A DNA stretch of 64,000 nucleotides from Endomychus coccineus (lineage: Eukaryota; Arthropoda; Insecta; Coleoptera; Endomychidae). Under the pieces are notes generated by a model that saw only the letters and a program-made list of their open reading frames with translations, was not told where the DNA came from and ran no database searches. The stretch covers positions 35,866,581-35,930,580 of the forward strand of contig OY294071.1 of the NCBI GenBank assembly GCA_958510875.1, written 5' to 3'. This document shows, in pieces, positions 1 to 64,000 of this stretch. The translations under genes and the position numbers were made by a program. Every line of letters begins with the position of its first letter. The first letter of the stretch is position 1.

Positions 1-224
1 AATATGAAGCTCATGTCACAGTCGAATATAATTATAGTTTTTTGGCGTGAACAAAACCTGAAAATAAGTATTTTGATACAACCTGAATTGATTTCATGCA
101 TGCTGATCTTTTGAGCGTCCGTGAAAAGTGTTTTGGCCGCCAAAACAATTTCAACTTACATGGAAATTTATGTTGCTTGTCTTCTATAGATTTTGAATCA
201 TTGGGTTTTTGATGGGACATTCAC

Positions 225-600
225 CAACACAACAAATTTTTTACCAGAGCCACATTATAATGGCCCTTCTGTCCAACAAACAGGAAGCTGCATATGACAG
301 AATGAGTGGTATGGTAAAATATTTACAGCCAAATCCAAACTCAGAAAAGATTTCATGCGATTTGCCATAGATGCATTCAAGGAAGCTCTTCTAGATGCAG
401 AGCGGTCAGTTGGTTTTTCCATTTGGTGCAAAACATGAGAGAAGCATTTGGCGTATATGAATTAACTATCTGGATACAACGCCGAAGTTATCTTCTAGCA
501 CGAATGATGACATATTTGGATGTTGTAATCGAACACTTGATCGAATTGACCAACGCGTCATTGGTTCAAGGGCTCATACTTTAGGTCGTCCTCAATGACA
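225..600 (+). pseudogene. MULE-type transposase relic
   Basis: Degraded piece of a Mutator-like (MULE) DDE transposase. Reading across two or more frameshifts, the plus strand gives ALLSNKQEAAYDRM, then KISCDF, IDAFKEALLDAE, FFHLVQNMREAFGVYEL and LLARMMTYL. This is the order seen in insect MULE transposases: a 'D-F-E..A..AF...FP.AE..GC.FH..Q' block containing a catalytic Asp, followed by a helical block. In-frame stops and frameshifts rule out function. No terminal inverted repeats were seen nearby. The family assignment rests on remembered motif order, not on a search. Confidence 0.6.
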
Positions 601-1961
601 AGGTAGAGTAAGACAATTACAAATTGAAACGTCCATGGACCATCCAATGATCTTGAAATATATTGATGTTCTCAAGAAGCTACAATCAAGGAGGGATTTG
701 TAATACAAGTAATAACTTTCAGGTTAGAGGCTGCCTAAACTTAAAAAAAAACATCGCGATTGGGCCAAGAAAACAATATTAATAAATTTGCGATTATAAG
801 TTTGGAAATATTATTGAGTATGTAAGAGCAATGTCGCATAATTATGTTTTGAATGCATAAATAAATGAATAAAGAGTCAAAACACTATATTTTGCTGTAT
901 TATTCATAAGCTAATAACCGAATAACAATAAACATAAAACTGATAATAATAAAAAGATATATTTTTCGCGTCAGACGGCCATCGTCCAAACGTCCTCGCG
1001 TCATAACGTCTAGACAGATGTCAGGTACATGTTTCCAGTAGAACATGTTCATGTATTACTTTTTTTTTTCTCATAGATTCAAATAAATTTCGCGAATGTC
1101 TATATTACAAGATATTAGTAATGAATGATCTTAAAGGCGGATTCTCACAAATTAAGATTCAATAGGAAGTTTTGTTTCTTTACAATTCACATTGAAGTTT
1201 GGTCTCAGGAACAGTCGTTCTACCATCATATGTTCTGACATGAGAATTGAGAAAACTGAATTAACGCCAGTTGTAAAATTATAGAGAGAAGATGCTATTC
1301 GAGAAACGCTCATTACATATCTTAAATCTATTAAGTTTCCAGTATATCAGACATTGCTCTATTTATTCCTTTGTCTTTCCAGAACATCAAGTATCTTAGA
1401 AAGGGTTTCCTGAACATGATTAAGAGAAGTATCCAAATCAATGAAGTTTATAAGAACGACTTTCAACTTTGGCAATAATATCATATCACTTTGCTTCCGT
1501 ACCGACTTCGAATCAATAAATGTGGAATGGGTAGCAATAATATTTTAGATTGTTCTGTAGTTATTTGATTCTATGAAGCGAACAATATGGAGTAGTTATA
1601 GCTTTTAGCAAGGTTTTTCCCGGTGTCATCCGGAACCAACTAATTGATTAAATGCAGTTCACTGGTTTCAATAATGAAGTTATAGATAAGCCAGGACTAC
1701 TGGAATCAATTTTAGATTTTCACAAGAGCTGATTCAGTAATTTCTCTAGATGTAGGTAAAGTCTATGCAAAGAAAGAAGTGTAATTTAAATCCGATTACT
1801 GGAGAGTACAAATTGAAACGGCCTCTCATTACATCAATCTATTCTTTGCCCAAAGATCAACATGGATTGAATTCAATGAATATGACAACATGGAAAAACA
1901 ATAACTTCGTTTTTATACCACTTTTGATAAGAGAGTAATTGATTAATAACCATGAGGTAAC
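601..1961. other. AT-rich non-coding stretch
   Basis: No open frame with recognisable content and no clear repeat structure was seen. The last 100 bases before the satellite (from about 1880) resemble parts of the foldback element near 19370-19600. Confidence 0.5.
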
Positions 1962-2782
1962 GGCTTCTACCATCGATTTTTTAGATATAACCACAATCAA
2001 CATAGTTGTATTGTCTCAAGAAAGAGTATGCCCATGATCAAAATACAAAATTCGCAGTTCGATTGGAGGTTTAATAAGATGAGTGTGAACAATGAAGATG
2101 AGTACACTTGTTGCAAAGATACTTTAAAAGCTTCTACCATCGATTTTTCAAGATAACCACAATCAACATAGTTGTATTCTCTCAAGAAAGAGTATGCCCA
2201 CTATCAAAATACAAAATTCGCGGTTCGATTGGAGGTTTAATAAGATGAGAGTGAACAATGAAGATGAGTACACTTGTTACAAAGATACTTTGAAAGCTTC
2301 TACCATCGATTTTTCAATATCACCACAATCAACATAGTTGTATTGTCTCAAGAAAGAGTATGCCCATGATCAAAATACAAAATTCGCAGTTCGATTGGAG
2401 GTTTAATAAGATGAGTGTGAACAATGAAGATGAGTACACTTGTTACAAAGATACTTTGAAAGCTTCTACCATCGATTTTTCAATATAACCACAATCAACA
2501 TAGTTGTATTGTCTCAAGAAAGAGTATGCCCATGATCAAAATACAAAATTCGCAGTTCGATTGTAGGTTTAATAAGATGAGTGTGAACAATGAAGATGAG
2601 TACACTTGTTACAAAGATACTTTGAAAGCTTCTACCATCGATTTTTCAATATAACCACAATCAACATAGTTGTATTGTCTCAAGAAAGAGTATGCCCATG
2701 ATCAAAATACAAAATTCGCAGTTCGATTGGAGGTTTAATAAGATGAGTGTGAACAATGAAGATGAGTACACTTGTTGCAAAG
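1962..2782. repeat. 166-bp tandem satellite, about 5 units
   Basis: The landmark CCACAATCAACATAG recurs at 1991, 2157, 2323, 2489 and 2655, an exact 166-bp period, with few substitutions between units. The array starts near the landmark GGCTTCTACCATCGAT (about 1962) and breaks off at 2782. Open frames of about 60 codons here simply follow the repeat and are not genes. The starting landmark recurs in inverse orientation near 19370-19395, so the unit probably derives from that dispersed element. Confidence 0.9.
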
Positions 2783-2939
2783 GAAGTTCATTCCGTGGAA
2801 ACGTTTCCAGTTTTTCCGATATAGATGATGTGAGAATTTCAACATAGTAGGTACACAAATAAACTTAGAGTTCCTAGAATCAATTCGATGAAATTGATAA
2901 TAATGAACATATTGGTGTAACAATCACGATACAAATGAA

Positions 2940-3420
2940 TGTATGAATAAATTTAAATAAAGTAACTATTCAAAGTTCGATTTCCACGAGTTTAATGAAT
3001 AAAAGTGACTTCAGTTTCGCTAACACAGTAGTTTGTTCAAACAAATATTACATAGTACTATCTTACTACAAAAGAATTACCTTATATATAACTTTAATGA
3101 TCCTGAGATACATGGTTATTGGAATTCTACTTAATTATATCGAACCCATTGGGTGACATAAACTGTAAGCAATGGAAAATCTAATTATCTGTTTAATCAC
3201 TCAATGGGTAGAACCAATCAGGTAAAATTCCAATAATCATCTATCCTACGATCATTAAATTTATATATCAGGTAGTTTTCTTGTAGTAAGTTATTAAGTA
3301 CTTTGTAATATTTGTTTGAAGAAGCTACTGTGTTAGCGAAACTATAGTCACATTCATTTATTAAACTAGTAAAAATCTAACTTTTAATAGTTATTTTATT
3401 CAAGTTGAATGGATTTCCAT
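2940..3420. mobile_element. Palindromic (foldback) MITE, about 480 bp
   Basis: The left arm (about 2945-3165) and right arm (about 3190-3415) are inverted copies. Shared landmarks include TTTCGCTAACACAGTAG, CAAACAAATATTACA and TTATTGGAATT on one arm and their complements on the other. There is no coding capacity, so this is a non-autonomous foldback or MITE element. Another copy of the same family flanks the LINE fragment at 63.2-64.0 kb. Confidence 0.85.
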
Positions 3421-3529
3421 CAAGTAATGGCTGATTCTATTGGATTAATGTATGAATAAAACCATTTGTTTCCAGTTCACTTCTGCCATATAATGGTACG
3501 ATCCCTTTCGTCAAAATCGATCAGTAACA

Positions 3530-3600
3530 TTACAAACTGATAGTTCTAGACAGCTGTTTTGCCCTTTTCATAGATCGCATCAGTAGAACAAGTAAGTGTG
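3530..3600 (-). ncRNA. Hammerhead ribozyme relic with compensated stem I
   Basis: On the minus strand: GTTCTA, CTGATGC, a stem II region, then AAAAC, AGCTGTC and TAGAAC. Inner stem I is GUUCUA/UAGAAC, fully paired. Other copies have GUUCCA/UGGAAC, so both sides of one base pair changed together. The core is damaged (CTGATGC instead of CTGATGA; the GAAA G is lost), so it is probably inactive now. Confidence 0.7.
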
Positions 3601-3781
3601 TAACGTTATTGATGACTACTGATTCTTCTGAAGGTACATATAACCGATATACAGTGTGGTAAAAGATTTTTCGAACTTCCGAAGTTAAACCATTTGAGGG
3701 CAAGATGACGACGCAGTTGAATATTTTTTTTTATGTGTACCTTCAACGGAATGATCGGTCAGTAGCGTTACAAACGTTCTC

Positions 3782-3830
3782 GTTCTACTGATGTGCTGCT
3801 GTATGATAAGCTCGAAATAGCTACCTAAAA
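3782..3830 (+). ncRNA. Hammerhead ribozyme relic
   Basis: GTTCTA, CTGATGT, a stem II region, GAAA, then TAGCTACC and TAAAAC. Inner stem I retains 5 of 6 pairs. The A after CTGATG is lost and stem II is disturbed, so this is a decayed copy. Confidence 0.5.
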
Positions 3831-4168
3831 CTATTAATTTGTAATGTTACTGATCAATGTAGACTAGAGAGACCTTTTTATTAATATCTGACAAGAGCCA
3901 ACTAGAAACGGATAGAAGTATTGATACATTGATTATTATCTCGATTGTTACACTGGTTCGGTTCGAATGGTCCTCAAGTAGTTCAACATTCCACGTAACT
4001 TTGAAAGTTCGACAAATCTATCAGTCGATGTGGTACATTTTTCTACTCCTTAGTGGGGCAACTATTCATAGACAGCGTTAAATAATTTTCTCTTTTTACC
4101 ACGCTGTTTGTCGGTTCTGTATAGTGTATACAACAAGATGGTAGGTCGATTACGTTACAAGCTTTCTG

Positions 4169-4215
4169 GTTCTACTGATGAGCTGTTTGAGAAGAGCGAA
4201 CTATTAGTTTGTAAT
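4169..4215 (+). ncRNA. Truncated hammerhead ribozyme relic
   Basis: GTTCTA and CTGATGA are intact and followed by a GCTG...AGAGC region. The sequence then runs from GAA straight into the CTATTAGTTTG flank, so stem III, the cleavage site and the 3' strand of inner stem I are deleted. Confidence 0.55.
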
Positions 4216-4260
4216 GTTACTGATCTATATCAGAGAGACCTTATCATTGAATACATTGGT

Positions 4261-5419
4261 ATTTATTTAGTAGAATATTAATTGGAGCCCTATTAACGTC
4301 GGGAAGAAGCTTTAGTTCTTGGTGAAGTCTCTGTCATTTATGAACTTGAATTGTATTTCCTGAAGTTTAGGGTGCGAAGTTTAGATAGCTGGGTTTATCT
4401 GACATAAATGAAATCTCTTAATTGAATTAACACCTATAAAACAATTCATTATAGCAAGTTTCTGCCGTTCAAATGTAAACAAGTGACAACGGTTTGAAAA
4501 GCAAATTCCAACAACGTTGAAAATTTGTCTTATAATGTACATTACTCAACTTAATTCAATGCTTTCCTACAGAATATTTGTTCAACTCGACTCGATCTCG
4601 CTGGCGACTCATCTGTGAGAGGCTTCATTTCTTCGTTCTACCGAATGTGTCTAGTTGTCATCCCCCTCCCCAAATTATACCAGGTCCAGAGGAACTCTGC
4701 CGCTATAATTTTTTATCAGTGGAGTATATTTGAACAATTCTGACTAGCTGAGTTCTAGCGTGACATTGTGTAGCTTTCACAAACTGAAATACTCGATAAT
4801 AGGTCTATATAAAGCAGAGTTCAGAATGCAACGCTCAAGTGAAGGCGGCAGACTTCATATTTGGATCACAAAGTACGTTGCAGAAGTTGGGCTCAGTTAT
4901 GCAGCGAATGTGCAAGTAGAACGAGGGTAATGAGATATTAAAGAATTCTTGTGAGGCGTGAATTCTCCTGTTAACCGGTTCGTGGAGATTGTGATTGAAT
5001 CAGCCAATGGAGTAGTTTCACAAGAAATTTACATTTGGAAAGAAAACAATTATATTAGTTACTCATTATACACTACACGTTACAAAGTCACTCATTATAC
5101 CGGGTGATCTGTTTTAAATGATCCCGAAGAATACCTCGAGATATGAGAAAAATGTTTCTGACAGTGGTTTTGGGGGGCTATCTGATTCTGTCACAAATTT
5201 TCCCTCACCACTCCACTTGAGCTGAGGGAGAGGGCAACTTTGAAATACTACATGAGAACCCCTACTTTTTATTTGCAGATTCTGTTAGATTGTCAAAAGT
5301 AAGTTGTGTTTAACGAAGAATTTTTTTATTCTTGTAGATGACCCTAGAATCGACGAAACTTGAAAAGATGGGAATATTCGGTGAATAATTAGACACTCAA
5401 CAGTAATAAAATGAAAAAC
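4261..5419. other. Non-coding stretch
   Basis: AT-rich sequence with frequent stops in all frames. No motif or repeat recognised. Confidence 0.5.
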
Positions 5420-6870
5420 CTCATGCCCTGCTGATTGAATCGACTATTGAGCATCAGTGAACCCTCATTGGATGAAGTGAATATATCACCAACACCCCTG
5501 GACAGTAAGTTTATAGTGTTGTCAATGAGTAATTGGTCCATATTTTTTGAGGACTCTGTAACCGGTGAGAATCACTTGCACTTCCTTCTACATGCTGGAA
5601 GACAGCTAGAGTCTAACCAATTCCTAAAAAAGGAAAGAAAACCCTTCCTCATAATTATAGACCCATTTCACTATCATCTGTGATCGCTCAAGTGATGGAA
5701 AAAGTAATCAACATCGAGCTCATCTAATACCTAAAGAGCTCCAAAATCCTGAATTACCGCCATTATGGCTTTTGTCAGCAGAGATCAACAGTAGACCTGA
5801 TTGCCTACGTAACACATGTATGGCAGAAATCTATTGACAAATATGGGGAATTTCTAGCTGTAGCATTGGATATTCCTACAGCATTTGACGGAGTCTGGAA
5901 GCAAAGCCTTTTTGGGAAACTTCCGTCTCATGGTTTGCCGCCTGAACTTTGTCGCTTACATCGAGTTTTCCCTCAGATAGATTATTTCATGTGGTAGTTG
6001 ACGGAATATCCTCCGATACAATGACTATCAACGCTGGAGTTTCACAGGAATAATCTGGCACCAACTTTTTTTGTGCTCCTTATCAACGATCTGTTGTAAG
6101 TGACTACCTGTCCACGGCTTTGCAGATGCTGGTATATTTCATACCGCTTTCTCATCTAGAGCCCATATACTATCCAATAAAGCAAGAGGGGGGAGACATA
6201 GACAATTTGATGCAACTAATGGAGATCTGGCAATGATTTTGAGTAGGGGATCTGATAATCTAGTAGAATTTAATGCAACCAAAACTCAAGCTTGTATCTT
6301 CTTCAAGAAGGCGGATCCCAATCTCACAATCCCTAATACGATGTACATCTATTCTTATGAAGTCTTCCATATATATGCTCGAGATCACCACCAACAGCAC
6401 ATTTTTATGGGATGATGATGTGAAATCCATTGCGAAAACCACTTCACAACAACTTGGTTTTCTATTCCGTGCCAAGAGCCACTTTACATCTCAGCAGCTT
6501 CTCACAATCTACAAAACTCAGACGCCACTTGTCCTTGAATACTCCCTTCCCTATAAATATTTCCATAGTCGGTGTTGATCAGAAATGTCTGTTATTCCAC
6601 CACGAGGGTTCCAGGTAGGCGGACTAGACGAGGCGAGCTCAAGCTAGTCACCCCTTCATTGTTAAGCTCGAAACTTGCCGAACCAGATTTAATTTTTTTA
6701 TCGCACGGCAAAGTTGTGGAACTCTTTGCCTAGTGAAGTCTTTCCCTATGCCTATAATCTCCAAACTTTCAAGAAAAATTAGAATGCATATCTCCTCTCC
6801 CAACATTAAACCGCTGACTCACACGATGTTCTTCGAACATCATACATAGGTCTTCCCCTTGTGCAGTCAA
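5420..6870 (+). pseudogene. CR1/Jockey-like LINE relic (family X1)
   Basis: Decayed reverse transcriptase and C-terminal part of a non-LTR retrotransposon. Readable blocks, in order: 'NYRPISLSSVIAQVMEKVI' (fingers), 'YGFCQQRSTVDLIAYVTH', 'AVALDIPTAFDGVW' (motif A, catalytic Asp retained), 'LPSHGLPPELCRL', a damaged motif B where PQG should lie, 'LLINDLL', then 'EFNATKTQACIFF' and 'LGFLFRAKSHFTSQQLLTIY'. The 3' domain ends in the family's conserved tail, CTCACACGATGTTCTTCGAA. Stops and frameshifts occur throughout and the 5' end, including the endonuclease, is missing. The same family recurs at least eight more times in the window. Confidence 0.85.
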
Positions 6871-6889
6871 AGAATAGAAAAAACACATT

Positions 6890-7300
6890 CTTCCAGTTTT
6901 GTATAAAAATATTGCACTGACGATAAGGATACGATTTCAGCAGGATGTTGTTCCATCACATTATGGTAACATCGTGAGGGACTATTCAAACGGAACATTT
7001 CCTAACTGGTGGATAAATAGAGAGGGCCCACTCGATGTCCCGCCAGGGTCCCAGATTTTACATCTCTCGATTTTTACTTGCGGCGCTTCCTGAAAGATGT
7101 AACTTTTCGAGAAAGCTGACATGATTTGGAATCAGCGCCGAATAGAGTTTATCAAGAAGACAAGCTGTGCGACATTTGCACCTCATAGATAAAATGTCTG
7201 ATGCAATATCAAATCTTTTTAGAGTACATAATGTACAAAATCTAGCCGTGCAACCTTGTGGTGTACATCGGGAAATACTAAAATTATTCCTCCCCATCCC
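6890..7300 (+). pseudogene. Tc1/mariner-like (IS630 superfamily) transposase relic
   Basis: The plus strand reads FQQDVVPSHYGNIVRDY, then 'GTFPNWWINREGPLDVPPGS'. This matches the common insect transposase block 'FQQDGAPPHY..VR..L...FP.RWIGRRGP.EWP.RSPDLTPLDFFLW', where the D of QQD is catalytic. The following 'SPDL..DFFLW' region is broken by frameshifts (a 'DFYLRRFLKDVTF'-like remnant). Only the C-terminal third is present, adjoining the X1 tail. The exact subfamily is uncertain. Confidence 0.65.
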
Positions 7301-8279
7301 AATGGTGGGAAAATTATCAATAATTTGTTGAAATGTATGCCCTTTAATCAGAAGAACGAAATTTCTTCACCCGGCAAAGGGCAAGGCGGTTTTATTTTAC
7401 CATAGTTAGATGTTCCCATAAAATTATCACCGATTGTCCATTTTTATGTTTTGTCGATTCTATCGTCCTCTAAAAAGTAGTGGTTCCTATTTAATATTTT
7501 AAAGTTGTTATCCTTCCCCACCCCAAGAGGAGTAGAGATGGAAACATTTTTACAGAATCGGATAATCCCATCACAACATTGAAACTTTTCTCAAAAATAT
7601 TTTTCTGCCGGTGCATATATCTCGAGACTTTACAAGGTATTATTCAAAATGACTCACCTACTATTATTCATGTCAATGTAATTTCAGTTGCACGGCATAG
7701 TATACTATAACATGTAGGTAGACCAATCGGTTTCAAAGGCACCTATATCTTTCAATTCATAATAATATATTGTCACCCCATCAACCTTGATTTTAATAAT
7801 ATACAGTCTCACTAAAATGCTTCCGGCTCACCACTGCTTTCAGGAGTGAAGCTTCTTCTTGTTTTCTGCAAGCATAATAGCGGAAACCTATGAAAAGAAT
7901 CCATTAATTTTTATGAAGATAAAAACGCCTAAATTACTGAACAGATTCCTGTTTAATATCGTGGAACAAGAGAACATTTCCCTATCATTATCATCTTGTT
8001 ACTCAAATACTTTCAATCACCTTTGTCGGCCATTATTTTCAGGGGACTGTATAGTTTATAATTAGGCACTTGGGCGTTTGAACTTCTTTCGTTTGGTAAT
8101 GACATAATTTTGTATCAATCCGAATAGTCAAAGTTGGGATGGATAGTTATCAAATGACAGCTACAGCATTCGTATGGATTCATTTTACAGTTATATAGAG
8201 TTGAATAAGCTGAGTAGATGGATGATTCAATAATTACGATTCTTTATAATTTTGACGGATCGAGCTCGATTCACTTCAT
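7301..8279. other. Non-coding stretch
   Basis: AT-rich. No protein-like frame or recognisable repeat was seen. Confidence 0.5.
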
Positions 8280-9410
8280 TTCTCTTGGTTAGTTCAGCCA
8301 GTGTATCCCTGCATTCTTTGACAAGCCGAGATTTGACTCTAAGGGACTTGAGAGCTCTGCCAGGGCCGACCGACTATCTGTGCATATGTATATGAGCCTA
8401 TTTAGATAGTTTCTTCGCAAGTTTCCCACGGTGCAAGTCAATATTGCGTAGACCTCCTCCTGAAAATCCGTGCAGTAAGCGCCTAGGCTCCAGTGACCTA
8501 GGCCCTTTGAGCTATACGCCGTTTTCATGGCTTCAGCTTTTATATATAAGTGTAGAGGTGGTAATCCGGCGAGAGCTTCAAGAGCACTCGGTATTGCTGA
8601 CCTCATACCACTCAATATACCCACGCATGCAAGCCGCTGCAGTCGGTCCAAGGAGCGCTGGCACGTACCAGTTCTTGTCCATGTCCACAACACGACCGCA
8701 TCGTAGGTGACCATAGGCCTGATCACAGCGGTGTAGATCCAGTAAAGGATCTTTGGCTGTAATCGCCATGTGCTGCTGAAAGCTTTCCTGCATGCCCAGA
8801 AGGACGCAGAAGCCTCCTTCACTCGATATTCGAGGTTTCGCACCAGGTCAGTTGTTTGAGTTGCAGAACCTTGCCAGAGAAAGTAATCTCTGGCAGTGTG
8901 GTCAGCTTACGTTTCCTGGTAAACAGTACAATTTCCGTTTTGTCAGGGTTGGCCCTGAGCCCCTCGGTGCGGCACCACCAGTTTATCACAGTAAGCAGTG
9001 TGACGTCAACCAATTCATCGGCATAGGCTCGGGATTGAAACCCTACCTCTTCTAACTCCTCCAAGAGTCCATCGACTACAAGACAGCACAGAAGCGGGGA
9101 TAGAACACCTCCTTATGGTCAGCCTTTTGTAGCGGAGGTTTATACAACGCATCCGTTATGTTGCACTTTTATCGCAAGCGTAGATAGCATGGCTTCAATC
9201 CACCGGACTAATGTTGGACCGATTCCATGCTTCTGAACGCCTGAGTAGATAGACTCGACGGGCGTGTTATCAAACGCCCCTTCGATGTCCATATATACCT
9301 CCAGGGCGTATTCCTCTCAAGTCATAGCGTCATCTATTCGTGTGACTAGATGATGCAAGGTCGCCAAATCGGTCTTTCAAATGGAATGACATCAACACAT
9401 TCAATTGCTC
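8280..9410 (-). pseudogene. I-superfamily-like LINE relic: RT plus RNase H
   Basis: Reading leftward from about 9400: 'YMDIEGAFDNTPVESIY' (RT motif A), 'GGVLSPLLCCLVVDGLLEEL' (motif B region), 'AYADELVDV' (degenerate YADD), 'GLRANPDKTEIVLFTRKRK', then the thumb 'KEASASFWACRKAFSSTWRL', 'LYWIYTAVIRPMVTYDAVV', 'RLQRLACVGILSGMRS', 'ALEALAGLPPLHL' and a partial RNase H 'EEVYAILTC', 'ICTDSRSALAEL'. This is the order found in I/LOA/R1-type elements carrying RNase H. There are two or more frameshifts and several stops. The RNase H part is closely related to the copy at 24.4-24.9 kb. Confidence 0.85.
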
Positions 9411-10255
9411 AATGTATTAAATTGACATTTAAATAAAAATACATAACTTTTAACAAAACTCATGTAGACTGAAACATTCAATGACACAATCATAAAAACG
9501 ACTTCATCTCTTCAACAGGTTAAATTTAGGAACCTACTGAAAACGGCCTTAAATTGCATCAGCACAAAATAATGTACCAACCTTGATATCAGTAAAATAG
9601 AATATAAATCCCACAAATGACGACTGAAATAATAAATAGAACGCATAAAATTTGCGATTACTATCATAAAACTCCCTGCCACGTTTACTGATAAGAACTG
9701 CTTACGTTAAGTTTATATTTTCATAATTTTATTGAACTTTTACTGTTGAGCAGTCAATATTTTATAGTAATAACTGAGCTTACGATGATAAAAGTCGTTG
9801 AAATTTGATTAGTGATAGAACCGATCATACGTGACATCTTAGGTACTATAATTGATGTTAATACTAAAAAAGATTTAAGCTTTCTTCGCAACGATTATTG
9901 TTTATTGGTTATTATACTTATATCAACCATAAGTACATTGAAACGGTGGACATCTTTGTAATACCAATTTGCCTTTGAGACAAAAAAGAGATTTCCGTAA
10001 AGAAGAAAACCTTTTTATTTTAATTAATCTTATTAGTCTGAATGTCTGTCCATGCATGAATTCCGTTGTTGAATATCATGATTCCTGTTTAGAACTGCGG
10101 TGAGCGCATGCGAATATTGTGTATGTGTGTTTACTCCACGTCGGTTTATCGGCACAGCTTATTCATTACTTTTGGTATGATTGCAGATAAGTGCAATATT
10201 GAATTTCAATATACAAAGGGTTGAAGTAAATTGCACTACTCACATCCAAATAAGT
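9411..10255. other. Non-coding stretch
   Basis: AT-rich, no coding signal or repeat recognised. Confidence 0.5.
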
Positions 10256-10770
10256 GTATGCCTCGACTACTTGATTTTATTATGATCATTGTGTATGGAA
10301 TGAGCATAATTCGAGAACGTACTATATCAGTGTTCATCATAATTGATTATGTCGATCGAAATTGAGTTTTTTACATACCTACTCCTTATGAAATTTGACA
10401 AAAATTTGAAATTATAAAAAGTTTGGGATAATCACTGAAATGAGTTAGATTGAATCTCAGAAGAACCTCGATTCAAATTTCAAGTGCATTATCCCTCAAC
10501 AAATTGATTTCATTAGGGTGGTTGTGTATAAAATGAGCATAATTCATGGTCCCGACACTCTGTAACGTGGTTAATCATGACCTGGAATTAAAGCTAACGC
10601 ACTGTTTCATCAGAATCGATGACCGAAATTGAATTTTTTCCATTACCTCTTGTAAAAATTTGCAATATTCGAAAATTCCAAAAAAATGGCATCATCACTG
10701 AAATTGGTTCAGTTAAATTGCAGAAGAACCCCACCCTGTGAAAATTTTGAAATATAGCGGAGTGAAGTGC
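10256..10770. repeat. Dispersed repeat R3, two tandem diverged units
   Basis: Two related units (about 10260-10490 and 10500-10765) share landmarks in the same order: an ATTATG.TCAT..TGTGTAT-AATGAGCATAATTC block, GACCGAAATTGA-TTTTT, CCTTATGAAATTTG and GAAGAACC. The same family occurs at 28.38-28.93 kb and, inverted, at 47.85-48.52 kb, each time as a pair. It encodes nothing recognisable and no terminal hairpin or TIR was identified. Confidence 0.7.
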
Positions 10771-11782
10771 TATGTTCCATTGTTGGATACCCAGTTTTCT
10801 GACTCTTTCAACTCACGATTTTCGAATCTCCGGATCTCTCATCTCACGGATAAAAGGAATGGTCATTGGTTCTATCCAGCACTCCCGTCAGAATATCGGT
10901 AAGAAATCTTGACTGAAATAGTTAATAGCAATAATAACGATAATGGTAATAATATGCGCATGTGGAAAGGGCAGATCTTTTGTAGTTAAAATCTCGCTCC
11001 TACTCAAAAAATATATTTAAGTGGAAAAAATGCCCGAACCACCACTGTTGAGCTTCGTCTCATTAATTGATGTAAAATAAATTCCACCAATCGCTTAACA
11101 AAATCTCAATGCAGGTGGAGTGGATATAAAATACCCTACCTGGTGTAGACGCAACGTTATCTTGAAGTAAAGACCTTGTTTACACCTAAAACGATAGAGA
11201 GATATTTCATTAAAGAGGAATGCCGCTCCGAAGAAACTCGTAAAAATACTTGTTGACTACAATGAGATTAGTACATTATATGAAAAGATGCAAGGAGCTA
11301 TGAAAGCATAGTCATGGGAAGATGCTTGAATGATCGCATTCATCTCAATTTGTATTTAAACTGCAGACGCTACTGTTCTCGACAATTTCTTAAAGACAAC
11401 TTGTTGTTTTGGGTTTGAATTATTTAACACCTAATATGAAGATAAGCAAACTATAATATTTATAACCCTGCAGCAAAAAGGATATTCTGGAATGATGGCT
11501 ATAATAAAAAAGCTCATGTGCTCATCACTGAAAACATAGTTCTGTAGTTATGGACAGCTGTGTTGTGTTCTTGGGACTATCAGCAGAACGAGTAGGTTGT
11601 AATATCACTATTCGACGGTTCTATCCCACAAATCTACCATTGTATCTTTTACATGAAGGATAGTAACTAGAACGAATGATTCGTTCAATCCTCCATCTGA
11701 CGCGAGAAGTTTAATATCTCGGAGTGATCTTTCATTGTAAACTTTACTGGAACCAGCAGTTGAAGTTAAGACCAAGGCCATG
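10771..11782. other. Non-coding stretch with one possible hammerhead relic
   Basis: No coding frame recognised. At about 11530-11605 the minus strand reads CTGATA, a spacer, AACACAGCTGTCC and AACTA. This resembles the hammerhead repeats elsewhere in the window but is too eroded to be sure. Confidence 0.35.
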
Positions 11783-12775
11783 TAGTCGAGTCAAATAAGT
11801 ATTTCATTACGAAAATCGAACGATATGGACCGATTAGGATGAAACAAAGTGCATTCGATTCGGGATGACGTCTAGAAAAAAGCTTACCGGTTAGTTTCTT
11901 GTGCAAATTTGTTATTATTTTTTCAACCGAAAAATTGACCAATTTCCAAAATTTCATCAAAATCCTCAGTTAGGGGTTGTGGAGGTTGTTTTTTTATGTT
12001 AAATGTTTAAAAATTTGTTAAAAGGGGGTCGTTACTAATTTAAATCAAAAACAAAATAAAGTCCTAATTTTTTAATTTTTTAATTTGAAATAAATTCCCG
12101 CTCATCTAAAATTTTTTTCTATCTTCTCTACTCAGTCTTTTTATATTCCACACAGCATCTTTTACATATACTATGGACATATATATAATAAAAACCGGGC
12201 GAGAGTAGCAGGTAGGTATTTTTCTTAAACTATGGAGTCTACACTATACTATAACACAGCATCTATCATATAATAAGATCACTATGGCATCCACCGCTTC
12301 ATAGAGCAGCTGTTTATCTAAACCGGTCCTACGTCCCATCCCCCCAAAAGAAAAACGCGGCAACGTATACGTGGACCACGCTGCTATTGTGATGTAGATA
12401 CATAATAAATGATCACCACGTGTCACTAACTGTTGGATGCTACTGTTGTTCAGATTAGTAAAATTTCTCATTCGTTTTATGTGAAAATTATTTTGTTCTG
12501 TGGTTCAGTGAATATTATCAGAAATATTTTTTTAATAATTCAAATACATATTGTTCAATAAATAAAACATTGCTTAAATAAAGCATTCACGCTGCAAATT
12601 AATGAAACTGTTTTTCGGTTAAAAACATAATAACAAATTTGCACAAAAAACTAACCGGTAAACTTCTTTCTAGAAGTCATCCAGAATCGAATGTACTTTG
12701 TTTCATCAAAATCGATCCATATCGTTCGATTTTCGTAAGTCGGCCTGTTTTAATACCTATTTGACTCGACTAATG
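11783..12775. mobile_element. TIR element, about 990 bp, flanked by TA
   Basis: The arms at about 11786-11945 and 12610-12774 are inverted copies of about 150 bp, ending in GTCGAGTCAAATA on the left and TATTTGACTCGAC on the right. Each end is flanked by TA, as expected of a TA target-site duplication (Tc1/mariner-type target, by inference). The interior is AT-rich. A minus-strand open stretch at 12244-12471 has no recognised homology. Probably a non-autonomous DNA transposon inserted beside the LINE relic that follows. Confidence 0.7.
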
Positions 12776-13660
12776 GGAACATTAACGCTAGCTACTCGCG
12801 CACACGGGTTAAGTCCTAAAACGACGTATTGGACATACAACATTGTGGTGAGACCCATGATTACTCATTTGTCTTTGGTATAGTGGACATAGATAACGCG
12901 TAAAATAGCTGCGGCTGAATTGAACAAGGTACAAAGATTTGGCTGTCTCTATATAACGGGAGCTTGGAATAGACACCAACATTACGATGAAGGAAATAGA
13001 ACCAGCTAACCACATTCCTTCCAAGTACTTCTTCAACACCTTCGAGGTAATTATACAAGATTGAAGAGAGTTGATGGATAACAACATCGAAAACGAACCT
13101 GGCGAAAGGACCAGTTATTTAGACTGATCCGGAACTAGGCAAGAAACTGATGCTGGGCTATACAGTGAGGGAGGAAAGTCTCAACTGAGCATCTTACTAG
13201 AAATACAAATTTCCGTATTTCAAGCAGAGTTGTACGCAATACCTCATTGTGCAAGAGAAAACGACTTGAGGGAAAAGTATAACGCACTAGACAGACAGTC
13301 GCTAAAGCCACTCTTGAACCTCAAAGTGACGTTACGAATAGTATGAGAATGCCCTGAAGGATACACAGCGCTTTAGCAGGACACGAAAAACAAAACGACG
13401 TGAGTCCTAGGACAGTGTGGCATAGAGGGCATAGAATGAGCTCATCAACCTCATAATACAGACCCAGAATCTGTACTAGGAGTGTCAAAATCCGCTGTCC
13501 GAGGATGCATACGGGACTGAATCGAACAACAACAACTAAGAGAACGCGGGAATGAAGATCCTCGCATGCACCACAGGAAAACATTTATTCGAGGACTGAT
13601 TTTGGGCAGTAGAAACTTGTTATCATCCAACAACGGCGAAGTTCTCATAAGAAACAATTG
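12776..13660 (+). pseudogene. I-like LINE relic: RT thumb and RNase H
   Basis: Plus-strand remnants in order: 'LSPKTTYWTYNIVVRPMITH', 'AELNKVQRFGCLYITGA' (the 'RLQRLACLGITGA' block of I-type elements), then an eroded RNase H with 'ISVFQAELYAI' (catalytic Glu context), and a C-terminal stretch 'HHRKTFIRGLILGSRNLL' typical of the tail of these RNase H domains. Many stops. The 5' boundary coincides with the inserted TIR element. Confidence 0.65.
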
Positions 13661-14399
13661 GATCTTCTAAGTTTTCAAAGCGTATAGTCGATTATTATAA
13701 AAACATCAGTTTTGATTTGATTTGAGGGGGTTCAAGTAGGTTTAATTGGAATAGAAAATAAAGAACTATTCTTTCGAGCTGTTGAGTAGACTAAACAAGT
13801 GAGGAAATCGGTTCATGTGAGAAACAAATTCATTTCCCGTAGTTCGCATGATTCCGAAATGTGTCTGAACGAGTTCAAATTGTTCCATAATGTGTTTCCT
13901 GGGAATGAACGTATTAAATTACACAGAAGTAACTTTTCATAGGTTTATTTTCTTTCAGTTGTAGTTAGTGCAGCTCTATCTTGTATATACATTGACTCCG
14001 ACTAAGACAATTAGCAATAAACTGTACACAGAAAACCATAATTTACAGTTTTATTGTCATTCATTTCATTCAACATTCAGGATATTAGATACAAAGTCGA
14101 ATTTTCTTTCAACCTCAATGTTAACGAAAACAAGCTATTTGAATCGGATTTGAAAAGATAATGATTAATATTTCGTGCGAATAAAATATATAGTTTTCAA
14201 CATGAATCACGAGCCATATTCAGTAGTTTTCATGAAGAAAGTTTATTTATAGGTTTGTTTACATATCATCCAAAACAAACCATCCCCGGCAATATAGTAT
14301 TCGAATCCGAAATCTATGCTACAAACATTACCCGTGGGACATACTATAAATTAGGCAAGATAGCTTGATTCCAGTTATACGTCTCCCTTCTCCCACAAT
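13661..14399. other. Non-coding stretch
   Basis: AT-rich. Nothing recognisable seen. Confidence 0.5.
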
Positions 14400-14640
14400 C
14401 CTTGTCCGTGATAGAGAAGATTGGAGCAAGAAACTCTCGCCCTACTACCGTCAGGTGGGCTGTGCCTAAAAAGGCTAAAGGTCACTATCTTGGTGACTCT
14501 AGGCGCATTCTACACGGTTTTTCAGACGGAGGTCTACGCAATATTGACTTGCGCTATGGAAACTATGCAGAAGGCAATCACAAGGCAGGCGAGCTGGCTG
14601 AGGGAAGATCCGCCAAAGGAAATCCCGTAGAAGGATCAAT
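14400..14640 (+). pseudogene. I-like LINE RNase H fragment
   Basis: A short plus-strand fragment reads 'TLGAFYTVFQTEVYAILTCA' followed by METMQKAITRQASWL. This is the region around the second catalytic residue (Glu) of the LINE RNase H, closely related to the RNase H pieces at 8.4 and 24.7 kb. It ends in an AATAATAGC-type A-rich tail that abuts the opposite-strand element. Confidence 0.6.
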
Positions 14641-15430
14641 AATAGCAATAATAGTCTTGATGATCGTCCGAGCTGACACCCTCGTGGGTCAGTTTGTCCG
14701 CTTTCTCATTTCCTTTCCATCCTGAGTGATCCGGGATCCAGGTCAGGTTGAGCCAGTTTCCACCGGCTAGCCTGTTAAGGATCTCCTTGGTATCCCAGAC
14801 GAGTATCGAGGACACAGTCCTTTTCAGTGCGTTGAGTGCCGCTTGACTGTCCGAACAGATCCGGATGGTTTCATTTATCTTACCATAGCCAAGTAGCTTC
14901 TCTGCAAATCTGTAGATGGCAAGCTTCTCGGCTTGGAAGACTATGTTGAGATCCCCCATTCGCAATGAGTACCTATTAATTTATCTAGAGCCGCAAAAGC
15001 CTGCTCCGAGTTTCGCTCATCTTCTAGACCCAGTCGTACACCAAATTTGGCCGTGCTTTGGCGTACGGCGATTTTCTCATTCCTCTCTTGTGGGATGACC
15101 GTCCAATTCCGCCCCCTGAACCACAGGACATTGATTCTGTCGTACAGTTCTAGCCGCAGCTTCTAAGGTTGACCCCTGAAAAGACGACATTGATCTCTTT
15201 AGGGAGCCAATGCAGCTAAGCCTGCAGACCGCCACCATTGCATGATGATTCCTCATCATCAGTGATAGTGGTGGCATGCCGAGCAAGTTCATTAATGCTG
15301 CAGTCGGTGTAATCTTCCTCGTGGATGTAATGCCTATAAGAAAGAACCCCTGCATTCAGTCCAGAAGTTTCTGGGCCGTGACCAGTTCGGTTCTTTTCCA
15401 CCATACGAGATCCGCATGACTAAGTCTTGG
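14636..15430 (-). pseudogene. I-like LINE relic: RT thumb and RNase H
   Basis: Reading leftward: 'ITPTAALMNLLGMPPLSLMM' (thumb block before RNase H), then an RNase H with 'IVFQAEKLAIYRFAEKLL', 'IRICSDSQAALNAL' (catalytic Asp), 'WIPDHSGWKGNEKADKL' (the H..G..GNE.AD motif). The first RNase H Asp region is broken by frameshift. It lies tail-to-tail against the plus-strand fragment ending at about 14640. Sequence differs enough from the 8.3-kb copy to be another family. Confidence 0.8.
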
Positions 15431-16254
15431 GAGGATAATACCAAGTAGATCCACATCAGCTGCTTAGACCCCAAGCATCATTCCATACCAATTCCTCAAT
15501 CACATTGCCAAAAGGTTATCAGAGCATTTTGGCACCTAGGCAACTTCCTAACGAAATCCAAAATATCACTCCATATAAATTTCGCGCATGTGAGGCTATG
15601 AATATACGAGCATAACAGTAGCTGTAAGAGATATAACCAATGATTGATTGTCATCGCCGGTATTAGGAAACATAAGAAAGAATTTCAATCAGAATACTTT
15701 TCACTGAAGAATTTGTGAAAATTTAGATTATTCTCTGTCATCTCAACCAATCATCAGAGGATATTATGGAAGCGCAATGCAATCATATTTATCTTTCTAG
15801 ATGTTACAAGATTAAATATACTAATATGGAGGAAGTGTTTGGTATAATAATTGAGAATGAAATTGACAGCTGAATTATCACAAATTTGATATTGAACTGG
15901 AAAGTAGAGTTAATTTGTATACTAAACCTACGAGTGTTCAAGATTATCACTGCTCCCTAACTTTCAATCGATATTGGAAACGATAGAGAACATATTAATC
16001 AGTAAGGACTACTAAAAGTACCTAGATGTATGTAAATTATTTCCAAATTTTGTAGTGATCGTGATAAGTAAATAAAAGCTTCCAGACATGAGCCTGACAA
16101 GTTGATTAGTTTCCAACTACTTTGTATTTATACTTTTCCGGTAAATTATAATTCTAGCATCAGTCAACCTCATTAATTTGGGAAACGCATGACGCATTCC
16201 GGCGTCGATTTCTATCATGAATATACCTAATTAGATAGTTTGAAGAAAAATGAA
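15431..16254. other. Non-coding stretch
   Basis: AT-rich, no gene or repeat recognised. Confidence 0.5.
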
Positions 16255-17040
16255 ACTCACATTTTTCAAATACCTATGCTCATTCCACAATAATAATTAG
16301 AAATTACGGAAACAACTTTCTACCTTCGTTGAGTTTGGTCTGTTCCAACTGTGAAAAGACAATAACACTAAAAGTACGAAATAATCACCATTATCCACTA
16401 AAAATACTATTATAGTATAAGAGACCTTTAGGCTATCAAGTAGCCATCATCAGAGTAAACTAAATTAGAAAACAAAAAATCCTTTTCAAATACTATCTGG
16501 GGTTAATAAGTTAATAATGCAAACAAGATGCTGCCCTCAGCTGGAGCTGAACCTGAATTTAATGAATAGCTTTTTTGTTTATGCATTTCCATCCCTTCTA
16601 AATATCAGTCCAAGCTGTGTTTTGAAAGTGATATACTTTCTTGAGAAATGGTGTCACGTATATTTAAAATATGTTCTGCCAATGCTGATTATTCACTATT
16701 ATTGTTCTTTGTATGGGCAACATGGTCTTCATAACGAGTTAAAGTGTATAAACGAATTAGCAAAAAAGCAATTTTTAAATTCATTTTTATCTCCAGCTGA
16801 AGGTAACCCCTTGTTTGCATTATTATCTCCAAATAGTATTTGAACAGGTACATTTTGCTTTCAAATTCAGTTTTCTATGATTATGGCTCTTGGTAGCTGA
16901 AAAGTCCTTAGTATTTGAATAATATTTTTAGTGGATAAGGGTAATTATTTCGTACTTATTACGATCATCGTAGTTGTTTCCGTAATTTTCGATCATCATT
17001 GTGGAATGAGAATAGGGATTTAAAAATTATTATCATACAG
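16255..17040. mobile_element. Foldback element of the GGCTAC/GTAGCC hairpin family
   Basis: The left part (about 16290-16590) and right part (about 16785-17035) are inverted relatives. Shared landmarks: GGAAACAACTTT, ATAATCACC-TTATCCACTAAAAAT, CAAGTAGCCATCATCAGAG and CCTTTTCAAATACTAT. The unit repeats at 19.85-20.08, 39.75-40.00 and 47.05-47.34 kb. Non-coding, although a 108-codon open frame crosses the spacer. Confidence 0.75.
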
Positions 17041-17250
17041 ATTGGAGTATTCACAAGTGTTAGAATATAACTGCATGTGTCCCCTATTTTCACGAGATGA
17101 TGAACACCTACAATGATAGACATTGGATATTATTAGCAGCGAGAGGACAGGAGAGAGTAACGTCGAGTATCATGATATTGTATCACCCGTATTCACACAT
17201 GATTCCAGAAAAGTTTTTATGACAATGTTCATCACCGGACTAATCTAAGG

Positions 17251-17612
17251 AACTTGACCGCTATAAACTTGTATTCAATCAATTTACAAAATGTCAAAAT
17301 TGTAGGAAGACATTCTCGGAAGAGAAAAACTTCCCACAATTAAAAGTTAGATTTTAACCTTCAACCTGCGGTTTTGAGAGTTCTGACGACACTACAAAGT
17401 CTTCAGTTATATAATTTTGCTATAAATTCCATAACGGACAATTTTACTCCCAAGAGTTTTATGTGCGAACGTTTCCTTGGGACATAAAAAATAAAAACTA
17501 ACTCTTCCCTAAATCCAAGATAACGACCAAGACGCAACCTCGTGAATCTTTAAAATGTGGTTTCAAGCTCAGAACGTGCATGCAATTAAACCCTCCAAGT
17601 TTCAAAGATGAA
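17251..17612 (+). repeat. Direct repeat copy 1 (about 355 bp)
   Basis: Same order of landmarks as 18831-19187: ATAAA.TTGTATTCAA, AAAGTTAGATTTT, TCAACCTGCGGTTTTG/TTAACCCGCGGTTTTG, CCTTGGGA.AT.AA, AAGATAACG.CCAAGACGCA and ATGCATGCAA. The pair is about 1.58 kb apart in the same orientation. It could be LTR-like termini or a segmental duplication; no TG...CA ends were fixed. Confidence 0.7.
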
Positions 17613-18004
17613 TAAATTCCAATTTTCCCATTATTTACTATAATTAATGATTTACATTTATTCGCCTTGTTCAATGAAATGTATTTTGCTTCGCTCAGCC
17701 CAACTGAACATTGCCAATAACCAGCTCGGAGATATAAAATAGGAATACAAGCTCACATTAGATTCATACAACGATGGATCTGTCATTTAATAATTGACCA
17801 AGTATACTTATGATTGCGAAAGAGAATCTGAGCAAACATTATTCTTGAATATGACACTACTATGCATCACATGATGTATGCAAGAGAAAATCTCAGTCAA
17901 TAACTAGCTCGGATATATAAAATGGGAATACAAGGCAAGTACATTATTAAATCGTATTGTTACTTGATGAGGCCTTTCTAGTTCAGGATCGATCAGTAAC
18001 ATCA

Positions 18005-18070
18005 CAAACTTATCGTTCCAGACAGCTGCTTCTCTCTTCTCATAGAGCTCAGCACTGAAGGATCTCCATT
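18005..18070 (-). ncRNA. Hammerhead ribozyme relic
   Basis: Minus strand: GTGCTGA, GCTC, TATGAGAA, GAGA, GAAGC, AGCTGTC, TGGAAC. Stem III and the 3' strand of stem I are intact. The CTGATGA box has become GTGCTGA and GAAA is altered. Inactive by inference. Confidence 0.6.
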
Positions 18071-18363
18071 GAAGGTTTCATAACCAGCCTTCCACGTGAT
18101 TAACAAACCAAAAAATGTCACGCCACCAATGAATAGATATTTCACTAAGAAATCAAGCAATGTACTACATTGACAGATTCCTCGAACTTTACAAAAGTTA
18201 CGGAAATTGTGGGACTACTTGAGTGCGCCAGATGGCGACGCCAAACTAACACAATATAAGAGAATTAGAAACAAATGAATATTATACTCATTTATCTCAT
18301 GTTGCTTTGGCCAGATAACAATGATAAGGTTTTATAGTCCAGATCGATCAGTAACGTAACAGA

Positions 18364-18424
18364 CTTATAATTGATGACTGATGAGCTCTATGAGAAGAGC
18401 GAAACAGCTGTCTGGAACTATAAG
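18364..18424 (+). ncRNA. Hammerhead ribozyme with intact catalytic core
   Basis: CTGATGA (18378-18384), stem II GCTC/GAGC (18385-18388 and 18397-18400) with loop TATGAGAA, GAAA (18401-18404), palindromic stem III ACAGCTGT, and cleavage triplet GTC (18410-18412). All conserved core bases of a hammerhead are present. The 3' strand of inner stem I is TGGAAC (18413-18418), but the 5' strand is replaced by TGATGA at the junction with the minus-orientation unit. Only the outer helix CTTATA/TATAAG (18364-18369 with 18419-18424) remains. Confidence 0.8.
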
Positions 18425-18830
18425 ATTGTGACGTTAGTGATTTATCTGGACTAGAAAGATCTTATCATTGTTACCTGGCAAAAGCCAACATGAAATACAA
18501 GAGCATATTCATATATTCATTTATTTCTAATTCTCTTATATATTGTTACTTGGTTTGAATTGTAATGTACCTACGTATCACCCTTGCATTGAATTATATC
18601 TAAAACTCTAAAAACCATTAATTTATAAGTAAACTATATAAAATATATAAGTATTATTATATTTACTGACGTAAGCAATTCTATTATTATATTCTAGCGG
18701 ATAATGCACGAAAGGTAAAATTTCAGTTCACTTTGAAACTCTAACCGCACCCATGTCGAAATTTCGAACTGCATTAAGGCTAAAGTAAAAGGGTCAGATT
18801 AATGACCGAGAGCTATTTTTGAAGGTAATT

Positions 18831-19187
18831 AGTTGCGATATAAATTTGTATTCAACCAATTTAAGAAACGGCGGAGCTGTAGCGATTTAATCGCCAAAGA
18901 GGAAAACCAACCCCGATATAAAGTTAGATTTTGACTTTTAACCCGCGGTTTTGGGAGTTATCATAATACGACGAAGTCGGCTGATATTTCATTTTGTTAA
19001 TAATTTTATAACGAACAACTTCATCTGTGAGAGTTTCTCTGTTCATGCATTTCCTTGGGAGATGAAGAATAAAAACAAACTGATCCCTAATTTCAAGATA
19101 ACGGCCAAGACGCAGCTCCGTGTAGCTTCAAAAACTGGATTTAAGCTCGGAGAATGCATGCAAACAAAGTCTCAAAGTTTCATTGAT
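18831..19187 (+). repeat. Direct repeat copy 2 (about 355 bp)
   Basis: Second copy of the repeat at 17251-17612, same orientation, clearly diverged by substitutions and small indels. The open frame running through 18951-19202 follows the repeat and has no recognisable content. Confidence 0.7.
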
Positions 19188-19289
19188 ATCGGATTTTTTT
19201 AAATATTTGCTTCATTTGTACTTTAAATGAGTTATCGTGATTCCGTAGCGAGACAGTTTCCTTGAATCTGAGAGCTGTGATCGTCAGCT

Positions 19290-19610
19290 GTTACATAATA
19301 CACTATGAAAGACTTCACACTGTGCATATACTATAATACTATATATAAGAAATAATCACAAAAAATCGATGGTAGAAGCCGTTACTTTATGGTAATTTAT
19401 CATTATGATTAAATGAAAGAACAATTACTTTGTTTCTATACCACTTTTAATAATAACACCGAAGTGCAATTATCAAACAGATACAAAATTATTTATTATC
19501 ATTTGTATCTGTTTGATAATGGAATATCGGTGCCGTTTTCATGTTCTTATTGATAGTGGAATGAAAACAAAGTAATTTTCTTTCATTTAATCATAGAAAT
19601 TGATCGAATA
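19290..19610. mobile_element. Foldback element centred near 19485
   Basis: AATTATCAAACAGATACAAA is followed by its inverse TTTGTATCTGTTTGATAAT around the centre. The arms continue out to ATGATTAAATGAAAGA on the left and TCTTTCATTTAATCAT on the right. Half-copies occur at 50.62-50.75 kb, and the outer landmark GATGGTAGAAGCCGTTAC also starts the 166-bp satellite at 1.96 kb. Confidence 0.7.
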
Positions 19611-20085
19611 CAAATTTATAGCTGCTATGTTTGTCGCGTGATGAAGATTGTTATAATAACCCTTCTGGAATCATATGTGAATACGGGTGATACAATATCC
19701 TGATACTCGATGTTACTCTCTCCTGTCCCCTCGCTACTTATAATACCCAATGTCTATCATTGCAGGTGTTCACCATTTTTCCTCTCGTTTGCTCTCGTGA
19801 AAATAGGGGAAACATGCGGTTATATTCTAACACTTGTGAATACTTGTATCTGATGGTTTTTGGTTTCCAATCTGTATAATAATAATTTTCAAATCCCTAT
19901 TCTCATTCCACAATAATAATCGAAAATTACGGAAACAACTTTGATGATACTAATAAGTACGAAATAATCATCACTAAAAATACTGTTATAGTACTGAGTA
20001 CCTTCCGACTATCAAGTAGCCATCATTAGAGTAAACTTAATTATAAATCAAAACGTGCCTGTTACCTAGTATTTGAACAGGCACA

Positions 20086-20415
20086 TTTTGATTCATAGTG
20101 AAGTTCACTCTGATGATTACTTTGGTAGTCGAAAGGTCCTCAATACTTCAGCAACACATTTGGAAAACAAAGAGCTTTTCGGTACATAGTATAAAGAAAT
20201 TTTTAACGTAAATTGAAGTCTTCCATCGATTTTATACACTGTGACACTCTGTATACTTGAATGTTTAAAATAACTGTAATTCGCAACCACATGTCATGAG
20301 CCGAATACACAAGAGATGCAATCTATTAACACATAAATGAAAGCCTCACTGCAAGCTTCTGATTTATACTCAGGATCCGCTTTCTGAGTAAGATTATAAC
20401 CAGATATGCGCTTAC
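20086..20415. other. Intronic non-coding sequence
   Basis: No coding frame seen. It lies directly downstream of the FN3 exon donor site on the minus strand, so it should be intron. Confidence 0.5.
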
Positions 20416-20539
20416 CGCGTATGAATGATGTAGTGAGTGACATGGCTATGATGAGTGTCTTGCGATGGCGCCCATGACAGGTTGACGGAGCGTGAGGTGA
20501 AGCTGACTATGAGAGGACGACCTGAAGGTTCTGGAACAT
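20416..20539 (-). CDS. Exon of an Ig/FN3 cell-surface protein: first half of an FN3 domain
   Basis: A 124-bp internal exon. The acceptor TTACAG ends at 20540 and the donor is GTAAGC from 20415. It enters in phase 1 and leaves in phase 2. It encodes D-V-P-E-P-S-G-R-P followed by 'SFTSRSVNLSWAPSQD' and HYIIHTR. This has the conserved Trp of FN3 strand B (LSWAP) and the Tyr of strand C (HYIIH), so it covers roughly strands A to C. The phase and the Pro-rich opening fit directly onto the end of the Ig exon at 35066-35374 (...RLIVQ then DVPEP), as in neuronal Ig/FN3 adhesion receptors. Which receptor cannot be fixed from 41 residues. The rest of the domain lies in an exon not found in the window. 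Confidence 0.8.
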
Positions 20540-21239
20540 CTGTAACGGAAATGCCATTAAAAGGTGTATGAATATAAAGAATAGGCCACTTTAACACACT
20601 TGACCTGGGTACGTAATGATACCAGCCATGCTCTCAAAGTTCCTCACATTTGATATGACGAAGGAAATAAAAAGAACTCAAAGGAAATTTAAATACTTAT
20701 ATTCATATCTTACAATATTTCTCCGAAGATAATTCTCATTGCGTACCAAACACAGAAATGGCAAGACGTTATCATTAACATGCATTTAATCTTGATTTTT
20801 TCATTTGGTGAGATGGTGAAGGATTATATAGTACAGGCTGAATCTTTGAGGCCCAATCAGGGATGTTAAATCGTGATAATACAACTTGGGACAGCACATG
20901 ATCCAATTTGAAAGTGGCTATTTACATTCACTTTCCAGTCAACGCTACTCAACGGCATTTTTTTCTTTCACGGTCATTCATTATAATGTATTCATGATCG
21001 CAATATAATCTATTCCAACTTAGTTTTGATTGTAAAATACAGTGGTATTTACATGTGATGGACTATTAAACGTTGCCGTGAACTATTAAACATACAGCTT
21101 CGAAACGTTGATCATTTATATCAGTGGGGTATCAGTCTCTTGAAACATTTTCGGACGTGCAGTATTGCCGCTTTTATCAGAAAAAAGCAGATTATGTAAT
21201 TTTAACTCCAAGTCATAATCAACCAATGGTCCAAAAATA

Positions 21240-22340
21240 ATTTTACTTCGGTCGCTTAGTCTAGTCTGGTAGGAAGAAGTTCGGCAGGTCCCACGCTTGA
21301 CAGTGAATGAGTGACTAGCTTGAGCTCAACTAATCCACCTCCCTGATTTCATAGGGAAGTTGTACCTGACATCATCATATTAGGAATTGTGGGATCCACC
21401 TTCCTCAATGAGGTGCAAACTCTACTAGATTATCAGATCCCCATTTCAAAATCGATCTCCATCAATTTCGTCAACATGTCTCTCTCTCGCTCCTCTGGCT
21501 TCATTGGGAGGTATAAGGACACTGGATGACAAAGTGGTATGAAGTGTACCATCATATGCAAAGCAGTGAATGGGAGGTGGTCACTTCAACAGATCGTTGA
21601 TTCGGAGTATAAACAAAGTTGGTTCCAAGACATATCCCTGTGGAACACCAGCATTTCATGAAGTAATCTATCTGAGAGAAAGCTCGATAGTAAGCGACAA
21701 TGTTGAGGCAGCAAACCAAATGACGGAAGTTTCGCAAGAAGGCTTTCATGCTAGACTCGGTCAAATGCTTGGGAGATGATATCCAATACTACAGCTAGAG
21801 ATTTTCCATATTGGTCAATAAATTTCTGAAATACTTGTGTTATGTAGGCAAGCAGGTCTCCTGTTGATCTCTGCTGACGAAAGCCATGTTACCGGTTTGG
21901 AGCTCTCTTAGTATCGGATGAGCTCGGTGTTGTTTGTTCTCTCAATCACTTCAAAGATCAAAGATAATAGAGCAATGGTTCTATGATTATTAAAGAGAGC
22001 CTTCTTTCATTTTCAATTGATTAAACAACCTGCAGAAAACTGGTGTTAATACGGGCGCGCATTCATTGAGAATGACAGGTGGTTCTTAGCCTTTTTATTC
22101 ATTGAGATCAAGCAGAATGCCCTTAATTGAACCCTGACGAAATACAATATATATGACTATCGATGGCAGCAATAATAGGAGAGTCTTTCCCATGTGGATC
22201 AAAAGAGGAATTTGCTGCAAACATTCCAGCAAACAGGTTTTCTTTTTCTTGTGGTATAGTAGGCGTTGCATCACCTTTTGTTCGGGGAGGGAATAAACTG
22301 GAAGTAAAATTTCTTCTGCTTTGGCGAAATTCGATAAGCT
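21240..22340 (-). pseudogene. X1 LINE relic (minus strand)
   Basis: Reading leftward: 'VIYIVFRQGSIKGILLDLNE' (region before RT, matching the X1 copy at 32.1 kb), then fingers, 'QQRSTGDLLAYITQVFQKFI', 'QYGKSLAVVLDIISQAFDRV' (motif A), LPSFGLLPQHCRLLSSFLS and fragments of motif B. The C-terminal block reaches the S-F-I-V / GRTS tail near 21250. Frameshifts and stops are numerous, and the segment between motif C and the tail is largely deleted. Confidence 0.8.
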
Positions 22341-22384
22341 TTGATCTTATTCTGGCACGACAAATCGTTAATTACCAGTGAAGA

Positions 22385-22660
22385 ACAAGGTTAAAACTGC
22401 TGACACAGATACTAACAGGACTAGCGGGGCTTAACTTCCACCTCCACAAAATGAATCTGAGCAATTCAAAATTCTGAAGGTGGTGCAAACGAAAAAACGA
22501 AACGACAATGCACATTATGTGTCTTGGATATACGTCCACCTCAGAGCTTGATGAACAGTGTTGAGTGGGAATCGCTCTATTAGGTGATATGAGACGCCTA
22601 GAGCCTCGGCCTAGGAGTGAAGGGACCGATTTCCCCTACATTAATAATGACAATAATAAT
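22385..22660 (+). pseudogene. I-like LINE 3' tail fragment
   Basis: Plus frame 'LTGLAGLNFHLHKMNLSN', then 'RWCKRKNETTMHIMCLGYTS' and VGIALLG. This is the zinc-knuckle-like C-terminal block 'LTGH..L..HL..M.L...P.CR.C...EET..HILC.CPAL...R...LG' that follows RNase H in I-type LINEs. It ends in an AATAATGACAATAATAATA tail. Confidence 0.6.
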
Positions 22661-23809
22661 ATAGCGAAATCAAACGATTTCCGGTGATTCTAGCTCCAAT
22701 TTGAGTGAGAGACCTTCAATGTCGACTTTTGAATATTGTGATAGCCATCAAGTTTGGAATAACCAATGTCAAATTAGTGCTACTGCAATTTCTTGCTCTG
22801 CATCAGAATTATACGGTGATTCAGATAAGTGAATCAGCTTGTATAAACAATGTTGATTCACAGCACGAGCAATAGCAAACTCAGGGCGGCGGTCGAAGCT
22901 GCTGCTCTAGTCGGTTTATTCTGCGGGAAACAATTTGTATTTTTCCTTTTAGTTTAACAGTATAATTATCGGTTCTAACACGCGATAATGATGGCATTCG
23001 ATCGATTCAACTATCCAATTCTACTCCAAGATATATATTGCTAAAATCTAAAATTAATCAAATCCCAAACAACTCCATATAAATTCTAAGTTATGGACGA
23101 GTCGTTAGTTGTTTTAGTAGTCACTCATTCCAGTTCCAATCGAACGAGGAACTTTTCACGAATGTTCAGTGTTTCCAAGTTTCTCTCATTATTCAACGTT
23201 TCCTTCGAAATCTACCATAATTCATTCATTTTGCAACGATTTAACCGAAATAATGATCGGGTAAAAATTATTACTTTTTCTAATTTTCCACGATCTAGCA
23301 GTTTGAAGTTTGAAGTTCAAGCAGCTTCAGATTCTTTGATGCGAACAAAGAAACAAGATTATTAAATTGACGATTCTGCAATCCCTCCTGAAAATTATAT
23401 ATCGTAGCCCATGTCACGTTTCGTGAACATCCTACAACTAAGATTTTTCAAGGATGGATGTGCTCGTTGAACTTAGAAAGATAGTACAATATGATAGAAT
23501 AAAACAATTATTAATAATGTGGGGGGGGGGGGGAGAATCGGTAAGATTTCTTTACCACCAACCACCAAGAGTGTTCACCAAACAAAAAAATGGAATCTGG
23601 TGAATATATCGCAATCATACAGATGTGTCCGAAAACGAACAATTGTATTTATAAAAGGAGGGTGAGGAATGTTGGTGATCTACAAAATTGATCAGAAAGA
23701 GGAAGGAATGTCCTTTACAACTGCCTGGAAATATAGTTCCTATACTGATAACAAAGTTTTCCCTATTCGTTGAAAAATTGGTGAAACCGGAAGTACTAAG
23801 AGCTGTCAA
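22661..23809. other. Non-coding stretch
   Basis: AT-rich. Contains a run of about 13 G at 23522-23534. An open frame at 23093-23365 (90 codons) has no recognised content and no splice context I could support. Confidence 0.45.
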
Positions 23810-24262
23810 CTGCTTTGAACAAAAATCGCTTGGTTTTCTATTCCGTATCAAGAAATACTTTACACCTGAAGTACCGATCACATGTTTGGAGTTCAGCTCC
23901 CAAAAATACGTTGAAGCTCTTGATTCTATTGTGGATGATCTCTCACTTTTCCATAGATATTTCCATGGTCGGTGATGATCAGGAAACTCGTCTGTTATTC
24001 CACCACGAGAAATTTCAGGTAGGCATATTAGATGAGTTAAAACTGATCAGCCCTTCATTGTCAACCTCGAGACCTACCTCTTTTTAACAGACTCCATTTT
24101 TCTATAGAACGGCGGAATTGTGGAACTTTGCCTAGTGAGGTTTTTTTTATGTCTATAACTTCTAAACTTTCGAGGAAAATTACGATGCCTACCTCCACTC
24201 CCAGCACTCCATCGCAGGCTCACAAGGTTTTCTACCAAGATTAAAGGTGTCATCATCAACGA
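23810..24262 (+). pseudogene. X1 LINE 3' fragment
   Basis: Contains 'LGFLFRIKKYFT', a 'HVWSSAPK' block, 'LSLFHRYFHGR', the 'LLFHHE' stretch and the degraded tail before CTCACAAGG. Covers only the C-terminal quarter and is out of frame in places. It abuts the opposite-strand RNase H relic at 24262. Confidence 0.75.
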
Positions 24263-24880
24263 TTGAGGGGATTAGGCCACTTAGCTTTGACTATTGTGAG
24301 CCTAGGCACAGGCTCTTTTATAAAAAGCTAGGCCTGACTCATGCCTGGTGATTCTCGCCACAGTTCAGGCCACTCTTTGCTCAGTTGGCCTAGAAGGGCG
24401 AGACCCTTGGTTCTGGCCCGACAGGGGCGCTAGATGACCCTCGCCTAGCTAGGGAGTCGGTCATTTCATTTCCTTCAACTCCTCTGTATCCATGGACCCA
24501 GATGAGTTGAACTTTATTCCTCCTAGCTAGTTCAGCCAGTGTATCTATGCATTCTTTGACATGCCTTGAAGTGATTGTGGGTGATTTGAGAGCTCCCAGA
24601 GTCGACCGGCTGTCATGTGCAAATATATATATGCACTTATTTACATAGTTTCTTCGCAGGTTTTCCATGGTACAAGTCAACATTGCGTAGACCTCCGCCT
24701 GAATAACCGTGGAGTGAGCATCTACAGTCACTGAGATAGTGATCTTTGGCTTTTTTAGGTACACTCCCGCCCCAGAAACCTGACCTACCTTGGACGCGTC
24801 TGTGAACCATACGAGCCCATGATTAAGGGTGTAGTCAAAATGTGGAAAGAACCACAGTGAAAACCGCAACACTGCATCCG
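24262..24880 (-). pseudogene. I-like LINE RNase H domain, nearly complete
   Basis: The frame 24390-24872 encodes an RNase H domain with all four carboxylates in context: Asp in LVWFTDASKVG, Glu in VIQAEVYAMLTC, Asp in HDSRSTLGAL and Asp in GNEMTDSLARR. It also has the 'LIWVHGYRGVEGNEMTD' H..G loop. In LINEs this domain removes the RNA strand after target-primed synthesis. The upstream RT is absent (5' truncated). Downstream the frame continues as a degraded C-terminal block to about 24262. Closest relative in the window: 8.3-8.5 kb. Confidence 0.85.
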
Positions 24881-26135
24881 GTATTCTTCTAATAACTTCC
24901 TCCTCTACTAAACCTGAATGAATGATTGAAAGATACAGGCATTTTGATATACTGATTCAACTCCTCTGTAATTTATGTGGCTACAGTGCACAACCTGTAC
25001 TCTCAATAACAGTAGCAATGAAATGGAATGGGTTTAATTTTTGAACTAAAAGTCAAAGGAATGTGTTTTTCCTTCAACTCCATTCAAAGCGGATTCATTA
25101 AAACTGCGTTATATGTCGTTCAGTGGAATATGAAAACACGTTCAGTTAGGTCTTAACAGTTCATTTAATGTTCAATATGACGACGAGGTGTATGTGTGTG
25201 CGAGTTAAGTCATGGAACAATAGGATACAGTTTCCGTGGAATGAGTGCATTAAGTAGATCGTTCCTGGATATCGGTAAATATCTATATGCTCAATGGTCA
25301 CTAATCCGATTTCCGGATTAAACGTAAACACAAAAGGGCTTTACAGGATTAAGTTTACGAATCTGGAATTCCAAATCGGTTTTTATAGATACAGTGGAGT
25401 TTTGTTAATATACATTCTATTGAATATATCGCAAAAAATTTAAATCCGACCGACGATAAAATTTATATTCAGCAATTGCTGCTGGACTTCATTATTTATT
25501 CTAATAAATTACAATGTTGCATGTTATATTTTCATAAAGCTGCGGGCTGCCTCGTTTTATTACTAATTTAAATATTTCACGTGCTGGTACTGAAGTAGGA
25601 GTGAATAGATTACTTGGTGAGTCTGCAGAAAAGAACCAAAGTGAAAACGTATCATAATTTTTTTCAATTTCATCAGCAAGTTTTGAAGGATGAAAGCAAA
25701 CTCACAGAATCCTCATTGACATTGGCATTTAGGCTATCCGAGTCAACATTCATTAAACTTGTGTCAGCTTTTGCTCTAGGGGCAGATTGAGCAAGACCGT
25801 CAAAAATTAAAGAGCTGCAGTAACGTAGGAAAATGATCACCAGAATTTGCAAGCGGGTACTACATTTTTAAGGAACTCAGCTATCTAGATCCGAGTATCC
25901 AACGTTTCTGCAGATCATCATTCCAAAAAGCTCAAGAAGTGTTTTCAGGAAAGGTCTGTAACCAGCTGAGTATAATTTTATGAAATGTTCAATGAATAAT
26001 TGACTGTATTGTCAATATCTGGAGTTACAACAGTTATTATGTATTGGTGAACCAAGTCCAATTACAAATGAAATACAATCTGTATAATTCCAACTGCAAT
26101 TCAGGTTGTTCAGCCGTTCATGCAAACATGGTGTG
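24881..26135. other. Non-coding stretch
   Basis: AT-rich, frequent stops. No gene or repeat recognised. Confidence 0.5.
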
Positions 26136-27375
26136 TTTCCTTCCAACTGGACGACAACTATAGACCAACCAATTCCAAAAAATGGAAAGAAGACCATTCC
26201 TAATAATCATAGACTCATTGCACTATCATCTGTAATCTCAAGAAGTCTAGCATCGAGTTCATCCAATACGTAGAGAGCTCCAAAATCGTGAATGATCGGC
26301 AATATACTCGTAGCTTTCATCAGCAGAGATCAACAGTAGTCCTGCTTGCCTACGTAACACATCTATGGCAGAAATCTATTGAAAACTATGGGGAATCTTT
26401 AGTTGTAGCATTAGATATCTCAAAAGCATTTAACAAAGTCTGGCACCACGGCCTTCTTGGAAAACTTCCGCCATATGGTTTGCCACCTCATCTTTGTCGC
26501 TTACTATCGAGTTTTATCTTAGATAGATCACTCCATGTGATGGTGGACGGAGTGTCTTCCGATACAATGAATAATAACACTGGTGTACCACAGGGATCTC
26601 TCTTGGCACCTACTTTGTTTCTGCTCAATATCAACGATATGTTGGAAGTGACCAACTGTTTCGTCTATAGATTTCCAGATGACATACTTTTTTTTTCTAT
26701 ACTTTGATTACACAACAGGGAACCATATAATGTTCGAAAAACATCGTGTGGGAGAGATGATAGGCATTCCAATTTGAAAGTTTGGAGGTTATAGGCATAA
26801 GAAAAGACCTCACTTTGAATCCCAACAGCTCTCCATAATCTACAAAGCAGAGATTCGACCTCTCCTGGAGTAATGTTCACATGTTTGAAGTTAAGGTCCA
26901 AAACATATCCCAAAGCTTTTGGATTCTATCCCGAAAATAGCTATTCGTCTGATTGATGATGTCATACTTACGAGTTCATTGACCTCTCTAGAACGTGGTA
27001 GACAGATGGGAGATATCTCCCTTTTCTATGTATCATCAGTCGCTATAGATATGTCCATGGTCGGTGTTCATCAGGAATTTCGTCTGTTGTTCCACCACTT
27101 TGAGATTCCGGGTAGGCGAACTAGACGTGCTCAAACAACTAGTCACCCATTCATTGTCAAGTTCATTTCTCCCTACAAGACTTCATTTTTCTATCGAACT
27201 GCAAAGTTGTGGAGCTCTTTGCCTAGTGAGGTCTTTTCTTATCCCAAAAACTGCAAATTCCTATCTCCTATTCCAACATTCCACCGCTCGCTCACACGAT
27301 GTTCATCGAACATTACATATTTTCCTCTCGTGTAGACAAAGTATAAAAAAATTCTCTGAATCACTCAGATCTTAA
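26136..27375 (+). pseudogene. X1 LINE relic with the best-preserved RT centre
   Basis: The frame 26288-26707 reads 'QYTRSFHQQRSTVVLLAYVT', 'SLVVALDISKAFNKVWHHGL' (motif A, Asp retained), PPHLCRLLSSFILDRSLHV, 'NTGVPQGSLLAPTLFLLNIN' (motif B, intact) and a degenerate motif C 'YRFPDDILFFS'. At 26704-26818 the element is interrupted by an inverted piece of its own 3' tail. It then resumes with 'FESQQLSIIYKAEIRPLLE', 'DVILTSSLTSLERGRQMGDI', the FYRTAKLWSSLPSEVF block and the tail to about 27375. Nonfunctional. Confidence 0.85.
26704..26818 (-). repeat. Inverted X1 3'-tail patch inside an X1 copy
   Basis: Read on the minus strand, this 115-bp piece matches the conserved X1 end (tail landmark CACGATGTTTTTCGAACATT and the TATAACCTCCAAACTTTC block). 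It replaces the region between motif C and the C-terminal domain of the surrounding plus-strand copy. Confidence 0.7.
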
Positions 27376-27780
27376 TTTCTATTGGACAACGACCGCAAAT
27401 GAAAGTTTGCTTATCCAACTCTAGTCAATATTGAATTCAATTATATTTTGCTACAATCAGAACCTCTTGAATTATTATATTGGATACTGAATTTTCTATT
27501 CAGCCAACTTCAACCAAACAAGGGCAGTGAGCACATGCGCTTCAGCTTCAATTAGGGAAGTTATAGTTATTTATTTAAGGGACTCGATGGAGCAAAACGT
27601 AAAACTTCTATATTACCTCGTAATTTTCCATAATACATATTTCCTATACGCATAGTAACAAAAATCACGTATACAAATATTTATTATACATTTTTTTCAT
27701 TAAAAAAGTAGATTTGCTGTGTGTGAAGCCTCCGGTTCCCTACAATCTATAGATTTATGCGGTTCCAACGTTAGCAACAC
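27376..27780. other. Non-coding stretch
   Basis: AT-rich. Nothing recognised. On the minus strand it lies downstream of a polyadenylation signal. Confidence 0.5.
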
Positions 27781-27791
27781 TTGAAAAGTTT

Positions 27792-27797
27792 TTTATT
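27792..27797 (-). terminator. AATAAA polyadenylation signal
   Basis: The minus strand reads AATAAA about 47 bases past the TGA stop at 27845-27847, as expected for a short 3' UTR of the gene tail at 27845-28354. Confidence 0.55.
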
Positions 27798-27844
27798 CTG
27801 TATATATTGCAATCAATCAATCAGTAGAACAGGCGCGAACAAGC

Positions 27845-28096
27845 TCAATGTATTGAGACCCTTGATTGTGTCCATTGTGTGCCTCTTGGAACAAGAATCA
27901 TTCCGGCAGGCATAGGACCACGTCTAATGCGAAATGCCTTGTATGGCAGTCTAAGAGAAGCCGCTGGACCTTCTACTGGGTTGTGTGCGGAAGTTTCGTC
28001 CACCTCTACACATCTACTAAAACTTGGATGATCAGCAGACGTATGTTCAGGAGACAGTTGCCTGTAGAGAGTCCTTTCACCAGTTCGATGCTTTTT
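27845..28096 (-). CDS. Terminal coding exon of an unrecognised gene
   Basis: On the minus strand the acceptor CCCTTCTCTCCAG, strongly pyrimidine-rich, ends at 28097. From 28096 an open frame of 83 codons in phase 0 runs to a TGA at 27845-27847. It begins KKHRTGERTLYRQLSPEH, includes 'RCVEVDETSAHNPVEGPAAS' and RLPYKAFRIRRGPMPAGM, and ends RGTQWTQSRVSIH. The frame matches that of exon 28197-28354 across a 100-bp intron. The GC content is higher than in neighbouring sequence. I do not recognise the family. The basic stretch FRIRRG is notable but not diagnostic. An opposing plus-strand frame of 116 codons is taken to be its shadow. Confidence 0.55.
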   Translation of the reverse strand, partial: KKHRTGERTLYRQLSPEHTSADHPSFSRCVEVDETSAHNPVEGPAASLRLPYKAFRIRRGPMPAGMILVPRGTQWTQSRVSIH

Positions 28097-28196
28097 CTGG
28101 AGAGAAGGGTTTTCACCTATCGATGTAGATATAACTCCGTCTATATCATTGGTTTAATCTCGAATCCTCCAGAACTTAGAACCGGATTGCACTTAC

Positions 28197-28354
28197 CTCA
28201 GCCTGACAGACAATGACGCGAGTGCCTAAGTAAGTGTCTTGTCCAGCGCCAGACCGCACAAACCCGTTAAGGATTATGCTTGGATTGGGCGGATCATGAA
28301 TAGAAACAGTACAAGACCCGAGACCGTAGATCCCATGTACTCGCAAAGACTCTC
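28197..28354 (-). CDS. Internal coding exon of the same unrecognised gene
   Basis: A 158-bp exon between acceptor GTATACAG (ending at 28355) and donor GTAAGT (from 28196). It enters in phase 1 and leaves in phase 0. It encodes ESLRVHGIYGLGSCTVSIHD, then PPNPSIILNGFVRSGAGQD and TYLGTRVIVCQAE. There are two cysteines and no recognised domain. The consensus donor (GAG|GTAAGT), the matching phase into 28096 and the clean open frame support a real gene. The entry phase also equals the exit phase of the Ig exon at 35066-35374, so it could be an alternative ending of that gene rather than a nested gene. Confidence 0.55.
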
Positions 28355-28380
28355 CTGTATACCCGAAAAGATGCACGTCA

Positions 28381-28930
28381 TTTAAAAGGATGTTCTTACA
28401 ATTTTTCATGAATAAACCCTTCAAAACATGATTTTATTATGGTTAATGTGTATTTGATGAGCCGAATTCTGGGTTTCTAGATACTGTAGAGTGGTCATCA
28501 TTTAATGTTTAAACTAATGTTATAATCGAATTTATCATCATCGAAATCAGATTATAACCAAGTCTCATTAGAATCGATGACGTCGACCAAAATCGAGATT
28601 TTTCCATACCTATTACCCCTTATGAAGTTTTGAAAAATCGAAAAATCTTGAGAAATTAAGGTAACCGTTGAAACTTGTTATGTAAGGTATCAAAAGGATG
28701 TTGTTAGAATTTTTCATGAATAAACCCTTCAAAATATGATTTTATTATGGTTAATGTGTATCTGATGAGCCGAGTTCTTAGTCTCTAGACACTGTAACGT
28801 GGTTAATCATCATTTGATGTTAAAACTAATATTAGAATCGAATTTATCATCATCGAAAATAGGTTATAACCAAGTTTAATTAGAATGTATGATATGAAGT
28901 CGACCGAAATCGCGTGTTTCTATTTACCAG
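28381..28930. repeat. Dispersed repeat R3, direct duplication with about 308-bp spacing
   Basis: The landmark TTTTTCATGAATAAACCCTT occurs at 28402 and again at 28710. It is followed in both units by ATGATTTTATTATGGTTAATG, TGATGAGCCGA.TTCT and GTCGACC.AAATCG. Units are about 308 and 220 bp. The same family occurs at 10.26-10.77 and 47.85-48.52 kb. Confidence 0.8.
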
Positions 28931-31830
28931 TTCAGTTCAGTATTGAGGATAGCTTCAAGATAATTCACTTAGTCATTGGGATTCAAGGTCTTCCCTAACG
29001 TACATACCTCTGGTAGAGTTTCCATTTTTTCGAGGGAAGAACCACTTAGGTCTTTTCAGAATTCACCCTGAGTACCATGATGGCAAGCTCAGTGTATTTG
29101 CAAATGCCAGGAGTGTATGTTTACAAATACAAGAACAATTTTGCCAAATTTCCAATCTGCAACTAATGAATAACATTCTATGCTAATCTAAATTCAAATC
29201 CAGTGCATCCATTAACATATAAACTTTGAAAACTGATTTCTGAAATTTTAAATGACCAAATTAAAATTCCAATTAAAATTCTTTTATTCCAATTTTTGTT
29301 CAATTTAACTGATTATTAAATTCTAATGAATTCAAATTCATCACATGAAAAATGTTAAACGAAATCTGCGAAACATGTCATTTTCTCATATAAATCGATC
29401 GAACAGTGTTGTTTAATTACTAGACTTTTAAGTTTTCATATTCACTAGCGAATGAGAATTGAACTGAGCAACCTACCATGGTTCAATAACATCAATATAG
29501 CTTACAGCTTCAACTCGTATAATTAGACAAGCGAAACATATTATTTGCAATAGCATTAAAACCTAGAATAACGTAACATATTTCTTTCATTCCGTAACGC
29601 TTGAGCTTCCATTATCCTCGAAATATTATGCACACATTGCTGAATCAAATCAGTGATCATGTACAAGATATACTTATCCTCAACAAAACCCTTTCAAAGT
29701 AATACAATATCATTTATTCAGACAAGGAATAAAGTGGTGAACCCTGGGAATCATCTCTAAGAATTCAAGAGACGTATTGCGAGTCTTTTATGTGACTAGA
29801 ATATTACACCCAGATTTACAGAGCAAGTTTAGGTCCTGACCAAGAGTTAAAAACCTATTTTGGATTCAATAGGGGAGAATACAGGGGAAATTCAATGCCT
29901 TTTGTTATACTTTGTGATCTAGTTTTATGCTACGTGGTAAACCCCAAAATAAATCTTCACCTAAACATACAAGTTTTATTCCGAATGCAGCAGTATTTTA
30001 GTTCAGAATGATTTAAAATGTAGAAAAATGAGCGTACCTAGTCAATCAATAATGACGCAGTCCAGACCTCACAAAGTTGATAAGCATTCACAGTTTTATC
30101 AGATAATACGAATTGAAACTACAAAATTCTTCTGGACAATCCATTCATTGATATTCAGACACGACAAACAGGCAAGGAAACAGCAATTCATCTAAAATAG
30201 AGGTGATACGAGAATACTCCCCATAGATCAAATCTATCTTCTAGAGAGATTATTTCATAAGAGGTCTGTGGAACTTGTTGGCCAAGGAATGAGAACGGCG
30301 CGACCGATGTATCTATCGTTCAGAGGATGTTAAATTGTACGCCATGTCACTTCTCAGCAAGCTCAAAATTGAGGTTCCAAATTTGAGCTTGTTAATTTTG
30401 GTATTATAAATAAATTTGTAAAACTAAATGCATAGGGTGGTCGAGCTATTTTCGAGGTACCTAATGTTTTTTTCGAGCCGTTCCGAAGCCACTTGGTTTT
30501 CCGGAAATCAAGAAAATGGTTTCTGGCATTTATTTGGAATAAATGCATGTTAATTTTCGATAGAACTCAACTGGAAAACCGAGGGAGTCCGAAACACCAC
30601 AAAACTACCATAATATGGCCCAAATAGCTCGAAAATATATTACATTTTGTTTTTTTCGGAATAATTCAAGCATTCAAAGTTGGGGTCAAAAATTAACTTG
30701 TCAAAATCTCAATTTACTGGAAAACAGAGGTTCTAATCTAGCTACGGTTGGATAGTTTGCAAACATCTCGACAAGACTAAGCATTTCGTGTTTCAAATCA
30801 GCGTGGAGTCCAAATTTATCCTGTGTAAAGCAATTTTATCGATTATCTGGGAAATCAAGAGGGTATGGAATAGCTGCAAAATACCATTGGATAATTGAAA
30901 CAATATCCAGGAACTCTTATGTAGCTCCAATTTCCGGAAATCGCTTGAAAATCATATGCATTTCACTTTCTACATTCTAAAATCATTTCAAAAATTGGAG
31001 AATAATGATAAAATTCTTCTGAATCTCTTTACTAATCAGTCACTTGGCTCTGGCATTGTAAATACGTTGTTTATTAGCAAGATAATTAATGTAGGTACGT
31101 GAATAAGCTCTTCAAAGTAGTTACTTTCATAATTAATGCATACAGTAAGCAATGGCAATTATGTTCTCAAAGTTCCTGCAAACAACTATTTTCTAAGATA
31201 TTGAGATCCCGGGAAATCGCCGCAAATCCCAATTTATCTACAGGTTAAATTAGAAAGTTACTCAGATGAATAAATCTCGCTCCATCACTAACAACACCCA
31301 AGTTATTTGTTGAGTTCTATTCTGATTCTGTTAAACTGGCAAAATAATGAATGAATGTATTAAGGTTATTCATTTGTTGACATTATAGATTTATTCCACT
31401 TATGTTTTCTCCTCTAGGTCTGTTATAGAGTTAACTAAAAGTTTATATTTAAGCTCTCGAATCACGAAGATTAAGGCGGATTCACTATACACGCATACAA
31501 CCACCAACGAAATAAAGCTCTGAGTTGATAATTCGCTACAGACCGCTTACAACAATCTCTTATTTATATCATTTCAATTTCATAATATGTCTCCTTCATA
31601 TCCTACCAATCTCCTTTGCAAAATAAACAATATGTATTAACAGTATTGTCTCAGAGTTTTCCATGAATCAATAGAACAATTCATTCAACATATGTTTTCT
31701 TTAGTATAATATGTTTATTGTACACAGAAAATTCATGGAGGATTAGGGGATTTCCAACGGACTCATTGACTTGAATTTAGAACACACTCCGACGAATTGA
31801 TCCAAAACTGTTTCAAATAAACTCAAGATA
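28931..31830. other. Non-coding intronic stretch
   Basis: AT-rich. No recognisable proteins or repeats of families seen elsewhere in the window. A 61-codon minus frame at 30363-30548 has no support. Confidence 0.5.
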
Positions 31831-31832
31831 AT

Positions 31833-33360
31833 ATGTCGACCATTGCGGCATTGATGATACCCCGAAATCAAAAATACCCAAAATCTTGGAAAAAAAAAGA
31901 TAGTAGATGGTGGGGAAAGGCTGGTATGGAGGCAGTGCTCTGCCTCATATCTCTATACATTTCTATAGAGGAAGTGCCTACAGCATCTGCACTACACTTC
32001 CAGTTCATACTCTTCCCTAACCAAAGATGATGGCACACTGGGTACTACACCACAAGAAAAAGCCAACCTTCTTGCTGAAATGTTTGTAGCAAATTCAACT
32101 TTGAATCCGCAAGGGGAGGACCCCCCTAATATTGCTGTCATCGATAGCCATATGCCTGAAATTGTCTTTCGTCAGGGCACAATTAAGCGTATTACGCTTG
32201 ATCTCAATACCAAAAGTCTATGGGAGCAGACGGAATTCCACCTGTCGTTCTCAAGGAATGTGCGCCTGAATTAAAACCAGTTTTCTGCAGGTTGTTTACC
32301 TTTTCATATAAACTTGGTGTTTCCTTCCAGCTGGAAAATAGCTATAGTGCAACCAATTCCAAAAAAAAGGAGAGAAGACCCTTCCTAATAATTATAGATC
32401 CATTGCCCTATTATCTGTGATCTCTAAATTGATGAAGAAAGCAATCAATATCGAGCTCATCAAACACCTAAAGAGCTACAAAATTGTGGATGACCGGCAA
32501 TATGGCTTTCTTCAGCAGATATCAACAAGATACCTGCTTGCCTACGTAACATATGTAAGGCAAGAATCTATTGAAAAACATGGGAAATCTCCACCAAAGC
32601 CTTCTTGGGAAACTTCCGTTATATGGTTTACCTCCTCAACTTTGTCGCTTACTATCGTGTTTTTTCCCAGATAGATCACTCCATGTGGTGGTTGACGGAT
32701 ATACTTCATATGCAATGACTATCAACGCTGATGTTCCACAGGGATCTGTCTTTGCACCAACTCTGTTTCTGCTCCATATGAAAAATCTGCTGGAAGTTAT
32801 CACCTGTCCCGTCCACAGCTTTGCAGACTATGGTACACTTCATACCGCTTCCTCATCTAAAGCCCCTATACCATCCAAAGAAGCCAGAGGAGTGAAACAA
32901 GGAGAGGTTGATGCTATTAATAGAGATCTTACAAATATTTTGCAATGGTGATCTGATAATCTAGTAGAGTTTAATGCAACTGAAACTTAATCTTGCGTCT
33001 TCTCCACGAAGGCTGATCTCGCAATCCCTAATATGATGTCAAGTACAACTATTCCTATGGAGTCTTCCATAACAATGTTCAGGATCACCACCAACAGCAC
33101 CCTCTCATTAGACGATCATGTGGGATTCATTGCGAAAACCGCTCCACAAAAATTTGGTTTTCTATTCCGTGCCAAGAGCTACTTTACATCCCAGCAGCTC
33201 CTCATAATCTACAAAGCACAGATTCGACCTGTCCTGAAGTACTGTTCACATTCTTGGAGTTCGTGTCACTCTCCCAAACATCTCTCTCCCTACATTCCAC
33301 TGCTGGCTCACACGATGTTCTTCGAACATTATAGTCGTGTAGTCAAAGTATAAAAAAAAC
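31833..33360 (+). pseudogene. X1 LINE relic, longest 5' extent
   Basis: This copy begins upstream of RT with 'RNQKYPKSWKKKDSRWWGK' and 'TPQEKANLLAEMFVANSTLN' (the linker between endonuclease and RT, where CR1/Jockey elements read 'EKA.LL...F..NS'). Next come 'IVFRQGTIKRITLDLNTKS', 'GADGIPPVVLKECAPELKPV' (RT motif 0/1), 'YGFLQQISTRYLLAYVTYV', a deletion of motif A, PPQLCRLLSCFFPDRSLHV, 'NADVPQGSVFAPTLFLLHMK' (motif B) and 'HSFADYGTLHTAS' (motif C, YADD eroded to FADY). The C-terminal region is shortened, ending at the 3' tail near 33350. Several frameshifts. Confidence 0.85.
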
Positions 33361-34184
33361 ACCCAAATTCAATAGGACTCTGGTACAAAGAGAGTAAGGA
33401 TGGCAAACACTTTCTCCTGCTGGAGGTGGCAATCAAAGACACCTTTTGTCGGTAGAGAAACAGACAACGTGACGTGCTACCTTACTTTATCGGACTCAAT
33501 TTTCCCATACTTATGAAAATCTGCAAGTGGAAATTATTCTATGTGTTCTCGGGAGATTGCTGATGTCAACGGTTGGTATATTAGTCTAGAAAATTATTGT
33601 TTTATCGGGTTATAATCTATGAGAAGACAAGAATTCAGGGTGTCGTAAAGCGGAGAAAAACTTAATCGTCATCTAAGGTTGCAAGTAAAACAGACATATA
33701 ATTTCTCATCCATGAAAACATACTTCAATATTAATTAGATTTATGTGGCAAATGAATCCATATACTTAATTTCCCCCAAACGGTACAAAAGCTTAAGTCG
33801 AAATGAAATATGGCAGAACAGTGTGGGGAGAATCGAGAGCACCAATTCTCCCTAAACGTGATGAGATCACGGAGACCTCTAATGAAAATCGCTTTTATAT
33901 CTAATCATAACACAGGTATTCAGGGAATATTTGCAGAACTTGGAAATTGAAGTACGATGCATAAATTCTATTACTAGGTCGAATTTTATGACGTTGACAC
34001 CTTCTAGTTTTACGTACCCTTATGGGGAAGCGCATAATATACGGATTTATATTCCTCCTCTTGCATTATATTCCATTTGCTCTTCAATACAGAAAAATAC
34101 GCTTGCGTGATCTTACTCATTTGGGAGCTCGGAAAACTCGGCATTCTTTTTGGCGAAATTTCTTGATCTAGGAATTATTAAACA
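33361..34184. other. Non-coding intronic stretch
   Basis: AT-rich. No gene or repeat recognised. Confidence 0.5.
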
Positions 34185-34214
34185 AAGTTTTGGTTCACCA
34201 GGTTGAACAGTTAC

Positions 34215-34275
34215 AACACGTCCTATAGGCAGCTGTTTCGCCCTTCTCATGGGCTCGTCAGTGAGACGAGGCTTA
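34215..34275 (-). ncRNA. Hammerhead-like motif, subfamily 2
   Basis: Minus strand: CTGACGA (34261-34255), stem II GCCC/GGGC with loop ATGAGAA, GAAA, then CAGCTGCC. The core fits CTGANGA...GAAA with a perfect stem II. The cleavage triplet is GCC instead of NUH, and stem I is limited to CGTC/GACG across an internal loop. Probably inactive. Confidence 0.55.
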
Positions 34276-34804
34276 CGTGAAGTCACTGATCAACCTTTCC
34301 GAAAGTGATATAATGAAACACCCTCAAAGTGTTTGGCGAACTTAGAAGTTCCAACATCATCTGCCGAAAAGCAGATGTCCCACAGAGAATGCAAATCATA
34401 ATGCTACGCATTGACAAAAAAGTTCTCGCGATTCAAAGAAACGATGGGAAAACCGTTGTTACTACTGCAGCCAGGTACTGTCCCGCAATAGTGCATAGTA
34501 AATACAAGCACATTACCTGTTTGCGGTCAATAGACAAAGTTTTGGTTCACTAGGTTGAACAGTGGCAAAATATTGTTGTCATTGTTGCGGGATCATCACC
34601 TGACGGCATTTCCAACTGTTTCCCCGTTGATTCTTTTAATCGCGAGAACTTATTTGTCAATGCGTAGCATTGTGAATTACATTCTAAGTGGCACATCTGC
34701 CTCCCAGCAGATGATGTTGGAACTTCTAGGTTCGCTAAACACTTTGAGGATGCTTCATTATATCACTTTCTGAGATGGTTGATCGGTGACTTCACGTCTG
34801 CCTC

Positions 34805-34860
34805 GTATCACTGATGAACCCATGAGAAAGGCGAAACAGCTATCAGAGGCTATAGGACGC
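34805..34860 (+). ncRNA. Hammerhead-like motif, subfamily 2
   Basis: CTGATGA (34811-34817), weak stem II ACCC/AGGC, GAAA (34833-34836), then CAGCTATC with a usable ATC triplet. Stem I is not canonical: only GCCTC/GAGGC, offset by six bases. It is the mirror partner of the motif at 34215-34275. Confidence 0.5.
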
Positions 34861-35065
34861 ATTGTCACTGTTCAATTTGGTGAACCAAATTTCTATTAAC
34901 TGCTAACACTGTTGTATTTCAGATATCTAAAAATTATTCTAGTTCTCTGATACATTATTACATGAATCAGACTCTCCACAATTTTATTGAGTTCTCATAA
35001 TCCCTTCTTTCAATTCTTATTATTGACAAACTATAGCGACATTCAAAAATTAAAGTAGCGATTAC

Positions 35066-35374
35066 CTTGAACGATCAGGCGAACAACCCCATCCGGTTTA
35101 GGCCTGCTGTTAACCAAACACACGTAATCGCCACTATCTTCTGCAAGAGCTGGATGGAAACTCAAGGCGTAATTATCAGAAACGAGTGAAACCCGATGCT
35201 GGTTATCCCAAACTGTGGTGGAGTCACCCATAAATTCCACAAGTTTCACATTATGAGATAAAGAAATCCATTCTAGAGCTAGTACTAGAGAATGTTCGTT
35301 AACTCCTGGACAAGCTAATGATTTGTTCTCACCGGCTTTGATCATGATGCTTTCTACTGAAAGACTTGTTACAT
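35066..35374 (-). CDS. Exon of an Ig/FN3 cell-surface protein: complete Ig domain
   Basis: A 309-bp internal exon, phase 1 on both sides. The acceptor TTTTCCAG ends at 35375 and the donor GTAATC starts at 35065. It encodes 103 residues forming one Ig domain: Cys22 in SLACPG, Trp36 in ALEWISL, and DSGDYVC with Cys86. These are the canonical disulphide and the Tyr corner of an I/V-set fold. It ends PDGVVRLIVQ, the last strand, after which the FN3 exon at 20416-20539 continues in frame. The product should be an extracellular adhesion or guidance receptor. Other exons were not found in the window. Confidence 0.85.
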
Positions 35375-35375
35375 C

Positions 35376-37004
35376 TGGAAAATAAAAATATATAAATGAT
35401 AAATATATAAATATATGGGTCAAGAGCTGAGAAAAGTTCGTTCAAATTTCTAGGGGGCTACAACAAATACAATGCTACATTTTTGTTAGTCATGGGTTAT
35501 TTTCACAGCATCTAAGTGAGATTATTCTATGACAGTAGTAGATTATCCAGCAATGTTCATGAACTGAATAAAAAAGGAAAATGCCGTTGAAATCACAAAA
35601 ATGGAAATCAGGATGCATTGAAAGATGTCATAGGTGCGAGTTTGTCTTATTACGCACATGACAACACAACTATCCAGTACTTCTATTTTCAAGCGCAGCA
35701 GTTCATAAAAACTTTTCCACTTGAGTTATTGTCGTCATTAAAAGGAGGACATATACATAATTCCTAATTTAGTATGCTTCGTTGATGAATACTTGATGGC
35801 TAGAAAGCACTTCACGGTTAACTGAATCCATTGTAGTGGAAAGGATGACAGTGTTTCGCTAATGAAACTCATTATTCAGCAAGTACCTAAGCATAAAAGA
35901 CTCCGGGCAAAATTTTGTTTCGAAGTATATTTTTGAAAACTGATAGAATTAACGTACTTTGATGTACATGCACTTTGCAGATTTACAATTTTTAATTAAA
36001 AGTTGGAAATTTTTTACTCGCTGATTAATTTCGAGTACTAAATATGCATCGAAGAAGTTAATGAAAGTTGTTCGTATAAGATGGGCTAAGTCAGATGCTA
36101 TGAGGGTTTAACGCTACCTCTAGTTCATTTCAGAATTGAACAGTTATTAAACAGCTTTGTATTATTTATAACACTCAACAATTCCATTTTAATCCCCAAG
36201 GAAGGTTTTATAAATCCTAATTTTTCTGAGCAGTGCGCAACGAACGTTACCTTTTAGGGAAGAATAATTCAGTTGTTTTAATCTATTCTTAAGACTTATT
36301 TCGACTTTTTCCTACAGAGTAATATAAAAACAAACTAAAAAGCGGGAAACATCACATCTGTAAATACATCTTCTCTCAAGAAGTTGTAAAAACAGTTCTT
36401 AACACTTTCTTTTGATGATCTACGTTTTTTGTTTGATGGTTGTAGTTTTTCTAGTTTATGTGAGGTTTTATCATCATTGTTGGGCTTAAGTTGCAAAAAA
36501 CAACCCTCTGGCTGTTCGCTTCGAAGTAACTATAATTTCTTTATCCACTCGAGAATATAATTTCCTAGATACTGCCGTAGTTGTCTCCTTGATACTTCAC
36601 CTCAATCTCACTAAAGAGAGTTCGATAATGTACTGTATTTTAAATAATCGATCTACTAAACTTGTGCTTACATTGAATAAGTGATTCTGAAGAGGTCGTT
36701 TTACTATTTTAAGTAACAAAATTAATTCTAAACTAATAATGCTATATACAACCTGTTCTTTTAGGACGGTCAGAGATTTTCACTATATTTTATTATCCTC
36801 TCCTTGCATAATTGGTATTATTTATCGACCAGTACGATCTAATGTACAGTAATATCTATATTATGACAGTCCTATAGGAATTATTCGTTCTTAATCTAAA
36901 TTTCTCACTTCCCCCAGATTGGCATTCTTAATAGAATCTGACAGATTTTTTCGGATTATTGTGTGGAACGTTCTGGAAGAATGTTATCAGCGATATGGCT
37001 TTTC
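35376..37004. other. Non-coding stretch, probably upstream intron of the Ig/FN3 gene
   Basis: AT-rich. No coding block recognised. Begins directly at the polypyrimidine tract of the Ig exon acceptor on the minus strand. Confidence 0.5.
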
Positions 37005-37026
37005 TATTCCAGATCGATCAGTAACG

Positions 37027-37095
37027 TCACAAAACTATAGTTCCAGACAGCTGTTCCGCACTTCTCATAGAGCTCATCAGTGGAATGCCTCAGCT
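37027..37095 (-). ncRNA. Hammerhead ribozyme relic
   Basis: Minus strand: ATTCCA, CTGATGA (37080-37074), GCTC, TATGAGAA, GTGC, GGAAC, AGCTGTC, TGGAAC (37045-37040). Inner stem I has 5 of 6 pairs. Stem II has one mismatch and GAAA has become GGAA. Nearly intact, but probably inactive. Confidence 0.65.
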
Positions 37096-37177
37096 TCCCC
37101 ATTTGTTCCTAAGATTTTTTGCTTTTTTTATCTTGTGGAAGGCTGGTTATGACTACCTTCAACCCTTCAGTAACATT

Positions 37178-37241
37178 GCCAACTTGCTCGTTCCACTGAT
37201 GAGAGGGAAGAGCTAAGCAGGTGTCTGAGACTACAGGTTTG
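37178..37241 (+). ncRNA. Hammerhead ribozyme relic, stem II deleted
   Basis: GTTCCA and CTGATGA are intact (37190-37202). Stem II and GAAA are scrambled (GAGGGAAGAGCTAAGC), followed by AGGTGTC and TGAGAC. Recognisable by flanks and order only. Confidence 0.5.
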
Positions 37242-37310
37242 TGACTTTACTGATCGATCTGGACTAGAAAGACCTTATGATTGTTATCTGACAAAAGCCA
37301 ACGTGAGATA

Positions 37311-37499
37311 AATGAGTATTCAAAACTTCAATGGTGGAAGACATTATATGTATGATTGAAATTGGATAATGAGGTAGAGTTAATATTGTGATAAGGGAAT
37401 TTCAATGCGGAGGTATACTAGGAAGGCACAAGAGGATTATTATTTTACTGATTATAAGCAAAATTTATGGAGAAGTTCTGTCTAGTCAAATAATTATAA
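37311..37499. other. Short spacer
   Basis: AT-rich, nothing recognised. Confidence 0.4.
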
Positions 37500-38670
37500 C
37501 AAAATAACTTGTTTGCGGAGTCACAATATGGTAGCAGTGAATACGCTAGTCGAAATGATTTCGGATGCATTTGAAAATAAAAAACAATATTTTGCGATCT
37601 GACTAAGGCTTTTGAATGCATTCCAAACGACTCATCATTGAGTAAACTTAGTCGTTATGGATTTTCTAGGGGTGGCGGTGTTCTTGCTACGGTCATATTT
37701 TCAAGATGGACATCAATTGATATCAGTAATAATGTTCAATCAGAATTACTGCCAGCTAATCTAGGTGTTCCTCAAGGATGGGTCATGAAACGAACTATTT
37801 TCTTAATCTTCATTAATGATCTTCCACAAACCATTCCGGAGTCAAGCCCTATTTTGTTTGTGGATGATGTGACTGGGGCAAAACGTGGTGATTAGCTGAA
37901 GCTTCAGTTAACTGAAACACAGTTGAACCTCTTGGAGTGGTTCACGGATAACATATTGAGTCTCGATCTAATCAAGACTGTAAATTAGTATTTCTCACTT
38001 AGAAACTTACGCCCGGTAAATCAACCAGTTGATGTGAGAATTCTGGGTCTGACATTAGACCAACGTCTCACCTGGTCTGACCACCAATTTCAGTAGTGCA
38101 ATGAGTCACATTGAGTTTTTTATTCTTCGGAACTTAAGGGGCATTAGTTCATTCGAGAATATCATATGGGCCTCCTTGCATGGAGACACTCCAAATACTT
38201 ACCTTGTTTTCATAATCCAACGGAGACCATCAATAACATAGCTTTCCGAAGAGACTGTGAACCCTTCACAAAAATAAATATTCTCACATTACCGTGTTTA
38301 TATATACCAATGTCTCATTTCCACAGAAGAGCACATCAATTACTAAGAAATACGTTCAGAAGTATCTGACCAGAACACGCGGAATGACAATTTTCATAGA
38401 CTATCGAGAAGTAGATTCAACATGAACTATTGGAGCCCTACCGATTGAAAAATTCAAAATTACATTCAGGACTTTTCTAGCAAGACAGTGGCCGATGGCC
38501 CGAGAAAGTAGTGAGGCAAGGTACAATGGGCCGTTAGGCCTTAGTGTCATCGAAACTGTCCTGGTTGCAGAATCGAGTTCACCACACGAGGTGGAGTGTT
38601 TAGTGGGTATATCTGAGGTGATTAAATTTGGACTCAGGGACTCCCACACTACCTTGTGAGATGTTACAGG
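37500..38670 (+). pseudogene. Jockey/CR1-group LINE relic, different from X1
   Basis: Plus-strand blocks: 'FAICDLTKAFECIPN' (motif A), 'LSKLSRYGFSRGG', 'LPANLGVPQGWVMKRTIFLI' (motif B), 'FINDLPQTIPESS', 'ILFVDDVTGA' (motif C, FVDD), 'LNLLEWFTDNILSLDLIKT', 'RILGLTLDQRLTW', then 'NNIAFRRDCEPFTKINILTL' and PCLYIPMSHFH, ending in a 'GALPIEKFKITFRTFLARQ' remnant. This gives RT motifs A to C plus the C-terminal region of a second LINE family. Stops occur after the FVDD block and elsewhere. The 5' half is missing. Confidence 0.8.
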
Positions 38671-39744
38671 TCCATAAGGTGCTCATAAAGGATCTCAACC
38701 ACCTCACAAAAAAAACATTATCAGATTGGTAATATGAATACTCTATAACTAAATTATTTGATTTGACGTGTACAATACTTTCATGTAATAGTATCTTGAC
38801 AAATGACGATTCAAGAACGATCCTGATAATTATGAATGAATATATTTCAAGTATTTTGTTACGTTTTCCAGTTCAACTTCATTTACACCAAATTCGGACT
38901 ATCAGTTCCGCTTCTAACAAAACTCAGGAAACCATGAAATCATCTTTTGGAATAATATTCACACTAATACTTATGTATGTCGGCTGAATTGTAAGCGATG
39001 AAAAAGTAAATAATTTGAGTAGTTGTAAGGCAATAATTTCATTAACGACCCTAAACTACACGTTATTCGATCAAATATAATAATAATGATATTTCCAAAT
39101 CCACCTTCGCAACATAAACATCTTGAATAGCATTGTTGAGGAAAAGGAAAATATTGGACGAAGTAAATATTTCTATAGTGTAGCATTATTGAAAGTAATA
39201 ATCTAATAAAATAAATATGGATTGGAAAACTTGTATGAATTGATAATTCATCACTGGAGGATATTTTTGTTCTATGTACACAATTCAATCACTCTGAAAT
39301 TGAAATTGCGCATTCTCATGGAACAACAATCACTTTGATACTAGAACGGTTACCCTGGTGGTGACTATTTTGATTATCTTTGCTTGGCAATCATATGGGA
39401 CTCGTTAGAGAGGATAAATATATGAATATGACTTTCATTTCATCTTCTATCATTCATATTTACAGAAAACCTTCTTTGAGTTGAACATGTTTTACACTTA
39501 ATAGAATGTAAATTCCTGCGATAAAACTCAAAAGTTCGGAGTTAAAAAAATCTCTACCCAATATTAATTAAGTTAATAGATTTTTATTATCCAAGTCTTA
39601 TTTCTCCCAAACCATGTTTGAATATATTACCAGTATACTCTTCACACCTCATTTTCAGGTATATATAAGTAGCTAAATTGAAGAAAATATTTACATCCAT
39701 GTTAAAATTATTTTGATAAATGATACGAAAACAGTTTATATAAA
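38671..39744. other. Non-coding stretch
   Basis: AT-rich, no gene recognised. Confidence 0.5.
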
Positions 39745-40005
39745 ATTATATAAATGAGGTGTAAAGAATAGATCCCGAAGAGTTCACACAGTACGGGCAA
39801 ATATCTACGTAATATAGAAGGGATGGAAATTTAGAAACGGAAACGCAATTTATTAAATTCCGATTGATCTCCAGCTGAGGGTGACTGTTTGTTTGAATTA
39901 TTATCCCCAAATAGTTTTTTTTAAACAGGCACATTTTAATTCCCAATTTAGTTTACTCTGATGATTGCTACTTGGTAGCCGAAAGGTTATTTATAGTGCT
40001 AGTAC
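39745..40005. mobile_element. Foldback family fragment (right arm only)
   Basis: Shares with 16.79-16.94 kb the landmarks ATCTCCAGCTGA, TTATTATC.CCAAATAGT, ACAGGCACATTTT and GTTTACTCTGATGAT, then the hairpin GCTACTTGGTAGCCGAAAGG. The other arm is absent or lost. Confidence 0.7.
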
Positions 40006-41350
40006 CTATCTGAACATGAATTGTGAGAAATAAAACTGCATTCATATTTCAATTTATTTACAATATTAAGTTAGTTTATACTATTATTTTTTCCACCCAA
40101 ATTATAACTTATCTGAAACATTTTTCGGTTACTATAAAAGACATATCTAAACTGAATTATTAGCTACGATTACAAAATAACTAGGAATAATTTAAGGGTC
40201 AAATAAAAGAAACTTTGAATTACAACTAGTAATAAAGCAGCTATTATGATGTTTCCAATGAATGAAAGTAATACAGGTTCCTAATTCTTGACCAAAAACA
40301 ATCATCAACAATTCCAAGTAGTCATTAATCTTGATTATTCTGATGGCTACTTGTTATTACAGTTCACCTGAGATTCATTGACGTTCTTGTAATAATGAAT
40401 TCTCAATCGCAAAATTCAATAAATGATCTCTATGTTCATACATTTCTATAGCTCCCAATGTCCCTGATTATGGTTCGTCGATGATCAGTCATATTCTTCG
40501 AACAATCTTAATATAAAGTTTTTGGTGAGAGTTAACGCGTTATTGGATGTTATTCGTGTGTTATACATGTTAAAATATCTCTCAACTGCTGAACAATTCA
40601 ATCTGTTTAAAAAGTGTACTATTTAGTTAATGAAACTGAAATTTTTCTGTCAATGTATTGAAAGAATCCTGCTGGCATAAATATTCATCTTTATTTATAT
40701 ATCTTTTCTTTTCTTTATGGAGAGATGACAAACAAGTTTCTTTTCCGAGAACGTTTTCTTTTAAGATTTCATATTGTACATAAGTTGTAAGCAATTTCAC
40801 GCAATATTCCAAGTTGAATATAGATATTCTCAATTACACAATCATTGTTATGAAATTGTGAAGTTCCATAAATGTGAATTCATCTTTTATGTGATGCAAG
40901 AATTTCTAGGAATATTTTTCCAGATATTTATGACTACGAGTCCAAATATGAAACTTGCATGTATATCGTTTCTCCTGAAAACCTCTTTGAAGAAGTTCAA
41001 GGTAATATGCTATGTTTTACGAATGATTCCAAGATCTGACATTCATGATGCATATACGACTGCTTCCAACAATTTCCACTCACAAGTCAATGATGAATAA
41101 GAAACAACCATCATCTTGGTTACCCTGGAAACGTTACAACATATAATTAGTTTATACTAATAAGCAGGTAAAGAGAATAGGTACCGCCCTTGGATGAGAG
41201 AACGTATAGTATGCATAGGAACTGAAACCTATCCATATTGGACAAATAAATCAATTTCACAAAATTTATGAGTATCTCTATGATGTATACTGAGCAGCTT
41301 ATTCTACCATAGCTATATGTCAGCAAGAAGCAAGAGAACGTTGTTTCTAA
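40006..41350. other. Non-coding stretch
   Basis: AT-rich. Overlapping short open frames on both strands near 40627-41100 show no recognisable content. Confidence 0.45.
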
Positions 41351-41351
41351 T

Positions 41352-44300
41352 TATCCACAGTCACATCGACGTGATGAATTTTGGAGTTAAATTGTATAAA
41401 TAGGCAGTATCTGATCTCTATCCATAGTTCCGGCAGTCAGTCATGACCTTAAACTGGGATCGACCTAATTTGGATTGATTTGGAGTGAAATTCAATAATG
41501 AGGCAGTGTTTGATCCATATTCACAGTCCCGGTAGTCAGATATGACCTCAAACTGAGATCGGATTGATGAATTTCGAATAAAATTAAATAATTATGCATT
41601 ATCTGATCACTATTCACAGTTCCGGTAGTCAGTCCTGACCTGGAACTAGGATCAACGTGATGAATTTTGGAGTATAATTGAATAATGAGGCAGTATCTGA
41701 TCGCTATCCACAGTCAGTCATGACCTTAAACTGGGATGAACCTGATGAATTTGGAATAAAACTGAACAATGAGGCATTGTCTGATCACTATTCATAGTCC
41801 TGTTAGTTATCCTGATTTCAAACTAGAATCGACGTGATGAATTTTGGAGTATATTTGAATAATGAGGCAGTGTCTGATCGCTATCCACAGTCAGTCATGA
41901 CCTTAAACTGGGATGAACCTGATGAATTTGGAATTAAATTGAATAATGAGGCATTAACTGATCACTATTTACAGTCCCGGTAGTTATCCTGATCTCAATC
42001 TAGAATCGACGTGATGAATTTTGGAGTGAAAGTGAATAATGAGGCAATATCTGATCGCTATCCACAGTCAGTCATGATCTTAAACTGGGTTGTACCTGAT
42101 GAATTTGGAATAAAATTGAATGATGAGGCATTGTCTGATCACTATTCACAGTCCCGGTAGTTATCCTGATCTCAAACTAGGATCGACGTGATGAATTTTG
42201 AAGTAAAAGTGAATAATGAGGCATTATCTGATCACTACACACAGTCAGTCATGATCTTAAACTGGGTTGTACCTGATGAATTTGGAATAAAATTGAATAA
42301 TGAGGCATTGTCTGATCACTATTCACAGTCCCGGTAGTGATCCTGATCTCAAACAAGGATCGACGTGATGGATTTTGGAGTAAAAGTGAATAATGAGGCA
42401 GTATCTGATCGCTACCCACAGTCAGTCATGATCTTAAACTGGGTTGTACCTGATGGATTTGGAATAAAATTGAATAATGAGGCATTGTCTGATCACTATT
42501 CACAGTCCCCGTAGTTATCCTGATCTCAAACTAGTATCGACGTGATGACTGTTGGAGTAAAAGTGAATAATGAGGCAATATCTGATCGCTATCCACAGTC
42601 AGTCATGATCTTAAACTGGGTTGTACCTGATGAATTTGGAATAAAATTGAAAGATGAGGCATTCTCTGATCACTATTCACAGTCCCGGTAGTTATCCTGA
42701 TCTCAAACTAGGATCGACGTGATGAATTTTGGAGTAAAAGTGAATAATGAGGCAATATCTGATCGCTATTCACAGTCAGTCATGATCTTAAACTGGGTTG
42801 TACCTGATGAATTTGGAATAAAATTGAATAATGAGGCATTGTCTGATCACTATTCACATTCCCGGTAGTTATCCTGATCTCAAACAAGGATCGACGTGAT
42901 GGATTTTGGAGTAAAAGTTAATAATGAGGCAATATCTGATCGCTATCCACAGTCAGTCATGATCTTAAACTGGGTTGAACCTGATGAATTTGGAATAAAA
43001 TTGAACAATGAGGCATTGTCTGATCACTATCCACAGTCCCGGTAGTTATCCTGATCTCAAACTATGATCAGCGTGATGAATTTTGGAGTAAAAGTGAATA
43101 ATGAGACAATATCTGATCGCTATCCAGAGTCAGTAATGATCTTAAACTGATTTGAACCTGATGAATTTGGAATAAAACTGAACAATGAGGCATTGTCTAA
43201 TCACTATTCACAGTCCCGGTAGTTATCCTGATTCCAAACTAGAATCGACGGTATGAATTTTGGAGTATGATTGAATAATGAGGCAGTGTCTGATCGCCAT
43301 CCACAGTCCCGGTAGTTATCCTGATCTCAAACTAGGAGCGGCGTGATGAATTTTGGAATAAAAGTGAATAATGAGGCAATATCTGATCGCTATCCACAGT
43401 CAGTCATGATCTTAAACTGAGTTGAACCTGATGAATTTGGAATAAAACTGAACAATGAGGCATTGTCTAATCACTATTCACAGTCCCGGTAGTTATCCTG
43501 ATTTCAAACTAGAATCGACGTGATGAATTTTGGAGTATGATTGAATAATGAGGCAGTGTCTGATCGCCATCCACAGTCAGTCATGACCTCAAACTGGGCT
43601 GAACCTGATGAATTTGGAATAAAATTGAATAATGAGGCATTGTCTGATCACTATTCACAGTCCCGGTAGTTATCCTGATCTCAAACTAGGATCGACGTGA
43701 TGAATTTTGGAGTAAAAGTGAATAATGAGGCAGTATCTGATCGCTATCCATAGTCAGTCATGATCTTAAAATGGGTTGTACCTGATGGATTTGGAATGAA
43801 ATTGAATAATGAGGCATTGTCTGATCACTATTCACAGTCCCGGTAGTTATCCTGATCTCAAACTAGGATCGACGTGATGAATGTTGGAGTAAAAGTGAAT
43901 AATGAGGCAATATCTGACCGCTATCCACAGTCAGTCATGATCTTAAACTGGGTTGTACCTGGTGAATTTGGGATAAAATTGAATGATGAGGCATTGTCTG
44001 ATCACTATTCACAGTCCCGGTAGTTATCCTGATCTCAAACTAGGATCGACGTGATGAATTTTGGAGTAAAAGTGAATAATGAGGCAATATCTGATCGCTA
44101 TCCACAGTCAGTCATGATCTTAAACTGGGTTGTACCTGATGAATTTGGAATAAAATTGAATAATGAGGCATTGTCTGATCACCATTCACAGTCCCGGTAG
44201 TTATCCTGATCTCAAACTAGGATCGACGTGATGAATTTTGGAGTAAAAGTGAATAATGAGGCAATATCTGATCGCTATCCACAGTCAGTCATGATCTTAA

Positions 44301-45224
44301 ACTGGGTTGTACCTGATGGATTTGGAATAAAATTGAATAATGAGGCATTGTCTGATCACTATTCACAGTCCCGGTAGTTATCCTGATCTCAAACTAGGAT
44401 CGACGTGATGAATTTTGGAGTAAAAGTGAATAATGAGGCAATATCTGATTGCTATCCACAGTCAGTCATGATCTTAAACTGAGTTGAACCTGATGAATTT
44501 GGAATAAAATTGAATAATGAGACATTGTCTGATCACTATCCACAGTCCCGGTAGTTATCCTAATCTCCAACTATGATCGGCGTGATGAATCTTGGAGTAA
44601 AAGTGAATAATGAGGTAATATCTGATCGCTATCCACAGTCAGTCATGACCTTAAACTGGGAAGAACCTGATGAATTCGGAATAAAACTGAACAATGAGGC
44701 ATTGTCTGATCACTATTGACAGTCCCGGTAGTTATCCTGATCTCAAACTAGGATCGACGTGATGAATTTTGGAGTAAAAGTGAATAATGAGGCAATATCT
44801 GATCTCTATCCACTGTCAGTCATGATCTTAAACTGGGTTGAACCTGATGAATTTGGAATAAAATTAGATAATGAGGCATTGTCTTATCACTATTCACAGT
44901 CCCGGTAGTTATCCTGATCTCAAACTGAGATCGACGCTATCCACAGTTCTGATAGTCAGTCATGACCTTAAACTGGGAATAGTGAGACAGTGTTTGATGA
45001 CTATCCACAGTTCCGGTAGTCAGTCATGACCTTAAACTGGGAATAGTGGGACAGTGTCTGATGACTATTCACAGGTCCGGTAGTCAGTCATGACCTAAAA
45101 TTAGAATGAATCTGATGAATTTGGAGTGAAATTGAATTATGAGACAATGTCTGATCCGTATCCACAGTGCCGGTAGTCAGGTTGACCTCAAACTAGGATC
45201 GACATATTGAAATTGAAGTAAAAT
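41352..45224. repeat. 177-bp dimeric satellite array, about 22 units
   Basis: The landmark GACGTGATGAATTTTGGAG recurs at 41831, 42008, 42185, 42362, 42539 and 42716, an exact 177-bp step. Each unit is a dimer of related halves of about 94 and 83 bp. The longer half contains TCCCGGTAGT between CACAG and the GACC/GATCT stretch; the shorter lacks about 11 bases there (CACAGTCAGTCATG). At both edges (41.35-41.72 and 44.93-45.22 kb) the units are monomeric or irregular and more diverged, as expected of an array homogenised in its centre. No coding capacity. Confidence 0.95.
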
Positions 45225-47044
45225 TGACTAGTCAACGATGCTAAATATGAATTCAGAAATGAATATACAATTCTCATTTAGACCTAGAATTACCGCTCGA
45301 GAGTAAAATGAATGAAAAATATCTTTTTCCATCCACAATTTCAGTTTACTATTCCCAAGAATGTGAGAATAAAAGAATTTTCAGTTATGTTGTAGAAAGA
45401 ATAGCAACGGGAGCTTTGTTCAAAGATGTGATAACTAATGTTAGAAAAGTTTCAGAAGCAATTTGCATGTGTCTTAAATTAAGTGAGCTCTCTGTATTTG
45501 AGAAAATACTGCGAAGATTAGCATTTAAAATGGCATTTATTGCTGGCCGCGCAGTTTGCTCTACATACAAGCGGGCAATCAAGTTAATCTGATAAAATTC
45601 TAGGCCGGGGCGAAAGTTACGAATTCATGTGTTTAAAAATCTAACTTTCCTAAATGTTCAACCTCACCGGGTTCGGGAATCATGGCCTGAAAGATGTAAC
45701 GGGCAAAGTATGATCCGCAAAGTTAAACTATTTAAACCAAATTACGGTGTACTCAAGTTGAATATTCATCTCTAAACTCTTCTTCTTGCCTCCAAATTAA
45801 TTCTACTTGCACGTTTCCTATTAATTGCGTTACGTCTATAAAGAAAATTCCATTGCTATTGTTTTATATCCAGAATTTGATAAAATGCTGAAAATGATTT
45901 CAGAACGAACTTTCTACAGTTTCACCTCATTTAACGCGGAAAGCAAACGATAAAAATTAAGTTGGAGCATAATTCATAGGGCTTTCAGCTACTAGCTTCT
46001 CTAATCTTTCATTCATATTCCGACATATTCATGCCAGATCATAAATTAGAGCCTGAAAATGTAGCAATCTTATTCATGATGCTCTTGAAATAGGAGATAT
46101 TCTCGTGGATACAAAAATATCTGTTATTTTGGTCATCAAAATTTAACAAATAATTGGAAGAAATGGAAACTATGTAAATAAGTATTTTTCTTGGAGACTA
46201 TGATTAACAGTCGTTGAGAAAAGTCCATTAAAATGGAGTGACGGAGATATCCATTATGCTAACAGAAGCGAACAGTATTTGCTGTCAGCTTGGCATTATT
46301 ATTTCAATAATCGATTGGGTTGGGTACAAACGAATTTATGTGATAATGGTCACGTACTTTGTACAGTTGCAGTGAATAATTAACTTGAAAATTGAACAAA
46401 TCTTGAAGTTGCTCTTAATTATTGCGCTTGGTATACTCTAAAATGAGGACGACAGATCCCATACAACCCTCGCTCAGTGTATCAAACTGTATAACACTTT
46501 CTTATAATGAACTTTAATTGATATGATTTAAAATTGAGAATCCAATTAATTATGATAACGCTAACTGTGACAAGTCTAAACTGTTCTTAATTCGAATTGA
46601 GATCCCCGTAGGGAGTCGACTTTCATTCAGCACTTTTCGATCTGATTTCGTTTGCTAGAGTAGAATTGTTGAAAGCTATACCGTCCATTCATCAAATATA
46701 TCCTAGAGAGGAAAGTCTTTCAGTGTTGAACATAATTATGTAACGTTTATGTTGAAGGTTTACCAAATAGATACATTTACTGCATTTAGCAGTATAAGTC
46801 CCTATAATCCACTATGGAATAGATGTGAATGAAACAGTTGATTAAATTATTCATTACATAGATTACAGATCTTATTCCTCATTCTGGTATGAACGAATCC
46901 ATTATTATTCTTTCAATCCTCTTGAAAATAATAAAGTAAGTGCATAAACGTATCATTTAACTTATTTCTTCGAAAAGAGATTTTTAGTCAAGAGATTTCA
47001 ATGTCGTAATTTCTAACAATTATATACCTAATTGCTTATTAACT
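45225..47044. other. Non-coding stretch
   Basis: AT-rich. A 94-codon plus frame at 45308-45592 has no recognised domain, signal peptide or splice context. Confidence 0.45.
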
Positions 47045-47345
47045 ATAAAAGACTTTCACACTGTGGATATATTATAACACTATTGATAAGAAATAAGCAC
47101 CCTTATCCACTAAAATTGCTATTAAAGTACTGAGGACCTTTCGGCTACCAAGTAGCCATCATCAGAGTAAACTAAATTATAAATCAAAATGTGCCTGTTT
47201 AAATACTATTACCCACAAATAGTATTTAAACAGGCACACACACTACATGGTAGCCAAAAGGTCCTCAATACCTCAATAGTATATTTAGTAAATAAGGATG
47301 ATTATTTCTTATCAATAGTCTAATTGCTTATTGTTAAACTATAGC
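47045..47345. mobile_element. Near-palindromic foldback element, about 300 bp
   Basis: Arms 47045-47210 and 47215-47345 are inverted. The centre is TAGTATTTAAACAGGCAC with its mirror. The arms carry TTATCCACTAAAATTGCTAT / TAGTATATTTAGTAAATAAG and TTGATAAGAAATAA / TTATTTCTTATCAA. The left arm holds the complete hairpin CGGCTACCAAGTAGCC; the right arm has lost about 35 bases next to it. Confidence 0.85.
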
Positions 47346-47850
47346 TTACTTAATAGAAGTCAGGAATATGGGAGACGTAATCTATAAGTAGGGAACAGTT
47401 TCTGTAAAAAAAACTATTATACTCAGAAATCATACCAAGAAGACAGAAAAATGAAAATCAACAGTGATAACTTAGAAGCTATAATTGATGGATTATTAGT
47501 TATTATTCCATTGTTATTAACCTTGACACTCTAATACTTATATAACCCGACCCACCATCACAAAATGTCGTGATTCAGTTATCCGAGCGATTCACCATAC
47601 GACACGGGGCAGAAGAAGATTCATTACGAAGCACTATTGATACTTAGTTTGTCAATGCGATGTTTGGAAGTAGACTCCGTAGAATCATTGATGAGTTCCA
47701 AGTAGAAAAGACCCGGTTGGAGAAGAAATTCTTGCGGAGGTTGGATTTGAATGGCTCCATTTTCAACTCTAGCGAACGAGCTCTTAATCTTCCATCATTG
47801 TCAATATTGTTATTTTGTCCGTTTCAAAAGTATTCAAAGTAGAAGATTTC
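47346..47850. other. Non-coding stretch
   Basis: A 60-codon plus frame at 47660-47842 (MFGSRLRRIIDEFQVEKTRL...) is open but unrecognised and not supported by splice signals I could define. Confidence 0.4.
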
Positions 47851-47851
47851 T

Positions 47852-48520
47852 CTGTGGCAAACAACAGACATTTTGAATACTTGAAACCTTGAATCGGGGT
47901 TCTCCTGAACTGATTAACCATGTTACAGTGTCGGGTCCTTGAATTCTGGTCATCTCATAAGCAATGATCCTAATAAAATTATTATTGGGGTTCTTTTGAG
48001 ATGTATGAATTTCATCGATTATCCCAACTTCTTGGAATTCTCGATTTTTGCCAAATTTCATAAGGGGTAGGTATGGAAAAAATTCGATTTTGGTCGACCT
48101 CATCGATTCTCATGGAACACTGATATAGTACGTTTTTGAAAGTTAGAAATTATATTCTAGAGTTATTTTTAACCTCTGATCATGATTAACCACATTCCAG
48201 CGTGTCAGGACCCTGAATTATGGTCTTTTCATACGAAATGATCCTGATAAAATCAAGCTGCACAGCGATAATGCACTTAAGACTTGCATCGGAGTTCTTC
48301 TGAGATGTAAACGAAAGAAGTTCAGCTATTATCCTAACGTTATGAAATTTCCGATTTTTCCCAAATTTCATAAGGGGCAGGTATGGAAAAAATTCGATTC
48401 TGGTCGACCCCATCGATTCTAATGTAGCGCGTTTTCAGAAGTTAAGAATTCGATTCTAGCGTTAGCTTTAACATCTGATTAACCACGTTACAAATTGTCA
48501 TCTCATACGCAATGGCCATA
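47852..48520 (-). repeat. Dispersed repeat R3, two diverged units (minus)
   Basis: Two units (about 47852-48130 and 48180-48500). Both contain, on the minus strand, TCGACC.AAATCGAATTTTTT, CCATACCT.CCCCTTATGAAA and a GACCCGACACTGT-type landmark. The paired frames of 75-89 codons reflect the shared repeat, not genes. Confidence 0.75.
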
Positions 48521-49479
48521 GAATATGCCCTTTCATTTTAAACCTCTGAATAAGATCCTGGCTCAGAATCATAATTCATTTTATTGTTGCATTATTTTTG
48601 TGGTTTCACTCGATCTATTATTTCATTTCATAAATCAATCAGCTAATGGATTAATTGAGAGCTTCCGAGAGACGAAGAGCACATAATAATGAATGGAGAA
48701 TAGATATTTCCCAAAGTCGATGTCAAAAACAAGTGAAATGTTGTTCTGTGTAAGAATGAGATTCTGTTGCATAAGCAATTGTTGGCCAAATAAATATGGA
48801 TGCAGTATTTTAAGAATAGCGCTTAGGAAATAACATTGAAACTGCTGCGGAAGCAACATATATTATGGAGACAAATAGCCGTAGAAGAAAGACTAAGTGA
48901 AACAGTGGACTGAAATAGGTGGGAGCCAAGAAATGTGTGGAATTAGTCTCGAATATAGCCAATGAAAAGAGGATCTAGGATGCGCCAAAACTCGCATAAC
49001 CCGTCGGATCTCAAATAAATATACCTCACACTCGGATGCGCGATTCCTTTCCCTCTGTTTAATACCAGTTTCTCATCTTTTTATCCGGCTTGATAACGTA
49101 TACCTTACTGTAAGCAACGCCAGGGGGCACTGCCGTCACACTACCGTTCCTAAATAATTAATTACCACCTATTATTCCAGGGATTCGCGTTATCATGACG
49201 AAAACCCCAAACAAAACTTTCAGCGAGAAACATTTCAATAAATTATTAACTTATATATAGCTTCCTTTCAGCGACTGCATACTGGTCACCGAAATGCGCT
49301 TTGCGCACATAAATTCTGGTTTAACAACAACGTGATAAAATGTTAGCAATATTTTCACTTACGGAACCAAAATACGTCAGAGAAATAAATTTTGCTGATA
49401 CATCTATGTCTTTTATATATGGGTAAATACATAGATGTATTAACAAATTTTATTTTTCTGGCGTATTTTGGTTTAGTAA
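48521..49479. other. Non-coding stretch
   Basis: AT-rich, no gene recognised. Confidence 0.45.
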
Positions 49480-50487
49480 GCCAAAATATGTTAACATTTT
49501 ATCACGGCATAATCTTAAAATCAGTTTCAAATCACAAAGTAAAATCTGCCATCTTATATATAATGCTAAAGACAAAACCAATGAATATAGTAAGCTTGGA
49601 GATGAAAAACTAATTTGCCCAGACTGTGATTACTTTTATATATGTAGAACTTGTCGTAATTTTAAACTCAGATACCAAGGACATTTCGTAGACTCAACCT
49701 TTCCTAACCATTATATTTTGACTACACGAGAGCGAAACCTATAATGTTTGAAGAACATCGTGTGAGCCAGCGGTGTAATGATGGTAATGATGGGAGAGGA
49801 GATGAGCATTCGAATTTTCTTGAAGGTTCAGAGGTTATAGGCATAAGGGAAGACCTCACTAGGTAAAAAGTTCCACAACTTCGCTGTTCGAAAGAAAGAT
49901 GAAGTCTGGTAGGAAGAAGTTCGGCAGGTCTCGAGCTTGACATTGAAGGAGTGACTAGTGTGTGTAAAAACGGACGAGATTTCTCATGACCACCGACCAT
50001 AGAAATATCTATAGAAAGGGAAGAGATCTCCCACCTTTCTACGATGTTTTAGAGAGGTCAATGAACTCGTAAGTGTGACATCACTGATCAAACGAATAGC
50101 TTTCTTCTGGATAGAATCCAAGAGCTTCATCTTATGTTAGAGACCGAACTTCAAATATGTGAACATTACTCCAGGATAGGTCAAATCTGTGCTTTGTAGA
50201 TTACGAGGAGCTGCTGGGATGTGAAAGTTCTTGGTTCGGAGTAGAAAACCAAGTTTTTATGAAGTAGCTTTCGCAATGATCGTCCCAAAGGTTATAACTT
50301 GCCTAATTTATATAACCTAAACATTTCACAAAGTCAAACCAAAGATTTCTAATTAAATACATTGGAATCAATAGAGACTTATAAAGGTGTCAAAGACTCC
50401 TATAACAATATCCCAAATGATCAGTTAGACCTATACCAAAGTGATCTTTTCCTTTGTCTTCCAAAGCACTCTTCGAATAATTCTTAG
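49480..50487 (+). pseudogene. Penelope-like element: GIY-YIG endonuclease relic, split by an X1 insertion
   Basis: The frame leading into 49722 reads 'VNILSRHNLKISFKSQSKI', 'LIYNAKDKTNEYSKLGDEK' and 'LICPDCDYFYICRTCRNFKL' followed by RYQGHF. This is the linker and GIY-YIG endonuclease of Penelope-like elements, whose usual form is 'GIYKL.CPDC..YYIGQTGR.FK.RY.EH'. Here GIY is DEK and YIG is YIC. After the inserted X1 piece (49726-50285) the frame resumes as 'LNTLESIETYKGVKDSYNN' and IPNDQLDLYQSDLF, the block that follows the endonuclease in these elements. Ends at TAG 50485-50487. The reverse transcriptase part was not found upstream. Endonuclease key residues are damaged, so it is inactive. 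Confidence 0.7.
49726..50285 (-). pseudogene. X1 LINE 3' fragment inserted in a Penelope-like relic
   Basis: Minus-strand copy of the X1 end. The tail complement (GACTACACGAGAG then AACATCGTGTGAGCCAGCGG) starts at 49728. The body contains the 'RTKLWNSLPS' and 'HPF' region, the conserved FHGR block, and ends near 'FLLRTKNF' at about 50280. 5' truncated, as usual for LINE insertions. Confidence 0.8.
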
Positions 50488-50620
50488 AATATTAAATGAT
50501 AATTATCCTAATGCACAAATTGTTTCTTAATTCTCACTGTTTTCCAGGGATCAACCTGTTTCGGACTTTCGTACTTTAGTTCCTATTTATACTTGAAATG
50601 TTTGTTGTTTACTTCATAAT
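50488..50620. other. Short non-coding spacer
   Basis: Nothing recognised. Confidence 0.4.
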
Positions 50621-50750
50621 TTAGTATCTGTTTGATAATGTCACTTCGGTGTTGCAAATATAGTAACGTTTTCATGTTATTATTAAAAGTGGTATAAATA
50701 CAAAGTAATTGTTCTTTCATTTAATCATAATGATAAATCACGGGTTGTAC
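50621..50750. mobile_element. Foldback element half-copy
   Basis: Matches the right half of the element at 19.49-19.61 kb: TATCTGTTTGATAATG, TTTTCATGTT-TTATT, AGTGG, ACAAAGTAATT and TCTTTCATTTAATCAT, in the same order. Confidence 0.65.
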
Positions 50751-51475
50751 CATGAATTTTTGGATAAATAAAATTTTGAAAAATACTCTCGAAAGCTCTT
50801 TGTTTTCCATTAGTTTCTCGAACCTTATATAGGTACATATAATTGCATACAATTCAATATAGGATTGACAGAAGGATTGGAGTTTTGCCAAGAAGAGGAG
50901 AATCAATTGTGTAAGTGCTGGGAGATCCTTGAGCGCTTGTTTGAACGCTAAAAATATTTCCATATGTTTGTTGGCATTTATTTTGATACTTGTACGTGAC
51001 TTAGCCGCGTTAACATTGTTTGTATTCAGCTCTGTTTCTAACTATCCTCATAAATTAACATTGTGACATTTGCATTAGGTTGCTGAACAAAACCAATTGA
51101 ATTGTAGATCATAGCACAACGACGTCAAACAGACTGTATAAATATATATTTGTCCAATCATCAGCCAGTCTAAATGAATAGCATGTTAACACTCATGCGA
51201 ATATTTACTACGATGAAACAATGTTATATTTTTATAATGTTTTTATATACTCATTATTGTAACTCGTCTTAAGCTCAGACTGAATTTCATGATAATAGGG
51301 AACGTACAACGTTTTCTATGAACATTGTAATTGACGGATTCACACTTTTTTGATGGCATGGCGACTTTCGACGATTTTGGCAACATTAATGATTGGAGCC
51401 ACGCCAATTCTACAAAATCCAAAGGAATGGTATCAGGTTGATTAAAATCATATAGATTTTTGAAAAGCATTTGGT
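50751..51475. other. Non-coding stretch
   Basis: AT-rich. Open frames on the minus strand (50721-50963, 51243-51494) have no recognised content. Confidence 0.4.
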
Positions 51476-51800
51476 TTGGTAAATGATAGTTCACTATTTT
51501 TGGAATTTTATGGTATACTGTTTTTGTTATCTTGGTCCAATTCTAATCTCAGACACAGAAAGCAGCTTGTTATACAAGGTTGCAAACCAAATGCAATAGC
51601 AGTTATCCATGGAGTTCCCGAAGGTTATCAATTGGGCCCAATCCTTTTTCCTTTATTTATAAATGATTTACTACCTTCAGGTATGCTCAATTCATTTAAA
51701 TGCCATTTAGGTCCATATAGAGGATGATAGAACCCTGCAAGCTAATACCTGAAATTTGAAGGACTGAGTTTTCCGTAAAAATATGTAGGTTTCCAATATT
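51476..51800 (+). pseudogene. CR1/Jockey-type LINE RT fragment (third family)
   Basis: 'NSNLRHRKQLVIQGCKPNAI' then VIHGVPEGYQLGPILFPLFI and NDLLPSG: the stretch from '(YL.NR.Q.V.I.' to RT motif B 'GVPQGS.LGPILF.I.INDLP'. Here PQGS has become PEGY. Sequence differs from X1 and from the 37.5-kb element. Only about 80 codons survive. Confidence 0.7.
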
Positions 51801-53335
51801 AGACAATTTCCTTACATTAAACGCCTTTCCTCTATCCTAGAAATGAAGACTTTTGTTGACTATTTCCGAAAATCTTAACGATTTCGGCAAATTTGTAGCA
51901 ACGCTAATTCCATAAGCTGCGGAAGACTTTAAAGGAAAATTGTTTCATCTATCCCTAAGGCAGAGGCAGCAATTTTTGACTATTATATTCAATTGTTTGA
52001 GAAGTCGTTACTGTGGAATCAAACCACTGAATGAATAATCTAGAAATGTTGAAGACATCATACAAAGGTAAATACTTGAATGGCTCACTTACATATAAGC
52101 AAATAAGAAAATTCCTAATTGGGAAGGGATGTGCACAAATCAGGAGTTTAATTAGTGATGTGTTTGTCTCTAACGGTGCGTGTTGGTCAGCTCCAAGAGA
52201 CGCAATCAGTTCACTAATTACTAAGTAGTGCTGGAATCTAGATATCCACATCCTCGCTCTTTGATCATGAATAAATATATGGTGCAATGATATTTAATCG
52301 AACAATATAAATAGATCTAAACGGATTTAGCAAATTCTGATTCTATTGAATCAATGAACTATGGACTCTTGACATTGGGTTGAGGTCATTAGCAAATATA
52401 TATTAGACACTTGATAAGAGAAGCAACAACAATAAGAGAGGAATAGTTGCTTAAATACTAGAAGGTGACATAGTTTTCAAGTTTATGCTACCTTGAGGGT
52501 GGGAGGGATATTTGGTGAACGCATTATTTACAGCGAGGAATTTAATTGTTAAATTACGGGCTAATATCACCACATCATGTGAAACTTTTGTAATTGAAAA
52601 TTATTGTTATGATATGGGTATGATCTATCGTTGTACCTTTGTTACATTGGTTGTAGCAGCATACAAAAAATACAACTAGTATGATATTATCGTTGCCAGT
52701 AACATTATTGAGTTTCTACGTCATCCAACAATAGCGCAAATAGCATTTATTCCAACTACGACATAATTCAATAATACTTCAATGAAGTACTAATTGTCTC
52801 TGCTAATATCCGCCTAGATCATATATTATCATAATTGAGATATTATTCGATCATCCAGACTATGTTTCACAGTTTCACAATCCAGATTTTCGTTTTATAC
52901 ATTGTTTCCCATTATTTAGATGAGATAATTGGCATGACAGTAACTATAAGACTTAGAAGATAGGTTAATTGGAGAAAGTTTGCCCACTTATTGAGATTCA
53001 GTTTTAAAATCCTTTAATTTCCGCAAATTTTTAGAAATTTGAAAAAATTGAAAAATTAAAATTTCTTCATTTTCACTCTGCAATTCTTGGGGTAGATATA
53101 AAAAACGGAAGGTCTCTTTCCATTGGCACTTTTTCTCCTCTACAGCACCTTGGATTCTTCAAATACGGACATGAGCAATTATCCTGTTCACACTTGAATA
53201 TTTTAAAGTACAAAATTTTACGTTTATGAAGCACATAGGGACAATAAAATCTACATTTTGACAGAACTAATTTTTATTTTATGCTAATCCAAAGCTTATT
53301 TGCCTGAAGATGTTTCTACCAACGTGACTAAATAG
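51801..53335. other. Non-coding stretch
   Basis: AT-rich. Overlapping open frames at 51955-52287 (minus) and 52031-52228 (plus) are unrecognised. Confidence 0.45.
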
Positions 53336-54195
53336 CACTGTGTAAATTGGTACTTCATTGATATCTTCAAAGTATTTGACCGAGTCTGGCGTCAAGGCCT
53401 TCTTGAGAAACTTCAGTCATATGGTTTGCCGCCTCAACTTTGTAGCTTACTATCTAGTTTTCACCCAGATAGATCACTCCATGTGGTGGTTGATGGAATC
53501 CCTTCCGATAGGATAACTATTAACACATCATACTGTTTCCTCATCTAGATCTCATATATCATCGAATGAAGCCAAAGGAGCGAGATAGAGACAGGTTGAC
53601 GCGTTCAATGCAGATATGGCAACGATTTTGGAATTGGGATCTGATAATCTAGTAGATTTTAATGCAACCAATTCGCAAGCTTCTATCATATCAATGCTCG
53701 GGATCACCACCAACAACACCCTCTCATGGGATGATCATGTGATGTCCATTGCGAAAACCGCCTCACGCAATTCCATGCCAAGCCAAGAGGTAATTCACAT
53801 CCCAGCAACTTCTCATAATCTACAAAGCAAGACCTATCCTGGGGTTCTATCCAGAAGAAAGCTATTCGTTTGATTGTTGATGTCACATTTACAAATTAAT
53901 TAACCTCTATAGAACATCGTAGAAAGATGGGCGATTTATCCGTTTTCTATAGATATTTAAATGGTCGCTGTTTATCAGAAATGTCTATTATTCCACCATG
54001 AGAGCTCTTCATTGTCAAGCTCAAGACCTGCCAAACTTCTTCCTACAAGACATCTTTTTCCTATTGAATGACGACGATTTGCAACTTTTTTCCTAGTGTG
54101 GTATGTCCCCTCACAACATTCTACTGCTGGCTCACGCGATGTTCTTCAAACATTATAGGTTATCCGCTCATGTAATCAAAGTATAGAAGAAAACA
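53336..54195 (+). pseudogene. X1 LINE relic, internally deleted
   Basis: Begins at motif A ('DIFKVFDRVWRQGLLEKLQS', then YGLPPQLCSLLSSF), keeps RSLHVVVDGI, then jumps past motifs B and C to 'DNLVDFNATNSQASII', 'LGITTNNTLSWDDHVMSIAK', a shortened C-terminal block and the tail ending CACGCGATGTTCTTCAAACA near 54165. Nonfunctional. Confidence 0.8.
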
Positions 54196-55880
54196 ATTGA
54201 AATAGGTCAAGGAAGACAATACGGGCAGTTTTGAAGAGATCATGAAAATAATGGGCGAAATATTGAGCAGAATAATCAGGCTTTTGCTTAATTTTTTCCA
54301 TAACTATATTGAAGTTTAAAATTCTTATCAAAATTAATAAGAAAAGGGCAGGTCCATAAATTGATGATGGACCTAAAAATACAATAAGTCGTATTCAAAA
54401 AAAGGTTATGCTATTTTGTGAGGGATAAAGAGTTTCACAAAAGTATGTTATCGGTTTTCTTCATATCTACCTAAGCAGCTACAGTAATTGCAAGTATAGA
54501 AATTCATTTTTCATCCATTTCAAAGAATCATGAAAATTCTACAAAACATTCTTCATTTGAGCTACTTTCTAACTCTTATAGTTACCAAGATCCCAATACA
54601 CCAAGCAAATAATAGACAATTTTGCTTCATTTCAGTACTCCATCATCCAGTTTGTGATTAATATGCTGAAAATCTCAATAAATTTGGCAACTGCTTTCAT
54701 CCATATCTATTTCCAACGAAAGCTATAGCCGTCTTTGTCGAATCCCAACGTATGTAAAAACGTATTTCATCTGAATCATAAAAAATTAATTTCATTATAA
54801 GGGCTTTTCCGAATCAACGAGATGAATAGGTACATAAAAAACAATTTGTATTGTCATCGATATTATCATTTTCCTTGACGTTCGCTCTAGAACACAAATG
54901 ATGCGGAAATAGTGAGTTATCTGAACGTTTATGTCCAGTGTATACCAAATCAAATAAGAATAGCAAGTTAGGGCGATAGGAGAAATAACAATATTTCACC
55001 AATAAAAGGAATAGGCCGCATTCCTCCATAAAACTTTAATGGGTTGACGGAATCAAACAGCTGCGGACAAAGCTATAATAGAAGAAAGTAGTGAATTCGT
55101 CTGACTCGCAAAAGCAAAAGAAAACTGTTTTTAGCTGTAGCAAGAGGATCGCAATGGAGCAGTCTACAATTCTAATAGATGAAATTGAGTAAGTACAATG
55201 GGCTAAGATATCATATCCTTCATACTTTCTTCTTCTTAACATCGTTCATGTTGTTCTATTTCCAATTACATTCATCCTCCTATTGCGAATATCTGTAACA
55301 TTATTGAATGCTTTCTGCTGCGCTATTCATGTATTGACCATTCATGCAATCCACATAGGTATCATTTCCCTTAAGTTTTCAGTTTAATCACACCATCAGT
55401 TCTTCCACTCTGATGTATATAAATGACTGTCACATATTACCTACTATACCTACGAGATGTGTAAAGATCATACTTTATTGTATCAATCTCGCTGGAGGTA
55501 CTAACAATGAGTGTCCATTCTACGGAAATTAAATACCAAAAATAATCAATTCCTCTCTGGTTCATCACAAAAACAGATGGCAATAAACATTGATCAATCA
55601 ACTCATCGATCATTTAATCAATCGAACTATAGTAATCCTTGCTTGATTCAATTATCACAATATAATTGATTAATGAATCTTTCAAATAATCTAATATTTC
55701 AGAATATAATTGCATCTCAATCATACTCAATCCTAATCATTTATTCAAACAAGATTTCTGTAAGATTTTAATGTTTTTCAACAGAATTTATATCTCACTG
55801 AAACTTTATTGTCCATTTTTTTCAAAATATTAATTCTTTACTCTTAAGAGGCATTCTGATGAGAATCAAATTGAAACATC
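54196..55880. other. Non-coding stretch
   Basis: AT-rich. Minus-strand open frames at 54814-55242 were considered as exons, but no convincing splice sites or domain were found. Confidence 0.45.
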
Positions 55881-55892
55881 AATCAAAGAATG

Positions 55893-55960
55893 CAAGCTTC
55901 CCCGTTCCACTGATGTAGTCTATAAGAAGAGCGAAACAGCTGTCTGGAACTATAAGTTTG
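55893..55960 (+). ncRNA. Hammerhead ribozyme, stem I complete, core lesion
   Basis: The outer stem I CAAGCTT (55893-55899) pairs with AAGTTTG (55954-55960) including one G-U. The inner stem I GTTCCA (55904-55909) pairs with TGGAAC (55945-55950). GAAA (55933-55936), palindrome ACAGCTGT and GTC cleavage triplet are intact. The box reads CTGATGT (last A lost) and stem II is weak. Confidence 0.75.
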
Positions 55961-56253
55961 AAGTCAGTGATCGATCTGGGCTAGGTAGACCTGATCATTG
56001 TTATCTGGCCAACATTATTTTCATTTGCTCCTAATTCTCTTACATTGGTCTGATCTCGCCAACTGGCGCACTCAAGTAGTTTCGCATTCCCTGTAACTTT
56101 TGTAAAGTTCGAGAAATCTGTCAATGTGGTACGTTACTTGATTTCTTAGTGGTGGGACATCTATCTATTCATAGATGTAGTGAGATATTTTGTTCTTTTC
56201 ACCACGTTGGGCGTCAGTTATTATTACCTTCAACAGAGACGTAAGTAACGTTG

Positions 56254-56321
56254 CAAACTTGCTCGTTCCACTGATCAGCTCTATGAGAGTAGCGAAACAG
56301 CTATCTGGAACTATAAGTTTG
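56254..56321 (+). ncRNA. Hammerhead ribozyme, best-preserved overall fold
   Basis: Outer stem I CAAACTT (56254-56260) pairs perfectly with AAGTTTG (56315-56321). An internal loop GCTC/TAT separates it from inner stem I GTTCCA (56265-56270) with TGGAAC (56306-56311). The box is CTGATCA (56271-56277, a single G-to-C change), stem II is GCT/AGC, GAAA lies at 56294-56297, followed by CAGCT and the ATC triplet. A two-part stem I with an internal loop is what natural type I hammerheads use for loop-loop contact. Confidence 0.8.
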
Positions 56322-56413
56322 TGACGTTACTGATCGATCTGGACTAGAAAGACAGTATCATTATTACCAAAGAATGGTGTTTGATTGATTCCATATTACC
56401 AAATCCATACTAA

Positions 56414-56674
56414 CTACGAACTAATAAGTTTAACACAAATCATCAAATCCTTTTTGAAGATACTAAAATCCTAGTCCGAGCCCCAAACTTCTATCAGCGA
56501 AAAATCCTTGAAGCTATAGAAATCCTAAAACATCCGAATAATCTAAACCGTGACTCAGGATATTACCTTCCCAACATTTGGAAACCCATCCTCGAAAATT
56601 CAACTTCGCACATGATCGCACAACGGCAGGGTCAGGTGCTGGAACGAAGTTTACCACCGGAACAAAGGCAGTGA
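56414..56674 (+). pseudogene. Penelope-like element C-terminal coding remnant
   Basis: An uninterrupted 86-codon frame ending at TGA 56672-56674. It contains NHQILFEDTKILVRAP, FYQRKILEAIEILKHP and NNLNRDSGYYLPNIWKPIL. This corresponds to the region downstream of the GIY-YIG domain in Penelope-like elements ('H.I.FE.TKIL.....Y..R...EAIEI.KHPNN.NRD.GY.L...W.P.L'). It differs from the C-terminal block of the relic at 50.3-50.5 kb, so the two belong to different lineages. The RT and endonuclease are missing upstream, where a hammerhead tandem lies instead. A hammerhead-like motif follows 83 bp after the stop. Confidence 0.75.
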
Positions 56675-56756
56675 ACTATGTAGCGTGAAGGATTTTTCCT
56701 ACAATAAATACGGCTACAGAAACCAGTAGAACCAGTTTCAGTTCAAGCCTCAAGCC

Positions 56757-56799
56757 TGCCCTGAAGATGCCACCTGTAATGGTTGGAGAAACGTCGGCA
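56757..56799 (+). ncRNA. Hammerhead-like motif after the Penelope-like C-terminus
   Basis: TGCC (56757-56760), CTGAAGA (56761-56767), an imperfect stem II with CCA/TGG pairing, GAAA (56788-56791), CGTC, then GGCA (56796-56799). Stem I TGCC/GGCA flanks the core exactly where a hammerhead requires it. Compare the second-class motifs at 59.46-59.92 kb. Confidence 0.5.
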
Positions 56800-56959
56800 T
56801 CAAGTCGAGCTATTGTGACGCGGAATCCATCCAGAAGACAAGATTTTTCAAAATACAATATGATAAATTGTTCAATCTGAATGAAATAATCGATTATTCC
56901 GCATATTCGAATAATCGTTACCATCTCTAATCACAATAGCATGAGAAGTTATTCACAGT

Positions 56960-57030
56960 TGTGGGTAACTCTCCCAAGATTCCACCGCTGGCTCACCCGA
57001 TGTACTTCGAACATTATAGGTTTTTCTCTA
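56960..57030 (+). repeat. X1 LINE terminal scrap
   Basis: Only the extreme 3' tail is present: TTCCACCGCTGGCTCACCCG, ATGTACTTCGAACATTATAGG. About 70 bp. Confidence 0.65.
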
Positions 57031-57810
57031 CCCTATAATTACCATAAATATTGAGTAACGAAAAAGTTTAATTTTTTCAACTCCTCCATATAACTGAACC
57101 TGTTTCTAGACTAATACGTTAAGTTTCATAGTCAACAGAGTGCTTAAACAAGTTTTGAAACACGAGACTCATTGTTCAATGTCGAAGCACGTCACCAATT
57201 GTTTTTACCTAGTTTGAATTTCGCGGGTGACCTAGGTACGGTCGGTAAAACAATAACAATACTGACCGACCGCGACCTGTCATAGCGTCTGGCCCAGGTG
57301 CTGCCATACCTACTGTATGATATGATATGTTTCAGGTTGCAATTGTACAATTAATAGTGAACATGGGCTGTCTGATAAATATCCAAAAGACAGATCTTCT
57401 AACCCACAAGGTAGTAGAAATACGGACTATTATAGCTATCAAACATATTCAACTTGAATTCGAGAATATTCTATGTGTCTCCCATATTGTGCAATAATCT
57501 ATTGTATTGTACAAAAATAAAAAAAAACATCTGTAATCGCTCTCAAGCAATCTAGATAGGGAGTCAGATACAATTGTATGTGAATATAAGTTACAGGCAA
57601 AATCGGAATCAATGATATGGATCTTGAGCACAGGTCAACAGGTCCTAGGTTCAGAAATCAACATCTACTCTAGAGTCAGTATTTTCAATAATTAATATAA
57701 TTATAATGGAGTGATATTCGTGGAAGTCATACCTCATTTATAATTGGATTTTCAACTATTTATAAATGATCAACTTTATGTGTAAGCACTTAATTAAAGT
57801 ACATTTTTTT
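57031..57810. other. Non-coding stretch
   Basis: AT-rich. Nothing recognised. Confidence 0.45.
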
Positions 57811-57814
57811 TTTA

Positions 57815-59362
57815 CATTCAAACCTGGTCGGGGCTGCTGCGAGCTCCGACGACATCGCGGCAGTCGCGCCAGAAAAACCTAAAAAGGCGGTTAATCGAAG
57901 CTACTCCTCCCAACCGGTCGGTAAGTAGCTTCAGGTTCCTAAATCGTGTGCCCTGAGTATTCTAATTGAACCCAGAATGACTGCCTTTTGCATCCGGTCT
58001 ATCAAGATCTGCGCCGAGTTCCTACAGGCCGGAATGATGCCGGGAGCAGCTAAGTTTTTGGTACCGACAAGAGCTTGTCGGACCTCATCCTCGCTGACTG
58101 CCTCACACACTTCTGTTTGCTGAAGTTGACGTTCAGCGCAAAACATTTCGAAGTGTGCTCAGGCTGGAGTGTCTAGGTGAATTGGACGCGGTGACTCATA
58201 CACTCCTTTCCAGAACTGCTCAACCTCCTCCACAGTCAGTGGAGCAGCAATTGTGGGCGGTGGAGATTCAAAAAGCCGAGACGGGCTATCGCGAAACAAG
58301 GAATTCTCTCTGATGCGGCTAACCCGTTTGGCCAGATTTCTCCTTACCACGCCCAGGACTCAAATCATATCCGCACAATGTTGCTTGATGGTCGACAACA
58401 CTGTACGTTTTAGTGTGTGATGGTGGCGGTGCAGTTTGGCGGCTATACGCCTAATTTTTGGCGTGAAAGCCCTGCCGCTAGAAATAAAATCCATCACACA
58501 CTGGATCCGAGACGCTTGCTGCCTCGCCGACTGAATTTTGGCCTCGACTTTGTGTAGGGTCCGTTTGGTTTTCTCAATCTGGTCGTGCGGCCTCTCACTC
58601 CGCACTTCCGGAACGAGTCGCTTTGCGGCACCATACACGGCCTCGTTGATTTCCCAGAGGTCGGCGAATTCCGGAAGCTTCTCGTTAATCAACGTGTCCA
58701 ATTCTACCAGCTCGTGTGGTCGTACGGAGACCCTGATATTGATTCGGGTTCTCCTAGTTCTAAGATCAACTTCTGTGTTTTGGAGCAGGCTTGCTCTACC
58801 AGATCTGTTGCGACGCATCACAGGTGGTGCTGGTGCGGCTAGATCCGGTTCTGGTGCTGCAGTCTGCCGGAGATTCGTTCTTATATAGCCGGTTCTACGC
58901 AGGTAGAATACTTGATTCCGCAAGGTTTGTGCGGAAAAGTCACGGCATAGAGGATGCATGATGCGCCAAAGTGCATGCAGCCAGGACATGCATCCCCTAC
59001 GGGCCGGCTCGCTGCGCTCGAAGCAGTCCAGCAAGTCATCTCGAAGTTCATTAGTCCACTCAGAGCGTCCATGTACATTGCGGTGGTCGTCAACTTCGGG
59101 TCCGTCCTTTTGGGCCCCACCCACCTGTCCCTGCTCCTCATCCGACGAGGAGCTGATGTGGGAGGCCAATCTTCTGCTGCCCGTAACAAAAGATGTACCC
59201 TCTGCTGGGTTGTTAGCCCAGCATCGGGACGGCATCGGTATTGAGTGAGGTTACCGAGGCGATGTAACCCCGACTTCTTATCGAGGTTGTCCCCTCTACG
59301 CTCGGATATGTGGTGGCGCTACTCACCAGTGAGCAAACCGAGATCTGTTCAACCCTGCATAC
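57815..59362 (-). pseudogene. R4/Dong-like LINE, internally deleted copy (minus strand)
   Basis: Begins on the minus strand after a (TA)n tract. The 291-codon frame 59235-58360 is the N-terminal part: 'WTNELRDDLLDCFERSEPAR', then 'SWLHALWRIMHPLCRDFSA' and LRNQVFYLRRTGYIRTNLR, a hydrophobic/tryptophan pattern I take to be the DNA-binding N-terminus. A TGA at 58357-58359 and another at about 58147-58149 interrupt an otherwise continuous frame that goes on with 'RRNLAKRVSRIRENSLF' and 'LTVEEVEQFWKGVYESP', then VRQALVGTKNLAAPG (the start of the RT domain). There it jumps directly to IIPACRNSAQILIDRMQKAV, the extreme C-terminus, so RT and endonuclease are deleted. The 3' UTR and poly(A) (as T11 at 57816) match the plus-strand copy. 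Confidence 0.8.
58030..58045 (-). other. Deletion junction in the R4-like copy
   Basis: The sequence GCCCGGCATCATTCCGG region joins the RT-start motif (...LAAPG) to the C-terminal peptide (IIPAC...). The plus-strand copy has ATCATTCCGGCCTGTA at 61910, so the junction shows short homology consistent with deletion during or after integration. Confidence 0.65.

Positions 59363-59402
<40 letters not shown>
59363..59402. repeat. (TA)n microsatellite 1
   Basis: About 40 bp of alternating TA at the 5' end of the minus-strand R4-like copy. Confidence 0.9.
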
Positions 59403-59404
<2 letters not shown>

Positions 59405-59536
59405 GAACTGGATTCTCGGGTATTGATCCGCGTTGTCTGGTTTCGGTCCTCAAACGGACCAATTTCACGACGTTTCGGCAAAGTCGCATTTGCCATCTTC
59501 AGGTGATTCGACCGTAGAGTCTGGAAAATCTAGGCG

Positions 59537-59540
<4 letters not shown>
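59403..59540 (-). mobile_element. Short element with hammerhead-like motif between TA tracts
   Basis: About 138 bp, GC-richer than the surroundings and bounded on both sides by (TA)n. The minus strand carries a hammerhead-like core at 59464-59516. It shares only the core with the inverted repeat to its right. Confidence 0.6.
59464..59516 (-). ncRNA. Hammerhead-like motif, class 2
   Basis: Minus strand: TCAC, CTGAAGA, T, GGCAAA, TGCGAC, TTTGCC, GAAA, CGTC, GTGA. Stem II has 6 perfect pairs, stem I TCAC/GTGA is 4 pairs, and ACGT forms a minimal palindromic stem III. One unpaired T between the box and stem II is not canonical. Confidence 0.5.

Positions 59541-59580
<40 letters not shown>
59541..59580. 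repeat. (TA)n microsatellite 2
   Basis: About 40 bp of alternating TA. Confidence 0.9.
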
Positions 59581-59581
<1 letters not shown>

Positions 59582-59673
59582 CTGCTTCAGGTTTCCGCGG
59601 GCGTTGTATGCTGTATTAGGTTGCCGGGATATACTCCGCGTTGTCGTAGATTGGTTTCGATAGAAACCGTTGA

Positions 59674-59718
59674 TATGACGACGTTTCGGCACAATCTCAT
59701 GTGCCATCTTCAGGTCTT
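59674..59718 (-). ncRNA. Hammerhead-like motif, class 2 (left arm)
   Basis: Minus strand: GAC, CTGAAGA, T, GGCACA, TGAGAT, TGTGCC, GAAA, CGTC, GTC. Stem II 6 of 6 pairs. Stem I GAC/GTC 3 pairs. Confidence 0.45.
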
Positions 59719-59878
59719 CTCTTCAGGTCTTCTCTTCAGGGCTGCTGCCAACAAACTCAATCAGACGCATCAAACCGGCAAAATCATCCAGATGTAACAA
59801 GGATACATAAAACACCAACAGGATCAACGGAGATCAGTTTCAAGTTAACTCGAAGCAGAGCAGCAGCCCTGAAGAGAA

Positions 59879-59918
59879 GACCTGAAGATGGCACATGAGC
59901 TTGTGCCGAAACGTCGTC
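59879..59918 (+). ncRNA. Hammerhead-like motif, class 2 (right arm)
   Basis: GAC (59879-59881), CTGAAGA (59882-59888), stem II GGCACA/TGTGCC, GAAA (59908-59911), CGTC, GTC (59916-59918). Mirror copy of the left arm, differing by one loop base. Confidence 0.45.
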
Positions 59919-59983
59919 ATATCAACGGTTTCTATCGAAACCAATCTACGACAACGCGGAGTATATCCCGGCAACCTAATACA

Positions 59984-59985
<2 letters not shown>

Positions 59986-60055
<70 letters not shown>
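59986..60055. repeat. (TA)n microsatellite 3
   Basis: About 70 bp of alternating TA directly at the 5' end of the plus-strand R4-like copy. Open frames through it are artefacts of the repeat. Confidence 0.95.
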
Positions 60056-60058
<3 letters not shown>

Positions 60059-62000
60059 TCAGGACTCTATACTCTACAAGCGCAACCTTTCCATGGCCTG
60101 GATTGACTACCGCAAGGCATTTGATTCAACATCACATGAGCTATTATTATACTTGCTCCAATGCCTTGCGGTACCTACCCCACTAGTGAGATGCATAGAA
60201 CATCTGTTGCTACTCTGGAAGACCCGTTTTGCCATCACATCAGGCACACGACGAGTCTTGACAGAGTTGGTAACATTCAAGAGGGGAGTTTTCCGATGAG
60301 ACTCCTTGAGTCCCCTCTTGTTCAATATCTCACTGCTGCCACTCTCCATTGCTTTAAGACGGACTCGTGGAAATTACTCTGGACCACCGAACGACCGGAG
60401 GCATCAGATCACCCATTTATTTTACGTGGATGAATTGAAACTGTATGCCTCTGGGGAGAAGAACCTCCATCAATCTCTCAATGTGGTTCAGGAATATACA
60501 CGAGCCGTAGGCATGGAGTTGGGATTGGACAAATGCGCAGTGTTTCATTTGAGGAGAGGACGATCTCCGGAAGTGTACGAGAATATGCAGCTTGCCGACG
60601 GAAGCATCTTCAAACACCTCGATGCTGGAGAGACCTATCGATACCTGGGAATTGAACAGCGTCCTAATTATGACGCTTCCCAGGTAAAGGTGGCTCTCCG
60701 CGGCAAATACAGAAACCTTGTTCGAAAGATTTGGTCTTCCGAACTTTCGAGTGGGAACAAGGTGTCTGCAACAAATATGCTTGCCGTTCCAGTCCTGCTC
60801 CACTCTTTTGGAGTGGTGAAATGGACGGTCGATGAGCTGCATAGACTCGATAAAGACACCCGGAAAATGATGCATATCCATCACAGTTTGCATCCTAGAT
60901 CGTCCGTTTCCCGCATTTATCTCCCACGTCATCGGGGAGGTAGGGGACTCCTCAGTCTGGAGGGTCTGCAACGAAGTGTGGTTCTGAGTATAGCTTGTAA
61001 AGTTCATAGGAGCTCGGACCCCCTCCTGTGCCATGTTAAAAGTCACGAATTGGCCGGAGTGGGGGCATTTATCGTTAAGGCAGCACAAAAAGCTGCGGAA
61101 GAACTTGGTCTCGAATTTCAGATCAGTCGAGAAGGCCGACTAGAGGGCAACCTCGAGCTCCTACCTTCTCGCCTGAAAGCCCAGATAAATGCCGCGGAGC
61201 AAGATCTTACGCTCAGGCGGCATGTTGACAAGCCGATACACGGTGTTTTCTATCGAAACATCGAAACGCTCGGCTTGTCAACTAGGCTGACCTTCGGCTA
61301 CCTAAGGTCAGCCGGGCTTACATCCGAGACTGAGGGATTTACCGCAGCTTGCCAAGATGGCGTAATTAAAACCTTGGTCTATCGCCGCAATGTGATGGGT
61401 GTGCAGGTCCCTGATGTCAGCTGCAGGGCCTGTCGAAAGGCGCCTGAGACGCTTTTCCACCTTCTGTCGGCATGTCCGGCAAAAGCGGCCTCGGCGTACA
61501 CCCATCGCCATAATGCGGCCCTACGGGTGCTGTATCACCATCTAAGGCACTCGTACGGAATAGACCAAGAGCCGGTGCTGCCTTACATGCCAGGAGATAT
61601 TGAGTCCGTTGTCGGAAACGAAAAATGCCAGATCTTCTGGAATTATTCGTTTCCGACCGTCAGGTCCATACAAGCAAATAGGCCTGACGTTGTCCTCCTC
61701 GATAAACTAATCAAGACTATGTATGTCATCGAATTCTCCGCTCCGGCAGAGAAGAACATAGTCTTGAAAGAGGAGGAAAAATGGACAAAATATCAAGATC
61801 TCCTGTTCGAGCTCGGCACGCTATACCCAGGCCACAAGGTCGTATTAGTGGTTCTGATCATCGGTGTTTTGGGCGGAATTCTGTCTTCGCTGCGTTCAAA
61901 CTTGAAGATCATTCCGGCCTGTAAGAACTCGGCGCAGATCTTGATAGACCGGATGCAAAAGGCAGTCATTCAATTAGAATACTTAGGGCACACGATTTAG
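60056..62000 (+). pseudogene. R4/Dong-like LINE: RT and restriction-like endonuclease, 5' truncated
   Basis: The element starts at the (TA)n edge just before RT motif A, 'MAWIDYRKAFDSTSHEL' (catalytic Asp). After an in-frame TGA at 60297-60299 where motif B should read QGDSLSP, a 564-codon frame continues: 'SLSPLLFNISLLPLSIAL', motif C 'HLFYVDELKLYAS' (YVDE; the second Asp of YxDD is Glu), 'VGMELGLDKCAVFHLRRG', thumb 'YRYLGIEQRPNYD', then near the C-terminus the zinc motif CRACRKAPETLFHLLSAC (C-x2-C-x8-H-x4-C). The PD-(D/E)xK type endonuclease follows, with RPDVVLLDK, 'MYVIEFSAPAEKN' and KEEEKWTKYQDLLFE. That domain set and order marks LINEs that nick target DNA with a restriction-like endonuclease. 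Clade assignment to R4/Dong is from motif resemblance. A 7-bp deletion near the end shifts the last residues relative to the minus copy. Confidence 0.85.
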
Positions 62001-62126
62001 GAACCTGAAGCTACTTACCGACCGGTGGGGAGGAGTAGCTTCGGTTAACCACCTTTTGGGTTTTTCTGGCGCAACTGCTGCGATGTCGTCGGAGCTCGCA
62101 GCAGCCCCGACCAGGTTTGAATGTGA
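62001..62126 (+). other. 3' UTR of the R4-like LINE with conserved hairpins
   Basis: Both copies (here and 57826-57950, minus) share a 3' UTR with two evident hairpins. GAAGCTAC...GTAGCTTC (8 pairs) lies just after the stop, and GCTGCGA...TCGCAGC (7 pairs) lies before the end, which is followed by poly(A). A structured 3' UTR is what such LINE reverse transcriptases recognise. Confidence 0.65.
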
Positions 62127-62134
62127 AAAAAAAA

Positions 62135-63204
62135 AGTATATATTGCTATTGCTATAGCTATATATACTATTAATTTTTCAACCTGTCGTACTTTTTTGAT
62201 ACAAGATCAAAGAACATTCTGGTAGATCCATGATCAATGTATAACAGCATCAAAAGCATTAACATTGTGTCGCAACAAATTATGGAATTGAGAATCAGCT
62301 GCTTTCTGAGAAAATCATATATTGTTAATTCTTATATGCAATACTTCCTTCATCTGTTAATGCTTGTCATGTGCAAAAATTCTCAAGTTCCCGATTTGAA
62401 TTTAATTGTTGTGCTGTAATATCCTATCCAGTATCCACAGTATTAGAAATGTAAGTTCTTCCACTAGAGAAAATTGCCACCGGTGCTCTTAGAACGATAT
62501 CTCCAGCTGATCAAGTATATTTACCAGCACTTAGGTGAGAATGGCTACCCTTAAGCCGATTTGTAATAAAGGAAGTGCCGATATCGGTGAAATCGGATAG
62601 ACATGGTCATGAAGATAAAAGCCGTGGTGACTGGAACTACAATTTAGTCGAGATAATTTAGAGTCTTTAAGTTGGTCTGCCATTGAGATGTATATCGATT
62701 ATTCAAGCTTGCGTTTAATTATCATTTCAGGGCCTCTATCAGGTGAAAGGGAGACCACTTCTCTGGCAACCGCAAGGGACCTGGCCGCTTCGACATACTT
62801 GGCACGTTCTTCATGCCATCGAATTAATCCTCATCTAAGAAGTCCTTGAGGGAAATATGCTCCCTCAGAACGAATAACCAAAATAACTCAACAAAAGACC
62901 ATATTAGCACCTAGAGTGACGTAAAAATCTTGTGTGATATTATAGAGAGACAAATATCAAAAGAAACGCATAAAGAACGCCTTTTCTCACTCAACTTTCT
63001 ATGATCTGTTTGCTAGATTGCGAAGTAATGAAATTGTGTTCTTTGTGATTTTATAATAAATCAATTCATTTGAGTAGATGGTATTAATTTTATTCTCTGG
63101 TTTCATATACAATTGTGTTGGAAAATTGAATTCCCGTAAGCTGTAATATTTATCTACTAATAATTACATTGGATTGAATCAGCTTGAATTAAATAGAAAA
63201 TCCA
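62135..63204. other. Non-coding stretch
   Basis: No gene recognised. The minus strand has a short protein-like open stretch at 62699-62830 (see findings). Confidence 0.45.
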
Positions 63205-64000
63205 TTCTAAATTCGAATAAAATAAATATTAAAAGTTCGATTTTTACTATTTAATAAATACAACCAAAACTCAACTTGAGTCTTCTCCAGTGAAGCGGAT
63301 CCCACAATCCCTAATATGATAATGTCAGGTACAATTATTCATATAAATTTTTTCATATCCATGCTCGGGATCACCACCAACTTTGTCAAAACCGCTTCAC
63401 AAAAACTTGGTTTTCTATTCCGTGCCAAGAGCTACTTTGCATTCCAGCAGCTCCTCATAATCTACAAAGCACAGATTCCCGAGTACTGCTCACATGTTTG
63501 GAGTTCGGCTCGTAAACATAAGCTGGAGCTCTTGGATTTCATCAAGAAGAGAACTACTTGTCTGATTGATGATGTCACACTTACGAGTTCATTGACCTCT
63601 CTAGAACATCGTAGGAAGGTGGGAGATCTCTCCCTTTGTTCCACAACGAGAGATTCCAGATAAGTGGACTAGACGAGCTCAAAATAGTCACCTCTTCATT
63701 GTCAAGCTCGAAACCTGCCAAACTTCTTCCTACCAGACTTCATTTTCCATCGAACAGCAAAGTTGTAGAACTCTTTACCTAATGAGTTTTTTCCCTATGC
63801 CTATAACCTCCAAACCTTTGAATACATATCCCCTCTCCCAACGTTCCACCGCTAACTCACACGATGTTCCTCTAACATTATAGGTTGCCCTTTCGTGTAG
63901 TCAAAGTATAAAAAAATATAAATAAATGTGACTTTCGCTAACCCAGTAGAGTACTTTGTAATATATGTTCAAAGAAGCTACTGTGTTAGTGAAACTGTAG
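63205..64000. mobile_element. MITE of the 2.94-3.42-kb family, interrupted by X1
   Basis: The left end resembles 2950-3000 (AATAAAATAAATATTAAAAG, TCGATTTTTACT, TTTAATAAAT). The right part from 63925 has the arm landmarks TTTCGCTAACCCAGTAG and GAAGCTACTGTGTTAG. The window ends inside the element. The X1 fragment lies between. Confidence 0.65.
63245..63920 (+). pseudogene. X1 LINE 3' fragment nested in a MITE
   Basis: Contains the C-terminal blocks 'SMLGITTN', KTASQKLGFLFRAKSYFAF, 'QQLLIIYKAQIPEYCSHVWS' and SLTSLEHRRKVGDLSL, then the tail landmarks CTCACACGATGTTCCTCTAA and GTAGTCAAAGTATAAAAAAA ending near 63918. Frame broken in several places. Confidence 0.85.

Follow-up and report, generated by a model that had tools for sequence, protein, structure and literature searches.

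Locus E, an insertion in the window (the whole 64,000-nucleotide, or 64-kb, stretch of DNA that was analyzed), is by its sequence a decayed metazoan-type non-LTR retrozyme insertion, of a kind that probably spread by Penelope-type priming from both sides of the target. At a broader level, animal retrozymes probably parasitize the Penelope machinery, such that a circular RNA would be integrated from a staggered break at two fixed sites, and the same rule would hold in autonomous Penelope elements. The insertion record provides structural evidence on which enzyme mobilizes animal retrozymes, and also informs how Penelope elements integrate.

Structure of the locus E insertion

The original prediction described this site as tandem 361-bp repeats, each with a type I hammerhead ribozyme. 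Two hammerhead-like units do lie 361 nt apart and are 84% alike over 70 nt, but they do not make up two complete repeats, as the repeated part covers only ~115 nt (55891-56003 vs. 56252-56366; Table 1). The GAAA and the expected stem III sequence (CAGCTGTC or CAGCTATC) preceding TGGAAC were located in both units, and each unit carries the single core lesion ascribed to it, namely CTGATGT in copy 1 (55910-55916) and CTGATCA in copy 2 (56271-56277) instead of CTGATGA. Stem I was present as described, but proved longer, with an additional outer helix GTAACGTTGC/GTGACGTTAC. A 9-bp duplication (9/9 positions, equalled by 0.7% of random window pairs) flanks the entire feature, which therefore reads as a single insertion. 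Circular folding of the locus E unit was no more stable than that of shuffled sequences (z = -0.08), and two other units were more stable than shuffles (z = -2.94 and -2.79).

Table 1 Retrozyme loci of the window and the Penelope-like pair used as a yardstick (positions counted from the first letter of the window)
Feature	Position	Strand	Description
Locus A, family 1	3444-4253	.	Inverted hammerhead unit, then hammerhead-body-hammerhead; duplication not found
Locus B, left duplication TATTGTTACTTG	17955-17966	+	12/12 with 18541-18552
Locus B, family 1	17967-18540	.	Head-to-head; S end (+54) on the minus arm, T end (+128) on the plus arm
Locus B, right duplication TATTGTTACTTG	18541-18552	+	12/12 with 17955-17966
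Locus C, family 2	34180-34924	.	Head-to-head; hammerhead differs from that of family 1 (CTGATGA, CTGACGA)
Locus D, family 1	36992-37330	.	Head-to-head; duplication not found
Locus E, left target-site duplication CAAAGAATG	55884-55892	+	9/9 identical to 56368-56376
Locus E, family-1 retrozyme insertion	55893-56367	+	475 nt long, ~1.3 of the 361-nt units in direct partial tandem
Locus E, hammerhead copy 1	55893-55960 (homology from 55891)	+	Predicted cut after 55944
Locus E, single-copy body, non-coding	56004-56240	+	~240 nt, between the repeated parts
Locus E, hammerhead copy 2	56252-56321	+	Predicted cut after 56305
Locus E, 3' part beyond the predicted cut	56306-56367	+	Short (S) end at ~+62
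Locus E, right target-site duplication CAAAGAATG	56368-56376	+	Pairs with 55884-55892
Young Penelope-like head-to-head pair, yardstick	59579-59985	.	Minimal hammerhead-like motif; 97.6% identical over 127 nt

Two retrozyme families in the genome

Blastn within the window recovered family-1 units at three further places and a different hammerhead unit at a fourth, giving four family-1 loci (A, B, D, and E) and one family-2 locus (C). These five loci have a GC content of 0.36-0.43, under the limit of ~45-50% for metazoan non-LTR retrozymes, and the search for a reverse transcriptase or GIY-YIG frame in them found no frame above 54 codons, the longest M-to-stop frames being 15-54 codons. We further searched the 906-Mb genome with locus E, a direct locus, as the family-1 query. 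The best 40 of 3426 first-look candidates were scored, and 38 fetched loci together with the four window loci made up a sample of 42, all selected by similarity to locus E. For family 2, the best 40 of 2609 candidates were scored and 24 loci were read; the query was an inverted locus, which favors inverted loci in the sample. Hit spacing gives a unit length of ~355-406 nt. A family-2 retrozyme was also observed in a longer array with ~370-bp spacing (G000 C2:75384983-75387646). Despite some longer arrays, the reading as a plain satellite was rejected, because the copies are scattered and target duplications flank many of them. A hammerhead pattern scan found no match in viral contigs and one in genome contigs, in a bacterial MAG contig binned as Solobacterium (L001:7802-7837).

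The covariance-model search, proposed as a check on the hammerhead, counted against it, in that no Rfam hammerhead reached its gathering score in the 64-kb window or in 19 further loci. Hammerhead_HH9 (RF02275) resembles both locus E units in aligning with them end to end, including the internal loop of stem I, but the scores of 24.1 and 23.1 bits (E = 0.0017 and 0.0036 in an 801-nt stretch) lie below its gathering score of 52, and on the full 64 kb just one locus E unit was listed (E = 0.29). Homology to family 1 exceeded chance for nine hammerhead units of the window and for 68 full-length units counted across the 42 family-1 loci. Seven of these 68 have an intact core (examples in L011, L018, and L046), in line with the expectation that such copies would exist elsewhere in the genome. 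The consensus of 53 aligned family-1 units is, as anticipated from the two copies of locus E, a perfect type I hammerhead with CTGATGA, GAAA, and a GTC site. Its stem III has two base pairs capped by the palindromic loop AGCT, and its stem I contains an internal loop and continues into a long outer helix. Since the family consensus is perfect and the copies are ~10% off it, locus E is, judging by its sequence, an old, decayed copy of a metazoan-type retrozyme. The core diverges from the consensus by 9.1% (12 columns) vs. 10.3% (125 columns) for the rest; it thus decays at about the same rate, which indicates old copies without visible selection. Together with the target duplications, the number of copies, and the lack of any frame above 54 codons, the intact consensus bears out the proposal of a non-autonomous, ribozyme-carrying retroelement family.

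Stem substitutions had been expected to respect base pairing. The pairs of family 1 do hold in 86.4% of cells (32-40% when the pairing is slid), but covariation within the family shows no excess over shuffles, and the expectation was not borne out. Such a lack would be expected for copies of one master; covariation was not used as support. By eye, a C-G to T-A double change is seen in stem I at locus A, and a double change in stem II distinguishes family 1 from family 2 in the window loci.

Head-to-head insertions and target duplications

By best-match strand, 26 of the 42 family-1 loci are head-to-head (minus then plus, 3' ends outward), 16 are one-way, and none is tail-to-tail. Family 2 gave 13 head-to-head loci out of 24, again with none tail-to-tail. 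A second inverted copy in L071, ~600 nt to the left, was left out of the counts. The original prediction overlooked this inverted arrangement and therefore also the link to Penelope-type integration. Where readable, duplications are 9-14 bp long in both families. A duplication score of at least 12 was reached in 7/42 family-1 loci vs. 0.17 expected from cross-pairing of flanks between loci, and in 6/24 family-2 loci vs. 0.48 expected (longest, 14 bp), with the apparent duplication of L088, one of these six, consisting of element sequence. The seven family-1 duplications are 12-13 bp long, and six of them surround the two arms of an inverted pair, which means that such a pair is one insertion. 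In L026, which was classed as direct, the sequence within the 13-bp duplication starts with an 11-nt piece of an inverted long end. The flanks of locus C match at 12/14 positions, a weak agreement equalled by 10% of random pairs.

Two preferred 3' ends

Most outer 3' ends fall at one of two sites, a short one (S, ~55 nt beyond the ribozyme cut) and a long one (T). We measured ends in the ten loci with the best duplications, two of which are one-way (L026 and locus E). In each of the eight inverted loci, the shorter end is 44-60 nt and the longer 90-137 nt beyond the predicted cut (left/right: L019, 59/127; L021, 60/90; L045, 54/111; L046, 127/44; L015, 52/137; locus B, 54/128; L016, 126/57; L023, 117/51), and the long ends stop at one sequence, TTTCTAATTCTCTTA, or nearby. 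The cut position of the short arm of L019 was extrapolated because this arm has only ~33 nt. These measurements bear on whether the loci might instead be foldback or MITE-like DNA transposons with hammerheads in their inverted arms, a reading that would accommodate the inverted arms, the target duplications, and the lack of coding capacity. However, the termini are asymmetric, one end being 30-85 nt longer than the other in the eight measured loci, the arms range from 33 to 658 nt, and direct tandems exist, all of which makes a DNA transposon extremely improbable.

An end profile of 267 positions, built from 20 internal units that run past both sites, placed the short ends of family 1 at 40-68 and the long ends at 107-144, mostly 125-134, with four ends outside both clusters (L031, 29; L028, 83; L027, 166; L040, 199). 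One S and one T end were found in 20 of the 23 readable inverted family-1 loci, or in 18 if a long end is required to lie at 125 or beyond (P = 6e-5 for at least 20 of 22 at one half); L018, L034, and L036, each with one unreadable end, were excluded. The exceptions were L022 and L024 (both S/S) and L028 (83/S), and no T/T locus occurred among the 23. Within the window, locus A has a long left end (+97 to +105) and a short right end (+54 to +58), and locus D a short left end (+61 by two references, +43 by a third) and a long right end (+70 to +105); in the profile, the long ends of both, at 107-108, fall short of the main cluster. In family 2, 11 of 13 inverted loci have one short and one long end, ~40 nt apart. 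Here the exceptions were L085, which is T/T with an 11-of-12 duplication, and the window locus (L067), which is S/S by homology; the long end of L090 lies at 67, and the others at 79-89.

The pattern of ends and arms also bears on two other accounts of the head-to-head form. An ordinary metazoan retrozyme might have been moved by a LINE; the inverted arms would then stem from twin priming or 5' inversion, and the two ends would be a matter of chance. The 9-14 bp duplications are indeed LINE-like, and the available text of PMC4918200 likens 15-bp duplications of Nematostella repeats to LINEs. In most inverted loci of the sample, however, the arms overlap and both include the ribozyme, and their ends coincide with the two preferred sites, usually a different site for each arm. 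From a single linear RNA, twin priming yields non-overlapping arms and a single 3' end. The overlapping arms and the two ends contrast with that product, and we regard LINE mobilization as unlikely. Alternatively, mobilization could be of the Penelope type with the inverted arm made by self-priming, through cDNA fold-back or an antisense template, which is how the available text of PMC3846280 accounts for head-to-head Penelope copies. The long stem I would offer a natural fold-back point, and the arms of locus B, which keeps an intact core in its plus unit (18378), join at the hammerhead. In many loci, though, the arms meet far from stem I, and self-priming alone leaves the stop of the second end at the other fixed site unexplained; we consider it an unlikely source of the inverted arms.

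Penelope-like elements of the same genome as yardsticks

In a genome search for GIY-YIG, 150 of 4625 candidates were scored and all exceeded the cut-off, with open frames of up to 858 aa; tandem copies recur every 3161 bp, and minus-then-plus pairs are common. In the first host Penelope-like family, six selected short inverted pairs are 98.5-100% identical to the tandem copy L066, and all six loci end once at L066 position ~1129 and once at ~1161, leaving a tail of ~32 nt. A minimal hammerhead-like motif ends at L066:1049, and the two ends lie ~75-80 and 107-112 nt beyond its cut, with (TA)n blurring a few nt. In the second host family, the two ends are ~40 nt apart and occur once each in all three pairs for which both arms were retrieved. 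Over the two families, 9/9 examined host Penelope-like inverted pairs thus had one short and one long end. The young pair in the window behaves likewise, with a short end at +70 (59985), a long end at +101 (59579), and a 31-nt tail, both ends running into (TA)n. A third arm related to this pair was noted at 59395-59510. Both host families examined lie in (TA)n, which makes their duplications unreadable, whereas retrozymes as a rule do not. The retrozymes are older than the two young host Penelope-like families.

The first host family, which is very young and has 842-aa open frames, occurs as 3161-bp tandems and inverted pairs (G000 C2:101091184-101104027, C1:163562360-163568033). Among the best 120 of 229 relatives of the 842-aa protein, the closest named ones come from the beetles Coccinella and Diabrotica, with Harmonia and Cylas ranking lower, and mosquito, sea urchin, bdelloid rotifers, and tick are also among the matches listed. 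Many of these 120 carry RVT_1, PF26215, or PF28514, and some GIY-YIG. The beetle relatives, along with an Ig-like exon in the window, make the insect host of the original prediction probable, most likely a beetle. An hmmscan of the whole 842-aa frame returned no Pfam family at E 0.01, though the genome search put GIY-YIG above the cut-off there.

The shared integration architecture could also mean that the unit is a Penelope-derived fragment, with deleted pLTRs, rather than an independent retrozyme, and the available portion of PMC11722881 does propose that retrozymes derive from Penelope elements. Against such an origin, the hammerhead of the retrozymes is canonical, its stem III ending in a tetraloop and its stem I being long, in place of the minimal motif of the host Penelope elements examined, and comparison of their 3' region with the first host Penelope-like family and with the window pair revealed no convincing similarity. 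A Penelope fragment is accordingly quite improbable.

Other features of the window

We also observed a satellite array at 41365-44936 (fitted periods of 93, 177, and 447 bp) and a tandem array at 1963-2782 (166 bp, 4.9 copies, 96% matches). A strong palindrome at 47129-47269 scored mir-2513 below gathering, and like sequence is found near 20110 and 39958, which suggests a putative MITE-like family. An Ig-like exon at 35046-35378 (minus strand) matched Pfam I-set and Ig_3 below the cut-off and gave weak PDB matches. At 60300-61997, slightly downstream of an (AT)35 run, a 566-aa open frame has an RVT_1 match, and a 296-aa open stretch on the opposite strand (58363-59250) matched no family significantly. 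Visual inspection had suggested a reverse-transcriptase/endonuclease remnant at 49427-49741, but neither Pfam nor a protein search supported it, and it was rejected.

Proposed mechanism of integration

Because the retrozymes share the Penelope 'tail' architecture, a Penelope-type enzyme most likely mobilizes them, as far as insertion sequences can indicate. Hammerheads would cut the transcripts, and the monomer would be circularized. A Penelope-type reverse transcriptase may then cut both target strands 9-14 bp apart, with cDNA primed from each side, one at S and the other at T. The two cDNAs would travel along a probably circular RNA, sometimes for more than one lap, and joining of their ends would leave the arms head-to-head, each with its 3' end pointing outward. 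A circular template would account for arms longer than one unit and for overlapping arms with starts 40-70 nt apart, and two linear multimers would do so equally.

Biochemical precedent comes from PAc of Anolis (PMC11167929), in which the purified Penelope protein cut the two strands, extended them, and initiated at two internal positions of the RNA, the tail being the stretch that separates these positions. Its most frequent start is found at 111-118 nt in a frame that has the hammerhead cut at 26, and thus, by our subtraction, ~85-92 nt beyond the cut. In the same study, hammerhead mutants still inserted, unprocessed RNA seemed to be the main substrate, and start sites were equal between strands; these results do not favor a required circle or a strict one-S-one-T division. 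Also speaking against the proposed reading are the Rfam scores below gathering, the covariation at shuffle level, the (TA)n setting of the two host Penelope families, the lack of 3' similarity to the first of them and to the window pair, and the longer family-1 tail. The partner would probably be an older Penelope family with AT-rich targets in general and duplications of 12-14 bp. The one-S-one-T rule comes from observations in one genome. The head-to-head, one-short-one-long rule is countable in any genome and testable with the published purified Anolis Penelope protein.

Comparison with known systems

Metazoan retrozymes were defined by Cervera and de la Pena (2020), and the available text of that paper (PMC7229834) terms Penelope-like elements 'a strong candidate' for their mobilization on account of type I hammerheads, tandem copies, and co-existence. 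The present loci agree with the non-LTR retrozymes described there in having a type I hammerhead (here as the consensus) in each non-coding, low-GC unit of ~170-400 nt, in tandem or partial tandem arrangement, and duplications of more than 4 bp. The head-to-head majority and the two 3' sites of family 1 are not mentioned in that text. Inverted or tailed retrozymes were likewise not found in the literature covered, which included the available parts of PMC7761336, PMC4918200, PMC11722881, and PMC8969392, with preprints and most subscription papers outside its scope. The head-to-head form and the S/T end rule, both shared with Penelope-like elements of the same genome, thus appear to be new here.

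The plant LTR retrozymes are similarly non-autonomous, with two hammerheads flanking a unit, but, according to the available text of PMC4918200, have type III hammerheads, LTRs, PBS, PPT, and 4-bp duplications. The resemblance to Penelope-like elements extends to direct plus inverted units, the head-to-head form, a one-sided tail, duplications, and a hammerhead upstream of the 3' end (PMC11167929 and the available text of PMC3846280). In Adineta vaga, the latter describes direct plus inverted pLTRs, 8-10-bp duplications, and an optional 31-bp tail on one inverted pLTR. The retrozymes differ from these elements in lacking a reverse transcriptase or GIY-YIG frame at the five window loci, in their canonical rather than minimal hammerhead, in their duplications of 9-14 bp, and in the longer family-1 tail (~70 nt vs. 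31 to ~40 nt), while sharing with them the head-to-head and direct units and the tail on one side.
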